Shown here one piece after another: positions 1-64,000 of a stretch of 64,000 nt of DNA. The DNA comes from Salinigranum rubrum. Lineage in GTDB: Archaea > Halobacteriota > Halobacteria > Halobacteriales > Haloferacaceae. The first letter of the stretch is position 1; each line of letters begins with the position of its first letter. The notes beneath the pieces were generated by a model, which had not been told where the DNA came from, ran no database searches, and was given only the letters and a program-made list of their open reading frames with translations. The translations under genes and the position numbers were made by a program. Where the stretch lies: positions 2,728,001-2,792,000 of the forward strand of contig NZ_CP026309.1 of NCBI RefSeq assembly GCF_002906575.1. Direction: 5' to 3'.

Positions 1-948
1 CAGAGTCAATTTTCGATAGAAGCACCGTTTTACCTTCGACAGTTGATCAAACGTTTTGACCCTGATGTTATTCATTTGCATAACAGGTTCTTCTTCACCA
101 CAGTATCGTCAACCGTCGCACAAGCAACACTGAGGTCTGCAGTTCCCACCGTGACGACCCTTCATCTGGGCGACATTAGTAATATCACGGGTCTATCGGG
201 GTACATCGCCCGACTGTTCGAACAGACGGTCGGACGGATAATGATTCGACGGAGCGATCGTATCATCGCGGTCAGTGAAGCTGTTGCAGAGTATTCGTAC
301 TCCCTCGGTGGAGTTCCTGAACGGACTAACGTCATCCCGAACGGGGTCGATACAGAGAGGTTCCATCCGAACCCGGAGAGAACCGGCAGCAATAGTATTC
401 TATTTGTCGGCAGACTGGTTCAAAATAAGGGGCCTCAGACACTGATAGACGCTATGCCGATGGTACTTCGGTCTGTACCCGACGCTGACCTGAAAATAGT
501 AGGAACGGGGCCGATGGAGAATACATTGAAGGCCCGCACTGAGGAGCTCGGAATACAAGAGTCGGTCAGATTCGTAGGGTATGTCCAAAGTGTGGCTGAA
601 GCGATGCGGTCAGCGGACGTGTTTTGTCGGCCATCTCTATCCGAGGGGATGCCATTGACGGTGTTAGAGGCAATGGCTAGTGGTCTACCCGCAGTCGTGA
701 CTCCGGTCGCAGGTGTTCCGGAGATTGTCACTCACGGTGAAACCGGAGTGCTCGTGCCACCGAAGAATCCTGCGGAGCTGAGTGAGGCGATTGTTGACCT
801 CTTGTCTGACGACGGGTCGAGAAAGCGGATCGCCGAGTCTGCTAGAGAGTACGTCGTACGGGAGCACAGTTGGGAAACACGTTGCGACGAAGTGTTGTCG
901 ACGTATTTGGATGTATTGAACGAATCTACGATGCTCGTACAGTCGTGA
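1..948 (+). CDS. Glycosyltransferase family 4 (GT-B fold), 5' end outside the window
   Basis: Transfers a sugar from a nucleotide donor during surface-glycan assembly on the cytoplasmic face; donor and acceptor cannot be read from sequence. The C-terminal Rossmann half is clear: the hinge motif VIPNGVDTERF, then ILFVGRLVQNKGPQTLIDAM, then the E-x7-E type donor site SEGMPLTVLEAMASG followed by GVPEIVTHGETGVLVPP. A TTG at base 43 would give 301 residues, but the frame is open to base 1 and family members usually have about 350-380 residues, so roughly 50-60 N-terminal residues are probably missing. A sulfatase-like gene follows 33 bp downstream on the same strand, suggesting one transcript. Base composition is lower in GC than the rest of the window. 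Confidence 0.88.
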   Translation, partial: QSQFSIEAPFYLRQLIKRFDPDVIHLHNRFFFTTVSSTVAQATLRSAVPTVTTLHLGDISNITGLSGYIARLFEQTVGRIMIRRSDRIIAVSEAVAEYSYSLGGVPERTNVIPNGVDTERFHPNPERTGSNSILFVGRLVQNKGPQTLIDAMPMVLRSVPDADLKIVGTGPMENTLKARTEELGIQESVRFVGYVQSVAEAMRSADVFCRPSLSEGMPLTVLEAMASGLPAVVTPVAGVPEIVTHGETGVLVPPKNPAELSEAIVDLLSDDGSRKRIAESAREYVVREHSWETRCDEVLSTYLDVLNESTMLVQS

Positions 949-981
949 TCCGTAGTCGATGATCAATAAAACAGAAAAATA

Positions 982-2295
982 ATGACAGAAGCAAACGATG
1001 TTGTCCTGATAGTATTAGATAGTGCAAGAAAGGACGTATACGACCGAGTTGCGAAAACCAGAGAGGTCGCCGATATTCGGTTCCAGCAAGCTCGGTCCGC
1101 TTCCTGCTGGAGTGTCCCCAGTCATGCGAGTATGTTCACGGGACGACTGCCGAGTGAACATGGAGTCCATGCCTACAACAAGAACATGGACCTCTCAGCG
1201 TTCACTACGATCTGCGACAGATGGGAGGGTAAAACGGTTGGTATCAGTAGCAACGTGTACGCTAGCTCTGCGTACGGCTTCGACAGAATCTTTGACGACT
1301 TCGTGGATGTCCCGCGGTATCAGCCGTTCCCGGACGGCATTGATGCGACGTCCGTGTTCAGGAACTCAACTGCTGACGGGATGGGGCTGTATCTCGAATT
1401 TATACGGGAGAGCATCAAAAGCGACCACCCTCTAAAAAGTATGGTGAACGGCGCCTCCGTTCAACTGAAAAAGTCCTTGATGGACACGAGATTCCCCGAG
1501 CCGATCGACCACGGTACGTCATCATCACTACGCATGATAAAGAGATACCTCCAGAGTTCGGACGAGCCCGTCTTTGGATTTTTAAACCTCATGGAGACTC
1601 ACGTCCCGTATAGCTATTTTCGGGGACTGAATTCGGCCTTTGTGGACGATGTGAGTTGGTCTTCGAGAGGCCTCGACCGATGGGAATTAAGCAGTGGCTC
1701 GTGTGATCCAGAGGACGAGAAACTGTACAGACAGTATCACGAAGCGACGATAGACTACACGACCCGAAAGATCCGCGAACTGGCTGAAGTACTCGAAGAC
1801 ACGGTTTTCATCATTACCGCAGATCACGGTGAGAATATGGGATACGAGGAAGAGGACAATCTGTGGGGGCACACCAGCAGTCTTTCCGAGGGAGTTTGCC
1901 ACGTCCCTCTGGACGTGTTAAACGGTCCAGCGTCAGTAGGAACGGAGCCGACTTTGGTAAGTCATCTAGATTTAGGAGATCTCGTCTGCTCGCTTAGGAG
2001 AGGTAGTGTTCCAGAGATCGGTCGGGATGTAGTGGGCGCCGAAACACTGGGTATGGCCGCCGGGTCCGACCCCCCAGAAGAGATGATACACTGGGATCGA
2101 CCCCTGAGGGCAGCCTGGCGTGGAGATGAGAAGGTGGTGTGGACTCTGGACGAAGACCACCGTTGTGACTGGGGTGCAGAGCTGTTCTCCGATTCGATTC
2201 ACGACGCGTACAAGCGTGCGAGACAAGGTCCACCCCAAGAAGTAGAGGTTGATGCCGCGGTCGAGGCGCGGCTCAAAGAACTCGGATACAAGTAA
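982..2295 (+). CDS. Sulfatase-like hydrolase/transferase (alkaline phosphatase superfamily)
   Basis: Alkaline-phosphatase-superfamily enzyme of 437 residues that probably adds or removes a sulfate or phospho-substituent on a glycan. Visible motifs: first metal-binding Asp in VLDSAR (about residue 13); nucleophile region CWSVPSHASMFTG (residues 42-54), where Ser44 takes the nucleophile place and His48 replaces the Arg of the classical C/S-x-P-x-R signature; second metal site ADHGEN. The Ser/His variant is, from memory, common in haloarchaeal sulfatase-like proteins, so classical arylsulfatase activity should not be assumed. No signal peptide or membrane segment is visible, so it looks cytoplasmic. 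It follows a GT4 gene and is convergent with a flippase gene, consistent with a glycan-modification role. Confidence 0.85.
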   Translation: MTEANDVVLIVLDSARKDVYDRVAKTREVADIRFQQARSASCWSVPSHASMFTGRLPSEHGVHAYNKNMDLSAFTTICDRWEGKTVGISSNVYASSAYGFDRIFDDFVDVPRYQPFPDGIDATSVFRNSTADGMGLYLEFIRESIKSDHPLKSMVNGASVQLKKSLMDTRFPEPIDHGTSSSLRMIKRYLQSSDEPVFGFLNLMETHVPYSYFRGLNSAFVDDVSWSSRGLDRWELSSGSCDPEDEKLYRQYHEATIDYTTRKIRELAEVLEDTVFIITADHGENMGYEEEDNLWGHTSSLSEGVCHVPLDVLNGPASVGTEPTLVSHLDLGDLVCSLRRGSVPEIGRDVVGAETLGMAAGSDPPEEMIHWDRPLRAAWRGDEKVVWTLDEDHRCDWGAELFSDSIHDAYKRARQGPPQEVEVDAAVEARLKELGYK

Positions 2296-2326
2296 TCAAA
2301 TCGACATCTATGGACCGTTCGTCTCC

Positions 2327-3769
2327 CTACCGGAGGGATTCGATCAAGAACAGATCGTTCGCGGTGACTCTATTCAACGCTAGTAAAAGAAATACTGACA
2401 CTGCAGCGACCCCGCTAATGAGGGCAAACGGAACAGTGTTTGGTAGCACCAGCGTACTCCCCGAAGATATCAATCCGCCCAAGAACAGTGCGGGCAGCAG
2501 ACCGATGTAGGACTTCGAGTACGGCCAGAACCCTAACACATATTTTACCTCAATGAGCCTCACGAGGTTCAGAAGAGAGATTGAGATCGTCGTCGCCACC
2601 GCGGCCCCTACGATGCCGTACTCCAGTATCAGAACGTAATTCAGCACCACGTTGATGACGGCAGCAGTGATCGCGTTTGTGGCCTGTAGTCGCTCGTGAT
2701 CAGTCATCAGAAGCAAGTACCCGGCAGGACCGACCAAGGCACCAATGAGTTGTCCGACTACGATGATGACAAACGGGATTCGAGCGTCGACGAACTCTGC
2801 CCCGAAAACGCCCAGAATGACCGGACTCCACGAAATCAGCCATACCCCTCCCAGCAACGTCAAATAGAAAATCCATTTCGTAGTCGTCTGGTAAAGCGAC
2901 TCGAGGTGGTCGACCCTTCCGTCGTTGAACATGCCCGATGCCACGGAGGGGAAGATCGAGTTGACGGAAACGATTGCGAAGGACAACAACGCGGCAGTTT
3001 GGAACGACAGCTGGTACAACCCCACGGACGCGGAGGTTACGAGCGCACCCAACATGAGAATATCCGTCCACCCCGTGAGTTTGTTCGCCACTTTCTCCGT
3101 CCCTGCATAGATTCCATACTTGATCAGTTCGCGTGACGAGTCCAGAGCGGGTACGCGAGGAAACGGAAGGTAAGACGACAACAGATAGATACCGATTATG
3201 TTGCTCATCGAAATCGCCACGCCGTAAGCAATCGCTACACCCATCAGTCCCCCATCTAGCCACACCGCAATCGCTACGAAGACCAGTCCGAGGATATATA
3301 TTCCTACTTCCCGAACGTAAACGCTGATTTCTACTCGCTTCAACCCCTCCGCGATACCACTCAATGTTTCAGAGAGTGCCAGCAACGGTGTCACAAGGAC
3401 CAACACGATTGCTGGATTCTCTCCAAGCGGTCTGCCTGAGTAAACCAGCAAGAAGAACACCGCTATTCCAGTTACAGTCCCGATAACTAACGGAATACAG
3501 ATGGAAAGCGCCACGTATTCGCCCAGATCATCACCATCGAGGATAGTAACGTAGCGTTGGCCGACGGTTCCCATTCCCAATCGGCCGATGAGAGACGCGA
3601 ACCGCAAGAGGATCAGTACGAAGGCAAACTCGCCAAGCGACTCTGGACCCAGAACGGCCGCGAGGAAAGCGGTCAACCCGTAATCGGCAGTGCGACCGAG
3701 AATCCGCCCGGTAAAGGAGATAGAAGCCTGTTCAAAAATCGACCCGCTGATTTTTTGTCGGATCGTCAT
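2327..3769 (-). CDS. Oligosaccharide flippase family protein (MVF/MATE-like, Wzx type)
   Basis: Integral membrane protein of 480 residues that probably flips a lipid-linked oligosaccharide to the outer face of the membrane. Hydrophobic segments occur along the whole length, about 12-14 in number. The N-terminus, with FTGRILGRTADYGLTAFLAA then GPESLGEFAFV, is typical of polysaccharide-biosynthesis flippases. The ATG lies 6 bp after the stop of the DUF2206-like gene, so the two are almost certainly co-transcribed. It converges on the sulfatase-like gene with 31 bp between stops. Neighbouring glycosyltransferase and sulfatase genes support a surface-glycan role. The exact lipid-linked substrate is unknown. 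Confidence 0.85.
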   Translation of the reverse strand: MTIRQKISGSIFEQASISFTGRILGRTADYGLTAFLAAVLGPESLGEFAFVLILLRFASLIGRLGMGTVGQRYVTILDGDDLGEYVALSICIPLVIGTVTGIAVFFLLVYSGRPLGENPAIVLVLVTPLLALSETLSGIAEGLKRVEISVYVREVGIYILGLVFVAIAVWLDGGLMGVAIAYGVAISMSNIIGIYLLSSYLPFPRVPALDSSRELIKYGIYAGTEKVANKLTGWTDILMLGALVTSASVGLYQLSFQTAALLSFAIVSVNSIFPSVASGMFNDGRVDHLESLYQTTTKWIFYLTLLGGVWLISWSPVILGVFGAEFVDARIPFVIIVVGQLIGALVGPAGYLLLMTDHERLQATNAITAAVINVVLNYVLILEYGIVGAAVATTISISLLNLVRLIEVKYVLGFWPYSKSYIGLLPALFLGGLISSGSTLVLPNTVPFALISGVAAVSVFLLLALNRVTANDLFLIESLR

Positions 3770-3775
3770 GGACGA

Positions 3776-5917
3776 TTACGACGAAGCCCAAAACAGACTC
3801 GTCTCATCCGAGACGAAAACCCTTGAGACCCGGGACTCGACACTTGGACTTGACGTCGCGTTATGCTGCTGAGAGATCAACAGCAGCGACCCTGGAGGAG
3901 GGCCGTACCGTGAGAGCGAGTCGATTTCGGAAGGTGGGAATCTGCCCGTGAGTAACACGCCTTCCCTGGTACCCAGATGGCCTCCCGGATTGTACACCGC
4001 AGGGCCACCCTCGCCCGCGTACCGATCGACCCAATCGAGTGATTTAGTCTCGGAGTCGGAGTAAACACGCCACTCTTGATTTTCCTCGGTGATGTTGATA
4101 CTGTATGGGGGAGCAGGTTCACCCACGATTACGAACGCGGCTCCGGAACTCACCGTGAGATACAGACCGAGATACAACGCCGTGGAAACAGCGAGAGCGC
4201 TCTTGATCCGGCCAGGCCTCACGGACGTCAGGTAGGCCACGGTGTCAATCAAGAGTTTCACACCTACGACGAAGAACGGCGAGAGGAAAACCAACATCAG
4301 CTGGAAGATCCGATCGAATCCCATTCCGAACGTGAGTATTACCGAGGATCCAGTAAGACCGAAGGCCAGTACACCGAGCATCGCGTACGGGGCGGATATA
4401 TTAGAAAGCGGAACTGGTCTCGCATCACTGCTCTTCCTGACCCTCAACAACTGCTCTTTAGCCGCTCGAATACTCGTCGCTGCAACGCCGAGCCCTATGG
4501 CGCCTACCAGCAAGATGCTGGATACCTTGTAAATCTGCCAGAGTAGTGTAGAACGCCCCTTGGTTACGTACCCGGCGCCGCTCCGGGTCGGAGGGGACGT
4601 GAGGAACTCCGGAATGGATTGAGCGGTCATTACGCCCCGCGCCACGATGTAATTGGCCATGATACCATCCCCTATCTGTAAATACCAGTAAGTCAACATG
4701 ATTCCGACGATGCTCAAAAACCAGAGATTGAACACGTAGTTGACCGTTCGCGTACCGCGGAACGGAACCACGACGCTGGCTATTCCGACTAGCGTCAGAA
4801 TACCGAATACCAGTATTGCTGATCCGTAATGCGAGGCTATCATGCCGGCCGCGACGAGGAGGAGAAGCGGCCTCTTCCAAGTGGTTCGCATTCTTTCTTC
4901 GAACGCCACGACCAGCAGCGTCACGATAAAGATCTCAGCGATGTAGTGTTTGTGTGGCATGTTTTTGAAGAATCCGTAGTAAAAGATGAAGACGAAGGGG
5001 GCGAGGGTAGCGACGGTCGCGTCTTTGAACACCCCTTTCGACACGTAATAGATGCCGACAGGGACCAGCGAGAAGAGAACCGGGTACACCAGCTTGAACA
5101 CCCAGACGATGTCGAGTCCAAGAACCAACTCAAGTGTCGGCGCCAGAACTGCGTACGTCAGCATGGTGTTGATGTTGAATTGGTACTGGTAGTTCCAGTA
5201 ACTCTGTCGGAGGACTTCGTTGGAGATGAACAACTCCCGATGGATGTCCCACCCCCAGATATACGAAGAAACGAGATTCATGTTCAGAAGAATCGCGATC
5301 GATGCAATCCAGACGATCATCACCCTAGTTTTCGATTCATCAACGAACACGGCCACAATCGGTAAACTCGATATTGTCAGTAGAAGGAGGATGTTGGAAA
5401 CGGGAAAACCCAGGTCGTTGAGAAGAACGGACGTTCCCATAACCGCGGACAAAAGCAGCAGGCCACCGATCGTCAGCACCTTCAGGGAAGGAAAGGCGTC
5501 TCTCGTTACGACCGGATTACGCTCATCGGTTGCACTCACGGTCGAGAGTATAATCACCAGACACGTGTTCACGCCGCCTAAACCCCAAAGAACGTTGATT
5601 AGCGTGAGTGGTTCGGCGATTCCAAGCAGTGGGAGTGAAAAGTTCAGCACAACCACTGTACATATGGAAATCACCAAACTGAGAGTCACCGAGACCAAGA
5701 TTCGAGGACCGAGATCCGATACCGGATACGCGTAGTACGAAACGATAGCACCGGGGAGTAGACACACGAAAACGAACCCGAGAGCGGGTCTGAGTAAAGG
5801 TATATCGAAAAGAGTCGAAAGGATAGTGCAGAGCTGGAAGACCCCGACCCAGAATATCACACTGTCGAATAACGGTGGTCTGTGAGCCCGGTTATGGAAA
5901 ATTCGTTCGGTCAGCAT
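3776..5917 (-). CDS. Large polytopic membrane protein, DUF2206-like
   Basis: A 713-residue protein with many hydrophobic helices through about residue 590 and a polar C-terminal tail of about 110 residues. The architecture and glycan context resemble archaeal DUF2206 membrane proteins, which may be GT-C type enzymes using lipid-phosphate sugars; this assignment is from memory of the family. A charged loop containing YIWGWDIHRELFISNEVL lies near residue 215, where GT-C proteins often carry acidic catalytic residues. It heads a two-gene operon with the flippase. Codon usage is AT-richer than in genes after 8 kb. It could instead be a glycan polymerase or ligase. Confidence 0.7.
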   Translation of the reverse strand: MLTERIFHNRAHRPPLFDSVIFWVGVFQLCTILSTLFDIPLLRPALGFVFVCLLPGAIVSYYAYPVSDLGPRILVSVTLSLVISICTVVVLNFSLPLLGIAEPLTLINVLWGLGGVNTCLVIILSTVSATDERNPVVTRDAFPSLKVLTIGGLLLLSAVMGTSVLLNDLGFPVSNILLLLTISSLPIVAVFVDESKTRVMIVWIASIAILLNMNLVSSYIWGWDIHRELFISNEVLRQSYWNYQYQFNINTMLTYAVLAPTLELVLGLDIVWVFKLVYPVLFSLVPVGIYYVSKGVFKDATVATLAPFVFIFYYGFFKNMPHKHYIAEIFIVTLLVVAFEERMRTTWKRPLLLLVAAGMIASHYGSAILVFGILTLVGIASVVVPFRGTRTVNYVFNLWFLSIVGIMLTYWYLQIGDGIMANYIVARGVMTAQSIPEFLTSPPTRSGAGYVTKGRSTLLWQIYKVSSILLVGAIGLGVAATSIRAAKEQLLRVRKSSDARPVPLSNISAPYAMLGVLAFGLTGSSVILTFGMGFDRIFQLMLVFLSPFFVVGVKLLIDTVAYLTSVRPGRIKSALAVSTALYLGLYLTVSSGAAFVIVGEPAPPYSINITEENQEWRVYSDSETKSLDWVDRYAGEGGPAVYNPGGHLGTREGVLLTGRFPPSEIDSLSRYGPPPGSLLLISQQHNATSSPSVESRVSRVFVSDETSLFWASS

Positions 5918-5983
5918 ACTACTGTAGAGTCGAACGGGATACCGAGAACCGAATGTTATCCGTGCGTCTCATTATTATGGTCC

Positions 5984-5994
5984 CTTATTATAAG
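5984..5994 (-). promoter_or_regulatory. Candidate TATA element for the DUF2206/flippase operon
   Basis: The palindromic stretch cttattataag lies about 67-77 bp upstream of the ATG in an otherwise gene-free, AT-rich segment. The position would suit a short leader. Seen by eye only. Confidence 0.35.
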
Positions 5995-6159
5995 TAGTTT
6001 CCACGTGAGTAGTCCTGTTATCAGGTGAGGCTGTTGGTGATATATAAACTTCGATGGGTGAGGACACAATGGCGACTCGGATTACTCTGAGATCGCACTC
6101 CGCAGAAACGAGGAGAATATCGCTTGGATCGTTATGACTATCCCAGTCACCACCTCTAA

Positions 6160-6644
6160 GAATCGGTAGCGACAGGCCAAGCGTTGTCCGGTGCTCTAAA
6201 TTCACAGTCTCGACGAGGAGATTCGTTACGGAATCTTGAGCGGTGCGGATCGGTTCACTCGCGACGGTTGCAAACGCCCCGAATAGACGATTCGCGCGCC
6301 TACGATTACGAAGAGGCTTCCGACGATGATGGAATTCAGGCCCAATGTGACGTTGTTGAGTTGGATTCCCGAGATCGAGAGCATGAGTATGGAGACGCCG
6401 ATTATTGCGAGAAGTATCTCATGTTCGGAGAATAAGTACCCGGGGTATTCACGAGTATGAACTTCACGTGGCGCCAGCCGTCCCGGAACGAGTCCAAGGT
6501 CGCTTCGCCCTCACGCCCGTGGTACGTAATCGGCTGTTCCTCGATGTGGAAATCCGGCCCCAGCCCGCATGATCATCTCCGAGGCGAACTTCATACCGGT
6601 CGTCTCGGGGTTCATAATCTCGTACGCCTCGCGCGTGAACACCC
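6160..6644 (-). pseudogene. Remnant of a GT2 glycosyltransferase (C-terminal half)
   Basis: The minus strand retains recognisable pieces of a GT2 gene closely related to the intact copy ending at 26164 in this window. The motif VFTREAYEIMNPETTG is near identical to the intact copy, as is the DNA around 6570-6640. Weaker matches (an INLEHGATAGL-like stretch, the FPDGWRHVKF region) continue in shifted frames to about 6165. The N-terminal catalytic part with the DxD motif is absent: at about 6644 the sequence switches abruptly to an IS1595-type transposase. The fragment is full of frame changes and is not expected to be expressed. It marks an old insertion or deletion at the edge of the glycan island. 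Confidence 0.75.
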
Positions 6645-7088
6645 CACGCGAGCGCGACTCGCGGTCGCGCTCAGGACCCTTCTTCCCGGCAGAAACGTAC
6701 ACTTCGTCCATCTCGACCGGTCCCTCCAAGGCGAGGGAAGACACATCAAGCGCTGAGACGAAGCGCTCAACGGCCAGTGCATCGTCTTGTAGATGACACC
6801 GATCTCTCGCTGAAGTTGGCGAAGGGTCGTGTTGAACCGAAGGAACATGTAGATCGAGAACAACCATTTCCGAAGCGCGACCTTCGAGTGAGCGAAAATC
6901 GTACCAGTCTTATCGTTGAAGGTTCGGTCGCGATCCTTACAGAGATACCGCTGAAAGTGCCCGTAGCTGCCGTTTCTGACCGTCAGGTCAGAACGGCAGC
7001 GGAGACAAGTCACACTGTCACGCCAGCGAACCTGTTGGAGCAGGTCCGCTGCGACCGATTCCGACCCAAACACTTCCAGTGGAATCAT
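6645..7088 (-). mobile_element. IS1595-type transposase remnant, truncated and frameshifted
   Basis: The reading frame from the ATG at 7088 starts MIPLEVFGSES and carries a zinc-ribbon with CLRC followed by a degraded second pair (CKDRD instead of the expected CxxC), then an HTH-like segment FLRFNTTLRQLQREI. After about 6790 the homology continues in another frame with VERFVSALD and the first catalytic-Asp region VEMDEVYVSAGKKG, ending at SRSRG. There it joins the GT2 remnant directly. The rest of the DDE domain is missing, so the element cannot encode an active transposase. Family assignment rests on the zinc-ribbon plus EVYVSAGKKG pattern of haloarchaeal IS1595 members. Confidence 0.75.
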
Positions 7089-7095
7089 CAGTGTC

Positions 7096-7117
7096 GGGCA
7101 CCGCTGACGCGGTGCCC
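7096..7117. repeat. Perfect 9-bp inverted repeat upstream of the IS1595 remnant
   Basis: gggcaccgc and gcggtgccc are separated by tgac, forming a hairpin just upstream of the transposase start. It may be part of the element's end or the remains of a terminator. Confidence 0.5.
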
Positions 7118-7149
7118 TTGTCCTCTTCGGCTCCACAGCTACGGCTGAA

Positions 7150-7773
7150 CAGCATCAGCAATCTCCTACAGAAGAGCGGTGATGTTAATCAAATTCAGAT
7201 CGTACCGCTTCCCACCGAATCATACCGTGCTGACGGACGGCCGGGGTTCGATATTCTATTCGTGGGGCGACTAATCGAAGAGAAGCGTGTCGACGCGCTC
7301 CTGGACGCGCTCAACCGAGTCGCCGAAGAGTACGACGTGACGCTGGGAAGAGTAGGGGACGTCCACAGGTCGACGCATTTCGAGACCGGGGGTCGGCCCT
7401 CGACCATGCAGGGCGGGTGACCTTCCTCGGGTTCCTCGACGATTACAAGGACGTCCTCGGCCACATGCGTGCTGTTCGCGTTTTCGCCTCGCCGTCGACG
7501 CGAGAAGTCTTTGGAATCATCCGCGCCGAAGCGATGGCCGCAGTCTGTACTGTCATCGCAGCGGATCACCCCACTTCAGCAGTGGGTGAAGTAGTCGACG
7601 ACGCAGGATACCTCGTCGAGCCGACGGTCGATGGCGTAGCTGAGGCACTGGACCACGCACTGTCGGGAGAACGACCACCGACCACTCCGACAGAACATGC
7701 GACACGGTACGACTGGGATACGGTTGCGAAGCAGGCCGAGGAAGTGTATCAGCGAGCAATCGACACCCGATAA
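7150..7773 (+). pseudogene. GT4 glycosyltransferase remnant (C-terminal half, frameshifted)
   Basis: Carries the GT-B C-terminal half: FDILFVGRLIEEKRVDALLD in one frame to about 7375, then, after a frame change near 7420, VTFLGFLDDYKDVLGHM, the donor-site region STREVFGIIRAEAMAA and GYLVEPTVDGVAEAL, ending at a TAA at 7771. The N-terminal acceptor domain is absent, and no plausible start precedes the homologous part. The usual Gly of the EGFG-type motif has become EVFG, another sign of decay. The left edge adjoins the IS1595 remnant, so one rearrangement probably removed the front of this gene as well as the front of the GT2 gene. Not expected to give a functional enzyme. Confidence 0.75.
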
Positions 7774-7831
7774 GGACCCCAACCAGAGTTGCGCCTCGGG
7801 TTCGTCGTTTGAAGGAAACAACCGGACAGTA

Positions 7832-8770
7832 CTACGAGAACATGATCGCCTGAAACTCGTCGACCGTTTTCACTGGGAGGAAATACAACACGGCAAACGT
7901 CACCAGCGCCCACAACAGCAGATTGACCATCATCGGCCGGTCGACGAACATCCGCTCGGGCTGTTTCATGCCCTTCTCGATGGTCAAATACCCGTACCGG
8001 AATACGGCATAGAGCGCGAACGGAATCGTGAGCATCATCGCATCTGAGCGGACGAAGAACGTGTACAACGAGTACGAGACCAACAGGACGGCACACACGC
8101 TGATGAACATGACCTGCAGTAACTCACCTGAGTAATCGTCCAAGCTCTGTCGGATGTCTTCGCCATTCTCCACGCTACCAAGCTCAGCCCGTCGCTTTCC
8201 AGTCCCGAGAAGCAGCGCAGTCAAGAACGTACACAGCACGAGCCACGGGCTGATGGGGGCACCGACGAGGACGACCCCGGCAATCGCGCGGATCACGAAG
8301 CCGACGCCGAGGATGAGGAGGTCAACGAAAATATAGTCTTTCAGCCCTACACTGTACAGCGCGTTCTGCACGACGTACACGACGAGGAGGAACCCGAACG
8401 CCGGATCGATGACCCAGCCAACGGCCGGCCCAGCGACCAATCCAGGAAACGCGACCCCTGCCGCGACGGCAACGCTCACCCGTCCGCTCGCGATCGGACG
8501 GTGTTTCTTTCGCGGGTGATTCCGGTCCTCCTTGATGTCCATGATGTCGTTGACGATATACACACAGCCAGCCGTGAGTGAGAAGACGGTAGCCCCGACC
8601 ACGACGCGGAGCCAGATGGCGACGTCAAGCGGATCGAAGTACTGAAACGAGAACACGACCGGGACGAAGATGATGAGCTGCTTGTACCACTGCCACGGAC
8701 GAAGCGAGTAGACGATTCCCGTGACGGTGGAGCTGGCTGTCCCGCTGTAGGTCAACGACTCGTCACTCAT
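7832..8770 (-). CDS. UbiA-family prenyltransferase, decaprenyl-phosphate phosphoribosyltransferase-like
   Basis: A 312-residue polytopic protein with about nine hydrophobic helices. It probably transfers 5-phosphoribose from PRPP to a polyprenyl or dolichyl phosphate, giving a lipid-linked pentose. The opening LRPWQWYKQ and the metal/diphosphate motif NDIMDIKED (N74, D75, D78, D82) match the phosphoribosyltransferase branch of UbiA, the type of the mycobacterial arabinan enzyme. The ATG sits 3 bp after the stop of an SDR epimerase gene, so they form an operon. Pairing with an epimerase suggests a lipid-linked ribose that is then modified. A related prenyl-acceptor specificity cannot be ruled out from sequence. 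Confidence 0.82.
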   Translation of the reverse strand: MSDESLTYSGTASSTVTGIVYSLRPWQWYKQLIIFVPVVFSFQYFDPLDVAIWLRVVVGATVFSLTAGCVYIVNDIMDIKEDRNHPRKKHRPIASGRVSVAVAAGVAFPGLVAGPAVGWVIDPAFGFLLVVYVVQNALYSVGLKDYIFVDLLILGVGFVIRAIAGVVLVGAPISPWLVLCTFLTALLLGTGKRRAELGSVENGEDIRQSLDDYSGELLQVMFISVCAVLLVSYSLYTFFVRSDAMMLTIPFALYAVFRYGYLTIEKGMKQPERMFVDRPMMVNLLLWALVTFAVLYFLPVKTVDEFQAIMFS

Positions 8771-8773
8771 TCG

Positions 8774-9778
8774 TTATACGTCGAGCCCTCCGTGCTCCCA
8801 TGCCCATTCGATGCTCTCGCGCATGCCCGATTCGAGATCAGTGGCCGGTTCGTAGCCCAGTTCCTCTTTTGCCTTCGTCACGTCACACGCGATGGTTCGG
8901 CTCATCTCCCCGCCGACGTGGACGTTCTTCTCGTATACCCCGAGCTTCGCGAACGTCTTGTCCGCGACCTCAAGTACCTGTGACGCGACCTTCGGGACGC
9001 GGCGAGGACTGTAGCTGTCGACGACGCCTATCAGCCGAGCGATGGTCTCGTAGATGTGGTTCGTCGTGTACGGTTTCTCGTCGGCGATCCAGTACGTCTC
9101 ACCCTTGGCCGTCGACGACTGCTCCATGACGAGCTGCAGGGCTTCGACCAGCTTGGGGATGTACGTCATACTCCGCAGGTTCGTCCCGTCACCGAACATG
9201 ATGGGGTTCCCCTCGGCGATCATCTCCATCAGGGTATCCATCCGTTCTGGCTGGCCCGGTCCGTAGTACCAGCAGGGTCGGACCACGGTGTAGTCGATGC
9301 CGTACTCGCGCTCGTACCCACGGACGTGTTCCTCGGCGAGGTACTTCGAGCGTCCGTAGGGGCTCTCCGGTCGGCACGGCATGCCTTCGGTCATCAGTTC
9401 GTCGCGCGAATCGTTGAATCCCTGGGCCGCGTTCGAGGAGATGTAGACAAAGTGGTCCGCTCCGTGTTGCCGAGCGCCTTCGAGCATGTTGCGCGTTCCC
9501 CGGGTGTTGATGTCGTAGAACATATCGACTCCGAGGAGCTTCGGCGGATGGATGATGCCCGCACAGTGAAAAACCGTATCGACTCCATCGGTGTAGGCCT
9601 CGTCGAGAGACTCCTGATCAGTGATGTCCCCGTAGTAGACGTCGACGTCGTAGGAGTCGAGCGGGGTCGTGTCGACTCCGGGGAGCGTGAGACACCGAAT
9701 TTCCTCTGCAGAGTCATCGAGACGGGCGATGAGCTCGTTCCCGAGCCAACCCGGGGCACCCGTAACGAGGATACTCAT
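8774..9778 (-). CDS. NAD(P)-dependent SDR epimerase/dehydratase
   Basis: Extended short-chain dehydrogenase of 334 residues acting on a nucleotide- or lipid-linked sugar. The N-terminal Rossmann motif is VTGAPGWLG (G7, G10, G13), and the catalytic pair is Tyr141-Lys145 in SPYGRSKYLAEE, with an upstream Ser near residue 115 in YISSNAAQG. Length and the VRPCWYYGPGQPER segment are normal for the family. It is the first gene of an operon with the UbiA-type phosphoribosyltransferase, so a role in lipid-phosphoribose modification is a reasonable inference. The substrate is not readable from sequence. Two more SDR genes occur at 16 and 25 kb. Confidence 0.87.
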   Translation of the reverse strand: MSILVTGAPGWLGNELIARLDDSAEEIRCLTLPGVDTTPLDSYDVDVYYGDITDQESLDEAYTDGVDTVFHCAGIIHPPKLLGVDMFYDINTRGTRNMLEGARQHGADHFVYISSNAAQGFNDSRDELMTEGMPCRPESPYGRSKYLAEEHVRGYEREYGIDYTVVRPCWYYGPGQPERMDTLMEMIAEGNPIMFGDGTNLRSMTYIPKLVEALQLVMEQSSTAKGETYWIADEKPYTTNHIYETIARLIGVVDSYSPRRVPKVASQVLEVADKTFAKLGVYEKNVHVGGEMSRTIACDVTKAKEELGYEPATDLESGMRESIEWAWEHGGLDV

Positions 9779-9804
9779 ATGAATGAGCGGTATGTATAGC
9801 GGAA

Positions 9805-9810
9805 CTTATA
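9805..9810 (-). promoter_or_regulatory. Candidate TATA box for the SDR/UbiA operon
   Basis: On the minus strand this reads tataag about 27-32 bp upstream of the SDR ATG, the spacing expected for a leaderless haloarchaeal transcript. The 126-bp intergenic region also serves the divergent PHP gene. Confidence 0.4.
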
Positions 9811-9904
9811 CGTGTGGGATTCGCGATTGTGGACGACGTGCGCAAGGACTAATCCTACGGATTTAATCTGTGGTCGGTCCCACACATCGGTAGACGCGAT
9901 AAGA

Positions 9905-10546
9905 ATGACGCGACGGTACGATCTACAGGTCCACACGGACGCCTCGCCCTGCTCGGACACCGCGCCGAGAGCAGTCGTGACTGCGGCGGTCGAGGCTGGT
10001 CTCGACGGAATTGCGATCACGGACCACGACACCGTCGAGAACACCGCGGTAGTCGAACGTCTTGCACCAGCGTCGTTCAACGTTATCTCCGGGGTCGAGG
10101 TAACGACGACACAGGGTCACCTCCTCGCACTCGACGTCGAAGCCCCCCCACCGCAGACGACTCCGGTAGAAGTCATCGAGTGGATCCACGACCACGGTGG
10201 TGTCGCCGTCCTCTCGCACCCGTTCGACACCCTTCGACAGTACTACACTGAGAACCTGCAGGAGATCGCGACACTCGTCGACGCGGTGGAGGGGATCAAC
10301 TCCCGGTGTGTCTTCCCACAGTTTAATCGACGCGCACAGTCGTTCGCGGTCGCACACTCGCTCCCGATCACAGGTGGGAGCGACGCACATTTCCCACGAG
10401 AGGTGGGACGAGCGTACACGAAGTGTGAGGGAGACCTCATCGATTCAATCCGGAGTAACGAAGTCCGAGCGTGCGGTCGTGGTGGCTATCTCTCCGGCCA
10501 CGTCGCGACGAAGATACACCAGGCACGGACGGCACTCTCACGATGA
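9905..10546 (+). CDS. PHP-domain metal-dependent phosphoesterase
   Basis: A 213-residue PHP-family hydrolase, the fold used by histidinol phosphatase and various phosphoesterases. The metal-binding motifs appear in order: LQVHTDASPCSD near residue 10, ITDHDT near residue 38, GVAVLSHPFD near residue 100, and the C-terminal GGSDAHF near residue 160. The ATG at 9905 was chosen because it sits directly before RRYDLQVHTD; an upstream frame extension has no family-like sequence. The stop overlaps the next gene by ATGA, so the two are translationally coupled. The partner is a UPF0104 membrane protein, but substrate and role are unknown. Confidence 0.85.
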   Translation: MTRRYDLQVHTDASPCSDTAPRAVVTAAVEAGLDGIAITDHDTVENTAVVERLAPASFNVISGVEVTTTQGHLLALDVEAPPPQTTPVEVIEWIHDHGGVAVLSHPFDTLRQYYTENLQEIATLVDAVEGINSRCVFPQFNRRAQSFAVAHSLPITGGSDAHFPREVGRAYTKCEGDLIDSIRSNEVRACGRGGYLSGHVATKIHQARTALSR

Positions 10547-11526
10547 AATCCGAGACGAACGGGGGTAGTACGTTGGTTCCCCGGATGGGTAGTCTCCTCC
10601 GGAAACACGGTGTGGAACTCACGGTCCTCCTCGGAGTCGCCGTGTTCTTCGGTCTCATCGTCGCCGGCGACGCCGAGGCGGTTCGACGGACGTTCAGCGC
10701 GTTCGACTGGACCATCCTCTTCGTTGTCGCGGGCCTGACCACGGGCGGGTTCGCGTTTCGCTTTCTCAAGTGGGAGTACTACCTCCGTCGCCTCGGCATA
10801 GACGTGCCACTCGCTACGAGCCTCCTCGTCTTCGTCAGCGGGCTGATGATGGTCATCACACCGATGAAGGGCGGGGGCGTCTGGAAAGGGTGGCTCCTGA
10901 AAGACACCGAGGACGTGCCCATCAGTCGCGTCATCCCGGTGGTCTTTGCCGAGCGCGCGACTGACCTCTTAGCGCTGTCCGCGCTCGCGGCCATCGGTAT
11001 CGTCCTCTACAACCGGTCGGCGGTGGTCGTCGTCGGACTCGTTGCCGCGTTCGTCGGTATCGTCCTCCTCGTGCAGTGGCGGGCGTTCTGCCTCACCGTC
11101 TTGGAGTGGGTCGGATCCCTTCCGGTCGTCGGGAGGTACACAGACCCCTTGAGAATCGCGTACGAGGACTCGTACGCGTTATTTCAGCTCCGCCCGCTCA
11201 CGATTTCGTACGTTCTGAGTCTCTTCGCGTGGACGACCGAGGGAATCAGCCTTTGGTTCGTGCTTCGTGGGTTCGACGTGCCCGCAGAGCCACTCTTCGC
11301 GTTGTCCGTTTTTGGGATTGGGTCCGTCGTTGGCGGGGTGAGCATGCTCCCCGGCGGACTGGGGGCTGCCGAGGCGAGCATCGCCGGTCTCCTGCTTGCG
11401 TTCGGATACTCGGCTGCAGTCGCTACGAGCGCGACGATCGTCGTCCGCGTCGGGACGCTCTGGTACGGTGCGGTCTTCGGAGCTGTCGGATTCGGAGTGT
11501 TCAAACTCTGGCGAGCGCGCTCGTGA
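10543..11526 (+). CDS. UPF0104 / lysylphosphatidylglycerol-synthase-like flippase domain protein
   Basis: A 327-residue membrane protein with about eight hydrophobic helices. The family hallmarks are FRFLKWEYYLRRLGI near residue 70, the PMKGGGVWKGW and FAERATDLLAL segments, and a late GGVSMLPGGLGAAEASIAGL motif. The same domain forms the C-terminal half of haloarchaeal AglD-type glycosylation proteins and the flippase part of MprF. A role in lipid-linked sugar translocation therefore fits, but is inferred. Translation probably begins at the ATG overlapping the PHP stop (ATGA). The 234 bp to the next gene hold no convincing coding frame. Confidence 0.82.
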   Translation: MKSETNGGSTLVPRMGSLLRKHGVELTVLLGVAVFFGLIVAGDAEAVRRTFSAFDWTILFVVAGLTTGGFAFRFLKWEYYLRRLGIDVPLATSLLVFVSGLMMVITPMKGGGVWKGWLLKDTEDVPISRVIPVVFAERATDLLALSALAAIGIVLYNRSAVVVVGLVAAFVGIVLLVQWRAFCLTVLEWVGSLPVVGRYTDPLRIAYEDSYALFQLRPLTISYVLSLFAWTTEGISLWFVLRGFDVPAEPLFALSVFGIGSVVGGVSMLPGGLGAAEASIAGLLLAFGYSAAVATSATIVVRVGTLWYGAVFGAVGFGVFKLWRARS

Positions 11527-11760
11527 GTAGCTGGGTGATGAGATGGGTTTCGAGATACCAGTCACAAATAAATAGATGCCTCCACAACCCTCGCCCAGAT
11601 GGATGGGCCGCCCTGACGCTCGACTCTGCCGATGGCTGCGTGAGAGAACAACCATCTCGCTCTCGTCGCCGTCGAACGCCCGCACGCAGACTCTCGGATT
11701 CGGCTACTCCCAGAAGAGTAGCCGTCTCTCTTCTCCCGTGGTGGTGAGAGGGTCGTACAG

Positions 11761-13839
11761 ATGAGTACGTCCAGCGTCGTCGAAGCAATTGCCTCGCGGA
11801 CGAACGTTCGTCGACGACCCGACGAGAGCTACATCGACTACTTCGAGCGACTCGATGAGACGCACGGCGTAGACGAGTCTGACCGCGAGCGACTCGAATC
11901 ACTCGCAGAGAAGGAACTCTTCGCGCCGGAACCCACTCTCTCGGACGCCGAAAAGCGCGAAATCATAGAGATCTGTAATCGCACTCTCGGTCCCGAAGCG
12001 GCCGAGTCAGGCGAAAATCAGAGGATGCATATCTCGGCAAAAGATAGTGCAACTGCGTCGTCGGGTACTGGACAGCGCGACCCGTTCGAGTACGTGCAGA
12101 TCGAAGACTCGACGCCGTCGACACCGAGGACCGAACGGTTACGACAGTCGTCCCGTTCTTGGACTCAGACAACGGAAAGGGACAGTCAGTTCCTCAGAAG
12201 CGCGTTCACGAGTTCCGACGTCGCATACCTCCTCCCGCTTGTCGCCTGCGGTGTGTTCGTATTCTTCTACGGACTCGGGGACTTCTCACTTTCGACCTGG
12301 GACGAAGGCTTCTACGCGAATCTCGCTCGACACATGGTCCAAAATGGCTACTGGATCGTTCCTCACATGTACTATACGATCGGGTTCCAACCGAGCGACT
12401 TCGAACCGTGGCTGAGACTTCCACCGCTCGGACTCTGGCTTCAGGCAATAGCGATGCTCGTCTTCGGAGTGAACGAGTTCGCCGCCCGCTTTCCGTCCGC
12501 GGCGGCGAGCGTCCTCACCGTGGCTATAGTTTATTTCATCGGGCGAAGTATTGAGTCGAGACGAGCGGGGTTCGTTGCCGGGCTTGTCTACCTCACGACA
12601 CCACACGTTTACGCGGGCTTCAACGCCGGTCGCGATGGGGCACTCGACAGTCTTCTCGTGTTTTTCGGGAGTGTGTTCGTCTACACTACTTGGCTTGCTG
12701 CATCACGGGGAAATCGCCGCTGGCTTTTCCCGATGGGACTGTTCGCCGGACTTGCTGTCCTCACCAAAGGCTTCGGCGCGGGTGTGTTCCTCATCGTCGT
12801 GCTCCCACTGGCATTCTTTGCACAACGGGTGTTCATCTCAAAGGAGATGGGTCTCGCGGTTGGTCTCACAGGTCTCCTTACGCTCCCGTGGCCACTCTAC
12901 ATCTACTCACGGTTTGGAGACGTCTTCGTTCAAGAATTCTTTGTCAGATACGTGTTCGACCGAGCGGCTGGAGGAGCCTTCGGAACAAATACAAACACGC
13001 TCTTCTCGTTCATGGAGTACCCGTATGTCACTGAACTATTGTTTTCACCAGACCTACTTCATCCATGGACATTCATTCTGCTTGTTGGAATTCCTGTCTA
13101 CGCATACCAGCGGATCATAACCGAAAAATCGGACTCCAAGCTGGAGGCTGGATTCCTCATCTGGTGGACGGTAGCCACATTGGGACTGTTCGCGTTCATC
13201 GGAAACAAGGTGTGGTACATCCTTCCGATGTATGTTCCTGCAGCGGTGCTCGTCGGGGGAATCGTTGACGACGCTATCAGTGGAAGAAGACCTGAGGCTC
13301 TCGTTGCCGCACTCGGTGCAGGACTCCTTCTCATCGTTTCGCCAGCCTACTCGCTCACACCGACCTCAGGAGAACTCACCGTTCCGGGGGTAGTGTTCAC
13401 CGCCGGAGTGATTATTGTCGTGTGGGCCACGCCGATTCGGGAGCGGCTGGATGGGTGGATACCGACGGTCGCATTCAGCGCGCTCTCGAAGGTCGTCCCA
13501 CTTCTGGTCGCGATGATCCTCGTCGGTTCGTTCGTCGGCGTCCCCCCGACTTCGGCGGATCCGGCGCAACAGTCTCTCGCAGAGGAATTGAACCGTCAGT
13601 CGCCCCAGCCAGAACTCGTATTTATCGAGAGCGAGATGGACCGGCCCTTCCACACGTTCTCGTTCTACGCACAGCGCCCGCTAGAGAGCGGTCCAGTGTC
13701 CGAACTCCAGTCAAGCGGGGCGCGATACGCTATACTTACCGAAGAATCTCTGTCAGAGACTGATACGGCCACGAGAGTCATAATGAACAGTACAATCGGC
13801 GATAACCAACGGGTGAGCCTTGTGGAGGTTGAGCGGTGA
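11761..13839 (+). CDS. GT39-like (PMT/ArnT type) membrane glycosyltransferase
   Basis: A 692-residue GT-C enzyme expected to use a polyprenyl-phosphate sugar and glycosylate a surface acceptor. Residues 1-150 are hydrophilic, an unusually long cytoplasmic extension containing SYIDYFERLDE and a charged SLAEKELFAPEPTLSDAEK stretch. The first membrane helix follows at about 155-175, then the acidic catalytic pair of GT-C proteins in LSTWDEGFYANLARHM (D181, E182). About ten more helices and a periplasm-like C-terminal domain of about 90 residues follow. The stop overlaps the next gene's GTG (GTGA), so it is coupled to the DUF4129-type protein. Acceptor unknown. Confidence 0.8.
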   Translation: MSTSSVVEAIASRTNVRRRPDESYIDYFERLDETHGVDESDRERLESLAEKELFAPEPTLSDAEKREIIEICNRTLGPEAAESGENQRMHISAKDSATASSGTGQRDPFEYVQIEDSTPSTPRTERLRQSSRSWTQTTERDSQFLRSAFTSSDVAYLLPLVACGVFVFFYGLGDFSLSTWDEGFYANLARHMVQNGYWIVPHMYYTIGFQPSDFEPWLRLPPLGLWLQAIAMLVFGVNEFAARFPSAAASVLTVAIVYFIGRSIESRRAGFVAGLVYLTTPHVYAGFNAGRDGALDSLLVFFGSVFVYTTWLAASRGNRRWLFPMGLFAGLAVLTKGFGAGVFLIVVLPLAFFAQRVFISKEMGLAVGLTGLLTLPWPLYIYSRFGDVFVQEFFVRYVFDRAAGGAFGTNTNTLFSFMEYPYVTELLFSPDLLHPWTFILLVGIPVYAYQRIITEKSDSKLEAGFLIWWTVATLGLFAFIGNKVWYILPMYVPAAVLVGGIVDDAISGRRPEALVAALGAGLLLIVSPAYSLTPTSGELTVPGVVFTAGVIIVVWATPIRERLDGWIPTVAFSALSKVVPLLVAMILVGSFVGVPPTSADPAQQSLAEELNRQSPQPELVFIESEMDRPFHTFSFYAQRPLESGPVSELQSSGARYAILTEESLSETDTATRVIMNSTIGDNQRVSLVEVER

Positions 13840-16076
13840 GCAATTTGAGGTTGTTACTGTCGCCGACCAGAAGCCACAGAATAGTCGTGGCTACAGTAAT
13901 CTTGCTCGTTCTCATCTCGCTTACACCGGTCGCGTCCGGAGAACAGACGAGCGACCCTGCAACACTTGCGGCGCAGTCCTCAATAGAGATAGTCTCCGTC
14001 GGTGTGCATCAGACGCAATCACCATCTCCGAACAACTCGTCGGTAGTCCGGCACGAGAACCCGGAGAACGAGTCCAGTGAGGGTAATCTAGACGCGATCT
14101 CGTTCCGTCTTTCACAGTCACTTGCGAGCCGTCTCGAACAGAGTTCAGTCCAGATTAGCCGCGACCAGTACGAACTCGCCAAGGGGTACGTTGGGCCAGA
14201 GTACCGAAAGGAGGTGGGGCGGTACGTCGAACTCTCCGAGGAGACGCCGGGCGAATCCGACGACCAGACGGCCGAGCAACTCAAGAAGGCGGCGACAGAC
14301 CAGCGACAACTCGCGAACCAACTGGAGGACCTCAGTCGAACCCGAGAACGGTACCGAGAGGCGAGACAAGAGGGGAACGAGTCGGGTGCTCGGGAGCTCG
14401 CCCGTCAACTTCAACGAACTGCCGACGACCTCGAACAGACACGAGGCGAGCTCGTCTCTGAGTACGATCAAATCTCGAATCGAACGTCCGTCGACCTCTC
14501 CGACGACGCTGATCTCGTGAACGAGACAGTTGCCCAGCGGACCGCCGAGGTCGAACAGATTCAGAACGCGGAGTTCGAGCCGACGTCACTCACTGTCGAG
14601 ACCACGTCCTCGTCGACGAACGTCTCGTTCACGAATCCCGTCCAGCTCCGTGGTCAGTTGACAGCGAGCGGAGAACCACTCGGAGATCGAAGCATCCAGC
14701 TCGAAATCGGGGCGCAGCGCATCGAAGCCGAAACCGACGATGACGGGCGCTTCACCACCGAGTATCGTCCCATCACGTTACCGCTCGGCACTCAGCAGGT
14801 CGACGTGGTGTACGTCCCGCAAAACGAGTCCGACTACCAGCGGTCGAACGACACTGTCGGTGTGACCATCTCACAGGTCACCCCGGACGTGACCGCCTCG
14901 TCGAACGTTTCCACTGCACGATTCAACGACACGGTTCAAGTCTCGGTCGAGGTGTCGGCCGACGATGTAGCCGTGCCTGCTGCACCTGTCTCAATGTTCG
15001 TGGGTGGAGAGCGCGTCACCACGAATACAACTACAGAAGAGACAGACGAGACGGGACAGTACACCAAAACCGTTCGAGTGCCACTTGAACTCGCCGTCGA
15101 CGAACAACCGATCCGCGTCGCGGTCGGGAACTCTACGAGCGCCATCGGCCGAACGCAAGCACAAACCAACATCACACTCCTCCCGACGAACGCGAGCCTC
15201 GTCGTGGAAACGATTCGGGTGAACGCGTCGGCCACTGGACCCGAGCGACGAGCCGTCATCACGCGGGGGCGGCTCGCGACGGCGAACGGGGTATCGGTCG
15301 GCGGACAAAGCGTCGAGATAGCGGTCGGAGGAATCCCGGTCACGACCGTACAGACTGACGAAAATGGCAGATTCAACACGACGATTCAGGTCCCCTCTAT
15401 ATTACTGCCGTCGACCGCTGGGGGCGAGGAAGCAATCGAAGTTACTGCAATTTACGACAATGAAGACACGAACCTCGAGGACACCACCGCGACGTCGAGC
15501 ATCCTTTTCCAGGCGGAACTACTCAACGTCGTCGGGCGAAACCTCTCGTGGTCCCGCACAATCGCCGCGTTCCTCGTGCTCGGGTCGGCCGTCGCACTCC
15601 GACGACGGTACGACCGAGCGAAAGTCGAAGAGGTTCCGGACACGGCGATGGCGTCCCAGGGATCTGGACCAAACGCTGGGGACGACCCCGACGACGCTGC
15701 GCTGCTAAAACTGGCCGACCGCTGGCTCGAAGCCGGCCGGACGAGCGTGGCAGTGCAGTTCGCGTACGCGGCTGCACGCGCTCGATTCGTCGAAGCCTAC
15801 GATGTCTCTGCAACGAAGACGCATTGGGAGTTCTACCAGGTCTGCCGGGCCGTCTCGGGCGAGGATCTGAACGACCTCGAGCGGCTCACCGCGCTCTACG
15901 AACGCGCCGCGTTCGCCGGAGAACCAGTCGAACGCGCGACTGCAGGAGAGGCGTACCTACTCGCAGAACAGATCCGCGACGCACTCGACGCGGAAACGGC
16001 GGCAGGGACTGAAACGCGGGCCGTCACCGACTCGGATCCTCGGATCTCACGGCCCGAGTCGAGAGAGGACAACTGA
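13836..16076 (+). CDS. Secreted/membrane protein with Ig-like repeats and C-terminal DUF4129-like domain
   Basis: A 746-residue protein with a GTG start overlapping the previous stop. A signal or anchor helix lies at about residues 16-34. Next comes a charged helical region (about 95-225) rich in Gln, Glu and Arg that may form a coiled coil. About three beta-rich Ig-like units follow (about 245-560), with many Asn-x-Ser/Thr sites. A membrane helix begins near residue 571 (RTIAAFLVLGSAVAL), and a cytoplasmic tail contains WLEAGRTSVAVQFAYAAARA and LTALYERAAFAG, resembling DUF4129. DUF4129 proteins usually sit beside MoxR and DUF58 genes, and those occur at 18.7 and 23.9 kb, so this is likely one component of a dispersed MoxR/DUF58 system. 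Confidence 0.7.
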   Translation: MSNLRLLLSPTRSHRIVVATVILLVLISLTPVASGEQTSDPATLAAQSSIEIVSVGVHQTQSPSPNNSSVVRHENPENESSEGNLDAISFRLSQSLASRLEQSSVQISRDQYELAKGYVGPEYRKEVGRYVELSEETPGESDDQTAEQLKKAATDQRQLANQLEDLSRTRERYREARQEGNESGARELARQLQRTADDLEQTRGELVSEYDQISNRTSVDLSDDADLVNETVAQRTAEVEQIQNAEFEPTSLTVETTSSSTNVSFTNPVQLRGQLTASGEPLGDRSIQLEIGAQRIEAETDDDGRFTTEYRPITLPLGTQQVDVVYVPQNESDYQRSNDTVGVTISQVTPDVTASSNVSTARFNDTVQVSVEVSADDVAVPAAPVSMFVGGERVTTNTTTEETDETGQYTKTVRVPLELAVDEQPIRVAVGNSTSAIGRTQAQTNITLLPTNASLVVETIRVNASATGPERRAVITRGRLATANGVSVGGQSVEIAVGGIPVTTVQTDENGRFNTTIQVPSILLPSTAGGEEAIEVTAIYDNEDTNLEDTTATSSILFQAELLNVVGRNLSWSRTIAAFLVLGSAVALRRRYDRAKVEEVPDTAMASQGSGPNAGDDPDDAALLKLADRWLEAGRTSVAVQFAYAAARARFVEAYDVSATKTHWEFYQVCRAVSGEDLNDLERLTALYERAAFAGEPVERATAGEAYLLAEQIRDALDAETAAGTETRAVTDSDPRISRPESREDN

Positions 16077-16107
16077 ACTCACCCGTTATATCGACGCTCG
16101 GAACCGC

Positions 16108-17184
16108 TCAGAGCAGTTTGAACACCGGCTTCACGAGGCCGATCGCTCCCTGGTCCCACCCGACGCGGTGACCCAGTTCGCCCGCCTCGTCGGTCTCTGC
16201 GTCCTCGTCGTAGTTCTCGAGATACCACCGGTACGTCTCGATCAGCGCCTCCCGATTGGAGTACTGCGGCTCCCACCCGACCGCCTTGAGCTTCTCGACC
16301 GAGAGGTAGTGGTCGCGGTGGGCGGTCTCGTAGACCCACGGATACAGCGGCGAGAGGTCGAGACGTTCGAGTACCCGAAGCGTCCAGACGGCGGGCGTGA
16401 CCGGAGTTCCAATCGTCCGCTTTCCCGTCCCTGCGTACTCGATAGGCGCCCGGAAGTCGCGCTTCATTGTCTCGAACTCGTCAGCGCCGACGTTGTACGT
16501 CTCGTTCGCGATGTCCTCGTCGGCCTCGACGAGCAGTTCGATCGCGTCGACGAGATCCGCGACGTGCAATAGCTGGTAGCGGTTGTTCCCCCAGCCGATG
16601 AGCGGGATGCTCGCACCGTCTTCGATCCAGTCGAAGAGGATCTCGAAGATTCCTAATCGACGGGGCCCGATGAAACTCGGCGGACGCAGGATCGAGATAC
16701 ACAACTCGTCTCGCATATCTTCGCAGAGCCGTTCGGCGTCGATCTTCGACTGCCCGTACGCCCCAATCGCCGAGAGGGGTGCGTCCTCGGTGATGGGCGA
16801 GTCTGCCTCATCGCCGTAGACGGTAATCGAAGAGATGAACATCACGCGGTCGACGTCCGCCTCGGCGGCTGCGTTGAGCACCGACCGGGTCCCGTCGACC
16901 GTCACGGACCGGATGCGCTCGTCGTCCCAGAGCGCGAGCGCGGCGGCGGCGTGGACCACCACGTCGACACCTTCCATCGCCTCGCGCATCAGCTCCTCGT
17001 CTCTGATGTCTCCCTTCACGTATTCGACGTCACTCAGGTTGTCGCCCTCCTCGAACGGCTTGAGGTCGAGCGCGGTGACGTCCCAGCCTAGAGTGGCAAA
17101 ATGGTCACAGACGTGTAGGCCGAGAAAGCCCGTGCCGCCCGTGACGAGCATCGACTCTTGGCTACTCTGTCCAGTACCGCTCAT
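16108..17184 (-). CDS. NAD(P)-dependent SDR epimerase/dehydratase
   Basis: A 358-residue extended SDR. The cofactor motif is VTGGTGFLGLH near residue 15, an Asp40 after the second strand suggests NAD preference, and the catalytic Tyr143-Lys147 pair lies in GAYGQSKIDAE with Ser119 upstream. It resembles the SDR at 25063 along the C-terminal half: the ILFDWI/ILFDWM segment and the LSPLYPWVYETAHRDHY versus ISPLAAWHYKTVHRPYY stretch align. The two are therefore probable paralogues with related sugar substrates. It sits on the opposite strand between the DUF4129 gene and the rest of the DUF58 operon, as if it had been inserted there. Confidence 0.87.
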   Translation of the reverse strand: MSGTGQSSQESMLVTGGTGFLGLHVCDHFATLGWDVTALDLKPFEEGDNLSDVEYVKGDIRDEELMREAMEGVDVVVHAAAALALWDDERIRSVTVDGTRSVLNAAAEADVDRVMFISSITVYGDEADSPITEDAPLSAIGAYGQSKIDAERLCEDMRDELCISILRPPSFIGPRRLGIFEILFDWIEDGASIPLIGWGNNRYQLLHVADLVDAIELLVEADEDIANETYNVGADEFETMKRDFRAPIEYAGTGKRTIGTPVTPAVWTLRVLERLDLSPLYPWVYETAHRDHYLSVEKLKAVGWEPQYSNREALIETYRWYLENYDEDAETDEAGELGHRVGWDQGAIGLVKPVFKLL

Positions 17185-17346
17185 GCGGATAGTCTCCGAG
17201 TCGATGTGTAATACCGTATCGATTCACCCGCGTTCGATCGTCGTGCGACCCGACACTCAGAAGGCAAGGAGCACCGCCCCGAGGTCGAGAGAACGGCCGT
17301 CGACCCAACCGATGCGTTAACAAGAGCAGATGAGATACTCCTTCGT

Positions 17347-17622
17347 GTGCCCGCGAACCGTCGCCGCCGATTCGTCCACGCCCAGTTAGCGTGGATGCTC
17401 GCGGCGGCACTCGTCCTCGCGCTTTTGGAGTCTCTCTCGTACGAGCTGTTCTTCGTCGTCTCGCTCATCGGTTTCCTCGTCGTCGTCGAACTCACCGAAC
17501 CGATCCGAATCACCCCTACGTGGCGACGGCGACTCCGCTGGCTCATCCCACCTGCACTCTTAGTGTTCGGCTACATCGTCGTCCGGCGCATCCTCGAAAT
17601 CCTCCCGAGTGGGGTGCTCTGA
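17347..17622 (+). CDS. Small two-helix membrane protein of the DUF58 operon
   Basis: A 91-residue protein with one or two hydrophobic segments (LAWMLAAALVLALLES and LFFVVSLIGFLVVVEL) and a third near the C-terminus. The basic N-terminus (PANRRRRFVH) points to a cytoplasmic start. It begins with GTG, and its stop lies 1 bp before the GTG of the DUF4350 gene, so it leads the operon DUF4350-DUF58 and following genes. Haloarchaeal DUF58 loci often carry a protein of this size at this position, but I cannot name its family with certainty. Probably an assembly or accessory subunit of the MoxR/DUF58 system. Confidence 0.7.
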   Translation: MPANRRRRFVHAQLAWMLAAALVLALLESLSYELFFVVSLIGFLVVVELTEPIRITPTWRRRLRWLIPPALLVFGYIVVRRILEILPSGVL

Positions 17623-17623
17623 C

Positions 17624-18681
17624 GTGGCTGACCTCTCGTGGCTCAAGTCGCCGCAGGCACTGCTCGCGTGTCTCGTCGTCCTCCTCCTTGTGACCGTCGG
17701 CGTGGCGGCCAGCACCTCCTCGGCGTCGTTCGGCGCGTACAACCCCGCGTGGGACGGCGCGTCGGGACTACAGGGTCAAGCGACTGCAGTAGGGACCGAG
17801 AGTCGGCTCACACTCAACGTCACCGCCTACGAGACCGTCGACCCCAACGAGACCGTCGCCGTGATTCTCACCCCGGACCGAGCCTACACTTCCGAAGAGG
17901 CAGCACGAGTCCGCGCGTTCGTCGAACGGGGCGGAACGCTCGTCGTCGCAGAGGACTTCGGACCCCACTCCAATACACTCCTCGAAGACATCGGCGCGAG
18001 CACTACCGTCGACGGACGACTCCTCCGAGACGAGCGCTACTACTACCAGTCGCCGAACATCACGGTCGCGAACAACGTGACGGAGCATCCCCTCACCGAA
18101 GATGTCGACCAACTGACGCTCAATCACGGGACGACGCTGGTCGTGAACCAGAGTCAAAACCCCCAGACGGAGATCCTCGTGAACTCGTCGTCGCTCGCGT
18201 ATCTCGACACGAACCGGAACGCCGAACTCGACGGTGACGAGTCGCTCAACCAGCGGCCCGTCGCGACGGTCGAACCGGTGGGCCAGGGACAGGTCGTCGT
18301 GGTTTCGGACCCGAGCCTGCTCATCAACGCCATGCTCGACCGGCCGGGGAACCAGCAGTTCGTGCGGAACCTCTTCGAGACGCGCGAACAGGTCCTTCTC
18401 GACTACTCACACGCCGCGACGCTTCCCCCGCTCAGTTATGCTTACGTCGTGGTTCAGGAATCGAGAACCCTCCAGGTCCTCGTCGGACTCGCCGCCCTCG
18501 TCGTCGCCGTCCTCGTGAGCCGCGCTGGAACCCTCGTCCGGGACGGGCCACCGGAGACGAGACGTCACTGCTCGCGACGAATCGACTCATCGCGGGACTA
18601 CGGGCGAAACATCCCGAGTGGGACGAGGAGCGAATCGAACGCGTGGCGAGCGCGTGGAATCGACGCGAGGACGACGGATGA
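17624..18681 (+). pseudogene. DUF4350-domain membrane protein, broken by a one-base frameshift
   Basis: DUF4350 proteins hold an extracytoplasmic glutamine-amidotransferase-like fold and are regular partners of MoxR and DUF58. The domain is intact from a membrane helix near residue 15 through AVILTPDRAYTSEEAARV and LVVAEDFGPHSNTLLEDIG to a second helix (VLVGLAALVVAVLVS). About 25 residues before the natural end the frame is lost. Reading the alternative frame from about 18553 gives DETSLLATNRLIAGL, then HPEWDEERIERV, and a TGA at 18679-18681, just before the DUF58 start. Adding one G at 18553-18554 repairs it. Uncorrected, the frame runs into DUF58 and mimics an 800-residue fusion. This could be a sequencing error rather than a true mutation. 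Confidence 0.75.
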
Positions 18682-18700
18682 GCGAACGAGGGCCGAACAC

Positions 18701-20128
18701 ATGAGAGTGAACAGACGACCGGTCGAGATCGGAGCGGTCGGCGTCGTCCTCGCGGTCTGTGGAGTCGTCTTCACGCAACCGCTCCTCCTGTTCGGTGCCG
18801 CCGGCGTGGGCGGGTGGCTCATCGGTCACCAGCGCGCGTTCGTCAGTGCCGTGAGAGCCACGGACCGCTCGTTGAGCGTGTCGATCCACCCGGCCGAACA
18901 ACGGACGACAGTCGGCCGGGAGGTCCCCGTGGCCGTGACGGTCGAACTCGACGAACCTGCCCCGCTTCCGCTCAGAATCGAGCCGCAGACGCCAGTTGCT
19001 GCGACCATCTCCGACTACGTCCCCGCGACGCTCGACGCGGGGGAGACGAGCACGGAGTTCACGTACACGGTCGAGTTCCACGTCGCGGGGACACACGAAC
19101 TCCGACCGCTCGAACTCACCCTCACGGACACGGACGGATCCTTCTCTGAGACCGTCGAGCGGGGGTCACCGGTCGAACTCGTCGTCAACGCCAGTGGACC
19201 GACGGGAATCCACGTCGGGCAGGGCGCGGAGGACGTGGCGAACTGGTACGGCGACGAGGATAAACAGCTGGCCGAACGGGGACTCGACCCCCAGGACATC
19301 CGCGCGTACGTTCCTGGTGACGTCATGAAGAACATCGACTGGAACGTGACGGCGCGGACGGGAGACCTCCACGTCCGACAGTACGGTCAGGAGAGCGACC
19401 GTCACGCGGTCGTCATCATCGACCAGCGACCGGCGATGAACGTCGGTCCCGAAGGCGAGACGAAGTTCGCCTACGCACGGGAGTTCGCGCTCGCACTCGT
19501 CGGCAGTGCCGACGCCGCCTTCGACTCGCTGGCGATCTACGGTGTCGACGAGGAGGGAATCGTCTCTCGGACCCAGTCGGCCGTGACGGGCGGCGGTGCG
19601 ACCTCGCTTCACGAAGCGCTGCTCCGGATGACGCCACAGTCGACGGGGGAGAGAAATACCGCGACTCGGAGGTACGCCTCGCCCGTCGGACGGCAACGTG
19701 TCGCGGGCCGACTCGGTAGCGGCGACTCGTCGTTCGAGGAGCGTCTCCGACCGTTTTTCCGCCTGCAGCATCGCGAGCTGGTCTCGGGCGAGAAGAACCC
19801 CATCCAACTCGCCATCCAGCGCGAGCAGGCAATGGTGGACGACCGACTCAGCGTCCTCATCGTCACCGACGACTCCGACCCGCGACGCGTCTGGGACAGC
19901 GTCCAGTTCGGAACGCGAGTCGCCGACGACGTGAGCGTCTTTCTCACGCCACACGTCCTCTTCGCCCCCGACGGGCTCGCCGACCTCGAAGCGGCCTACG
20001 AGGCGTACCGGACGTTCGAGGAATTCAGAACCGAGCTCGACCGCATGCGTGGCGTGCGAGCGTTCGAGGTCGCCCCCAGCGACCGACTCCGAACGGTCGT
20101 GGAGTCGAGACGAACACAGTCGCAGTAG
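18701..20128 (+). CDS. DUF58-domain protein (VWA-like), MoxR partner
   Basis: A 475-residue protein starting at ATG 18701 with MRVNRRPVEIGAVG. Two adjacent N-terminal helices (about 10-45) anchor it; a beta-rich region follows. The DUF58 core is clear: WYGDEDKQLAERGLDPQDIR, then YVPGDVMKNIDWNVTAR, then VVIIDQRPAMNVG, a VWA-like strand in which the usual DxSxS metal motif is replaced by DQRPAM. In the MoxR/DUF58 system the AAA+ ATPase is thought to remodel or assemble a VWA/DUF58 complex at the membrane. Its partner ATPase is at 23.9 kb. The start was placed here, not upstream, because the upstream frame is DUF4350 sequence shifted out of frame. Confidence 0.85.
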   Translation: MRVNRRPVEIGAVGVVLAVCGVVFTQPLLLFGAAGVGGWLIGHQRAFVSAVRATDRSLSVSIHPAEQRTTVGREVPVAVTVELDEPAPLPLRIEPQTPVAATISDYVPATLDAGETSTEFTYTVEFHVAGTHELRPLELTLTDTDGSFSETVERGSPVELVVNASGPTGIHVGQGAEDVANWYGDEDKQLAERGLDPQDIRAYVPGDVMKNIDWNVTARTGDLHVRQYGQESDRHAVVIIDQRPAMNVGPEGETKFAYAREFALALVGSADAAFDSLAIYGVDEEGIVSRTQSAVTGGGATSLHEALLRMTPQSTGERNTATRRYASPVGRQRVAGRLGSGDSSFEERLRPFFRLQHRELVSGEKNPIQLAIQREQAMVDDRLSVLIVTDDSDPRRVWDSVQFGTRVADDVSVFLTPHVLFAPDGLADLEAAYEAYRTFEEFRTELDRMRGVRAFEVAPSDRLRTVVESRRTQSQ

Positions 20129-20236
20129 CGCTCGTTTGGCGTCGGTCTCCCATGCGTACACTCCGGAGGGACCTCGTTCGTGAGATTCCGTGGATAGGAG
20201 TGTTTATTCGTGTCGCGCCTCACCCTTGGATACGTG

Positions 20237-20794
20237 ATGTCGCTTCGGTCTGGAGCCAGTCGACTCCGTTCGGGGGTGTCCCTCTCGAATCTCGTTCCTG
20301 ACGCCCGTCCACGCGACGAGTGGACGCTCTTGGGTCTGTTCGGTCTCGTAGTGACAGGAGTCGTCTTCAGTTTCGTTGGCGGTCTCTTCGGCGCTCTCCT
20401 CGCACTCGTGTTCGGCGTCATCTGGCTGTTTGCTCCCACAGTGTACAGCTACGCGCTGGGTCACGTCCTCGCGCTCGGGATCTCCGCACAGGCGGTCACG
20501 GCCGTCGAACTGCTGTTTATCGAGATGGGTCTCGTCGCGGTGCTTCTGGGGCCGCTGATCACCCCACGGGACGAAAGCGGGACCGAGAACCGGATTCGCA
20601 GCCTCCGCTCGCGGTCAGTGATCGGTGCGGGGAGTGCCCTCTTCGCCGTCGTCGTGGTCGGCCTCGCAGCCGTCGACCTGCTCTGGCTCAACGCAACGCT
20701 TCTCGTCGCCGTGGGCGTCCTCGTTGCCTACGCGCTCCACCGGTACGAACGAGTCGCGCTCGGCCTCGCTGACGACGAGAGGAGTGTCGAATGA
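20237..20794 (+). CDS. Four-helix membrane protein of the DUF58 operon
   Basis: A 185-residue protein with two closely packed pairs of hydrophobic helices: LLGLFGLVVTGVVFSFVGGL with LALVFGVIWLFAPTVYSYAL, and LFAVVVVGLAAVDLLWL with LVAVGVLVAYAL. The ATG at 20237 gives the start MSLRSGASRL; upstream codons in frame do not look coding. Its stop overlaps the next ATG (ATGA), so translation is coupled. Genes of this type follow DUF58 in other haloarchaea, from memory, but no function is known to me. Likely a membrane scaffold for the same complex. Confidence 0.7.
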   Translation: MSLRSGASRLRSGVSLSNLVPDARPRDEWTLLGLFGLVVTGVVFSFVGGLFGALLALVFGVIWLFAPTVYSYALGHVLALGISAQAVTAVELLFIEMGLVAVLLGPLITPRDESGTENRIRSLRSRSVIGAGSALFAVVVVGLAAVDLLWLNATLLVAVGVLVAYALHRYERVALGLADDERSVE

Positions 20795-21708
20795 GCGAAG
20801 CCGACAATCGAGGTGGGCCGGCGAACGGCGAGCAGCCCGACATCCGCTTCGACGAGGAGGGGACCGTGTCGTCGCAGGAGCTGCGGGATGCAGACGAACT
20901 CGAACGACTCCGGGTGGAGAACGAACGACTCCGACGGGAGTATCGGCACACACGACGTGCAGAGTACAATCGGACAGCGCTCGGGCTGGGTCTCGTCGGT
21001 CTCGTGGCGGTCGGCGCGGGGGTGGTGTTCCCGAGCGCCCGCGAGGTCCTCCTCATCATCGGAGCCATCGGCCTCTTCTCGGCCGTCCTCACGCGGTTCG
21101 TCACACCCGGTCGGTTCCTCCCGGTCGACATCGCCGAGGGCGTCTACGACGCCGTCGACGAGAGTCGCGGTGCCCTGGTAGCGGAACTCGGGCTCAGTGG
21201 CAGCGCTCGGTACGTCCCCCTCGACGACGGGGCGACGGTCCGTCTGTTCGTCCCACAGAACGACGAGGTTCCGCTCTCGAACGCGGACGACCTCCGCTCG
21301 ACGCTGGTCGTCTCCCAGGACGCGTCCCGACGAGGCGTCGCGTTCACTCCAACGGGTCGAACGCTCTTTCGCGAGTTCGAGGACACGCTTCAGGGAGAAC
21401 TGAGCGAGACGCCGCGCTCGGCGGCACAGGAGCTCGCCGAGGGACTGACAGATGGATTGGAACTGGTCGACAGTGCTGACGTAGACGTCGATCGGGAGGG
21501 CCGGCGTGTCTCCCTGCGCCTGCGAGACGTCCCGTTCGGGGCCGTCGACCGGGTGGACCACCCCGTCGTCTCGTTCGTCGGTGTCGGGTTGGCAACTGCG
21601 CTTGGTACATCTGTCTCGGTCGCCGATGCACGCCGTGACGAGAGTGAGGCGGTCGTCTCGTACGTCTGGACGGCGCGTTCCAACGGAGACGAACAAGAGC
21701 AGCAGTAG
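20791..21708 (+). CDS. Haloarchaeal coiled-coil membrane protein, function unknown
   Basis: A 305-residue protein. Residues 28-55 form a heptad-rich acidic/basic segment (ADELERLRVENERLRREY) likely to be a short coiled coil. Two hydrophobic helices follow (about 62-105). A soluble alpha/beta region starts DIAEGVYDAVDESRGALV, with VVSQDASRRGVAFTPTGRTL and a C-terminal VVSFVGVGLATALGTSVSVA. The design suits a regulatory domain tethered to the membrane. It is the last gene of the operon that begins at 17347, joined to the preceding gene by a 4-base overlap. I recognise it as a conserved haloarchaeal partner of DUF58 loci but assign no activity. Confidence 0.7.
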   Translation: MSEADNRGGPANGEQPDIRFDEEGTVSSQELRDADELERLRVENERLRREYRHTRRAEYNRTALGLGLVGLVAVGAGVVFPSAREVLLIIGAIGLFSAVLTRFVTPGRFLPVDIAEGVYDAVDESRGALVAELGLSGSARYVPLDDGATVRLFVPQNDEVPLSNADDLRSTLVVSQDASRRGVAFTPTGRTLFREFEDTLQGELSETPRSAAQELAEGLTDGLELVDSADVDVDREGRRVSLRLRDVPFGAVDRVDHPVVSFVGVGLATALGTSVSVADARRDESEAVVSYVWTARSNGDEQEQQ

Positions 21709-21779
21709 TTAAAACGGCAGCACAGTCAATTATTTGACTCGCGAATAGCATTATTGCGGTTCTGGTCGTGGGTAGACGC

Positions 21780-22301
21780 ATGTCCGAAACCACTCCTGGA
21801 ATCGAGGCGTGGAAGGAACACACGAGTGCATTTGATCGAGTTCAATCGATTGCCAGTACCGTCTCGCAACCTCGTCCGGCGTCGTATATCGCAGACGAGG
21901 CACACGTTGCGGAGAACACTGCACGCAAACATCTCAAGCGACTCGTCGACCTGAACGTCCTCTTGAAGAGCGAACGGAAGGGAACGACGCTCTACTCGCC
22001 CGACCCGCTACATACACGAATGCAGACGCTCCGGGACTTGCTAGATCAATACGACCGCGACGAACTCATCGAGCTGAAGGCTGAACTACAATCTCGGATC
22101 GAAGCGTGGCGTGATGAGTACGGCGTTGACTCACCTACCGACCTCCGTGGCCGTGCTGCAGACACGGAAACTGCTGCACAAACACGCGACCTCCGATCGA
22201 CCGCAAGTGATTGGGAACTCGTGCGATACCGTCTGTCTATTGTCGAGGACGCCATTGAGAACTACACGACCTACAATCAAGATTTCCGAGCATCTGCGTA
22301 G
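21780..22301 (+). CDS. Winged-helix DNA-binding protein, first of a tandem pair
   Basis: A 173-residue protein. An N-terminal winged helix-turn-helix is visible: RPASYIADEAHVAENTARKH as helix-turn-helix, then LKRLVDLNVLLKSERKGTTL as third helix and wing. The C-terminal half is charged and helical (YDRDELIELKAELQSRIEAW and YRLSIVEDAIENYTTYNQDF), likely for dimerisation or partner contact. The ATG lies about 25-36 bp after an AT-rich stretch (aatagcattatt), which suits a leaderless transcript. A small partner gene starts 2 bp after its stop. The same arrangement repeats at 22868-23838. Wing-helix plus small partner resembles haloarchaeal toxin-antitoxin-like pairs, but no activity is shown. Confidence 0.72.
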   Translation: MSETTPGIEAWKEHTSAFDRVQSIASTVSQPRPASYIADEAHVAENTARKHLKRLVDLNVLLKSERKGTTLYSPDPLHTRMQTLRDLLDQYDRDELIELKAELQSRIEAWRDEYGVDSPTDLRGRAADTETAAQTRDLRSTASDWELVRYRLSIVEDAIENYTTYNQDFRASA

Positions 22302-22303
22302 GG

Positions 22304-22685
22304 ATGGGTGGGAACGGCGGGTCATACGACTCGGCGGAAGCGTCTCACCGAGTGCTTCGCGGCATCCAGCAAGAACTCGAACGCCATCCGGTAGTCACCG
22401 AGGTAGGAGGATTTCCGGCAGGCGAGTTCACCCGGGTTGTCGCACACGTGGCGACAGAGCGGTGGGGTGTCGACCGTGACAATGCCACAGTTACGCGATG
22501 GGAGGACTGATTTCGGGTGGCATCACGAGCCTAATCCACACATCGATGGATGGGGCCATTTTCAGGAGCGGAACACCGCTGGAGCGGGATATTCATACGA
22601 GGCCTATACGTTCCCCTCCAACAATCCAACGCAACTTGTTTGGGAGATTATGCTTCTTCTTGCCTCCAGACTTGAATCCGAATGA
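22304..22685 (+). pseudogene. Small partner protein of the winged-helix gene, frameshifted
   Basis: The frame from ATG 22304 gives EASHRVLRGIQQELERHPVV and, near its end, NATVTRWED before a stop at 22510. The overlapping +1 frame continues with DFGWHHEPNPHIDGWGHFQE, YSYEAYTFPSNNPTQ and a hydrophobic end, stopping at 22685. Together they form about 126 residues of one protein. The His/Trp-rich middle and the YxFPSxxPxxL end are patterns I associate with uncharacterised haloarchaeal partners of winged-helix proteins, loosely similar to TumE-type toxins. Removing one base near 22503-22506 restores one frame. It could be a real inactivation of the partner or an assembly error. Confidence 0.6.
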
Positions 22686-22833
22686 GAGATCCGTGCGTTC
22701 GACGGTCTGTTCGGGTTCGTCACAGGTTCGACGACGGCTTTGCCCTCTTCTTCGTAGATCTGTGCACCTATCCCGGGAAATAGACAGAGACGCTCTCGAA
22801 TTTCTCTCGGGAATCAGAATTACGATCATCCGG

Positions 22834-22843
22834 TACATATATT
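22834..22843 (+). promoter_or_regulatory. Candidate TATA box for the second winged-helix pair
   Basis: tacatatatt is centred about 30 bp upstream of the ATG at 22868, the spacing of a leaderless haloarchaeal promoter. The 182-bp gap before this gene indicates a separate transcript from the first pair. Confidence 0.5.
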
Positions 22844-22867
22844 GAGCACTCACTCGGATATACACAC

Positions 22868-23398
22868 ATGACCACCTCGAACGACGAACACGGTCCACCA
22901 CCAGCAGATTTCTCGGAGGACTTCGGTGAGCAGCTCAGGGACGCACCTGCCGACGAACGCGTGTACCGCGTCGCTCTCGAACTCACCACACCAACACGTG
23001 TCGCAGCGGTGGCCGACCGCGCGGACTGTTCGAAGAACGCGGCTCGGCGACATCTTCGACGACTTGCGGACATCGGGGTATTGAATCAGGTGATGGCGAA
23101 CCCGGAAGCGTTCGAACGGAACGAGTCGTACTTCGAGTGGCGCCGGCTCGACCGACTCTCCCGACTCGACGAGGACGAGTACCGCGATCGCCTCGGGGAA
23201 CTCCTCTCTGCGGACGAGACGTACAAGGAAAAGTACGGAGTCGAGAAGCCGAGCGACATTGACGCGCTGGAGTACAGTGAGTTCGGCGACCCTGAGCAGG
23301 TCTGGCTCGACCTGAACAACTGGACCGCGATTCGGCGTGAGGTTCGTGAGCTACGGCGTTCACGCCAGGACGAGCCGCTCGACGAGGGAGTGGTGTAG
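22868..23398 (+). CDS. Winged-helix DNA-binding protein, second of a tandem pair
   Basis: A 176-residue paralogue-like counterpart of the gene at 21780. The winged helix-turn-helix appears as PTRVAAVADRADCSKNAARR followed by HLRRLADIGVLNQVMANPE, about residues 40-85. The C-terminal half is helical and charged (EVRELRRSRQDEPLDE). The N-terminus is acidic and probably disordered. It is preceded by a leaderless-type TATA element and followed after 2 bp by a small partner gene, the same order and spacing as the first pair. Likely autoregulates its own two-gene unit. The DNA target and whether it neutralises its partner are unknown. Confidence 0.73.
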   Translation: MTTSNDEHGPPPADFSEDFGEQLRDAPADERVYRVALELTTPTRVAAVADRADCSKNAARRHLRRLADIGVLNQVMANPEAFERNESYFEWRRLDRLSRLDEDEYRDRLGELLSADETYKEKYGVEKPSDIDALEYSEFGDPEQVWLDLNNWTAIRREVRELRRSRQDEPLDEGVV

Positions 23399-23400
23399 GT

Positions 23401-23838
23401 GTGGATGGGCAGCACGGCCGAACACCGAATCGAGCACAGCTCCGCGAACTCGCATCACTTCTCGCAGCAGAGTCGTGGATCGAGGGCGTCGACGTCTTCC
23501 CGTCGACCCGACCCGATTCGATCGTCCTCTCGCTAGAGCAGTCGTACTATCCGCGTCGGCACATTTCTGCGGCATACATCGAAATCCAGTCGTACACGAA
23601 TGGGGACTTCCACATTTCGTACGTCGAGAACCACCACGGAAAGGAGTGGCTTTGTCGATGGGACAGACACGAAAGCACGGAGTACACGCGGGACCATTTT
23701 CACCCGCCACCCGACGCCCGACACGAGGATGGTGAGAATAGAGAGTATCCGGCGGCGTTGTGGACGGTGGTCTCTCGGGTGATTGCGCCATGGATGTACG
23801 AACGAATGGGAGCAGTCTGGGACGAATTCGATACTTGA
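23401..23838 (+). CDS. Small partner protein of the winged-helix gene (TumE-like pattern)
   Basis: A 145-residue protein with a GTG start 2 bp after the winged-helix stop. The first 70 residues look alpha/beta (QLRELASLLAAESWIEGVDV and SIVLSLEQSYYPRR). The middle carries FHISYVENHHGKEWLCRWDR, then a His-rich RDHFHPPPDARHED. The segment of aromatic strand, then RWDxH, then His-Pro motif is reminiscent of TumE-family toxins, which pair with HTH proteins; this is an impression from memory. A hydrophobic C-terminal helix (LWTVVSRVIAPWMYERM) closes it. Unlike the first pair, this partner is uninterrupted. Confidence 0.65.
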   Translation: MDGQHGRTPNRAQLRELASLLAAESWIEGVDVFPSTRPDSIVLSLEQSYYPRRHISAAYIEIQSYTNGDFHISYVENHHGKEWLCRWDRHESTEYTRDHFHPPPDARHEDGENREYPAALWTVVSRVIAPWMYERMGAVWDEFDT

Positions 23839-23862
23839 GTGGACCGCAAATACCGCAAACGC

Positions 23863-24936
23863 TCAGCGACCGTCCGACTCCGGACCGTCTTCGCCAGTGT
23901 ACTCGAATCCGTCATCTACTGGTTGCTCACGGGATTCCGGATCGCCACCGTCACTCACTGCAGCCTCCTCGAACGTCTCGTCGGCACCGATGTTGGCACC
24001 GGGGACCTCCACGTTATCGACGAGTTCGTCGACGACGTCACGAGCACTCTGCCCCCCGAACTCCGCGTCGGCGTCCAGCACCAGTCGGTGTGCGAGGACC
24101 TGCTGTGCGAGTGACCTGACGTCGCTCGGGATGACGTACTCGCGCCCGCGGATAGCAGCTTTCGCTTTCCCCGCCCTGAGGAACGCGAGTGTGGCACGCG
24201 GCGACGCGCCGTGTTCGATCATCGGATGCTCGCGTGAGGCCTCGACGATATCGAGGACGTACTCGCGAATCTTGTCGTCGACGTACACCTGGTTGACGGC
24301 CTCCTTCGCGTGACGGATGGCCTCTGCGGACATGACCGGATGGACGTTCTCGGGTGCGAGATCCGGTTCGGCGTTGAACCGGTCGAAGAGTTCCCGCTCG
24401 TCGTCCCTGTCCGGAAGGTCAACCTGCAGCTTGAATTGGAAGCGGTCACGCTGTGCGATCGGAAGTCGATACGTCCCCTCCGTTTCGATCGGGTTCTGGG
24501 TCGCGATGAGGATGAACGGCTCCGGCAGTGGCTTCGTCGTCGACGCGACCGTGACGATGCGTTCTTGCATCGCTTCGAGCAGCGCCGACTGGGTCTTCGG
24601 CGTTGCCCGGTTGATCTCGTCCGCGAGGACGACGTTCGCGAAGACCGGTCCCTCGCGAAACTCGAACTCGCCGGTCTGCTCGCGGTAGACGTCCGTCCCG
24701 GTGACGTCGCTCGGAAGGAGGTCGGGCATCAGCTGGATCCGGCTGTATTCGAGGTCGGTCAGGCTCGCGAACAGGCGTGCGATGGTGGTCTTCGCGACAC
24801 CGGGCGGCCCCTCGAGGAGGACGTGGCCCTCGGTGAGTGTCGCGATGAGGACGTGTTCGACGATGTCCTCGTTCCCGATGAGAACCGTCCCCGCCTCGTC
24901 TCGGAGGGCCGCGAAGATCTCCGCGGGAGTTTTCAT
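23863..24936 (-). CDS. MoxR-family AAA+ ATPase
   Basis: A 357-residue AAA+ ATPase of the MoxR branch. Walker A is GPPGVAKTT (residues 43-51), Walker B is VVLADEINRATPKTQSALLE (about 105-124), and a sensor-1-type segment is FILIATQNPIETEGTYRLP. Next come LPIAQRDRFQFKL and the MoxR C-terminal lid (PRATLAFLRAGKAKAAIRGR and YVIPSDVRSLA). An acidic tail of about 50 residues is a haloarchaeal extension. MoxR ATPases work with DUF58/VWA proteins; here those partners lie at 13.8-21.7 kb on the opposite strand, separated by the winged-helix pairs. A divergent SDR gene shares its promoter region. Confidence 0.9.
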   Translation of the reverse strand: MKTPAEIFAALRDEAGTVLIGNEDIVEHVLIATLTEGHVLLEGPPGVAKTTIARLFASLTDLEYSRIQLMPDLLPSDVTGTDVYREQTGEFEFREGPVFANVVLADEINRATPKTQSALLEAMQERIVTVASTTKPLPEPFILIATQNPIETEGTYRLPIAQRDRFQFKLQVDLPDRDDERELFDRFNAEPDLAPENVHPVMSAEAIRHAKEAVNQVYVDDKIREYVLDIVEASREHPMIEHGASPRATLAFLRAGKAKAAIRGREYVIPSDVRSLAQQVLAHRLVLDADAEFGGQSARDVVDELVDNVEVPGANIGADETFEEAAVSDGGDPESREQPVDDGFEYTGEDGPESDGR

Positions 24937-25062
24937 TAGCCATAACGAGCGACTGAACCGTTAAATTACTTTGTTTGTTTTGTTGTGCCACTGTCACCAC
25001 GCTCTCACGCAGGAGGTGACAGTCCCTTTAACCGAGACGGAGGTACGTTCAAGTGCCGCCCG

Positions 25063-26118
25063 ATGGAGCGTGCAGACGTGCCGCTGCATCTCGTTACGGG
25101 CGGAGCCGGCTTCGTCGGGAGCCACACCGCCGAGTATCTTCTCGACCAGGGTGAGGACGTCCGCCTCTTCGACCGCGCATCGCCGGATATTCCCGGGACA
25201 GATATCGGCGAACGTGCCGAGTACGTCAGAGGCGACGTCCGCGACAAGGGCGCCGTCCGTCGAGCACTCGACGACGTCGACTACGTCCATCACAACGTGG
25301 CGTTGGTCCCACTCACGAAGGCGGGCAGGGAGTTCTGGGAGGTGAACGTCGGCGGGACGGAGAACGTGTTGCGTCTCGCTCACGAAGAGGGCGTCGAGGG
25401 AGTCACGCACGTCTCCTCAAGCGCAGTGTACGACCTCTCGACGATGCCCGTGACCGAGGAGACGCCCGTGAACCCCATCGGGCAGTATGGGATGTCCAAG
25501 CTCGCAGCCGACCACGTCGCGCTCAAACACGCGGCGAAGGGCCTCCCGGTCAACATCATCCGGCCGCGGACGGTCGTGGACGAGCGCCGTGCAGGCATCT
25601 ATCAGATCCTCTTCGACTGGATGGACCGCGACGCGCGGGTCTACATGCTCGGCGACGGGTCGAACCTCTTCCAGCTCGTGAGCGCACGTGACATCGCGGA
25701 CGCCTCGAAACGCGCCGCGGAGTCCGAACACACGGGCGAGATCTACAACATCGGCAACGCCGACTACACGACCTTGGGCGAGGACCTCGAACACGTCATC
25801 GACTACGCCGACTCCGAGTCGACGATCCAGTGGATTCCCGCGAAACCGGCGAGCCTCCTCTTACAGGCGCTGGACGCGCTCAAGATCTCGCCGCTCGCCG
25901 CGTGGCACTACAAAACCGTGCATCGCCCGTACTACTTCGACATCTCGAAGGCGCAGGACGAACTGGGGTGGGAGCCGGTCGACAGCAACTTCGACGTGTT
26001 CGAGCGGGCGTACGACTGGTACGCCCAGAACGACATCGAAGCGACGAGCGATAGCGGGAGCGCTCATCGGACAGCCCCCAAACAACAGATTCTTCGACTG
26101 CTACGGAACGTCTCCTGA
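25063..26118 (+). CDS. NAD(P)-dependent SDR epimerase/dehydratase
   Basis: A 351-residue extended SDR from the ATG at 25063 (ERADVPLHLVTGGAGFVG). Cofactor glycines are in VTGGAGFVGSH, the acidic residue of the second strand is in VRLFDRAS, and the catalytic Tyr142-Lys146 pair lies in GQYGMSKLAAD with Ser118-120 upstream. It aligns with the SDR ending at 16108 across the C-terminal half, so the two are paralogues. It converges on the GT2 gene with 45 bp between stops. The presence of glycosyltransferases nearby suggests a nucleotide-sugar substrate. The specific sugar is not readable from sequence. Confidence 0.88.
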   Translation: MERADVPLHLVTGGAGFVGSHTAEYLLDQGEDVRLFDRASPDIPGTDIGERAEYVRGDVRDKGAVRRALDDVDYVHHNVALVPLTKAGREFWEVNVGGTENVLRLAHEEGVEGVTHVSSSAVYDLSTMPVTEETPVNPIGQYGMSKLAADHVALKHAAKGLPVNIIRPRTVVDERRAGIYQILFDWMDRDARVYMLGDGSNLFQLVSARDIADASKRAAESEHTGEIYNIGNADYTTLGEDLEHVIDYADSESTIQWIPAKPASLLLQALDALKISPLAAWHYKTVHRPYYFDISKAQDELGWEPVDSNFDVFERAYDWYAQNDIEATSDSGSAHRTAPKQQILRLLRNVS

Positions 26119-26163
26119 GTCCTTCGACGAAAACTGGTCTGGAAACCCAGCTCGAATCGACAC

Positions 26164-27408
26164 TTACGCCTTCTCGACGAGCGTGCTCAATAAGAACGAG
26201 GTGAACACGAGCTGGACGCCGAGGACGACTGCAGTGAACGCCGCGACGTTCACCTCAGCCACGGGAACGGCGACGAACCCGGTTGTCGTCCACTGCCAGA
26301 GGACGTACGCGGAGTAGACAGCCCCAACCGCGAACACGAGTAAACCTGCGGTCGCCCCGTGTTCGAGGTTGATCCGCTCGACGAGAAGCGTCGTGAGCGG
26401 GTCCGTCGCCTCCCGAATCGGCTCACCCGCGACGGTAGCGAACGCACCGAACGACGCGACCTGTGCGCCGACGATGGTGAACAGGCCACCCGCAATCATC
26501 GAGTTCACGCCGAGGGTCATCCCACCGATGCTCAGACCCGAAAGCGCGACCAGCATCACCAACAGTCCGGCGAGCGCGAGACTGATCCCCGGCCCCGAGA
26601 AGAGATAACCGGGCGCGTTCACGAGCATGAACTTCACGTGCCGCCAGCCGTCGGGGAAGCTCTCCAGGTTGGCCTCCCCCTCACGCGGGTGGTACGTAAT
26701 CGGAATCTCTTTGATCTCCAGGTCCTCCGCACCGGCGCGCATAATCATCTCCGAGGCGAACTCCATCCCGGTCGTCTCGGGGTTCATGACCTCATACGCC
26801 TCTCGAGTGAACACCCGCATCCCCGAGTGGGCATCCGACACGCCAGCGCCGTAGAAGGCGTTGAGGAACTTCGTCAGGAGCGGGTTGCCGACGTACTGGT
26901 GGAGCGGCGGCATCGACCCGGGTTTGATCTCACCGTCGAGTCGAGAGCCCATCGCCATATCGGCCTGTCCCGACTCGACGAGTTCGTACAGCTTGGGAAG
27001 CTCCTCGAAGTCGTATGTCGTGTCGGCGTCGCCCATCGCGATGATGTCGCCTCTCACCCGTTCGAACGCGTAGAGGTAGGCGTAGCCGTACCCCTTCTTG
27101 TCGGGGGTGACGACGATAGCACCCATCTCCCGGGCGATTTCGGGCGTTCTGTCCGTGGAGTCGTCCGAGACGACGATCTCACCGTGAATCTGGAGTTCCT
27201 CGAGCGCGTTCTTGATGCGCTCGATGCACTCAGCGATGCCCTCCTCCTCGTTGAGCGTCGGCATCACCACCGAGAGCGTCGGCACCTGGTCGCTGTCGGC
27301 TCCGAGAAGCAGTTCGTCTCCAGAGCGCTTCTTCTGTTCTACCTTGCTCGTGCCGTTCGTCCGGGCATCGGGAGGAACCGTCGTGGTGGCGGCGTTTTGT
27401 TTTACCAT
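26164..27408 (-). CDS. GT2 glycosyltransferase with C-terminal membrane helices
   Basis: A 414-residue GT-A enzyme. After a disordered N-terminal 45 residues, the catalytic domain shows LSVVMPTLNEEEGIAECIER, VSDDSTDRTPEIAREMGA and the metal-binding DxD in MGDADTTYDFEELPKLYELV. The acceptor end has VFTREAYEVMNPETTGMEFA. Four hydrophobic helices follow from about residue 270, so it is membrane-anchored and likely charges dolichyl phosphate with a sugar, as AglJ/AglD-type N-glycosylation enzymes do; that role is inferred. A truncated relative sits at 6160-6644. The UPF0104 protein at 10.5 kb resembles the membrane half of AglD and may complement it. Upstream DNA is markedly AT-rich. Confidence 0.85.
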   Translation of the reverse strand: MVKQNAATTTVPPDARTNGTSKVEQKKRSGDELLLGADSDQVPTLSVVMPTLNEEEGIAECIERIKNALEELQIHGEIVVSDDSTDRTPEIAREMGAIVVTPDKKGYGYAYLYAFERVRGDIIAMGDADTTYDFEELPKLYELVESGQADMAMGSRLDGEIKPGSMPPLHQYVGNPLLTKFLNAFYGAGVSDAHSGMRVFTREAYEVMNPETTGMEFASEMIMRAGAEDLEIKEIPITYHPREGEANLESFPDGWRHVKFMLVNAPGYLFSGPGISLALAGLLVMLVALSGLSIGGMTLGVNSMIAGGLFTIVGAQVASFGAFATVAGEPIREATDPLTTLLVERINLEHGATAGLLVFAVGAVYSAYVLWQWTTTGFVAVPVAEVNVAAFTAVVLGVQLVFTSFLLSTLVEKA

Positions 27409-27495
27409 AGGTTCATATTTGATGTTGAGATACGAGTGCCCCTGTTATGTCGTGGTAACCGAGAGCGTTGACAAAATGCTTGCTATTTCTGCTGT

Positions 27496-27511
27496 CTATA
27501 TTATATAAATA
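27496..27511 (-). promoter_or_regulatory. Candidate TATA region for the GT2 gene
   Basis: On the minus strand this reads tatttatataatatag, a strong AT tract about 90-100 bp upstream of the GT2 ATG. It sits in a 226-bp AT-rich gap that holds no coding frame. Confidence 0.4.
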
Positions 27512-27634
27512 CATGAGATGTTTCAATAGGTGGTTAAGCCGTATCCCGCTATATTAATTATATTATAAAATGGAGTAGCTCTGTCGTGTTCGGTCGGCAA
27601 CCGGAGTCGAGATTACGCGCTCGACACACCGTCA

Positions 27635-30600
27635 TCACTCCCGCAGCCGCAACAGCCGCGTCGGCGGCGCGCGCAGGAACCCTAATGCTCCAGCCACGAC
27701 GCTCGTCATCGACAACAGCAACCCGCCAACAATCACCATCGCGACGAGCCACGGAACCGCGGGAATCGACAGCCGAATCCCGAACACCACTAGCAAGCCC
27801 GAGAACTCCAGGACGCGCAGCGCCACATACGCAATCAACACGCCCACGAGCGTCGAAGGGAGTGCGATCACCACGGCGTCGCGGACCAGCATCCACAACA
27901 CTTGCCTGTCGGTCGCGCCCGTCGCCCGGTGAATCCCAATGGTCCGCCCCCGTGCGTGAACGGCCTGTGCGAAGGCCGCGGTCGTTCCGCCAATAGTGGC
28001 GAAGCCCGCGAGGAGCACGATCGCGCCGAACAGCACCTGCACATTGCCAAAAACGTTCTCGATGGCCTGGCCAACCGGCGTCCCCGGCGAGTAGCTCGCG
28101 CCGCTCGTCACAACCGACAGGACCCGACTGTCACCCTGGACTCGGTACGTCGTCGACGCGAGCGTCACCGTCCCTTCATTCTCGCTCACTGAATCCACAC
28201 GGATTTCGTACTCGCCCGGGGGAACCGCTCGTCCAGTCCGGCCTCTGTCGTCGGGACGTCCACGCGCGCCACCTCACCCGCGGCCAATTCAACCGTGCGG
28301 GTCGTCCGACCCTCCGGCGAGACGAGCACGAGCGTCCGGTTGAGACGCCGGTCCCAGGGGTTCCCGACCTGGATGTCGACCGTGGGCTTCGTGAGCGCGT
28401 TGCCGACCTTCGGCGTCACGCTGAGGCGCACCGAGAGCTGTCGAGTCGCGCCCTCTTCGATGCGAATCTCGCGCGTCGTCCCCGCGAAGCCCTGACGCTC
28501 CGCGGTGATGGTGTACGTTCCCGGTTCGCTCGGAAGCGAGACGATTGCGACCCCCTGGCCGTCGGTCGTGTACGACTCAGAGCCGACGGTCACCTCGACT
28601 CCCGACAAGAACGAGCCGTTCGGCGCTTCGACGGGGACGATCATCGTCGCACCCGGGGGTGCGCGCCTCGGCAACTCCGAGGGAATCGAGAGCGCGCTCG
28701 GGTCGAACACCTGGACTCGAGTGGTGTACCCCTCGACGCCGAGCGTCGTCGTCCCGGCCGATGAAAGCGTCACCGGGATCCGTAGTTCGCGTTCCTCTTC
28801 GGGACCGAGCGTGACCGACTGCCGAGCGAGCGTCTCGTTGTTCGCCCCTTCGAGGACGACCGTCGAACGCGCCTGTGTCTCGTCGAGGTTGCGCAGGGAG
28901 ACGTTGACCGTGAACGACTCGCCGAGAGGAACCCTCGACGGGGCGTCGACACCTGTGACGACGACACCGCTTCCCTCTGCGGGCTCGACGAGCGCGCGCT
29001 GTGCTTCTGAGAGGTCCTCGGTCCGGATGATGTGGGCGTCGCCCGACCCGGTCGCGAGCCCCTGTGCCGCCTCCAGCGGGATCACCAGCATGTCGTTGAG
29101 CGTGCTGTCCCCCTGTGCGTCGAACACGCCGACGACCGTCACGCGCCGAACGCCGGGCGTGACGCTCCCACCCAGGACGATGGTGTCGCCCACCTCGACG
29201 TCGAGCGTCGACGCCAACTGCCGGCCGATGACTCCCTCGTCGAGCGATTGTGGCGCTCTCCCCCTGACGAGCCTCGTGTCCGAAACCGACGCGAACGCGT
29301 CGTAGTCGGCCCCCCGGACCATGTACGGCTGGCCGTCGCGGACGGCGGCGTAGATGACTTCCGCGCTCGCGTTGATGCCCTGCGAGCGGAGCAGCTCGGC
29401 CGTGCCGGCGTCGACGCGACTGTTCAAGGGGTGGGCCGCACCAGATTCGACGATGGTCCCGCTTTGAGTGCCGGCGAGGGGAACGAACGCCCCCCAGAGC
29501 GACCCGACCAGGAGAACGACGAAGACGAAGACGGTCAGCGTGGCCGTCGTCGGAATCGCCGCTCGCGGATCCAGAAGCGTCGGGCTGAGCCCTCCCCGAA
29601 TCCGAGCGAGCAGTCCAGCGGGGCGACCACCGTCCGTGCGCTCCGAGCTGGTCCCCGTGTCGAGGACAAGAGCCCTCCCGCGGACGATTCGACCTCCGGG
29701 TGCGGAGACGGAGTTGCGCGGGCGGGGTCCGCACGGTCGGCCACGCCGCGAGCGCGCCCGCGACGAGCCCCGAGAGGATCAACACGCCGGAGAGGGTGAG
29801 CAACAGCCGAGCCACTGCGGGCGTCACGGTCCCCGTGAGGTTCACCGGCAATCCCGCAACGACCGCCAAATTCGTCACGGCGTTCGTGAACACCACTCCG
29901 AGCGCGTAGCCGAGCGCGACACCCGTGACAACGAGTCCGCCGGCCCGCGCACAGAGGACGGCGAACAGTCTTCGGGGCGACCCGCCCGTCGAGCGGACCA
30001 CCCGGATGTCATCGTGTCTATCCCTGATGGACATCCGGGTGACGCTGTAGACCACGACGAGGACGAGTACCCCACCGCCGATGGTCGCAACCGAGAGGAC
30101 CGTCAGCAACTCACGGACGCCCGCGAGCAGGAACGGCAACGCCGCGAGCAGTGGCGTCCCCGGTGGGGCGGGGCGGCCGGTCGGCACCGCACCAGCGATG
30201 CCACCGTCGCTGTCGAAGACGAGGACGCTCGACACCCCGAGTTCCTCCACGTCCGACGCGGGGGCGGCGTACCACCACGGCGGGAGGATGGTGCGGGGGT
30301 CCTCGCCCGCTGCCGCCTCGGCGTAGGGCCGAACCGACAGTTGCACACTGGCTTGCTGCCCGACGAAGTTCACCGTCCGCGTCTCGCTCACGGGACCGGC
30401 CGCGCCCCTCTCGACGTTCGGGAAGCGCGCCTGTCGCCAGTCGACGGAGGCCCCCGAGAGGATGTCCGGTGCATCGGGTGGGATACCCGCGACCGTGACA
30501 TCCTCGCCGTCGGCGGTCGCTGTCGCGAGCGGGACGACCACGTCTCCCTCCCCAGCGGCACTCTGTGCCGCGGCGAGCGAGTCGTACTCGGCGACGGTCG

Positions 30601-30760
30601 CGGTCCCCGAGAGGTCGTCTTCGAGCGTTTCGGTGTACGCGCCCGCACTCGCCAAGAGGAGCGCCGTCCCGAGGAGGAAGGCCGTCGTGATGGCGACGAC
30701 CAGAACAGTAAGCCACTCGCGTCGCGACCAGCCCCGGAGGAAGACGCGAGCGTAACTCAT
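27635..30760 (-). pseudogene. FtsX/MacB-type ABC transporter permease, two frameshifts
   Basis: Read across the breaks this is one permease of about 1040 residues. It has an N-terminal helix (LTVLVVAITTAFLLGTALLL), an extracytoplasmic domain, and three helices with YSVTRMSIRDRHDDIRVVRS of the FtsX core. Near 29700 the frame changes; the next frame gives TLLDPRAAIPTTATLTVFVF, then a second external domain with Ig-like repeats (SLPSEPGTYTITAERQGFAG). At the G5 run 28218-28222 it changes again into the last FtsX core (RTIGIHRATGATDRQVLWML). A paralogous permease at 50513-53523 has the same order. The ATPase lies just upstream. One-base corrections restore both joins, so this may be an assembly artefact rather than a dead gene. 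Confidence 0.75.
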
Positions 30761-30893
30761 CGCTGTCTGTCGAGGTGTCGCGTGCTGGCGTGGGCAGCGT
30801 GAACTGGTCGTCGGTGGGTAGGTGAGGCGACCGGGGAGGGCGACGGGTGGGGGGCAACAAGCAAAGACGGGGACATTGCGTTCCTCACCCGTG

Positions 30894-31577
30894 CTATGGT
30901 CCTTGCTCTGCGGCGCGGCGTTCTTCGAACAGTTTGCCGTCGCGGAGGGTGAGCGTCTGTGGGAACCGGCCCGTGAGCTGACGGTCGTGGCTGATGACGA
31001 CGAGCGCCGTCCCGGCCTGTGCCTTCGTCTCGAACAGGAGGTCGAGGACGGCTTCGGCGGTGTCGGGGTCGAGTTGTCCCGTGGGCTCGTCGGCGAGCAC
31101 GACGGCGGGACGGTTCGCCAGCGCCCGCGCGATGGCCACGCGCTGTTTCTCCCCGCCCGAGAGCGTCGGTGGGTACTGTTCGGTCAGGTCCGAGATGCCG
31201 AGCGCCTCGAACAGTCGGTTCAGCCACGCGTCGTCGCGCTCGCCCGCGTGCTCCTGTGGGAGCGCCGCGTTCTCTCGCACCGTGAGGTCGGGGATGAGCT
31301 GGAAGTCCTGGAAGACGAAGCCGATGAGGTCTCTTCGCAACACGGCGCGCTGTCTCTCCGAGAGGGAACTCGCATCGCGCCCGTCGATGACGAGCGACCC
31401 GCTCGTGGGGACGTCCAAGAGTCCGAGTATGTTGAACAGCGTCGTCTTCCCCGCACCGCTCGGTCCCTGGATAAGCAGCGTCGCGTCGGCGGGGACCGCG
31501 ATGGAGACGCCGTCGAGGATCCGCTCGCCGGCGCGCTCGACGACGAGGTCGGTACCCTGGAGGACCGGGTTAGCCAT
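30894..31577 (-). CDS. ABC transporter ATP-binding protein (LolD/MacB type)
   Basis: A 227-residue ATPase that powers the adjacent FtsX-type permease. Walker A is GPSGAGKTT (about residues 39-47), the Q-loop is in FVFQDFQLIPDLTVREN, the signature is LSGGEKQRVAIARALAN, Walker B is AVVLADEPTGQLDPDTAEAV and the switch His is in LVVISHDRQLTGR. All catalytic motifs are intact. The start MANPVLQGTDL (31577) was preferred over an upstream in-frame ATG because the fold begins there. The permease begins 133 bp downstream. This family typically exports lipids, lipoproteins or peptides, or transmits mechanical force; the substrate here is unknown. Confidence 0.9.
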   Translation of the reverse strand: MANPVLQGTDLVVERAGERILDGVSIAVPADATLLIQGPSGAGKTTLFNILGLLDVPTSGSLVIDGRDASSLSERQRAVLRRDLIGFVFQDFQLIPDLTVRENAALPQEHAGERDDAWLNRLFEALGISDLTEQYPPTLSGGEKQRVAIARALANRPAVVLADEPTGQLDPDTAEAVLDLLFETKAQAGTALVVISHDRQLTGRFPQTLTLRDGKLFEERRAAEQGP

Positions 31578-31710
31578 TGATGGGAGTGAATATCTCCCCA
31601 CGGTACGTAATCCTGTCGCGCGTCGAGACGGGTTCTGTCACGGCCGTCTCGTTCTTGCTCGCGCTCACGAAGGCTCCGACTGATCAGAGTGGGTGGAGAG
31701 GCTCAGGTCG

Positions 31711-31896
31711 TCAGTACCGGATCGTCACTGGATCCGACGGTCGGAGGTCGATCGTCTCTCCCTGTCGACCGTCGTCGGACACGAGGATCAGCCGTTGGCT
31801 CTCTGCCGTCTCGATGTGGACGAGGCCTTCCATAGCTCGGAGGGCATCGGAGGCAGGACGCTCGCTGGGTGCGCGAATCGAAGAGGTCGAATCCAT
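31711..31896 (-). CDS. Possible small protein, unrecognised
   Basis: An ATG-started 61-residue frame that ends VHIETAESQRLILVSDDGRQ, a short tail and TGA. The latter half has a plausible alternating hydrophobic/polar pattern, and the codon third positions look haloarchaeal. I do not recognise a family, and it sits in a decay zone, so it may be a remnant or a chance frame. Confidence 0.3.
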   Translation of the reverse strand: MDSTSSIRAPSERPASDALRAMEGLVHIETAESQRLILVSDDGRQGETIDLRPSDPVTIRY

Positions 31897-31911
31897 GCCT
31901 CGACCGGACAG

Positions 31912-32022
31912 CTAATCCGGAAGGCCACTCTCCAGGCCAACGACAACCGCTGAGCCGATACCGTTCTCCGCCAGGAGCTTGGCGACCGCGCTCGCTGTCG
32001 TTTCCTCGGTGATTTCGACCAC
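31912..32022 (-). pseudogene. Remnant of a CBS-domain protein
   Basis: A GTG-started stretch reads VVEITEETTASAVAKLLAEN then GIGSAVVVGLESGLPD and a stop. This is the first half of a CBS domain, whose usual pattern is V-x4-T-x5-A-x2-L-x4-IGS-x-VVV. Upstream codons in frame give TRSC, which fits the normal lead-in. A complete CBS domain needs about 55 residues and usually occurs in pairs, so only a stub remains. It lies between the ABC ATPase and the broken MFS gene in a region with several degraded genes. Confidence 0.5.
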
Positions 32023-32113
32023 ACAAGAACGAGTTGAAATCGATGCCGGACCTGGAACCGTCAGTCGCGACCGATGGAATTCATTTTCGGCTCCGGCTAA
32101 CGGTGGTGTGGGT

Positions 32114-33236
32114 GTGACCGAACTGGCTGACGGCCGTCGTTCTGGCGGGAGTCAGGCGTGGCGGAGCCTAACGCTCGCGGCCGGATGGGTCATGCTCCTG
32201 TTCGTCGGTGCCTATCTCATCGCGCCAGCCAGCATCCTCCCGCTGGTGATGGAAGACCTCGATATCACCGAGACCACGGCCGCCGCACTCGTCTCGATGC
32301 CACAGGTCGCGGCAACGGTGATCGGCATCCCGGTCGGTGTGTATCTCGACCGTGTCGAGACCCGCGCGGTGGTGCCGGTCGCAGCGGCCGTTCTCTTAGG
32401 CGGGAGTGTCGGCGACTGGCTCGCTGCCAGTCGGGGGGGACGTCTCGCTGCTGGTCGCCTCGCGGTTGCTCGCTGGCGTCGGGATGTTCGTGCTGTGGGT
32501 GGTCAGTATCAACATCGTCTCGAGTACCGTTGCACCGAACCGGCGCGCGACGGCGACGTCGGTGCTCATCTCCGGCTATCCGGCGGGGTACGCACTCGGG
32601 CAACTCGGTGCGCCCCGCATTGCCGGCGTCGTTGGGTGGCCGGGGGTGTTTCCCGTCTTCGGCGGGGCGGTGCTGCTGACGTCGGTCACGTTCTCCCTCG
32701 CGGTCGGCCGCGTCTCACGGTTCGAGACGGCCTCCGAGGTGCCCACTCGCTCCGACTTCAAACGGGTGTTCGGGAACCGGAATGTCTGGACGGTGGTGGC
32801 CATCACCATGCTCGGTTACTCGCTGTACATGGTGTTCAACTCGCTGATGCCGACGTACATCACGCGTCGGTTCGGCGTGTCGTTGGCGGAGAGCGGCTCG
32901 TTCGTCGCGCTGTTTCCGGCCGTCGGAATCCTCGCCCGACCCGTAGGTGGGTGGCTGTCGGATCGGGTACTGGGCCAGCGGCGACGGCCCGTCTTCGCCA
33001 CCTCGTTCGCCGGTGCAGTGGGAGCGGCTGTCGCCATCTTCTACAGCACCACCGTCGCCGTGTTGGTCGCGATGCTCGTTCTCGCGGGGTGTTCATCCAG
33101 CTCCAGATCGGACTGCTGTACCAGTCCATCCAGGAGTTCGTCGACACCAGTGTCGCCGGGACGGCAGTCTCGCTCGCGAGCGTGGCCGGGTGGCTGGGGT
33201 CGTTCGTCGCGCCCGTCGTGGCCGGGAGAGTAAAGT
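32114..33236 (+). pseudogene. MFS transporter, two frameshifts and a lost C-terminus
   Basis: A major facilitator transporter. Early helices and the MFS loop motif are visible in one frame (GWVMLLFVGAYLIAP, PVGVYLDRVETRAVV). At a G7 run (32433-32439) the frame shifts; six Gs would keep it open. The middle continues with ASRLLAGVGMFVLWVVSINI and AVGILARPVGGWLSDRVLGQ. At 33086-33089 a second change (four Gs where five fit) returns to the first frame with QIGLLYQSIQEFVDTSVAGT and the end SVAGWLGSFVAPVVAGR. The coding match stops there, at the junction with a TnpB fragment, leaving the last part missing. The start is probably the GTG at 32114. Substrate unknown. Confidence 0.75.
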
Positions 33237-33401
33237 TTCCCGTTGGAGTTCGGCTTTGCTCGTAGTCTTGTACTCGCCTTTCCACGCGTGGTCTACGACG
33301 TAGTTGGCGGCCCACAGGAACTCGGAGATGGTTTCTTCGAGGAGGTTAGCATCGCTGTCGGCCACGTTGAGCTTGACCGGAACGGTGCGACGTACCTCCA
33401 T
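33232..33401 (-). mobile_element. tnpB: N-terminal stub of an IS200/IS605-type TnpB
   Basis: From the ATG at 33401 the minus strand reads MEVRRTVPVKLNVADSD, then FLWAANYVVDHAWKGEY and KTTSKAELQRET. This is the usual start of haloarchaeal IS1341-type TnpB. After about 57 residues the match ends exactly where the broken MFS gene begins, so the whole RuvC nuclease part and the right end of the element are gone. It cannot encode an active RNA-guided nuclease. The upstream flank to about 33560 looks like the element's own left end. Confidence 0.8.
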
Positions 33402-33502
33402 CCGTGTTTCAGACGTAGCTCTTGTCTTTATATTTATAATGATTCGAAGGGGAGTCAGTCGGCCATTGAATGTGGTTGGTGTAGTCCCCATGACGGTTTC
33501 CT

Positions 33503-33545
33503 CCCCGACCTACTCACTCACTTCGTTCGCTCCTTGAGGTCGGGG
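33503..33545. repeat. 9-bp-stem inverted repeat at the left end of the TnpB element
   Basis: ccccgacct and aggtcgggg flank a 25-base loop containing actcactcacttcgttcgct. Subterminal hairpins like this are typical IS200/IS605 ends. It sits about 100-145 bp upstream of the TnpB start codon. Confidence 0.6.
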
Positions 33546-33590
33546 GCTCCACCATACATTACGCTGAAATTTCGTTTTAACATTCAGCCA

Positions 33591-33598
33591 TATTTACA
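33591..33598 (+). promoter_or_regulatory. Candidate TATA box for the membrane-protein operon
   Basis: tatttaca lies 27-34 bp upstream of the ATG at 33625, fitting a leaderless start. A G-rich stretch (gagggg agg) lies between the two. Confidence 0.45.
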
Positions 33599-33624
33599 TT
33601 CACGAGGGGAGGAGCATCTTACAC

Positions 33625-34404
33625 ATGGCCCTCCAACTCGGCCGGATGTTCAGCGACGGTATCAGACGGGTACTCACCCGAACCGGCGGTATCCTGTTCG
33701 CCGGACTGCTCGTCATTCAATTGCTCGTCCAAGTATCGATCAACACGGCGGTCGTCGGCTTCGTCCCTCCCGAAGCGGCCGGTGAACTCGGAGAGACGAT
33801 CGGACTCACCCTCCCGGTTTCGGGGACTGTCGCCACCGCGCTGTTCCTCGCAACGCTCGTCCTCAGCTCCGTCTACTTCGTGGGGCTGTCCAGGGCGCTC
33901 GCCCGACCACTGCCCGAACTCTCCACGTTCCCTGCGGACCTGTTCACGCGCCGACTCGGACGCGCGACGCTCTCGATGCTCGTCGGCGGAGCTATCGTCA
34001 CGGTTTCGGTCACGGTCGGCCTGATGCTGTTCTTCCTCCCCGGCATATTCCTCGCCGTCTGCTTCCTGTTCTTCATCTTCGCGGTCAGCGTCGAAGACAG
34101 GGGGTTCGTCGACGCACTCAAGCGAAGCTGGGGACTGTCACGGGGGAACCGGCTGAAACTCACCGTCGTCGTGATCCTCTCGGGCGTCATCGGTGCTGTG
34201 ACCGGAGCCGTCGGGTCGGTGCTCGACCTGGCTGGCTCGCCGGTCGTCGGCGACCTCGTCACCAACACGATCAGTAGCGTCCTGTTCGTCTTGCTCTACG
34301 GAATTATGGCGGCCGCGTACCTGCAGCTTCGAGACGACGACGAGGACGGCTTCGACGGGTCGGTGACGTCCCAGCCACTGGGCAACACCGTCGCCGACCA
34401 GTGA
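33625..34404 (+). CDS. Haloarchaeal membrane protein with six helices, function unknown
   Basis: A 259-residue protein with hydrophobic helices at about 20-45, 65-90, 110-150, 170-200 and 215-235. The segment VSVEDRGFVDALKRSWGLSR is typical of membrane families that resemble glycerophosphoryl-diester-phosphodiesterase membrane domains (a short amphipathic helix between two membrane segments). An acidic C-terminal tail (DDDEDGFDGS) faces the cytoplasm. The stop overlaps the GTG of the DUF5518 gene by 4 bases, so the two are co-translated. No enzymatic motif is visible. Confidence 0.72.
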   Translation: MALQLGRMFSDGIRRVLTRTGGILFAGLLVIQLLVQVSINTAVVGFVPPEAAGELGETIGLTLPVSGTVATALFLATLVLSSVYFVGLSRALARPLPELSTFPADLFTRRLGRATLSMLVGGAIVTVSVTVGLMLFFLPGIFLAVCFLFFIFAVSVEDRGFVDALKRSWGLSRGNRLKLTVVVILSGVIGAVTGAVGSVLDLAGSPVVGDLVTNTISSVLFVLLYGIMAAAYLQLRDDDEDGFDGSVTSQPLGNTVADQ

Positions 34405-34832
34405 ACACGTCCGACGGCGTCCTCCCCGACTTCGTCCCCCGGACGTGGAGGTACGCCCTCATCGGTGGAATCGTCTCGATGCCGCTCACCGTTGGCCTCT
34501 ACTGGTACGCCGGGACGGAGAGTCACTTCTCACTCAACATGGTGACGGTCGGCGGATTCGTCGCCGGCTACCTCGCAAAGCGAGACGCCGCAGCGGCGAA
34601 GTCTGCAGGAACCCGTGCCGGTCTCGTCGGTGCGTTGCCGGGACTCGGCTGGTTTCTCCGGGGTATCGTCGAACGCGGAGATGCGTTGTCGTCACAGGTC
34701 GCCGTCGTATCCGTCGTCTTCGTCGGTGTCGCCGTCGTCTGCATCGGAGCGGTGGCTGGCTATCTCGGCGGCGCAGTCGGCGGGTGGGCAGTCGAGAAGC
34801 TCCGACAGCGGTCGTCCGCGAGCGGAGCGTGA
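34401..34832 (+). CDS. DUF5518-type small membrane protein
   Basis: A 143-residue protein starting at a GTG inside the previous stop. Four hydrophobic helices can be seen: YALIGGIVSMPLTVGLYWYA, MVTVGGFVAGYLA, TRAGLVGALPGLGWFL and VVFVGVAVVCIGAVAGYLGG. The Gly-rich helix pattern with a central GGFVAGYLAKR is what I associate with DUF5518 in haloarchaea, where the biochemical role is not known. It is the second gene of a two-gene operon. The downstream 131 bp precede a transcription regulator and contain no coding frame. Confidence 0.72.
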   Translation: MNTSDGVLPDFVPRTWRYALIGGIVSMPLTVGLYWYAGTESHFSLNMVTVGGFVAGYLAKRDAAAAKSAGTRAGLVGALPGLGWFLRGIVERGDALSSQVAVVSVVFVGVAVVCIGAVAGYLGGAVGGWAVEKLRQRSSASGA

Positions 34833-34963
34833 CCGGTTTCGGGACGAGCCGCGTCGTCGCACGGGTGACGAGACGTTCGATGAGGTAGTGTACAACCGCA
34901 ACCGGTACCGCTCCGTCGACCGTCCGTGCCAATCTTGATTTGTTGGTGTATTCATGTTAACAT

Positions 34964-36973
34964 ATGACCGATGCGTCGTGCACCGTCGATGGGGCGACGA
35001 TTGCGGCTGCATCGATCGACGGCGTGGGGGTCGTCAGCGATAACCAGTACGAGTTTGTGAACGAGCGACTCGTGACGATACACGGGTGCGAGACGGCCGA
35101 CGACCTCGTCGGGCGCGTCTGGGAGGACCTGTATCGGCCGACGAGTGAGACGGTGACGTCACAGGACGTGCTGAATCGAGCACGGAACAGCGGTGAGTGG
35201 TGTGGGTCGGCTGTCGGCACACGGTGTGATGGCACGGACGTTCCAGTCGACCTCTCGCTGCATACGAGCGATGGCCGTGTCGTCTGCGTCGTTCGGGACA
35301 GTTCCTCTGGCGAGACTCCCGGGCGACAACGGCCGAATCGAGTGGACGAGCGCGCCGAGGACTGGGCCGGACAGCAGGGACGCGAGCGCTACGAGACCAT
35401 CATCGAGACGGTCCAGGACGGCATCTACGCGCTCGACGAGGACCGACGATTCGCGTTCGTCAACGAGGCACTCTGTGAGATGCTCGGCCGTTCGGAGGAG
35501 GAGTTGCTGGGGACGGACGTGATGGAGCTGTTCAACGCCGAGGCCGAGAAGCGCCTCGCGAACGAGGTTCGCAAGCGCGTCGTCGCGGGCGACACTGGCA
35601 CGGGGACGATCGAGGGAACCTACGAGCCCGCTGACGGCACGCCGATCCACACCGAGGCGCGGTTCAGACTCCACCCCTCACCGGATGAGGGGTTCGCGGG
35701 CTCTGTCGGCGTCGTCCGTGACATCACCGCACGCAAGGAACGCGAGCAGCGACTGGAACGACAACGGGACGAACTGGAGACGCTGAACCGGATCAACCAA
35801 CTCCTCTTCGACATCGTTCGCGAACTGGTCGGGACACGGTCACTGGAGGTGATCAGACAGACCGTCTGTAACCGGCTGGCGACGTCGTCGCTGTACCTGT
35901 TCGCCTGGATCGGCGAGCCTGACGCGAGCGGTGACCGAATCGTCCCGCAGGTCTGTGCGGGCGTCGACGACGACTACGTCGAGAGCATCGTCGTCAGGAC
36001 TGACGGGGCAGACACCGGTGGTGGGCCCGGTGGACGAGCGTTCAACACCGGTGAGGTGCAGGTCAGTCAGGACGTCCGCTCGGACCCGTCGTTCGAGCCG
36101 TGGCGGGACGCCGCACTGGAGCGCGGGGTTCGGTCCGCGGCTGCCATCCCGCTCGTCTCCGGCGAAACCGTCTACGGGATCCTCGCGGTGTACGCGGATC
36201 GCCCGCTCGGGTTCACAGAACGCGAACAGCAGACCCTCCAGATACTCGGCGAGACCATCGGCTTCGCGATCAACGCGGTTCGAACCCACCGACTCCTGTT
36301 CGCCGGGCAGGTCATCGAACTCGAGTTTCACGCCCGTACCCCGGTGGGGGTACTCATGGACACGTCCGACGAACTCTTCGGCTCCCTCTCGCTCACTGGG
36401 TACGTCGACGCGGGCGAACGGCTGTGGCTGTGTTACGTCTCGGTCCCCACCGACGACGCGGAGCGGTTTCGAGACGCGGCGATGGAGCGCTCGACCGTGC
36501 AGACGAGTCGCCTCGTGGGGACGAACGGCGACAGACGCATCGTCGCGGTGACGACGCGGTCACCGCTCTTCGATACCATCGCTCGACTCGGCGGGCGGAT
36601 CACGTCGATGACCGCCGAAGACAGTCAGGGGCAGTTCGTCGTCGAGGTTCCGCGGGCGGTCGGGAGCAGCGAGTTCGTCGAGCGGGTCCGGTCGGACTTC
36701 CCCCAACTGCATCTCGCCGCGAAACGCTGTCGAGAACGACCGATCGAGCGGACCGCGTGGCTCTCGAAGGACTTCCCGGTCGACCTCACCGACTGTCAGC
36801 GACAGGCACTCGAGACCGCACACCGGGCAGGGTATTTCGAGTGGCCCCGCGAGAGCACCGCAGACGAGGTGGCGGAACTGCTCGACATCTCCAGACCAAC
36901 GCTCCACGCCCACCTCCGGAAGGCACAGGCCGAGTTGCTGTCGGTCTACTTCGGCGAGGACCAACCGCTCTGA
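34964..36973 (+). CDS. PAS-PAS-GAF-Bat transcriptional regulator (bacterioopsin-activator type HTH)
   Basis: A 669-residue signalling regulator. The first PAS-like domain spans about residues 20-110 (EFVNERLVTIHGCETADDLV), a second PAS about 145-265 (DGIYALDEDRRFAFVNEALC, ending VGVVRDITARKEREQ). A GAF domain follows (about 290-450, with AAIPLVSGETVYGILAVYAD). The Bat-type middle domain precedes a C-terminal HTH of the Bat/HTH_10 family (YFEWPRESTADEVAELLDIS then RPTLHAHLRKAQAELL, about 615-660). This family senses light, redox or small molecules and controls nearby genes. No transmembrane helix is present. It may control the unusual locus that follows. Confidence 0.87.
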   Translation: MTDASCTVDGATIAAASIDGVGVVSDNQYEFVNERLVTIHGCETADDLVGRVWEDLYRPTSETVTSQDVLNRARNSGEWCGSAVGTRCDGTDVPVDLSLHTSDGRVVCVVRDSSSGETPGRQRPNRVDERAEDWAGQQGRERYETIIETVQDGIYALDEDRRFAFVNEALCEMLGRSEEELLGTDVMELFNAEAEKRLANEVRKRVVAGDTGTGTIEGTYEPADGTPIHTEARFRLHPSPDEGFAGSVGVVRDITARKEREQRLERQRDELETLNRINQLLFDIVRELVGTRSLEVIRQTVCNRLATSSLYLFAWIGEPDASGDRIVPQVCAGVDDDYVESIVVRTDGADTGGGPGGRAFNTGEVQVSQDVRSDPSFEPWRDAALERGVRSAAAIPLVSGETVYGILAVYADRPLGFTEREQQTLQILGETIGFAINAVRTHRLLFAGQVIELEFHARTPVGVLMDTSDELFGSLSLTGYVDAGERLWLCYVSVPTDDAERFRDAAMERSTVQTSRLVGTNGDRRIVAVTTRSPLFDTIARLGGRITSMTAEDSQGQFVVEVPRAVGSSEFVERVRSDFPQLHLAAKRCRERPIERTAWLSKDFPVDLTDCQRQALETAHRAGYFEWPRESTADEVAELLDISRPTLHAHLRKAQAELLSVYFGEDQPL

Positions 36974-37028
36974 CTGCTGAACACGCGTTCGTCCCGATAC
37001 GTACGCGGTCGATCGTCGGCCGTGTCTC

Positions 37029-37048
37029 GACGCTACACTCGTAGCGTC
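37029..37048. terminator. Hairpin with T-rich tail downstream of the Bat regulator
   Basis: gacgctac and gtagcgtc form a perfect 8-bp stem with a 4-base loop, followed by tgtttctttcc. It is 56 bp after the regulator stop and could end that transcript. The rest of the 298-bp gap (36974-37271) is GC-rich with no convincing coding frame. Confidence 0.45.
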
Positions 37049-37271
37049 TGTTTCTTTCCGGATGTAGCCGGGTCCCTCATCGGAGGGAGCCATGGTTTAC
37101 AAGAATCGCAACCGAGCACAGGAGAACCGACCGCGGGGATCGAAACGGAGGACGCCAGCGAGGGGCGAGTGCGAGAGCGTGGCGACCGTGGGTCGACCAC
37201 GAAGTCGGGACGACGCAACGCCGAGACGATGGTGTGCTCGAACGGCACGACGAGCGAGGGAGTGAGTCCGC

Positions 37272-40200
37272 ATGAGCCACGACGACAGTCCTACAGAGGG
37301 TGACGAGGGCGGGTCGACGATTCCCGTCGTCGACCGGTCGGAGGAGACGGTCACCGGGACGTGGCGTGACCACATCGACCTCCCGACCGATCCCCTCCCG
37401 TCCCGGAGCGAGCGCGCGAAGTTCCGTCTCCTCGATTCCGACGGAAAGCCCGTGAGTGGGGTTCCGATGAACATCACCGTCACGTCTGTCGAGGGAGAGA
37501 CCGAGACGATCAAGGCCACTCCGGGACCGACCGGATTCACGACGGTCGACCTCTCTGGCGTCGACCTGAACACCGCGGAGTCGGTGACGTTCACCCCCAC
37601 CACCGGCGGACAACAGACGACCGTCGACCCGTCGTCGCTCCTCGGAAACGGGTCGAACGCGCTGAACCTCGGCTTCGAGCGTGGCATGCTCGACATCCCC
37701 GACTCCGTCTTCGACGGCTTCGACGAGCAGGTGTTCCCGCTCCCACCGGACATCGACGACCTGCTCACCGCGCCCGAACTGTTCAACCCGAAGGTCGTCG
37801 AGGAGAACGGGACCTGCTCGATCGACTTCACCGCGAAGGTCGACGTCCACGAGAACTTCTTCAACCAACTGGTCCGGTTGAAACCGGAGTCGCTCGAGGA
37901 GACCGCCGTCGACAGACCGAGCGGCGAGAACGTCCTCGACGGACAGATTCCCTTCGAGCTCTCGCCGGCGTTCCCGCCCGACAGAGCGGAGTTGCCTGAG
38001 GAGGAGCGGTCGTATCTCCACCACGCGAGCACACCGACGTTCGGGACGCTGAACGTCTACAAGCAGTCGTGGACGCGGGTGGGTCACAGCCTCGGGAAAC
38101 TGCTGCACTCGCTGACGCTCGCGCCCTGTGAGTCGACGGAGGTCGCTATCGTCGAGTGGTCACGGACGGAGCGAGGGCGGCGACAGGAGCGGACGGGCGT
38201 GAGCGAGCAGAAGCGTCACGAACTCCACCGCAACCGGATGATCGAGGAGATCGTCGAGGGGATGGTCAAGGAGAAACAGTGGGGGAAGAGCAGGTCGGTG
38301 CAGGGCGGTGTCGGCGTGAGCGGTGGCCTCGCTGGCGTGGCCCAGGGAGTTCTCGGATCGGTCGGACTCAGCATCGGCGGCGGTGCGGCGGCTTCGGCCA
38401 GTCAGACCGGTGGCCGCCGACAGCTCCAGGCAAGCACCGTCCACAACCTGGTCGACAACGTGGTCCAGGGGGCGTCGAGTATGCGGTCGCTCCGCTCGAC
38501 CGTCGTCACCCAGTCACAGGAGGTCGAACGCGACGAGGTCCGGACCCGGTCGGTCGAGAACCACAACCGCAACCACGCGCTGACCGTCGAGTACTTCCAG
38601 GTTCTCGAACACTACAACGTCCACACGGACTTCGAACGGGAGACCGAGGTGTTGATGATCCCCTACGAAATCCCGGTGGCATTGTGGAACGACCCGCCAG
38701 CGTTCAGTGCGTTCGTGATCGACGAGACCGAGCGTATCTCGCTGCTCGCGACCGTCGCGACACGGGTCGGCAACCGGATGGACTCGTTCCTCTCACAGTC
38801 GGGACAAGACGAGATCGGTGACACGCAGTTGGTCAACGAGAGACAGACAGCGATCAACGAGATTCAGGAGGCCGTCCTCACGGCGGGACGCGACCTCATC
38901 GACGAGGAGTCGGACATCTACATCGTCGAGGACGACCCGGTGAAGTTCGCTACGAAGGCGTGGGCGGATCTTCGGCGCCGAATCCAGGGTGACGAGAACG
39001 TCCTGTTTGGGAACTACAACATCAAGGCCGAGCACTTCGACCGTGGAGCGTTCTTCGAGACGGTGTTGGAAGCCACCGCGGCCGTGATGGACCGTACCGA
39101 TCCCCGAGAGGAGTCGCCGCTCGTCGGGTGGCTCGACCAGCACGCGGAGTCGCTTCGCGAGATGGTGCCGGCCGAGTACGACGACGCGTTCGACGCGCTG
39201 TATCGCTTAGTCCACACGCCGGAGGTGTACGAGGCATCGAAGCCAACGGTCACCATCTCGAACTGGACAGTCGAACTCCGGGAGGCGTGGCGCCCCGGGG
39301 TGAGCATTCTCGTCCACACGACAAACGGGCAGACGGTCAGTCTCCGGCACGACGAGGCGACCGAGGGGTCGGCAGTGGCCTCGTTCAGTTCACCCCCGGT
39401 CGACGCGGGAGCCATCAGCGCGTTCGAGATCAACTTCGCGCCGGAGAAGGCGACGAAGACGGTCGTCAAGAGCGTCGGCGAGACGGTCGACGACCTCGGA
39501 GACGCGCTCGGCGAGGTCGGTGAGTTCTTCACCGGTCAGGACGACGCACCCCTCACCGAGGAGGTCAAGAAGGCGCGGAAGTACGACGTCGACCGCTTCC
39601 GCGTGACGGGTCACACCGACCCGATGGAGTCGCTCCCGCAGTCGCAGTCGTACCAGCTCCTCGATGAGTCGAACGTCGACGAGACGCTGACGGCTGACGA
39701 TACGTCGCTCCGTCGGTCGAACGTCCACGTCCGGGAGCCGGACATCCTCGAAACGGAGACCCGTCGGTACGAGGACTACAGCAAGGTCGAAGAACTCATC
39801 AACCACGTCCAGGCCAACCGGATGGCGTACCTGCGGCGGCTCTGGCTGAACGAAGACCCCGACAAGCGTGCGCTTCGTTTCCAGCCGTACCGCTATCCGA
39901 TCAGGCAGAACGGCTCGACGGAACTGGTTCCGCTGCTCGACCTCATCGAGAACGAGCCGCTGGGGGTGGTGGGGAACTCGGTCGCGTTCCGACTGCTCGA
40001 CCAAGACCAACTCGAGAACTACGAGGAGGTGACCGACGACGACCTCCGCAGCAGCAAGCTCGTGAGCCTCCCCACCCGCGGGGTGTACGCGGAGACGTTG
40101 CTGTCGCACTGCAACGCGACGGAGATGCGGGACCTCGACCGGATGCCCACGGAGCGGAGTCGCTGTCAGACGGAGGCGCCCGATATCACGGGCGTCTCCC

Positions 40201-41744
40201 CCGGGTCGCGACAGTCCGACGAGCAACTGCAGCCGACCGTTCCGCAGTCGACAGTGAGTCTCCAGCAACCCCCGAGCGCGCCCCAGCCGACGGGTCTGTC
40301 ACAGGCGCTCCAACTCCTCGCGACGCCCGACATCTTCCGTGATATGTCGCTCGGGAGCGAGACAGTCGACGCGGCGAATACGCTCGCGAAGCAGGCGCTC
40401 ACCGAATCCGGCGACGCCCGCAAGCAGACGCTCGAGGCACTCTCGTCGATGCTCGGGGGCGCTTCCGGCGATGGAGGGAGTGGAAGCAGTGGCAGCGGCG
40501 GTGCCAGCAGTAGCGACGGAGGAGGCGGGAGCGGCGGTGGCGGCGGCGGGTCGCAGTCCGCCGCGTTCGAGGCGGCACGCGATGCCGTCCAGAACGCCGC
40601 CAACGAGGCGTACCGGAAGGCGGACCCGGTGAGGGTTCGGGACCTCCAGCGGGCGCAGAACAAGGCCCGCGACGAGGGGTCCTACAGTGAGGAAGACCAC
40701 GAACGCAGCACGAAGCGTCTTCACAACGCCGACGAGACGAAATCGCCCGCCTCCGGTCGCGACTTCCCCACGGTGAAGCAGTTCGACGTCGAACACGGCG
40801 ACCAGTGGGTGAAAGGCAAGGTGCTTCTGGCCGACTTCGACGTGGGCTCGTCGTCGCTCAAACAACAGCACAAGTCCTTCCTCCGCGATCAGCTCATGCC
40901 CGTTCTCGAAGACGGGAAGATCCCGCTCATCGAAGGCCACGCCAGTCGAACTGGGCCCGCTGACGAGAACCAGCAACTCTCGGAGGACCGAGCGAAGGCC
41001 GTACGTGACTTCCTCGTCGAGGAACTCGGACTCCCCGCACACCGCATCCTAGACGTAACGGGCGTCGGGGAGTCCGAACCGGTCGACGCTGGTGGCCCCA
41101 TCGAAGACCCCGCCGAGCGGAGCGTCGTCCTGCAGTACCGTGCGTACACGCCCGTCCCGGTGATCGACCGGCCGGAGACGCCGGTCGACCCGGAAGGCCA
41201 GAAGAAGTATACGAAGTGGCGGATGCGACTCGATTTCGAACCGAAGAACACGCTCGAGGAACTCGTCTCGGGAGAGGGACTGATCGAACAGGCGCTCAAG
41301 CAGAAGACCATCGACGTTATCCTCGAGAACCGGGAGGAGGAGAACCCGCAGACGCTGAAAGGGAAGATCCTCTTCCGGGGAATCCACGTCGGAATCTGGC
41401 TCAACACGCCACCGGAGGGGCCGACGTCGACGGACTGGCTCGATTTCGAGACCGACGGACCGATGGCCGAGATGGCGTGGCACGGCGTCATGGGCGACAT
41501 TCAGTTCGGCGTGGCGACGACCAACGAGTACACGTCGGGTGTCCACGCCGTCGTACTGGACCTGGCCCCGATGAAGAGCACGATCAAGACGAAGGTGCGG
41601 TTGACGAAGGACGACGAGGCGATCGGCGTCCAGGGCGGGAGCAGCCTTCTGACGCCGCTAGACGCCCAGTTGTGGCTCACCGACCCGAAGCCCACGCAGC
41701 GACCCGGTGCGGACACCACCTGGGAGTGGGAGTGGAGCCCCTGA
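37272..41744 (+). CDS. Giant multidomain protein with OmpA-C-like domain
   Basis: A 1490-residue protein without signal peptide. Residues 45-120 look like an Ig-like regulatory domain. A long region carries SLGKLLHSLTLAPCESTEVA (about 275-295). A Gly/Ala-rich hydrophobic stretch (GGLAGVAQGVLGSVGLSIGG, about 350-375) follows, then NHALTVEYFQVLEHYNVHTD near 435. Gly/Ser linker repeats occupy about 1062-1095. Residues about 1180-1300 form an OmpA-C-like fold: FDVGSSSLKQQHKSFLRDQL, the GHASRTG strand (1222-1228) and LSEDRAKAVRDFL with Arg1240. The Asp that binds diaminopimelate in peptidoglycan-binding OmpA (normally GHTD) is Ser1225 here. It precedes a LamG-like and a Vps62-like gene. The true role is unknown to me. 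Confidence 0.75.
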   Translation: MSHDDSPTEGDEGGSTIPVVDRSEETVTGTWRDHIDLPTDPLPSRSERAKFRLLDSDGKPVSGVPMNITVTSVEGETETIKATPGPTGFTTVDLSGVDLNTAESVTFTPTTGGQQTTVDPSSLLGNGSNALNLGFERGMLDIPDSVFDGFDEQVFPLPPDIDDLLTAPELFNPKVVEENGTCSIDFTAKVDVHENFFNQLVRLKPESLEETAVDRPSGENVLDGQIPFELSPAFPPDRAELPEEERSYLHHASTPTFGTLNVYKQSWTRVGHSLGKLLHSLTLAPCESTEVAIVEWSRTERGRRQERTGVSEQKRHELHRNRMIEEIVEGMVKEKQWGKSRSVQGGVGVSGGLAGVAQGVLGSVGLSIGGGAAASASQTGGRRQLQASTVHNLVDNVVQGASSMRSLRSTVVTQSQEVERDEVRTRSVENHNRNHALTVEYFQVLEHYNVHTDFERETEVLMIPYEIPVALWNDPPAFSAFVIDETERISLLATVATRVGNRMDSFLSQSGQDEIGDTQLVNERQTAINEIQEAVLTAGRDLIDEESDIYIVEDDPVKFATKAWADLRRRIQGDENVLFGNYNIKAEHFDRGAFFETVLEATAAVMDRTDPREESPLVGWLDQHAESLREMVPAEYDDAFDALYRLVHTPEVYEASKPTVTISNWTVELREAWRPGVSILVHTTNGQTVSLRHDEATEGSAVASFSSPPVDAGAISAFEINFAPEKATKTVVKSVGETVDDLGDALGEVGEFFTGQDDAPLTEEVKKARKYDVDRFRVTGHTDPMESLPQSQSYQLLDESNVDETLTADDTSLRRSNVHVREPDILETETRRYEDYSKVEELINHVQANRMAYLRRLWLNEDPDKRALRFQPYRYPIRQNGSTELVPLLDLIENEPLGVVGNSVAFRLLDQDQLENYEEVTDDDLRSSKLVSLPTRGVYAETLLSHCNATEMRDLDRMPTERSRCQTEAPDITGVSPGSRQSDEQLQPTVPQSTVSLQQPPSAPQPTGLSQALQLLATPDIFRDMSLGSETVDAANTLAKQALTESGDARKQTLEALSSMLGGASGDGGSGSSGSGGASSSDGGGGSGGGGGGSQSAAFEAARDAVQNAANEAYRKADPVRVRDLQRAQNKARDEGSYSEEDHERSTKRLHNADETKSPASGRDFPTVKQFDVEHGDQWVKGKVLLADFDVGSSSLKQQHKSFLRDQLMPVLEDGKIPLIEGHASRTGPADENQQLSEDRAKAVRDFLVEELGLPAHRILDVTGVGESEPVDAGGPIEDPAERSVVLQYRAYTPVPVIDRPETPVDPEGQKKYTKWRMRLDFEPKNTLEELVSGEGLIEQALKQKTIDVILENREEENPQTLKGKILFRGIHVGIWLNTPPEGPTSTDWLDFETDGPMAEMAWHGVMGDIQFGVATTNEYTSGVHAVVLDLAPMKSTIKTKVRLTKDDEAIGVQGGSSLLTPLDAQLWLTDPKPTQRPGADTTWEWEWSP

Positions 41745-41785
41745 CGGACGCGACTTCCCTTCCACCGCCTCGCCACCGCGGGAAC

Positions 41786-41807
41786 GACGCCCTACGCTCG
41801 TAGCGTC
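41786..41807. repeat. Imperfect hairpin resembling the one before the giant gene
   Basis: ctac and gtag pair around gctc, inside gacg and cgtc. It shares the 11 bases ctcgtagcgtc with the hairpin at 37029-37048. The two lie on either side of the giant gene. A weak terminator or processing element is possible. Confidence 0.4.
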
Positions 41808-41900
41808 ACGATTTACGAGCGTGTGTATGCGATACGTTCTCATCACTCATGGCAGATCAGCGCACAGCACTGTCAACCACCGACCGACACGAGACAACCG

Positions 41901-43016
41901 ATGTTCACACAGATACTCCATCACACGTACAAACTCAACGGTGATGCCATCGACGTCTCCGGGAACGACACCCACGGCCGGCGGACCGACACACAGCACG
42001 TCACCGACGGGCGCTCCGCAGAGACGGGGGCTCTCGAGTACACCCAGCCGAGTAGCGACGTGACGGTCCCCACGGGACCCGTGTGGGAACGACTACGGGC
42101 GCTGAAGCTCGAACTGTGGGTGAAACTGGACGAGTTGGGACAGCGGCGAAACCTCATCGAGGGTGACCGCTGCTTCGCCTTCTACATCCAGCCCGATGGG
42201 ACCCTCATCGGGACGATACTCGCCCCGCCGCGCGCGGACGCGGACCCGACGTGGCACGGCGCCAACAGCGAGGACGACTCGCCCGACGGGACGACGCGGA
42301 CGGTGCCGACCGACGAGTGGGTCAGGCTCTCGTATCTCCACGACGGCGTCTCCTCGCTCCAGTTGTACATCGACGGCGAACTCGTCGCCGTCAACGACGA
42401 CCTGTACGCCGGCGTCGGGTCGGTCCAGCCGAAAGGAGTCCAGATCGGCCACTGGGTCGGGGACGGTCGGTACACGTTCTCGGGGCTCATCGACGACGTG
42501 AAGGTGTGGAAGTATGACCCCGAGGCGGGGCTCGACCAACTGTTCTGCCGACCGCTGGACAGCGAGCAACGCGCCTGCTGGAAGGCGGTCTTCGACCGGA
42601 TGGGCGAGGCCGCAGACGACCCGGACCGGTCGCTGGCGCTGATCAAGACGATGAACTGCATCTGGCAGGAGGTCGAGCGCCTCGTGCGAGCGGTGCGAAG
42701 CCAGGGCGTCGCCGCCCGACAGACGCACCGAGAGTTCGTCAGCCGCTACCAGGACCTGTGGTGTTGTGGCGCCATCGCGGGCGCTGCGATGCGTGATCTC
42801 CTCGAGGAGTGGTTCGCGTGGCTGGCAGAACTGGTCGGGGAGGTTCGTATCCGGGAGTTCCAACGGACGCTCTGGGCGTGTTATCAGGAGTACGGAGCGG
42901 AAGAGTGGCTCCAGTCCGGAGACGGCCATCGGCTCGCGGAGTGTGACCCCGAGTTCGTCTCGTATCTCGACCTCGTGTACGAGGTGTTCGGAGGGCCGGA
43001 CGCACCGGAGACCTGA
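41901..43016 (+). CDS. LamG/ConA-lectin-fold protein of the OmpA-like cluster
   Basis: A 371-residue protein from the ATG at 41901. Residues 1-210 are beta-rich with a LamG/ConA-like lectin pattern: DAIDVSGNDTHGRR near the start, LKLELWVKLDELGQRRNLIE as a central strand pair, WVRLSYLHDGVSSLQLYIDG and the closing FSGLIDDVKVWKYDPEAGL. Such domains bind glycans or act as structural modules in large assemblies. The C-terminal 160 residues are helical with several Trp and Cys (YQDLWCCGAIAGAAMRDLLE, ACYQEYGAEEW). No signal peptide is visible. It lies 156 bp after the giant gene and 19 bp before the Vps62-like gene. Confidence 0.75.
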   Translation: MFTQILHHTYKLNGDAIDVSGNDTHGRRTDTQHVTDGRSAETGALEYTQPSSDVTVPTGPVWERLRALKLELWVKLDELGQRRNLIEGDRCFAFYIQPDGTLIGTILAPPRADADPTWHGANSEDDSPDGTTRTVPTDEWVRLSYLHDGVSSLQLYIDGELVAVNDDLYAGVGSVQPKGVQIGHWVGDGRYTFSGLIDDVKVWKYDPEAGLDQLFCRPLDSEQRACWKAVFDRMGEAADDPDRSLALIKTMNCIWQEVERLVRAVRSQGVAARQTHREFVSRYQDLWCCGAIAGAAMRDLLEEWFAWLAELVGEVRIREFQRTLWACYQEYGAEEWLQSGDGHRLAECDPEFVSYLDLVYEVFGGPDAPET

Positions 43017-43020
43017 ACGC

Positions 43021-43028
43021 GAAGGAGG
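43021..43028 (+). promoter_or_regulatory. Shine-Dalgarno site for the Vps62-like gene
   Basis: gaaggagg ends 7 bp before the ATG at 43036 and fixes that start over upstream in-frame candidates. It lies inside the 19-bp gap after the LamG gene, so the two genes share a transcript. Confidence 0.7.
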
Positions 43029-43035
43029 CTCACCA

Positions 43036-44724
43036 ATGCAACTCTCACCCGAACAGAAGCGGACGCTCGCAGCGACCTACGAACCGATTCTCGTCCTCCA
43101 TCCCCGAGAGAAATTCACGCCGGTGAACCCGCGCGTCTACATGGAGTCGTGTGCCATGTGGTGTACGGAGCCGGGGAGTGGAGACGCGATACACGCGAAG
43201 GACAACTGGGGTGACTGCTCGGGCCAGCAGTCGTTCCCCCGCAAACCACTCATCGAGCGGTCCAACCTCAGCACCGACCCGAGCGACAGCGGGCCGTCCG
43301 ATCCGGTCTACATCGGCGAACGAGACGACCTGAACCGGCCACAGTATCTCACGAGCGGCGACGAGCGACTCCTCTGGCTGGACACCACAGGGTGGAAACG
43401 AGACACGGACGAGTGGATCGTTCCGCCGTGGACGACGGACGTCACCGAGGAGACCGCGAACCGCGAGGTCAGCATCGACGCGGCACGAGACCAGTACCAG
43501 TCGTGGAGAGAAGAGACGGAGGACGGAACTCGTCCTGTCGTCGACTGGTACTCGGCCGAGGTCGTCGACCTGGACGAACTCGAAGAACTGCTCGTCCGCA
43601 GTTCGGACGCGGTGAGCCTCGAAAACCTGAAGACACTGTTCAGCGGGAGCGTCCTCGTCGTCTGGTACTACTTCCTGTATCCCGTCCATCAAGAGGAGAC
43701 GCGCGGGTGTGAACGGGTCGCCGGTGTCGGCCGACACGGGAACTACGAGGGGGACTGGACGGCGGTCGGCGTCGTCGTCCACCGGGAAGGGTGGCTCAGT
43801 CTGCTCGAAGACATCGCGGAGGACGGTGACCTCGACGTCGATCACGACCGAATCCCCGAACCGCTGTACGTCGGCTTCGGTCGGCGGGGCAAGGGCGTTC
43901 TCGAATCGCTCGACATCGACGTCGCGAAGCGAACGTTCCGGCCGCGGATGGAGGTCGACCGCTGGCAGGAGGTCGGTCGGAGAGCGGGAACCCACCCAGT
44001 CGTCTACGTCGCACGTGGCAGTCACAACAACTACCGGACAGCGGGGGAGAAGTCGCCACCCTCGTCGGATCTCAGCGATACGACGTGCGAGGCCGTCGAA
44101 GGGGCCGCGAAAGTGGCGTCGGAAGTGAACAAGAAAGCTGACGAAACGGTCGAGGTGGCCGAAGAGGTCGCGGACGACGCGCGCGACGCGGCGGTCACGC
44201 TGGCGAAGGTCGCAGCCGGGGCTGGCGCGGGCGCCGCCATCGCTGGAGGCGCCGGGGCTGCACTGGGTGCCGGAGTCGGTGCTGTCTCCGCCGGAATCGA
44301 GGCCAGTCAGTCCAGTGTCGACCTCGACGGCGATGGAAACGGTGACGGGGATGGTGGCGTCCTTGGCGGGGGGAGTGGTGTCGACGCTGGAGACGCGACG
44401 GACCAGACGGCCGCCGAGGACGACTACGGCGTGGTTCTGGCACCCGAACACCTCGTGTCGCAGTTGCAAAGCGAGTTCACCGCGACCGACGTTCGGCCCT
44501 GGACTGGAGAAGTGAGCGACCGGATCGTCGACCGACGGGAGCAGCGATGGTGGCCCACGACACCCGAAGTGACTGACGATGAGGGTCGGCCGATACAGGG
44601 GTACGACGGCCGCTGGGGTGCCCTGTGTCGGACCGACCCTGCCGACAGACGGAGCGGTATCGAGTTCCCGCTGTTCAAGCGGAGCCTGTTGAAGGAGTTG
44701 GTGATGGAAGGCGCTCGTGAGTGA
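43036..44724 (+). CDS. Vps62-like protein of the OmpA-like cluster
   Basis: A 562-residue protein. Vps62-related motifs are visible: YEPILVLHPREKFTPVNPRV at the N-terminus, a middle FSGSVLVVWYYFLYPVH, GRHGNYEGDWTAVGVVVHRE and HPVVYVARGSHNNYR. Residues about 355-392 are a charged helical stretch (ASEVNKKADETVEVAEEVAD), followed at about 394-423 by a Gly/Ala-rich hydrophobic segment (GAGAGAAIAGGAGAALGAGV) that could insert into a membrane. A Gly/Asp linker and a tail with WWPTTPEVTDDEGRPIQGYD follow. Vps62-like folds are known from eukaryotic and some bacterial proteins of unclear function. It ends the three-gene cluster and converges on a small membrane protein gene. Confidence 0.75.
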   Translation: MQLSPEQKRTLAATYEPILVLHPREKFTPVNPRVYMESCAMWCTEPGSGDAIHAKDNWGDCSGQQSFPRKPLIERSNLSTDPSDSGPSDPVYIGERDDLNRPQYLTSGDERLLWLDTTGWKRDTDEWIVPPWTTDVTEETANREVSIDAARDQYQSWREETEDGTRPVVDWYSAEVVDLDELEELLVRSSDAVSLENLKTLFSGSVLVVWYYFLYPVHQEETRGCERVAGVGRHGNYEGDWTAVGVVVHREGWLSLLEDIAEDGDLDVDHDRIPEPLYVGFGRRGKGVLESLDIDVAKRTFRPRMEVDRWQEVGRRAGTHPVVYVARGSHNNYRTAGEKSPPSSDLSDTTCEAVEGAAKVASEVNKKADETVEVAEEVADDARDAAVTLAKVAAGAGAGAAIAGGAGAALGAGVGAVSAGIEASQSSVDLDGDGNGDGDGGVLGGGSGVDAGDATDQTAAEDDYGVVLAPEHLVSQLQSEFTATDVRPWTGEVSDRIVDRREQRWWPTTPEVTDDEGRPIQGYDGRWGALCRTDPADRRSGIEFPLFKRSLLKELVMEGARE

Positions 44725-44757
44725 CTGGACTGGAGGCTACTGGCGGACTCCAACAGG

Positions 44758-45171
44758 CTACGGCGGGGTGTTCGTGTACAGATACCCGGCACAGACCGCG
44801 AGCACGAGTTCGATTGCCTTCGCGGTGACGGCCATCTGATTGAGGCCGCCACGGTTGTAGAACGCGTCCACACCGAAGCCCTGGAACGCGAAGAACGCGA
44901 GAATCGTGACGAGGGCGTAGCCGGCGGCCACGAGGTACAGTTCCCGTCGCCAGTACCGGCTCAGGAAGAGGACGACCCCGCCGAGGAACCCGAGTCCATT
45001 GAGGATGAACAGGATACCGAGCGTCTGACTGAAGCCCATGACACGCGGACCGAGGACGAGGTGGATGACGGCCGTCACGAGCGCGGCGAGGATCGCGACG
45101 TAGCCGATCGGGTGTGAGGGGAAGCTAACGAGCGAGTCGCTGCCTGACACTGCGGTCGATTCTGCGGCCAT
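44758..45171 (-). CDS. Four-helix haloarchaeal membrane protein, function unknown
   Basis: A 137-residue protein with four hydrophobic helices: IGYVAILAALVTAVIHLVLG, LGILFILNGLGFLGGVVLF, YLVAAGYALVTILAFFAF and AIELVLAVCAGYLY. The HLVLGPRVMGFSQTLGILFI pattern is common to small haloarchaeal membrane proteins with no known activity. It has its own promoter region on the right, and its stop faces that of the Vps62-like gene across 33 bp. No motif for transport or catalysis is visible. Confidence 0.7.
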   Translation of the reverse strand: MAAESTAVSGSDSLVSFPSHPIGYVAILAALVTAVIHLVLGPRVMGFSQTLGILFILNGLGFLGGVVLFLSRYWRRELYLVAAGYALVTILAFFAFQGFGVDAFYNRGGLNQMAVTAKAIELVLAVCAGYLYTNTPP

Positions 45172-45524
45172 GGTAGTTACTGTGTGTATTCTGATAAAAA
45201 AGTGAGGCTACACTTCCGAGTTCCTGAGAATTCGACTCGGGTGGCCCGGTTCTGGCGAGTCGGCGGTGGCAAAAACCTCCGCTCGTGTCGAAACGCTCGT
45301 TTCGCTCCGTTTCGAGTCGGGTCGAGCACTCGGACTCGGACTCGGACGCGCTCCGGTCGCCTGTTCGTCGGCGCTGGATGGGCCTCGGACGGAGAAGCGA
45401 GTCGGAGTCAGTCGGCGGTACGGACAGCCGCACACCCCAGTCGTCCGACTGACCGTCGCGCCCTGGATGCTGAAAACAACGGCGTGAACCCAGGCTCTGC
45501 ACGGTAAGAGATGCGAGAGCCGGC
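45172..45524. other. 353-bp intergenic region, no gene found
   Basis: Holds the upstream side of the four-helix membrane gene, with an AT-rich tgtgtattctgataaaaaa near 45181-45200 that may carry its TATA element. It also holds a short actcgg-type repeat (cactcggactcggactcgga near 45328). Open frames here are short and do not look like proteins. Confidence 0.5.
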
Positions 45525-48461
45525 CTAGTCCTCAACGAACGCGACACCAGTGATTTCGAATCGTGCGCCGCCCAGAGAACCCTCCGTCACAGAGACCTCC
45601 CAGCCGTGTGCGACAGCCACCTGTTCGACGATGGAGAGCCCAAACCCGGTCCCGCCCGTTTCGGTCGAAAAGCCGGCGTCGAAGACCTCTTCGCGCAGGT
45701 CGTCGGGAATGCCGCGACCGTCGTCCTCGACGAAGAACCCGCCGTCCATTTCACCGACGGTGATCGTCACGTCCGCACCGCCGTGTACGACAGCGTTTCT
45801 GAAGAGGTTCTCGAACAGCTGTCGGAGTCGGCTTTCGTCCGCACGGATGGTTCGGTCGATATCGACCGAGAGTGTCGCTGTGCCCGTCTCGACAGTGCGC
45901 CAGCAGGTGTCCACGAACCCCGCGAGGTCGACAGCGGACACGTCGTGGAGACTCTCGCCTTGTCGTGCCAGCGTGAGGAGATCATCGATGAGCGTTCGCA
46001 TCCGTTCGTGCGCCCGGCGGATGCTGGCGAGTCGCTCGCTGTCACACTCCCGGCGAGCCAGTTCGAGGTTCCCCTCGGCCACAGCCAGCGGGCTTCGAAG
46101 GTCGTGGCTCACGATACTCGTGAACTCGTCGAGTCGTTCGTTCTTCCGCTTCAATTCGCGCTCGGTCTCCTTTCGCTCCGTGATGTCCGATAAGACACCG
46201 GGGAACCTGAGCGGCGTCCCGTCGTCGTCACACGCGACGTGTCCACGGGCGACGACCCAGCGGAGTTCACCAGCAGCGTTCCACACACGATACTCCTCCT
46301 CGTAGGAGCCACATTCGTCGAGCACCGCCTGTATCCGTCGTTCGATGCGGTCGCGGTCTTCCTCGTGGATCGATCGAAGGAAACGGTCGAGCGAGACACC
46401 GTCACGGGCTTCGTCGGGATCGACACCGAACTTCCTGGCGAATTCTGGACCGGCGACTAACTCGTTTTCTGGCACATGCCATTCCCATGTCGCGACCTCA
46501 CCGGCTTCGACCGCGGCCTCCAACTGTGACTTCGCTCTGTCCAGTTCTTGCTCCCGCCGTTTCTGGTCGGTGATGTCCTGGATGTAGCCGCGCACCACTG
46601 ACGAAGTGTCGCTATCTTCCATCGGCTTGCCGTGGATTCGAACCCACCGCTCGTTGTCCTGGGCGGTGAGCAGTCGCGCTTCGAGGTCGTAGCTCTCGCC
46701 GCGCTCGAGCGCGCTGGTGACGGCTCGCTCGACCGATTCACGGTCGTCCGGGTGGAAGAACGAGAGCCCCTTCTCGAGGGTAGGGTCGAACGAGTCATCC
46801 ACCTCGTGGATCCGACGAGTGCCGTCTGTCCACACGACGTTGTCGTCGGCATCGAACTCCCACGCGCCGAGACTCCCGAGCCGTTCGGCCTCGGTGAAGA
46901 ACTCCCAGATCCGTTCGAGGTCGCGTTCGCGCTCCTTGCGTTCGGTGACCTCCCGGTCGGAAACGATGAGTGAAACGACCTCGCCGACGTCGTTGAGGAC
47001 TGGTCGAAAGACGCCCTCGACAGTGTACGGTTCACCATCCGGTCGCACGAGGTCGAGGTCGAACTCGACGTACTCACCGTTGGCTGCTCGATCGATCCAC
47101 GTCCGGATGTCATCCTGCACCGCGTCCGAATGCTCGAACCACGGCGTCTCCCAGAACGGGATTCCGATCAGTTCCTCCGACGTCGCGTCGACGTACTCCA
47201 TCGCCGTCCGGTTGATGTCACGGACGGTGCCGTCGGTATCGAGTAACCCGACCAGGATGTTCGGGTCGTTGAAAACCGCCTGATACCGCCGTTCCTTCAG
47301 CTGGAGTTCCTGTTCGCGCGTCTTACGCTCGGTGATGTCACGGTTGTTGACCACGACACCCTCGATTGCGGGATTGTCGAGCTGATTCGTCCCGCGAACC
47401 TCGAGCCAGCACCACTCGTCGGCAGCGGTGCGGAAGCGGAATTCGGCGGTAAGCGTCGCTCCGGGTTCGGTAACGAGCTCACGAAACGCCTCGAGAGCCC
47501 GATCGACGTCGTCGGGATGGACGTAGTCGAACGCGTGTTCGCCGATCAGTTCCCCCGGTTCGTAGCCGAGTATCCGCGTGATCGACGGACTCCCGTACTT
47601 GATCGTCCCGGAGTCGTCGAGGACGGTGACGATATCCGTCGAGTTCTGCAGGTAGGCCTCGTACTGCTCTAACTCGCGTTCCCGTTGCTTCCGCTCGGTG
47701 ATGTCTCTGGCTAACCCGAGCACGCGGGTGCCGCTGTCATCCGAGGTGACGTACATATGGTCTTGCAACCAGCGCACGCTCCCGAGGTCCGGGTTCGTTC
47801 GATATTCGATGACGGCGTGGTCCTGGTCGCTCGTTCGGAGTCGCTCGTAAGACGCTCGAATCCGTGCACGGTCGTCCGGATGCACGAACCGTTCGAAGTA
47901 CTCCCGCTTGGTCGAGATGCGCTCGGGATCCAGCTCGAAAAACGATTCGACCGCACCGTGTCGTGATACCGTACCCGTCTCGAAGTCCATCTCGAAGATC
48001 ACCGACTCGGTCTCTTCGAGAGCGAGTTCCATCCGCTCGCGCATCCGCCTGCGCTCACGCTCCGCACGCGCTCCCTCCACGGCGTTCCGAATCCGGTTCG
48101 CCAGGATCGTGTACTGGTCGGTACCGTGTTCCTTCTGGAGGTAGTCGGTCACGCCGGCAGAGATCGCGCGACTCGCGATCTCCTCGCTCCCCTTGCCGGT
48201 GAAGAGGATGAACGGGAGGTCAGGATACGTAGCGCGGACGGCTTCGAGGAACTCGAGCCCGTTCGTTCCCGGCATGTCGTAATCGGAGACGACGCAGTCG
48301 AAGTGCCCGTCGGCAAGTCTTTCGAGCCCCGCTTCAGCACTTGTCGCGGACTCGACGGTGAACCGGTCGTCCTCTCGCTCGACGAAGGCTCCCGCCAACG
48401 CTGCGAAGTCCGGTTCGTCGTCGACGTGAAGAACGTGGATATCCCCACCGATAGATTGCAT
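45525..48461 (-). CDS. Hybrid sensor histidine kinase: REC-(PAS)5-HisKA-HATPase
   Basis: A 978-residue soluble kinase. An N-terminal receiver domain has the acidic HVDDEPDF site and phospho-acceptor Asp60 in CVVSDYDMPG. Five PAS domains follow, each closing with a DITERK or DITDQK-type motif (ARDITERKQRERELEQYEAY and relatives). The HisKA His is in FTSIVSHDLRSPLAVAEGNL, and the HATPase N, G1 and G2 boxes are in NAVVHGG, FFVEDDGRGIPDDL and STETGGTGFGLSIVEQVAVA. No membrane helix is seen, so it senses cytoplasmic cues. The start MQSIGGDIHVLHVDDE was chosen because the receiver begins there. A TATA-like gtttattc lies 23-28 bp upstream. No cognate response regulator gene is adjacent. Confidence 0.9.
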   Translation of the reverse strand: MQSIGGDIHVLHVDDEPDFAALAGAFVEREDDRFTVESATSAEAGLERLADGHFDCVVSDYDMPGTNGLEFLEAVRATYPDLPFILFTGKGSEEIASRAISAGVTDYLQKEHGTDQYTILANRIRNAVEGARAERERRRMRERMELALEETESVIFEMDFETGTVSRHGAVESFFELDPERISTKREYFERFVHPDDRARIRASYERLRTSDQDHAVIEYRTNPDLGSVRWLQDHMYVTSDDSGTRVLGLARDITERKQRERELEQYEAYLQNSTDIVTVLDDSGTIKYGSPSITRILGYEPGELIGEHAFDYVHPDDVDRALEAFRELVTEPGATLTAEFRFRTAADEWCWLEVRGTNQLDNPAIEGVVVNNRDITERKTREQELQLKERRYQAVFNDPNILVGLLDTDGTVRDINRTAMEYVDATSEELIGIPFWETPWFEHSDAVQDDIRTWIDRAANGEYVEFDLDLVRPDGEPYTVEGVFRPVLNDVGEVVSLIVSDREVTERKERERDLERIWEFFTEAERLGSLGAWEFDADDNVVWTDGTRRIHEVDDSFDPTLEKGLSFFHPDDRESVERAVTSALERGESYDLEARLLTAQDNERWVRIHGKPMEDSDTSSVVRGYIQDITDQKRREQELDRAKSQLEAAVEAGEVATWEWHVPENELVAGPEFARKFGVDPDEARDGVSLDRFLRSIHEEDRDRIERRIQAVLDECGSYEEEYRVWNAAGELRWVVARGHVACDDDGTPLRFPGVLSDITERKETERELKRKNERLDEFTSIVSHDLRSPLAVAEGNLELARRECDSERLASIRRAHERMRTLIDDLLTLARQGESLHDVSAVDLAGFVDTCWRTVETGTATLSVDIDRTIRADESRLRQLFENLFRNAVVHGGADVTITVGEMDGGFFVEDDGRGIPDDLREEVFDAGFSTETGGTGFGLSIVEQVAVAHGWEVSVTEGSLGGARFEITGVAFVED

Positions 48462-48767
48462 CCGTTTGGACTCCCCTGAAACGAATAAACACACCGGCGT
48501 AAAAACTCACGGGGAGGCGAGTATAGTTCAGGAGTGTCTGAGAGGGATGAAAGGACAGTTATATTGTGTGTTCAAAAATACCCGATACGATATTTTATTT
48601 GGCTATTTCATATCAACTCAGTCCATAACGGGAGCGATGACCGAAGCGAAGCGTCCGATCGGTCCCCCCGATCACTCGGCAACCTCTCTCAGCCCACCCC
48701 TTCAGGGATGAGAGGATGTCAATTCTCTCGGAGAGAGATCCGCGTCGGTCGTGGTCGTGTGCGCAGT
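48462..48767. other. 306-bp AT-rich intergenic region with a hairpin
   Basis: The left part carries the kinase promoter; the middle (48550-48620) is strongly AT-rich. A hairpin with stem cctctc/gagagg and inner ccc/ggg pairs at 48683-48715 lies about 50 bp beyond the stop of the minus-strand membrane gene and may end its transcript. No coding frame stands out. Confidence 0.45.
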
Positions 48768-50520
48768 TCAACACCCCTGCCCGGCGGGGTCCACCGGCAG
48801 TGAAATCGTCACCGGGTCGCGGCCCGTGTTCACGTACACGACCTGCCGACCCCCGAGCCACTCCTCGTATCGCTCCTCGGAGACGGTGTCGGGGCGAAGG
48901 GGAACAGGTGTGCGCCCGTGGTCGTCCACGACTCCTGCGACAAGACGGGACACGTCGGGCTCGCACCGCCGGAGACCCAACTCGCCGTCGCGGACACGCC
49001 CGTCTCGCTCCGGAAGTAGTGGATACCCGACCGAGAGAGGGAGTGGTCGGTGGTCCACGGCCCCTCCGTCCGCTCGGAGGCGAACGCGACGCCCCGGAAC
49101 TCCGAGTCGAACGTCGTACTCGGGTACGACCCCGTGTCGAGATTGATGTACGCGAACGGGAGGCTGCCGACGGTGGCGACGAGGACGACGAGGACGACGA
49201 GCGTGCGGACGACAGAGCGGGAACCCGGGAGCGACACGCTACCCGTGTCGACGCCACGAGCCAGCAGACGGGCGACGACGAGGCCGACCAGGATGGCGAG
49301 CGGGAGGTGGCCGAACGTCTGACCGCGAATCGCCGTCCCGACGTACTCGGGCGTCAGCGCGGCGGTCAGCGAGAAGCCGAGGAGGGCGAGCGGTCCCGCG
49401 AGCAGGCCGACCACGAGTGCACCCGCAGGACGCTGCGGCGAGAGGAGCCCCATGCCGAGTGCCCCGACGAGCAACGGAAGCGCGAGCGACAGCACCGGAA
49501 CCAGTACTAAAAGCGGCGTCTGCGGCGTCCCCGGGTAGACGGCGATGAAGACGTTCACGACGGTGACGGCGTAAAACACCAGAAGGGGAACGACCACGGC
49601 GAGAGCGCGCGCCCGCGACGAGGTGGTCCACGCCCACGCGACGCCGACGACGAGGATGATGACCCACGCGAGGAACAGCCCCGGGAACGCCGTGATGCGG
49701 TCGACGTACGCGAGTTGCATCACCGTGGCGGCGAGTTGGTAGTAGGTCCCGAAGTAGAGCCAGAACCCGGCGGCGACGAGGCCACCGCCGACGAGCGTCC
49801 GACGGCCCGGGTTGCGGACGGCGTGGGCCACGACGAGGCCGACCATCGAAAGGGCGGCGACGAGCGTCGAGAGGATGTGCAAGAGCGGCATCGTCACGAG
49901 GAGGAGGCCGAGCACCACCCCCAGCGTCTCGTCCTGCGCCCATCGGCGAGCCAGAGATGCAACGCGAGCAGCAAGAGCGGGATGAGGACGTACGCCATCA
50001 CCTCCTCGTCGGCGACCATCGTTCGGCGGAGGTAGATGCCGTCGAGCGCGAGGAACGCCCCCGTCGCGACGACGGCGGCCGAGACGCGTCGGCGCGGCCA
50101 GTCGAACTCGCTCGCGACGCGGTGGGCGACCGCGATTCCCGTGAAGACACCCCCGACCCCGATGAGCGACGAGAGCGGCTGGGTGACGCGGAGCGGGTCC
50201 ACACCGACGACGGCCGAGACGCTCGCGATGAGGCCGGTGTAGACGAAACTGTCGACTCGGAACTCGGGGATGGGATACGCGCCCGTCCGGAGCGCTTCGG
50301 TCGCGAACCACGCGTACTGGAAGCCGTCCGTCGTCGCCGGGTGCGGACTCCAGTACAGCGGGAGGAATCGCGCGACGGCAGCGACGGCCAGCAGGAACGC
50401 GATGGCGAGTCCGCGGCGACCGCGCGTGCCCAGGCCGTGCCCGTGGCCCAGCGCGGTCGTGGTTCGCGTTCTCGGCTCGGTCGACCCGCGCGTCGAGCCG
50501 TGGTGCTCGACGTCAGTCAT
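48768..50520 (-). pseudogene. GT-C-like (PMT/STT3-type) membrane protein, two frameshifts
   Basis: One membrane protein of about 580 residues. It starts at ATG 50520 with a polar N-terminus, then helices and the acidic external loop ATTDGFQYAWFATEALRTGA. Near 49935 the frame changes to DETLGVVLGLLLVTMPLLHI and seven or more helices, then LPFAYINLDTGSYPSTTFDS. At a G4 run (48891-48894) one missing base shifts it to DTVSEERYEEWLGGRQVVYV and a stop at 48768. The architecture suits an enzyme using lipid-linked sugars. The start overlaps the stop of the ABC permease by 8 bp, so they form one operon. Each break is repaired by a single base. Confidence 0.72.
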
Positions 50521-53500
50521 CGCTCCCCACCTCCGACTGGGTCATCCCCGGACGATCTGGGCGCTTGGGTGCCTCCCGGGAGACCGGCGCGAGCAGCGTC
50601 GCCGGAGCGGCGGAGACGAGCGAGAACGCGGCGACGATGGCGCTGAGGAGTGCAAGGGCGAGCGCACAGCCGCCCGCGGCGAGCAGGAGCGTCGGCGAGA
50701 ACGTCGGGCGGAGGACGATGCCGAAGAGGCGGAGTTCGCCGAGCGAGAGCAGGAGCCAGACGAGGGCGCTGGCGATACCGACGGCGAGGACGGCGCTCGC
50801 ACCGCCCACGCGGAGCACGTCGCCGATGACGAGTCGGTAGATGCCTCCGGGCGAGGCACCGACGGCGCGGCGGACGCCCACCTCGTCGCGGGCAGCGTGG
50901 ATACTCCGGGCGAACGAGGCCGTCGTCGCGCCGACGGTCATGAGGCCCACGAGCGCGACCATCGCCGCGACCAGCACCCGGATGTTTCCGAAGACGATGG
51001 TGATCGCCTGAGCGATTCCCCCACCGCTCGATTGCCGGCCGCTGCTGGCGAGCGCCGCGGCCAGCCGTTCGTCACCCTGGACCTCGAACGTCGTCGCGGA
51101 GGTGTTCCGCCCGCTCTGCAAGAGCATCACGGTGTAGCTGCCGGCCGCACGCGGGGGGAGCTGGAGGCGGTGCTCCGCGCTCGCGCCGGGCTGGAGGGTC
51201 AGGTCGCGTTCGGCGGCGTTCTCGCCCTGGACGAGCGTCACAGTCTGCGTGACTGGTTGCTCCCAGGGGTTCTTGAGCGTGGCGACGGCGGTGGGGCGCG
51301 TCGCGATGGAGGGCGTCGAGGGCTGGACGCGGATGCTCGCGGTGAACCGACGTTCGGCTCCCTCGACCACCCGGACATCTGCGCGTGCCCGTTCCTCGCC
51401 ACGGGTCGCCACGACCGTGTAGCTCCCCCCCTCGGGGAACGGAACGCGGACGACGCCCTCGTCGTTCGTCGTCCACGTCCCCTCGCGCCCCTGAAGCTGC
51501 ACCGTCGCGTTGGCGACCGGTTGGCTGCCGCGCACGACGGTCACCTGCGGCTCCGACCCCGGGGGGAGTTCGGCCGGGAGGTCGACGGTCAGCGCGTTGT
51601 TCCCGCCCGAACCGACCTGCACCGACTGACTGTAGCCGGCCACGCGGAGGTCGTACTCACCGGGCTCTCGCGGCGGGAAGGTGAGCGAAACCCCGCGTGT
51701 CTGTCCGGGCTGAAGGTCGAGGTCGAGGTCGCTAGTGTCGTCGCCGAACTGTACGGTGACTTGCTCGTCGATGGGCGCGAGGCCGTAGTTCTGGACGATG
51801 AGCCGGAGCGACGTCTCGTCGTCGTTCGAGTTCGCCGTCACACCGAGTATCGAAAGGGTCGGTCCGCCGCCCGCATCGGCCTCGATCGGCTCGGTTCGGA
51901 TGAAGTTGACCTCGCCCTCTCGGGTGGCTGTGAGGCGCTCCCCGTTTCGAGCGAGACGAGGAGCTGGTCGTCCTCGACGCCCTCGCCGGTGAACACGCCG
52001 ACGAGTTCGACGCGCGTGAACGCCGGTCTGGTGCTGCCCCCGAGCGTGAGCGTGTCGCCGACGCCGACGTTCAGCGTCCGGGCGAGGTCCGCACCGATGA
52101 CGGCCTCGTCGGCGGTCTGTGGCGTGCGGCCCCGAACCAGTTGGGGGTTCGAGACGGACGCGTACGAGTCGTACTCGACGGCGCGAACGAGGAACGGCTC
52201 GCCACGGGAGACCTCGAAGAGCAGTATCTCGGGGCTCGCGGCGATGCCCTGCTGCTGGAGCGTTTCGGCGTACGAGACCGGGACCTTGCTCTCGATGGGG
52301 TGAGAGGCGTCCGCCTCGGTGATGGTCTGTTGGTCGTCGGGAGTGAGAGACGCGAGCGCGCCGCCCGACGCCGCGATGAGGAGGACGAACAGGACGAACA
52401 CCGAGAGCGTCGCCGTCGAGGGGACGAGCGCGTCCCAACTCAAGAGCGTGGGCCGGAGCCGTCGGCGGACCTCGCTGAGGGAGCCACCTCTCGTCGGTAG
52501 CGTGGTCGAGGGGCGCGCGACAGTCGCTGGCGGCGGTCGGACGGCCGGGCGAGCGGCGACGACGCCCGCGAGTCCCCCGAGGAGAACCACGAACGCGCTC
52601 GTCGGGGCGAGCAGTCGAACCGCCTCCGCGGAGACCGAGACGGAGAGGGAGGTCGGTGCCCCGACGAAGACGGCGGCGTTGACCACGCTCCGGACGAGTA
52701 CGAGGCCGAGCGCGTAGCCGAGCGCGACACCGATTCCGGTGAGCAAGAGGGCACGGACGCCGAAGATGGCGTAGACCGAGAGGGGCGACGCCCCGGTCGA
52801 CCGCACGACGGAGATGGTCTCGCGGCGGTCCTCGACGACGACGCGGGTGACGCTGAACGTCGTCACCGCGACGAGGACGCCGCCCGCGAGGCTCGTCAGG
52901 AGGAGGAGGTCGACCAGTTGGCGCGTCCCGAGGACGAAAAAGGCGAGGACGGAGAGGAGCGGCACCGCCTCACCCGAGGGGACGAGCCCCGGACTGTCGG
53001 GTGAGAGGACGAACGCCCCCGTCGGGCCGAGCGATTCGACCGTCGCGGCAGTCGTCACGTACCACCCGTCCGGGACCACGTCCCCTGACGGCCGCGGCGC
53101 GAGCGTGATCTGCTGCGTGCCGGACGCCGTCTCGACCGACCCCTGTACCGTTTGCTGCTGTGTCGTCGCCGCGAGCACGCCGTCGCTCCCCGTCGGCAGG
53201 GCGACGGTCTGCTCGCGGATGCTCACCTCGGGCGGCGGCGCGGGAATCCCGATGACGGTCCGCCGTTCGCCGTCGAGCGAGACCGAAGTGACGGGGAGGA
53301 CGTACTCGCCGCTCCCGGCCGCGGCCCGCGCGTCAGCGACCGAGTCGAACGACTCGACGGTCCCCGGGGAGTCGAAGTCGGCGGCGATGGCGGTCGTCTG
53401 CCCGGCCATCGCTAACCCGAGGAGCGTCACCCCCGTCAGGAACGCGATGGTGACGGCGATGACGAGGACGGCGAGACGGTCGCGGCGCGACCAGCGGAGG

Positions 53501-53523
53501 GCGAGTGCCTGGCGATACCCCAT
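50513..53523 (-). pseudogene. Second FtsX/MacB-type ABC permease, one frameshift
   Basis: Paralogue of the permease at 27635-30760: the same start (REWLTVLVVAITTAFLLG-like helix, here RDRLAVLVIAVTIAFLTGVT), external domain, FtsX core (VVEDRRETISVVRSTGASPL) and DALVPSTATLSVFVLFVLLI. The frame is lost at the C4 run 51940-51943, where one missing base separates LLVSLETG from ERLTATREGEVNFIRTEP. The rest holds a large external domain with Ig-like repeats and a second FtsX core (GVRRAVGASPGGIYRLVIGD). No ATPase is adjacent, so the ATPase at 30894 may serve both. It shares an operon with the GT-C-like protein. Likely intact if the base call is corrected. Confidence 0.78.
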
Positions 53524-53700
53524 TCAGGTAGAGTCTGTCACCGCGACGAGAATAAAGTGTGCGCTCTGATCGTCTTAAATCGTTGAGGACGTTTCATCGG
53601 AACCGCGGTGTCTCTCGGATTCGTACTCGCACCGAAACCAGAGCCGTGTTGAAGACGGTGCGACAACTGTTATCTGCGTTCGGTCGGTGGACTCGACCAC

Positions 53701-53961
53701 ATGGAACTCACCGTCTACGGCCCGCTCCGCTCTGCGACCGGCGAGAAGACGGTACAGGTCGACTCCGAGGGCGAGACGGTCCGCGACGTGCTCGAGGCCT
53801 TCGTCGACGCGTACCCGCGCGCCGGAGCGCATCTCACCGACGACGAGGGAGCCCTGCGGCCGAGCGTCCGCGTACTGGTCGGCGAGCGGAAGGTCGACCT
53901 CGATGAGTCCGTCGCCGACGCGGACTCGATGCAACTGTTCCCGGCGATGCGTGGTGGCTGA
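53701..53961 (+). CDS. MoaD-like small archaeal modifier protein ending Gly-Gly
   Basis: An 86-residue beta-grasp protein: MELTVYGPLRSATGEKTVQV, a helix with TVRDVLEAFVDAYPR, VRVLVGERKVDLDESVADAD and the C-terminus MQLFPAMRGG. The terminal di-Gly is what an E1-like enzyme adenylates, either for sulfur transfer in molybdopterin or tRNA thiolation or for protein modification (sampylation). The family cannot be narrowed further by sequence alone. It is divergent from the ABC permease and stands alone, with no moaE or E1 gene in the window. Confidence 0.85.
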   Translation: MELTVYGPLRSATGEKTVQVDSEGETVRDVLEAFVDAYPRAGAHLTDDEGALRPSVRVLVGERKVDLDESVADADSMQLFPAMRGG

Positions 53962-54025
53962 CCGACGACGAACAATACAGAAAAACGGCGTATCGGGAGT
54001 CGACGGCGCGGGGTTCCGTAAATCC

Positions 54026-55330
54026 TCAGAGGTCGTACTGTGCCTTCACCGTCTCGGCGAGTCCGGCCGCTTCGAGCAACTCCATCGGGGCGAGCATCGA
54101 CAACTGGACGACGCCCGGGAGTCGAGCGATTTCGACACCACCGGTGAACGTACACCGCGAGCGGACCTCTCCTTCGGAGAGACCGAACAGTTCACAGGCG
54201 CGGTCGAAGGCGTTCTGCGTCGCGTCGTTGACCGTCGCGCCAGACCCGATGAACTGGATGGGCCCGGCGTCGTGGAGGTGGTCGACGCCGTAGGCGGCCG
54301 CGAGGTCCTCGCCGGCCGCCCGCTCCTCGTCGGTGTACGGCTTCGCGATGTGCGGGAGGTCCTCCTCGTTCGGGAGGAGCAACGGACCCGGCAGGTCGAG
54401 GCCCTTGATGACCTCGACTTCGAGTTCCGTCCGCCCGCTGACGTCGGTCGTGTGCAGCGAGAGTTCGCCGTCGCCCTGGTTCGCGTGGAGGTCGCCGACG
54501 TAGAGGCCGGCACCCTCGACGCGGACGGGACAGATGAGCGTCGCGCCGGGGCGGACGTCGTTCGAGTCCAGGTGGCCGTCCGTCCGCGCTTCCAGTGCCT
54601 CCTCGTCGGGGAGTCCCCAGTCGTGGCTCGCACCGATGAGGAACTGCCCGAAGTCGCCCGCGTTGTGCGAATCGGGGAGTTCGACAGTCGGCGTCGTCCC
54701 GATGTTGCCGATAAAGGGCTGGAGGCGGCCGAGCGTCCCGGGCATCTCGTCGGGTTCGTACAGGAGGATGGGGTGCTGTCGCGAGTTCTCCGGGAGCGCC
54801 ATCGCCTCGTCTGCCCGTTCGGCCAGGTCGTGTGCGCCCTCGGAACCGACGGTGATACCGACGGTCCGGTCGTCGTCGAAAACCACGGTGTAGCCGTACT
54901 CGAAGCCGAACGAGGAGGCGTTCGCCCCACACTCCGCACAGCGGATCGACTCCTCGCCCGTCCCCTCGACGACCGTCTCGGGCCACGGCGTCCCACACTC
55001 CGGACACTTGTGGTCGACGAAGGGGTCGTCGCCGAAGGCTCCCTCGCGTTCGGCCATGCTCCCGGTACTGGTCGCGATGCTCGTCACCTCGACGTCCTTG
55101 ATGCGGACGACGAGTGCGTCGCCGGGTTCGGCGTTCTCGACGTAGATGGGCCGGGTCACTTCGTGGCCGCCGCGGAACTCGGGGGTGATCATCGGCCCCC
55201 AACACCCCGCGGGCGTGTGCGTTTTGACCGTTCCGCCGTCGCGGACGGTCCCAGCCCACTCCTGGTCGGGACCGACGAGGCCCAGCGTGAACTCGTCTAC
55301 GTCGAGGACGTCTGCTATCTGTTGAGACAT
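54026..55330 (-). CDS. Acetamidase/formamidase family protein with zinc-ribbon insert
   Basis: A 434-residue amidohydrolase of the FmdA/AmdA family, which hydrolyses formamide or short amides. Family motifs: GTVKTHTPAGCWGPMITPEF near residue 40, PRPIYVENAEPGDALVVRI-like strand, ASHDWGLPDEEA and NQGDGELSLHTTDVSGRTEL. The unusual feature is a four-Cys ribbon (C109, C112, C131, C134: KCPECGTPW and RCAECGANAS) inserted before the conserved core. Whether it binds zinc and alters substrate range is unknown. The gene is single and not in an obvious amide-utilisation operon. Confidence 0.85.
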   Translation of the reverse strand: MSQQIADVLDVDEFTLGLVGPDQEWAGTVRDGGTVKTHTPAGCWGPMITPEFRGGHEVTRPIYVENAEPGDALVVRIKDVEVTSIATSTGSMAEREGAFGDDPFVDHKCPECGTPWPETVVEGTGEESIRCAECGANASSFGFEYGYTVVFDDDRTVGITVGSEGAHDLAERADEAMALPENSRQHPILLYEPDEMPGTLGRLQPFIGNIGTTPTVELPDSHNAGDFGQFLIGASHDWGLPDEEALEARTDGHLDSNDVRPGATLICPVRVEGAGLYVGDLHANQGDGELSLHTTDVSGRTELEVEVIKGLDLPGPLLLPNEEDLPHIAKPYTDEERAAGEDLAAAYGVDHLHDAGPIQFIGSGATVNDATQNAFDRACELFGLSEGEVRSRCTFTGGVEIARLPGVVQLSMLAPMELLEAAGLAETVKAQYDL

Positions 55331-55414
55331 ACAGTGTTCGATTCGACTACAGTGTGTTAGCTATTGGTGCTGTCGGGTACCTGGACAAGCCCGCCGCTGC
55401 ATCTGCCAACCGTC

Positions 55415-55999
55415 TCAGCGAACCACGTCGAACCGCGTGGTAGACCGCGAACACGACCGACAGAACCGTGGCTCCCGTTCGTCGAGCGCGTCGAGGTCGG
55501 TCGACTGAGCCAGGACGCAGGTGGCGTCGGTACAGCCGTCCAGTCCGATCATGTGTCCGACGTGCTTGACCGCCTGTACTCGCAACCGGTTCGTAACCAG
55601 TTCGTTCGAACCGCGCGAGAGGAGCGACCGAACCCCCTGTGGCTTCAACCGGTGAGTCGACATCACCGCCCCGTTACCCTCCAGAAACGAACAGCCGAAG
55701 ACGAACGTCTTCTCCGAGATGTGTTCCGTTTCGGCGGCAAACAGGTCCGCCGACGTGACGACGAGGTTGAGCTCACCGTCGCCGTTGGCGCCTGCGAGTG
55801 CCGCGAGTTCGTTACCGTTGTACCGGTCACGGCTGGCGGAGTACGTCCCCTCCGGCAGATCAGCCAACGAGTAGGGTGCGTGGATGGAGACATCGACCCG
55901 GTAATGGTCACGAAGCGCGCTCGCAATCACATCCAGGTCGTTCGAGGAAACGTCTCCGATCGGGAGGATGTCGAGATTCACTAGTTCAACGGTGGACAT
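55415..55999 (-). CDS. Archaemetzincin-family protein with degenerate catalytic motif
   Basis: A 194-residue protein with the archaemetzincin fold (LDILPIGDV at the start, TYSASRDRYNGNEL, FVFGCSFLEGNGAVMSTHRL). The catalytic motif, normally HExxHxxGxxHC, reads KHVGHMIGLDGC (residues 145-156): the first His is Lys145, the catalytic Glu is His146, the third His is Gly155, and only His149 remains. The four structural-zinc cysteines are present (C156, C161, C180, C183). It is therefore probably a folded but proteolytically inactive zinc-protein. A regulatory or binding role, or a pseudoenzyme paralogue, are possibilities. Confidence 0.8.
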   Translation of the reverse strand: MSTVELVNLDILPIGDVSSNDLDVIASALRDHYRVDVSIHAPYSLADLPEGTYSASRDRYNGNELAALAGANGDGELNLVVTSADLFAAETEHISEKTFVFGCSFLEGNGAVMSTHRLKPQGVRSLLSRGSNELVTNRLRVQAVKHVGHMIGLDGCTDATCVLAQSTDLDALDEREPRFCRSCSRSTTRFDVVR

Positions 56000-56098
56000 A
56001 TCCGCACATAAACATTACTTCGAGAGAGAAATATAGAGTGAGATCAAGCTGTTCGAACCCCTAGATTCACGGCTTTCCATAATACATCATACAGAGAC

Positions 56099-57238
56099 AT
56101 GTTTCCCTCGGACCCGATGGAGGTGGCGCTGTTCGGTGTTCCACTCGTCCTGTACTTCATCTCCTTTGCGTTCTCGATGAACATCTCTCAGCGAGAGAAA
56201 GCGACCAGGCCGGACTACGAGCTAGACGAAGTCGCCGATCAGGTCTCTGTGAACCCGTTCAAGAGTCGGACGGGGAGCAAATTTGTCGGAAGTACGTGGC
56301 AACTCGTGGGGCTGATCGCGTACCTCTACGTCTACACGACCGACGGGCCACGACGAATCCTCGCGTCTCTCGGCACTCCACTGAACGTCGACGTCGTCCG
56401 ACTCGTCGCGTATCAATCGATGGCGGACACGCTGGGTGGGCTCGTCCACGTCGTCTACTTCCCCGGCCTGCTTTTCTGTTTCCTCGTCGGTGGAGTGGGC
56501 TTCTTCTTTCTCTCGTCGATTCCGTACGCCGTCGCCAACGGACTGCTCGTGGCCGTCGTTACGAAGTTCAAGGGAATCCCCTTCGTCGTCTCGGTCCCGC
56601 TGTTCGTGGTCGGCGCGTTCGTCTTCAAGATACACCGGCAGATACGGTATCTCCTCACTCCCGGAGTCGCGACCCACACCGAGGCACGCAGGCTGTTGAA
56701 ACCGTTGTTCGGTGTGTTGGCGACGGTCCTCGGCGGGTCGAGTTGGCACTTCGACGACGACATCGACTGGGAACGGTTCTTCGCGGGCGTGAATCAGCGC
56801 CGGTACCAGGTGGTCACCTGGGGGTCACGGCTCGAATCGGTCCTCCTCGTCGGCGTCGTCGTGCTCTTCGCATCGAACGTCCTCTCTGGAGGGGACTCAT
56901 CTTGGCTACGAGTCCAGTCTGAACTACTGTACGGGTTGGCCTCGGAACGGTTCTCTCCGGACCTCCTGTTCACTGTCGTCGGCGTGTTGTTGATACTGCA
57001 CGGCCGGTCCGTTACCACCACTAGCTCAGTCGGGGAGTTCGTCGCTGAACGAGTGTTCGTCACGGTTCTCGGCCTCGTGGCCGTACTCGGAGCGCTCGTC
57101 CTCAATCCGACCGCGTACTTCGAGTTCCTGCCAACCGTTCGGACGATGTTCGACGTCATCATCCTGCTGTACGTCCCGATCACCGTCGCCCTGCTGACGG
57201 TGCATCTGCTAGAACTGCACCCGGAGGTGGCTGATTGA
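56099..57238 (+). CDS. Polytopic membrane protein, function unknown
   Basis: A 379-residue protein with about eight hydrophobic segments, starting with VALFGVPLVLYFISFAFSMN. A cytoplasmic loop with FKSRTGSKFVGSTWQL near residue 55 and a soluble segment (SSWHFDDDIDWERFFAGVNQ) lie between helices. I recognise no transporter or enzyme motif. Its stop overlaps the next ATG (TGATG), so it is coupled to a second membrane protein. The pair has no obvious functional neighbours. Confidence 0.65.
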   Translation: MFPSDPMEVALFGVPLVLYFISFAFSMNISQREKATRPDYELDEVADQVSVNPFKSRTGSKFVGSTWQLVGLIAYLYVYTTDGPRRILASLGTPLNVDVVRLVAYQSMADTLGGLVHVVYFPGLLFCFLVGGVGFFFLSSIPYAVANGLLVAVVTKFKGIPFVVSVPLFVVGAFVFKIHRQIRYLLTPGVATHTEARRLLKPLFGVLATVLGGSSWHFDDDIDWERFFAGVNQRRYQVVTWGSRLESVLLVGVVVLFASNVLSGGDSSWLRVQSELLYGLASERFSPDLLFTVVGVLLILHGRSVTTTSSVGEFVAERVFVTVLGLVAVLGALVLNPTAYFEFLPTVRTMFDVIILLYVPITVALLTVHLLELHPEVAD

Positions 57239-57963
57239 TGGCCGTTCGCCTGGACTGGTTCGTCGACTTCGAGCCGCCGTGGCTGCCACCAGCACTCCTC
57301 GTACTCGGCAGTGTCGTCCTGGTGTACGGGCTGTTGTCGGTCGACGAGCGATATCGGGACGGGAGCGTCCTACGTCGCCTCATGATCGCTGTCGGAATCG
57401 GTCTCGTGTACCTCCCGTTCCACCTCCGGTTCCAACTCGCGTCCGTGGTGCTGCTCTCTCTTGCGGGGAAGTTCCTCGAAGGGGTCGCAGTGGTCAGGTC
57501 GTATCAGAAACTCCACTACATCGCGAAGAGGCGGTCGCTGCCGGGGCGAGTGAGTCTCCAAGCAAAGGCCTTCTTCATGCTGAGTGGCCTGTTCGTGTTG
57601 TTCGTTAGTGGCTGGCTCTTCGTCGGACTGATTCTCGCCGAGACACCCGGGAGCCTGAGCACGACCGTCATCATCACGTGGACTGTCGCGACGGCCGCGA
57701 CCGCTGTAATCGGAATGAGCTCGAAGCTCTGGGCGGTCAAGGGGAGGACGTCGACGGCGATTATCGTCGGGTTCAGTGTGATGGTCGCGGGAGCGGAGAT
57801 TCACAACCTCGCGATGCTCGCGCAGGAACTGACGTTGTACCTCGTGAACACCGCCTTCTTCGCCGTCGGCTTCGTCGTGGCGTCGTATCTGGTCCTCACC
57901 CGAGGGAGGGAGGTTGCTGCCCTGTCCCAACAACTCTCCGAACGGAGTGGAGACCGAGCATAA
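57238..57963 (+). CDS. Seven-helix membrane protein, partner of the preceding gene
   Basis: A 241-residue protein with about seven hydrophobic helices (LVLGSVVLVYGLL, ASVVLLSLAGKFLEGVAVV, MLSGLFVLFVSGWLFVGLIL, VIITWTVATAATAVIGM, TLYLVNTAFFAVGFVVASYL). The helix count and spacing resemble haloarchaeal sensor-like membrane proteins, but no retinal-binding Lys or other signature can be identified. The ATG overlaps the previous stop by one base. Function unknown. Confidence 0.65.
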   Translation: MAVRLDWFVDFEPPWLPPALLVLGSVVLVYGLLSVDERYRDGSVLRRLMIAVGIGLVYLPFHLRFQLASVVLLSLAGKFLEGVAVVRSYQKLHYIAKRRSLPGRVSLQAKAFFMLSGLFVLFVSGWLFVGLILAETPGSLSTTVIITWTVATAATAVIGMSSKLWAVKGRTSTAIIVGFSVMVAGAEIHNLAMLAQELTLYLVNTAFFAVGFVVASYLVLTRGREVAALSQQLSERSGDRA

Positions 57964-57973
57964 CAGAGCCTTC

Positions 57974-58987
57974 CTACTGCGCCGTCACGTTCACCCACAG
58001 GTGGAGTTCTCGGTAGGCGTTCTCGGTCGTCGGCGTCGCGGGAGGACTCCCCTGGTACAGCATGTAGGTCAGGCGGAGTCGCTCGCCCGTCGTCTCCGGG
58101 GCCACGGAGTGGGGTTGCTGCCAGGTCTCGTTGTGTTCGATCTGGAGGTCGAACGTCCGCAGGCGTTCCCGGTCGAGGACGCGCGTGGAGTTGTTCTCCA
58201 CCTCCACGTCGTGGAGTTCGACGACGACCGTGTACGCCTGCTGTCGGTGTTCTTGGTTGCCGACCCCGACGACGAGCGACTGTGACTGGCCGGCGACGAA
58301 CTCGGTCGGGTAGCCGTCGGCGACGAGTTCGCCCTCGTCGTTCTCGGTGAGGAGGTAGAACTCGGTGAACGACTCGCCCTGCTTGGGGACGGCCACGGCG
58401 TAGCCGACGCTGCTGACGGCCAACACGAGCGAGACGACGAGCAGGACGTTGAGCGCGCCGTCCGTCCGCGTCTCGGGTTCGAGCAGTTCCGTCTTGCCGG
58501 CTCGAATCCACTCGCGCCACGGAACCGAAAATCGCTCGTCGGCCGAGAGCGCCAGTCGCCGACGGGTGGCGACGGCGGTGAGCGCCAGCACGAGCGCGGT
58601 GAGCGAGACCACGATGGGGACGAGGCGGATGCCGAACGGCGTGAAGTTGAGGACGAGACCGACGAGCGGTACGACCGCGATGGAGACGCCGAACGAGAGC
58701 GCGACGCGTTCGAGCCCCGTGATACCGGAGCTGTCGACTTCGTCGGTCTCGTCGTCCTCGATGGGTTCGGCGCCCCGCTCGGGGAACAGCGCCGCGACGA
58801 GCGCGTAGCCCGGGACGAACAGGACGAACGGCAACCCGAGGACGACGCGGAGCGGCGTCTCGCGGACGACGGGGAGGAACACCGCAGCGACCGTCAGGAG
58901 CGTGAGTACGACGACCGCTGCGAGGTCTGCGGGAACGCGGCGAAGCCACGGCGGCGCCAGGAGGCCCCACCGGACGTCGTCATCCAT
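57974..58987 (-). CDS. DUF1616-type membrane protein
   Basis: A 337-residue protein. Four hydrophobic helices form the N-terminal half (LAAVVVLTLLTVAAVFLPVV, LGLPFVLFVPGYALVAALFP, LSFGVSIAVVPLVGLVLNFT, LVPIVVSLTALVLALTAVAT). The FVPGYALVAALFP motif is characteristic of DUF1616, which often sits in archaeal glycosylation loci. A fifth helix and an external beta-rich C-terminal domain of about 120 residues (SLVVGVGNQEHRQQAYTVVV) follow. Role unknown, possibly in surface-glycan transfer. The stop converges on the preceding pair with 10 bp between. Confidence 0.8.
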   Translation of the reverse strand: MDDDVRWGLLAPPWLRRVPADLAAVVVLTLLTVAAVFLPVVRETPLRVVLGLPFVLFVPGYALVAALFPERGAEPIEDDETDEVDSSGITGLERVALSFGVSIAVVPLVGLVLNFTPFGIRLVPIVVSLTALVLALTAVATRRRLALSADERFSVPWREWIRAGKTELLEPETRTDGALNVLLVVSLVLAVSSVGYAVAVPKQGESFTEFYLLTENDEGELVADGYPTEFVAGQSQSLVVGVGNQEHRQQAYTVVVELHDVEVENNSTRVLDRERLRTFDLQIEHNETWQQPHSVAPETTGERLRLTYMLYQGSPPATPTTENAYRELHLWVNVTAQ

Positions 58988-59096
58988 ACACCGACCGAAT
59001 CGGTCACGGGACAAAAGTCAGTCGGTCGTAACGCTCAGCGTCCAGCGTCTACGGACACCGAGCCGCCTCCCCCCGAGGCGACCCGCACGTCCCCGG

Positions 59097-59438
59097 TCAG
59101 GAGTCTGTCTGGGATGCGTGCTCGGAGTCGAGGAGGTCGGTGTCCCGAGCGACGACGTCCCGCGCGGTCGTCTCGTCCGTCGCTGGAGCGGCGCTAACGC
59201 GGACCGGGTCTCCCGTGGCGACACGGACGACGGAGTCCGAGTAGGCGAACGAAACCGTGCCGCCCACACCGTCGGTTCGGAGGGATTCGGTCTCACAGAA
59301 CGACTGTAACGCGTCGGTGTCGATGGACTCGTTCAACGGGGGAAGGTCCAGAGACTCACACGACTCTACATCCGCGACCACCGTGGAGACCGCGGCGGCA
59401 AGCGACTCGACCGAGACACAATCGACCGTCGTCCTCAT
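59097..59438 (-). CDS. HalOD1 output-domain protein
   Basis: A 113-residue protein from ATG 59438. The HalOD1 pattern is clear: SVESLAAAVSTVVADVESCE, LDLPPLNESIDTDALQSF and GGTVSFAYSDSVVRVATGD. HalOD1 domains often end two-component or PAS proteins and are assumed to relay signals; as a stand-alone protein its partner is unknown. No DNA-binding or enzymatic motif. An upstream in-frame ATG would add nine residues without family support. Confidence 0.8.
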   Translation of the reverse strand: MRTTVDCVSVESLAAAVSTVVADVESCESLDLPPLNESIDTDALQSFCETESLRTDGVGGTVSFAYSDSVVRVATGDPVRVSAAPATDETTARDVVARDTDLLDSEHASQTDS

Positions 59439-59674
59439 CTCACGTATCGTCGATATCCGACCCACAAATAATTATGGATATCAGATGACACTAGCTGACT
59501 CTTCGGCCCGTTTCGAGTACCAATAGTGCTGACAGTCGGCAACGACGAAGGGTCACGTCGGGCCACGGCCACGAGTCGGAAATATCAAACTTTTATTAAT
59601 TCGTTCGAGAGTTGTTTTCGAGACTCCCGTCGGACCGAAGCCTGTTTGCGTTCCCGAGCAGTACGCTCCGCCGA

Positions 59675-60229
59675 ATGCTCCCCTGGGCTCACGCGGCGTT
59701 CGGGTATCTCCTCTATCACGTCTACACCACGCGAGCGAACTCGCGGCCGGCCGGGTTCGCGGCGCTCGCACTCGTGTTCGGCACGCAGTTCCCGGACCTC
59801 GTCGACAAGCCGCTCGCGTGGACGTTCGGCGTCCTCCCCTCCGGGCGGAGTCTCGGTCACTCCGTGTTCGCGCTCCTCCTCGTCTGTGGCGTGTTGTACG
59901 TCCTCTTCGACGAGAGCCACCATCGAACACTGCTCGCGTTCGCGCTCGGGTTCGCTTCACACCTCGTCGCCGACGGAGTCTACCCCGCGTTCGAGGGAGA
60001 GTTCGCTCAGTTCGGCTACCTCTTCTGGCCGCTCACGTCCGCGCCGCTGAGCGACGAGGGCATGAGCTTCGTCGAGTTCTTCACCACGCTCGAACCGTCG
60101 GGCTGGGTGCTCTTCGGCCTCGGCCTCACCGCCGTCGGCCTCGTCGTCTGGGCCCGCGACGGCTACCCCGGTGTCCGCGACGTGCTCCTCCCCCTGGTGT
60201 TCGGGCGCGAGGACGAAGTGCGAGTCTAG
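59675..60229 (+). CDS. YdjM-type membrane-bound metal-dependent hydrolase
   Basis: A 184-residue membrane protein. MLPWAHAAFGYLLY, FGTQFPDLVDKPLAWTFGVL, LGHSVFALLLV and ASHLVADGVYPAF form the His/Asp pattern of the YdjM (DUF457) family, thought to be metal-dependent and membrane-embedded. The ATG at 59675 was chosen because the conserved LPWAHAAFG begins there. No neighbours suggest its substrate. Length is normal for the family. Confidence 0.8.
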   Translation: MLPWAHAAFGYLLYHVYTTRANSRPAGFAALALVFGTQFPDLVDKPLAWTFGVLPSGRSLGHSVFALLLVCGVLYVLFDESHHRTLLAFALGFASHLVADGVYPAFEGEFAQFGYLFWPLTSAPLSDEGMSFVEFFTTLEPSGWVLFGLGLTAVGLVVWARDGYPGVRDVLLPLVFGREDEVRV

Positions 60230-60449
60230 CATCGAGCGGCCGACCCTCGACGCGCGAGGACGTCGCAGGCGCGCCTCCGCCGTCCACGGAGCGGAACCGT
60301 GGCGCTCCGACTCGCTCGACCATCAACGTGCCCCGTCAACGGTGGAGACGGCCGGCTGGCGGATATTAAAACAATATCGTTGACATTAAAACCAGGACGG
60401 TCGGGACGGCTGGGTGAGAAGCCGAACCGAGCCGAGGACAGGAGCGACG

Positions 60450-61526
60450 TTACCGACGGAGTCGCAGCGCGAGGCCGCTCACGAGGAGGAGGGCCAAGAG
60501 GAGCGGCACCGCGCCGAGCGGTGCGGACGTCTCCGTCGCCGGTTCGGTCGTCGACTCCGCAGTCGAGTCGCCGGAGGAGTCACCGGACGAGCCCGCGCTG
60601 TCGTCCTCGGTCATTTCGGTCGGCACCTCGGTGGGGGTCGACGTCATCTCGGTGGGCGTCTCGGTCGGCACCGGGGTCTCCGTCGGCGTCGCGGTCGGTG
60701 TCGGCGTCTCCGTCGGCGTCGCAGTCGGCGTCTCCGTCGAGTCGGAGTCGTCGCTACCGCCACTCCCGCTGCCACCGTTTCCACCGTCGTCGCTGGTGTC
60801 GTCCGTGCTGGCCGCCTCGACTTCGAGCGACGCGGGGTCCGAGAGGCCGAGGAACACCCGTTCGCCGTCGAGTTCGTCCTCGCCGCGGGGGAAGACGTAG
60901 ACGTTGTACTCACCCTCGTCGGGGACCGAGATGGTCCCCGAGTACTGGTTCGACCCGTCCGAGGAGAGTTCCTCCTGAACCACGGCGTCCTCCGACTCGT
61001 CGGTGACAACGACTTCGACCGCGGCCAGCGGCGGCCCGCTCGTCTCTTGGGTCAGTTCCGCAGAGACGTCGAACGACGCCCCGGCTTCGGCGGTCGAGGG
61101 GACGCTCATCGAGGAAACCTCGTACTTCTTGACGACGATGGGGTAGAGCGTCTGGACGCTGCCGTTGGCGAAGACGACCGCGAAGTACGTCCCCGGCGCG
61201 AGCGACGCCGTCGAGAACGACACGCGGTCGTTCCCGGTCGCTTCGGCGTCGTTCCGGTAGGCCCGGTCGCTGTCGCGGAGTTCGACGGAGTACGTCGTGC
61301 CCGACGGCCCGACGGTATCCAGCCGGATGGGATCACCCTTCGAGACGCGTGCCGTCTCGCTCACCTCGAACTCGGTTCCGACGGCCGTCACGGTGCGGTC
61401 GGGCGTGTCGACTCCACTGGGTGACGAGAGTTCGTACGTCGCTGCGCCGACCGAGAGTGGAAACATCCCGACGGCGAGGACCGTGGCGATCACGAGACAG
61501 ATGCCGATAGTCGAACGAGATACCAT
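60450..61526 (-). CDS. Secreted surface protein with Thr/Pro-rich stalk and C-terminal anchor
   Basis: A 358-residue protein with a signal peptide (ICLVIATVLAVGMFPLSVGA), two beta-rich domains (FEVSETARVSKGDPIRLDT and PDEGEYNVYVFPRGEDE), then a stalk of Thr-Pro-Glu repeats (TPTATPTETPTPTATPTETP, about 245-310) and a C-terminal helix LGAVPLLLALLLVSGLALRL with a basic end. The stalk is a likely O-glycosylation site. The ending lacks the canonical PGF motif, so it may simply be membrane-anchored. It is divergent from the next surface-protein gene. Confidence 0.78.
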   Translation of the reverse strand: MVSRSTIGICLVIATVLAVGMFPLSVGAATYELSSPSGVDTPDRTVTAVGTEFEVSETARVSKGDPIRLDTVGPSGTTYSVELRDSDRAYRNDAEATGNDRVSFSTASLAPGTYFAVVFANGSVQTLYPIVVKKYEVSSMSVPSTAEAGASFDVSAELTQETSGPPLAAVEVVVTDESEDAVVQEELSSDGSNQYSGTISVPDEGEYNVYVFPRGEDELDGERVFLGLSDPASLEVEAASTDDTSDDGGNGGSGSGGSDDSDSTETPTATPTETPTPTATPTETPVPTETPTEMTSTPTEVPTEMTEDDSAGSSGDSSGDSTAESTTEPATETSAPLGAVPLLLALLLVSGLALRLRR

Positions 61527-61713
61527 TTCGATTCTATTGCGCTGACAACTCGCAAGAAGCTTTCGAGAGACAAACGGGCAGTACTGCTGAACGTCTCGTT
61601 CGTCGGATCGGGTTCGTTCCGGCTGATTCTGGAATCGACTCGGCCGCTGACGGGGTTCGACGGTGTCGACAGTTGGACGACGTTCTCCCCTCAGATAATG
61701 TTCGGAAGAACAC

Positions 61714-61725
61714 AACACATATGTG
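61714..61725 (+). promoter_or_regulatory. Candidate TATA region for the last surface-protein gene
   Basis: aacacatatgtg lies 23-34 bp upstream of the ATG at 61748, matching leaderless spacing. It is partly palindromic. The 221-bp divergent gap also serves the stalk protein. Confidence 0.4.
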
Positions 61726-61747
61726 ACGGGAGTAGAGAACGTTCCGT

Positions 61748-64000
61748 ATGCAAGACGGATCATCGAGACGCCTTTTCGCAGCGGTCGTCGCCGTCCTGGT
61801 CGTGACCGGGACGGTGCCGGCCGTCACGGCCGGGGCGTTCACGCAGGAGCCGACCGAGCCGCGAGCGGCCATCTCGGGGTCGGAGTTCGTCGACGCCTCG
61901 GGTGACGTCGAGGTGTGGAACCGGGCGGCGCTCCCGCTCCGGACGGACCCGAACGACGGCGACACGGTCGTCAAGAACGTCGACCCCTTCGTCGAGGTCC
62001 CCGCAGTCGCGCCCGGGAAGGTCCGACTGAACAAGGACCGGGTCGCCGTCTACGACGACGAGGCCGAGATACAGTTGCAGTTCCGCGGCGGCACCGGCTA
62101 CGGGACGAGCGCGTTCGCGGGAGCGGACGTCCAGCTCGTCGCCGCCCACGTCGAGGAGGACACCCAGACGGCACGGGAGCTCCTCTCGTCGAGTTCGGCG
62201 CTGACGACGACGCGCGCGCTCGACCTCCTCACGGGGAGCGACGTCAACGAGAACGTCCACTTCGACCTCGTCGAGGGGTACGGGACGCTCGACGGGAGCG
62301 GCGAGATCACCGGGACGTACGACCTCGGTGACGAGGACCGCGGGGCGGGCTTCTACGTCTTCTTCCTCGTCCAAGACCACCGCGGAGGGAACACCTGGGG
62401 CGTCACGGACCAGGGGTTCGAGGAGTCGAACGGTGAACTGGCCGTCGAAAACGAGAGTCGCGTCCTCGGCGTCGACGTCGCCACCGTCCACCAACAGCCC
62501 GCGGAGGCGAGCCTCGAACGGACCACCTACACCGCGGGTGACGACCTCACGTTCGACGTCGACGCCAAACAGGGCGACGGCGACGTGACCCACGCGGTCG
62601 TCGTCTACAACCGACGGCAGTTCGAGAACAAGGACGTCACCGTCACGGTCGACGGCGATCTGAACGGGCTCACGGCCGACGACGTCAGCGTCGAACGGGA
62701 GGTCGGGGACGTCAACGGCGTGGCGACGGTGTCTGGCTCGCCCGGCGTGTTCGGCCTCGGCAACCTCCAGGACGGGCAGGTCTCGGGCCTCATCTCGGGC
62801 GCGCGCCTCGTCGACTTCGTCGCCGAACAGGCCGAGGCGGACGCGCCGCTCGACCGGACGACGAACGACGCCGTGACGCTCGACGCGAGCGTCACCGTCG
62901 TCGACGGCGGCGACACCGAGGAAGTAACGGTCGAGACGTTCGAGAACTGGTCGACCGGCCAGTACGGCTACCTCTACGTGGCGACCGGCGAGAACTCCCG
63001 GGAGCTCACGACTACCCGGGGCGACCTGACGATCACGCCCGCACGGAGCAAGTCGGGCGGCGTCGAGAACGGCCGCGTCTCGATCGCACGGCTCTCCGAC
63101 GACGTCCCGAGCCTCACCATCGACTTCGGCGAGGGGGCGAGCGGAAACGTCAAGATCGCCCAGCGCTCCTCGCCCGGAAACGGCATCCGGTCGGTGAAAG
63201 CACAGGAGGACAGGGAGGACCCCCTCTACCTCGACATCGAGGTGCCGGAGGAGCTTCGAGACCACCAGTCGACCATCGACGTGACGGTCAGGAAGTCGAG
63301 CCTCGCCGGTCTCGCGCCCGACGAGGTGTCGCTGTGGCACTACACCGAGGGCCGCTGGACCGAACTCGACACGCGCATCCGGTCGCAGAACGCGACCCAC
63401 GTGACGTACGTCGCCACGACCGGGGGCTTCTCGCCGTTCGCCATCGCTCAGGGGTCGGGACCGACCGGGACGGTCACGCCGGAACCCGAGCCTGAAGAGC
63501 CGGACAGCGGCCCCAGCGTCAGTAGCGGGAGTGGGGGCGGCGGCGTCTCGACGGGGTCGCGCACCCTGTTCTCGGTGACGAAGCTCCTCTACGGCGGGAC
63601 GTCCATCGACTTCGACGTCGGCCAGTCGAGCGAGGCGCTCCAGCGCGTCTCGCTGACGTTCTCCGAGGAGACCGCCGGCCAGACCGCGATCGGCGAGCGC
63701 GACCGCCCGCGAGCCGACACCGACTACCCGCGTAACTACGACACCGTCCTGACGGTGGTCGACACGACGCCGCCGAACCAGGTCGCAGACCGGCCCGGTA
63801 CCGTCACGCTCGTGCTCAAGCGATCGGCGGTCGACGCGACCGGCGTCGCGGCGGACAGCCTCCGAATCCAGCAGTACGACGAGGGGAGCGGGACCTGGCA
63901 GACGTTCGCCACAGACGTCGTCGCGGCGGACGACGAGACGGTGACGCTCAGCGCCGACGTCTCGACCTTCGGGACGTTCCTCGTCTCGACGGCGGAGACG
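61748..64000 (+). CDS. PGF-pre-PGF-domain surface protein, 3' end outside the window
   Basis: From ATG 61748 the frame is open to the last base, giving 751 residues so far. A signal peptide (RLFAAVVAVLVVTGTVPAVT) is followed by beta-rich domains. A PGF-pre-PGF-type module lies at about 436-571: VSIARLSDDVPSLTIDFGEG, DEVSLWHYTEGRWTELDTRI and GGFSPFAIAQG. A Gly/Ser linker follows (SVSSGSGGGGVSTG), then a second beta domain (SIDFDVGQSSEALQRVSLTF, then VSTFGTFLVST). Secreted haloarchaeal proteins of this type usually end in a PGF-CTERM signal processed by archaeosortase, expected beyond the window. A 546-codon antisense frame here is a composition shadow. Confidence 0.82.
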   Translation, partial: MQDGSSRRLFAAVVAVLVVTGTVPAVTAGAFTQEPTEPRAAISGSEFVDASGDVEVWNRAALPLRTDPNDGDTVVKNVDPFVEVPAVAPGKVRLNKDRVAVYDDEAEIQLQFRGGTGYGTSAFAGADVQLVAAHVEEDTQTARELLSSSSALTTTRALDLLTGSDVNENVHFDLVEGYGTLDGSGEITGTYDLGDEDRGAGFYVFFLVQDHRGGNTWGVTDQGFEESNGELAVENESRVLGVDVATVHQQPAEASLERTTYTAGDDLTFDVDAKQGDGDVTHAVVVYNRRQFENKDVTVTVDGDLNGLTADDVSVEREVGDVNGVATVSGSPGVFGLGNLQDGQVSGLISGARLVDFVAEQAEADAPLDRTTNDAVTLDASVTVVDGGDTEEVTVETFENWSTGQYGYLYVATGENSRELTTTRGDLTITPARSKSGGVENGRVSIARLSDDVPSLTIDFGEGASGNVKIAQRSSPGNGIRSVKAQEDREDPLYLDIEVPEELRDHQSTIDVTVRKSSLAGLAPDEVSLWHYTEGRWTELDTRIRSQNATHVTYVATTGGFSPFAIAQGSGPTGTVTPEPEPEEPDSGPSVSSGSGGGGVSTGSRTLFSVTKLLYGGTSIDFDVGQSSEALQRVSLTFSEETAGQTAIGERDRPRADTDYPRNYDTVLTVVDTTPPNQVADRPGTVTLVLKRSAVDATGVAADSLRIQQYDEGSGTWQTFATDVVAADDETVTLSADVSTFGTFLVSTAET

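What the first reader, a model, noticed from the sequence alone, without database searches (positions are those of the whole stretch)
37272..44724. Undescribed three-gene cluster: OmpA-like giant, LamG-like and Vps62-like proteins
Seen in sequence: three co-directional genes encode a 1490-residue protein with an OmpA-C-like module, a lectin-fold protein and a Vps62-like protein. None has a signal peptide. Archaea lack peptidoglycan and an outer membrane, so an OmpA-C domain is unexpected. Inference: together they may form a large envelope or cytoplasmic assembly, or an injection or toxin-type system. I know of no described system with this composition in archaea.
Basis: partly seen in the sequence, partly recalled or inferred. 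Interest (0 to 1): 0.88.

Follow-up and report, generated by a model that had tools for sequence, protein, structure and literature searches.

The report
Haloarchaeal giant with swapped-tail family core
The flagged genes are real but are two separate imported units: a giant protein whose core recurs in at least 11 bacterial phyla with constantly exchanged tail domains (often cell-wall enzymes, here an OmpA-type domain), and a lectin/Vps62-like gene pair that also occurs in actinobacteria; both look like inter-microbe effector genes, though nothing has been tested in the lab.

Summary
All three genes exist. OmpA (Pfam E 1e-15) and LamG (1.4e-12) are confirmed. Vps62 fails at profile level for the window protein and holds only by motif and through relatives. 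The trio itself occurs nowhere else I looked; it is two modules. Module A is G1. Its core (about residues 235-1055) has no Pfam family but recurs in 77 loci from a GTDB-wide scan, in at least 11 bacterial phyla, plus a few haloarchaea. The C-terminal tail is swapped: 101 of 133 pairs with at least 50% identical cores have unrelated tails. Tails include GH25 lysozyme, lytic transglycosylase, DUF2272, CHAP-like and OmpA. AlphaFold predicts a long hairpin in the core (tip low confidence, aerolysin-type Foldseek hits) and, in a bacterial relative, a PLAT-like membrane-binding domain. Module B is G2-G3, a LamG/Vps62-like pair adjacent in four Mycobacteriales loci without G1. Best reading: a polymorphic, membrane-engaging effector family with exchangeable, often cell-wall-directed tails, imported and salt-adapted here, beside a second effector-like pair. 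The OmpA domain lacks the usual peptidoglycan-anchoring Asp. Export route, target and pore formation are inferred, and sequence periodicity argues against an amphipathic beta stem. New variant of a known kind; interest 0.62.

The parts
37272..41744 (+). G1, 1490-aa giant; conserved core plus OmpA-type tail
   Evidence: ORF; core relatives; OmpA
37974..40436 (+). G1 core (residues 235-1055), family without a Pfam model, shared with at least 11 bacterial phyla
38037..38663 (+). Predicted long antiparallel hairpin (residues 256-464); base confident, tip low confidence
   Evidence: AlphaFold; Foldseek; periodicity
38301..38390 (+). Gly/Ser/Ala-rich hairpin tip (residues 344-373)
39300..39443 (+). 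Possible PLAT-like segment (residues 677-724), weak in the window protein, clear only in the bacterial relative L043
39789..40361 (+). Second conserved core block (LPTRG ... TPDIFRDMS motif, about residues 840-1030)
40836..41108 (+). OmpA-type domain (residues 1189-1279); GHAS replaces GHTD, Arg kept
41139..41741 (+). C-terminal about 200 aa of unknown type
   Evidence: no convincing relative
41901..43016 (+). G2, LamG-like protein, 371 aa
   Evidence: orthologues
43036..44724 (+). G3, Vps62-like (motif level), 562 aa, with a Gly/Ala-rich segment

Best explanation
The locus joins two horizontally acquired effector-type modules. G1 is a haloarchaeal member of a widespread polymorphic family. 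The N-terminal and core region is thought to dock on a membrane (PLAT-like domain, predicted confidently only in a bacterial relative) and insert a long Gly-rich hairpin. The exchangeable C-terminal module, here OmpA plus about 200 aa, acts on or holds the target's envelope. G2-G3 is a separate conserved pair of a LamG lectin-fold binder and a Vps62-like partner, probably also surface- or membrane-directed. Shown here: genes, conservation, tail swapping, phylum-crossing distribution, pair conservation, salt adaptation. Inferred: membrane insertion, export without a signal peptide (cell lysis or an unknown route), bacterial targets.
For: Core in 77 genome loci, 9 plasmid genera and 3 strong haloarchaeal genomes. 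101/133 pairs with core identity >=50% have unrelated tails, 21 tail clusters among 45. Tails are GH25 E 1.6e-39, DUF2272, DUF922, CHAP, beta-lactamase-like, OmpA and lytic transglycosylase E 9e-40. The tree intermixes phyla, e.g. Arthrobacter beside Rubrivivax. PLAT-like match to phospholipase alpha-toxin, lipoxygenase and lipase domains at probability 1.00. Long hairpin in two models, with aerolysin, lysenin and epsilon-toxin pores among the hits. An OmpA-tailed counterpart in a Psychrobacter plasmid, 37% identical over the OmpA module. G2-G3 pair in L007, L125, L126, L127. Acidic, codon-matched proteins.
Against: The hairpin tip has pLDDT 28-50 and Foldseek TM-scores are low (0.04-0.23). 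The segments flanking the tip show helical, not beta, amphipathicity. PLAT is not confirmed in the window protein (probability 3.9). No conserved immunity gene and no signal peptide. Several tails are not recognisable enzymes. The OmpA anchor Asp is Ser. A haloarchaeon itself has no peptidoglycan, and no bacterial target is shown.
Confidence: 0.42

Rival explanations
1. G1 is an intracellular or cell-surface scaffold that displays or stores an exchangeable domain, with no pore and no killing; the encapsulin linkage in some species reflects compartment cargo.
For: Encapsulin gene directly upstream of the giant in Nitrosomonas sp. Nm166, N. nitrosa and Methyloglobulus (PF04454 E 3.9e-15, 2.1e-19, 2e-16). 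No signal peptide seen. Many tails are Ig-like or unrecognised.
Against: Encapsulin adjacency in only 3 of about 80 loci, and the two of the three present in the tree are sisters. Lysozyme and transglycosylase tails make little sense inside a cell.
Confidence: 0.2
2. G1 is a payload delivered by a contractile injection system, as described for PVC-type toxins with C-terminal OmpA modules (PMC3482391).
For: 21 of 40 genomes searched (39 of them G1-bearing bacteria) have a phage-sheath-family gene over the cut-off. Literature reports OmpA at the extreme C-terminus of PVC-delivered toxins and variable toxins in haloarchaea.
Against: The window's own genome has no sheath match. G1 lacks an HExxH motif such as metallopeptidases carry. 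Sheath genes are common through prophages and no matched control was run. No sheath gene stood out among the adjacent genes scanned.
Confidence: 0.1
3. G1-G2-G3 form one new haloarchaeal system that assembled only in this lineage.
For: Same strand, G2-G3 gap 19 bp, G1-G2 gap 156 bp, similar base composition and acidity.
Against: No co-occurrence elsewhere. A 9-bp inverted repeat in the G1-G2 gap and no Shine-Dalgarno before G2 hint at separate transcription (sequence read).
Confidence: 0.13
4. Non-functional hitchhiking genes brought in by plasmid traffic.
For: Rare in the class; relatives often lie on plasmids.
Against: Intact 1490-aa frame, host-like codon usage and halophilic acidity imply long-term maintenance.
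Confidence: 0.1

Closest known systems
Polymorphic toxin systems (Zhang et al. 2012, PMC3482391)
   Same: Conserved large N-terminal/core part with C-terminal modules swapped between close relatives; OmpA reported as a C-terminal module; horizontal spread
   Different: No known trafficking domain, no conserved immunity gene, core not in Pfam, recognised tails biased to cell-wall modules, many unknown
Aerolysin-fold beta pore-forming proteins
   Same: Two models show a long hairpin; Foldseek hits include aerolysin, lysenin and epsilon-toxin pores
   Different: Low TM-scores, low-confidence tip, no beta-amphipathic alternation, no sequence match in PDB
PLAT/LH2 membrane-binding domains (phospholipase-type alpha-toxin C-terminus, lipoxygenases)
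   Same: Confident beta-sandwich in bacterial relative L043, probability 1.00
   Different: No PLAT Pfam hit in the core members scanned; unconfirmed in the window protein
OmpA C-terminal peptidoglycan-binding domain (PF00691)
   Same: Domain significant at E 1e-15; Arg of LS..RA kept
   Different: GHTD Asp replaced by Ser; no outer membrane or peptidoglycan in the host
Archaeal peptidoglycan hydrolases that kill bacteria (PMC12352652)
   Same: Archaea carrying modules aimed at bacterial cell walls
   Different: That paper's main text does not mention OmpA or DUF2272; here a non-enzymatic wall module sits on a giant core

Membership tests
OmpA-type domain (PF00691) | Profile score above curated cut-off | tested here: met
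   58.3 bits against 27.2, E 1e-15; 37% identical to the Psychrobacter module
OmpA-type domain (PF00691) | Peptidoglycan-anchoring Asp (GHTD) and Arg | tested here: not met
   Window reads GHAS; all five solved homologues aligned carry GHTD or GYTD; the Arg is present. The role of the pair is established knowledge.
Laminin_G_3 (PF13385) | Profile score above cut-off | tested here: met
   48.5 bits against 27.6
Vps62 (PF06101) | Profile score above cut-off | tested here: not met
   No hit for G3; orthologues sub-threshold
Vps62 (PF06101) | YEP...LW, (G)DW, HPxxYxA.GSH motif set | tested here: met
   Visible in the window and orthologues; motif significance judged from memory
Polymorphic toxin system | Conserved core with unrelated C-termini in close relatives | tested here: met
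   101 of 133 pairs
Polymorphic toxin system | Immunity gene directly downstream | tested here: not met
   No conserved downstream gene in the window's clade; the distant clade has a conserved one of unknown role
Polymorphic toxin system | Toxic activity of the tail | not testable with these tools
   Needs experiment
Contractile injection payload | Sheath/baseplate genes in the genome | tested here: not met
   No sheath match in the window's genome
Aerolysin-like pore former | Amphipathic beta-hairpin stem | tested here: inconclusive
   Hairpin predicted but periodicity is helical around the tip
Encapsulin cargo | Encapsulin gene adjacent | tested here: inconclusive
   Three bacterial loci; none seen among the window neighbours that were scanned

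The most novel reading that the evidence does not exclude
An undescribed cross-domain family of single-chain, membrane-inserting carriers with interchangeable cell-wall-directed tails, exported without signal peptides, sometimes packaged with an encapsulin, and used by a haloarchaeon against bacteria.
Probability: 0.25. Interest if true: 0.85.

Novelty: new variant of a known kind. Interest (0 to 1): 0.62.

Why it matters
A conserved 800-residue core present in at least 11 bacterial phyla and in haloarchaea has no Pfam model among the members scanned, although its C-terminus is exchanged as in known effector systems. Naming it would annotate a large set of 'hypothetical' giants, make a new, often wall-directed effector class testable, and add a non-enzymatic wall module to the short list of archaeal tools that may act on bacteria.

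Tried and rejected
Trio as one system: rejected. Phage or virus origin: no relatives in viral contigs; one unverified metagenomic 'phage' record only. Anti-phage defence: PADLOC hits only the OmpA part, to ZorB. Contamination: rejected on acidity and codon usage. Contractile injection payload: no sheath in the genome. Homology of the core to a solved protein by sequence: none. GH19-like identity of the Nocardia/Nostoc tail, suspected by eye, was not confirmed. Whole-genome searches with the full 1490-aa query failed on the server and were replaced by a shorter core query. An empty-site comparison with the sister genome was not clean: only one flanking gene aligned.

Full report
Observation. 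The three co-directional genes are real at the stated place. G1 spans 37272-41744, G2 41901-43016 and G3 43036-44724. OmpA in G1 and LamG in G2 pass curated Pfam cut-offs; G3 has no family hit. The proteins are acidic (pI 4.5-4.7) and resemble the host in base composition and codon usage, so they are resident haloarchaeal genes and not contamination. Their neighbours are ordinary haloarchaeal genes: a PAS/GAF/HTH_10 regulator upstream, and a DUF7475 protein and a PAS histidine kinase downstream. OmpA domains over the cut-off occur in only 2 of 381 sampled Halobacteria genomes.

G1 belongs to a large family without a model. tblastn against plasmids found the central part of G1 in 29 records from nine genera, among them Streptomyces, Polaromonas, Nostoc, Psychrobacter, Caballeronia and Haladaptatus. 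No Pfam family covers the core in the six members scanned, apart from a Tectonin insert in one Streptomyces member. A scan of GTDB species genomes with a three-row alignment returned 77 loci. The tree places them in at least 11 bacterial phyla with strong intermixing, for example Arthrobacter beside Rubrivivax. The Haladaptatus-type haloarchaeal members fall far from the window, so haloarchaea probably acquired the family more than once; the window row has a long branch and its place is unsure. Within 391 Halobacteria only the window's genome and two others have strong matches.

The C-terminus is exchangeable. After the motif TPNIFRDMSG the members carry mostly 280-560 residues that differ widely. 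Of 133 pairs with cores at least 50% identical, 101 have unrelated tails; 45 tails fall into 21 clusters. Recognised tails are GH25 lysozyme (E 1.6e-39), DUF2272, DUF922, CHAP-like, beta-lactamase-like, Ig-like and OmpA, and a lytic transglycosylase in Caballeronia (E 9e-40). The window's tail is an OmpA-type domain followed by about 200 unassigned residues. Its OmpA module is a specific relative (37% over 109 residues) of the one in the tail of a Psychrobacter plasmid giant. In Caballeronia a separate OmpA protein overlaps the start of the giant's open frame. In the window and Psychrobacter modules the usual GHTD reads GHAS, so the peptidoglycan-anchoring Asp is missing while the Arg is kept.

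Structure. AlphaFold on the window core (55 sequences; pLDDT 57) and on the Nocardia relative L043 (45 sequences; pLDDT 72) both gave a long antiparallel hairpin whose base is confident and whose Gly-rich tip is not. Foldseek hits for that part include aerolysin, lysenin and epsilon-toxin pores, with low TM-scores. The segments flanking the tip have helical rather than beta amphipathicity, so a helix-Gly-loop-helix insertion element is equally possible. The top Foldseek hits of the L043 model, about 139 residues at probability 1.00, are proteins that share a PLAT membrane-binding domain; I assign them to the confident beta-sandwich at about residues 506-643. In the window protein this region aligns only weakly. 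Membrane engagement is therefore plausible, and pore formation is unproven.

G2-G3 is a separate conserved pair. G3 has relatives in a Rhodococcus plasmid and in three of 349 sampled Mycobacteriales genomes. In all four a LamG gene homologous to G2 lies immediately upstream. No G1 relative lies near any of them. In 391 Halobacteria genomes only the window's has a convincing G3. Vps62 is a motif-level label: orthologues score below the PF06101 cut-off, and published work warns that part of what that Pfam family labels is a beta-tripod domain (PMC7613979). A related mycobacterial family with NDHEADWE and HPVV..GxGSHS motifs suggests a broader superfamily.

Reading. Two imported effector-type modules sit side by side. 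For G1 the evidence supports a polymorphic carrier with exchangeable, often wall-directed tails. How it leaves the cell and what it meets are unknown. The injection idea is weakened by the absence of a sheath gene in this genome. The encapsulin gene next to three bacterial giants is an unexplained and attractive lead. Archaea with bacteria-killing peptidoglycan hydrolases are known (PMC12352652), which makes a wall-binding module on an archaeal effector reasonable but not shown.

Limits. The genome scans sample species and use conserved peptide patterns, so rare trios could be missed; flanks were at most 10 kb. Signal peptides were judged by eye. No matched control was run for sheath genes. 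The tail comparison uses BLAST, so very remote kinship between tails would be missed, and the 133 pairs are not independent.

Noticed in passing
L014:7615-8457, L039:150-1019, L044:3287-4111: Encapsulin (PF04454) gene directly upstream of the giant in Nitrosomonas sp. Nm166, Methyloglobulus and Nitrosomonas nitrosa; the giant could be a new kind of encapsulin cargo or partner.
   Followed up: partly
L062-L087 and L008, directly downstream of the giant: A distant clade of giants has a conserved downstream gene of about 330 aa ('LEAQRILLQRLA..GDVFPSRVPAPLNITEVGGYLNLL'), sometimes with TIG domains, otherwise with no Pfam assignment in the members scanned.
   Followed up: partly
L008:5305-6555: Novosphingobium PP1Y plasmid: a neprosin-family peptidase gene sits directly upstream of the giant.
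   Followed up: no
L029, L032, L037 upstream of the giant: A second upstream family (264-328 aa) without Pfam hits recurs next to giants in Streptomyces, Symbioplanes and Terriglobia.
   Followed up: no
L128-L131: Mycobacteriales proteins of 600-690 aa with LRRYEP...LW, NDHEADWE and HPVV..GxGSHS motifs, related to the G3 N-terminus and weakly to NPP1.
   Followed up: partly
window 1-8000: Lower GC (0.52-0.57) than most of the window (0.6-0.7); sulfatase, polysaccharide flippase, DUF2206 and glycosyltransferase genes, a surface-glycan island.
   Followed up: no
L135 (G373): A second haloarchaeal genome with a strong OmpA domain (E 1.3e-18) in a 361-aa frame, the only other one over the cut-off in 381 genomes.
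   Followed up: no
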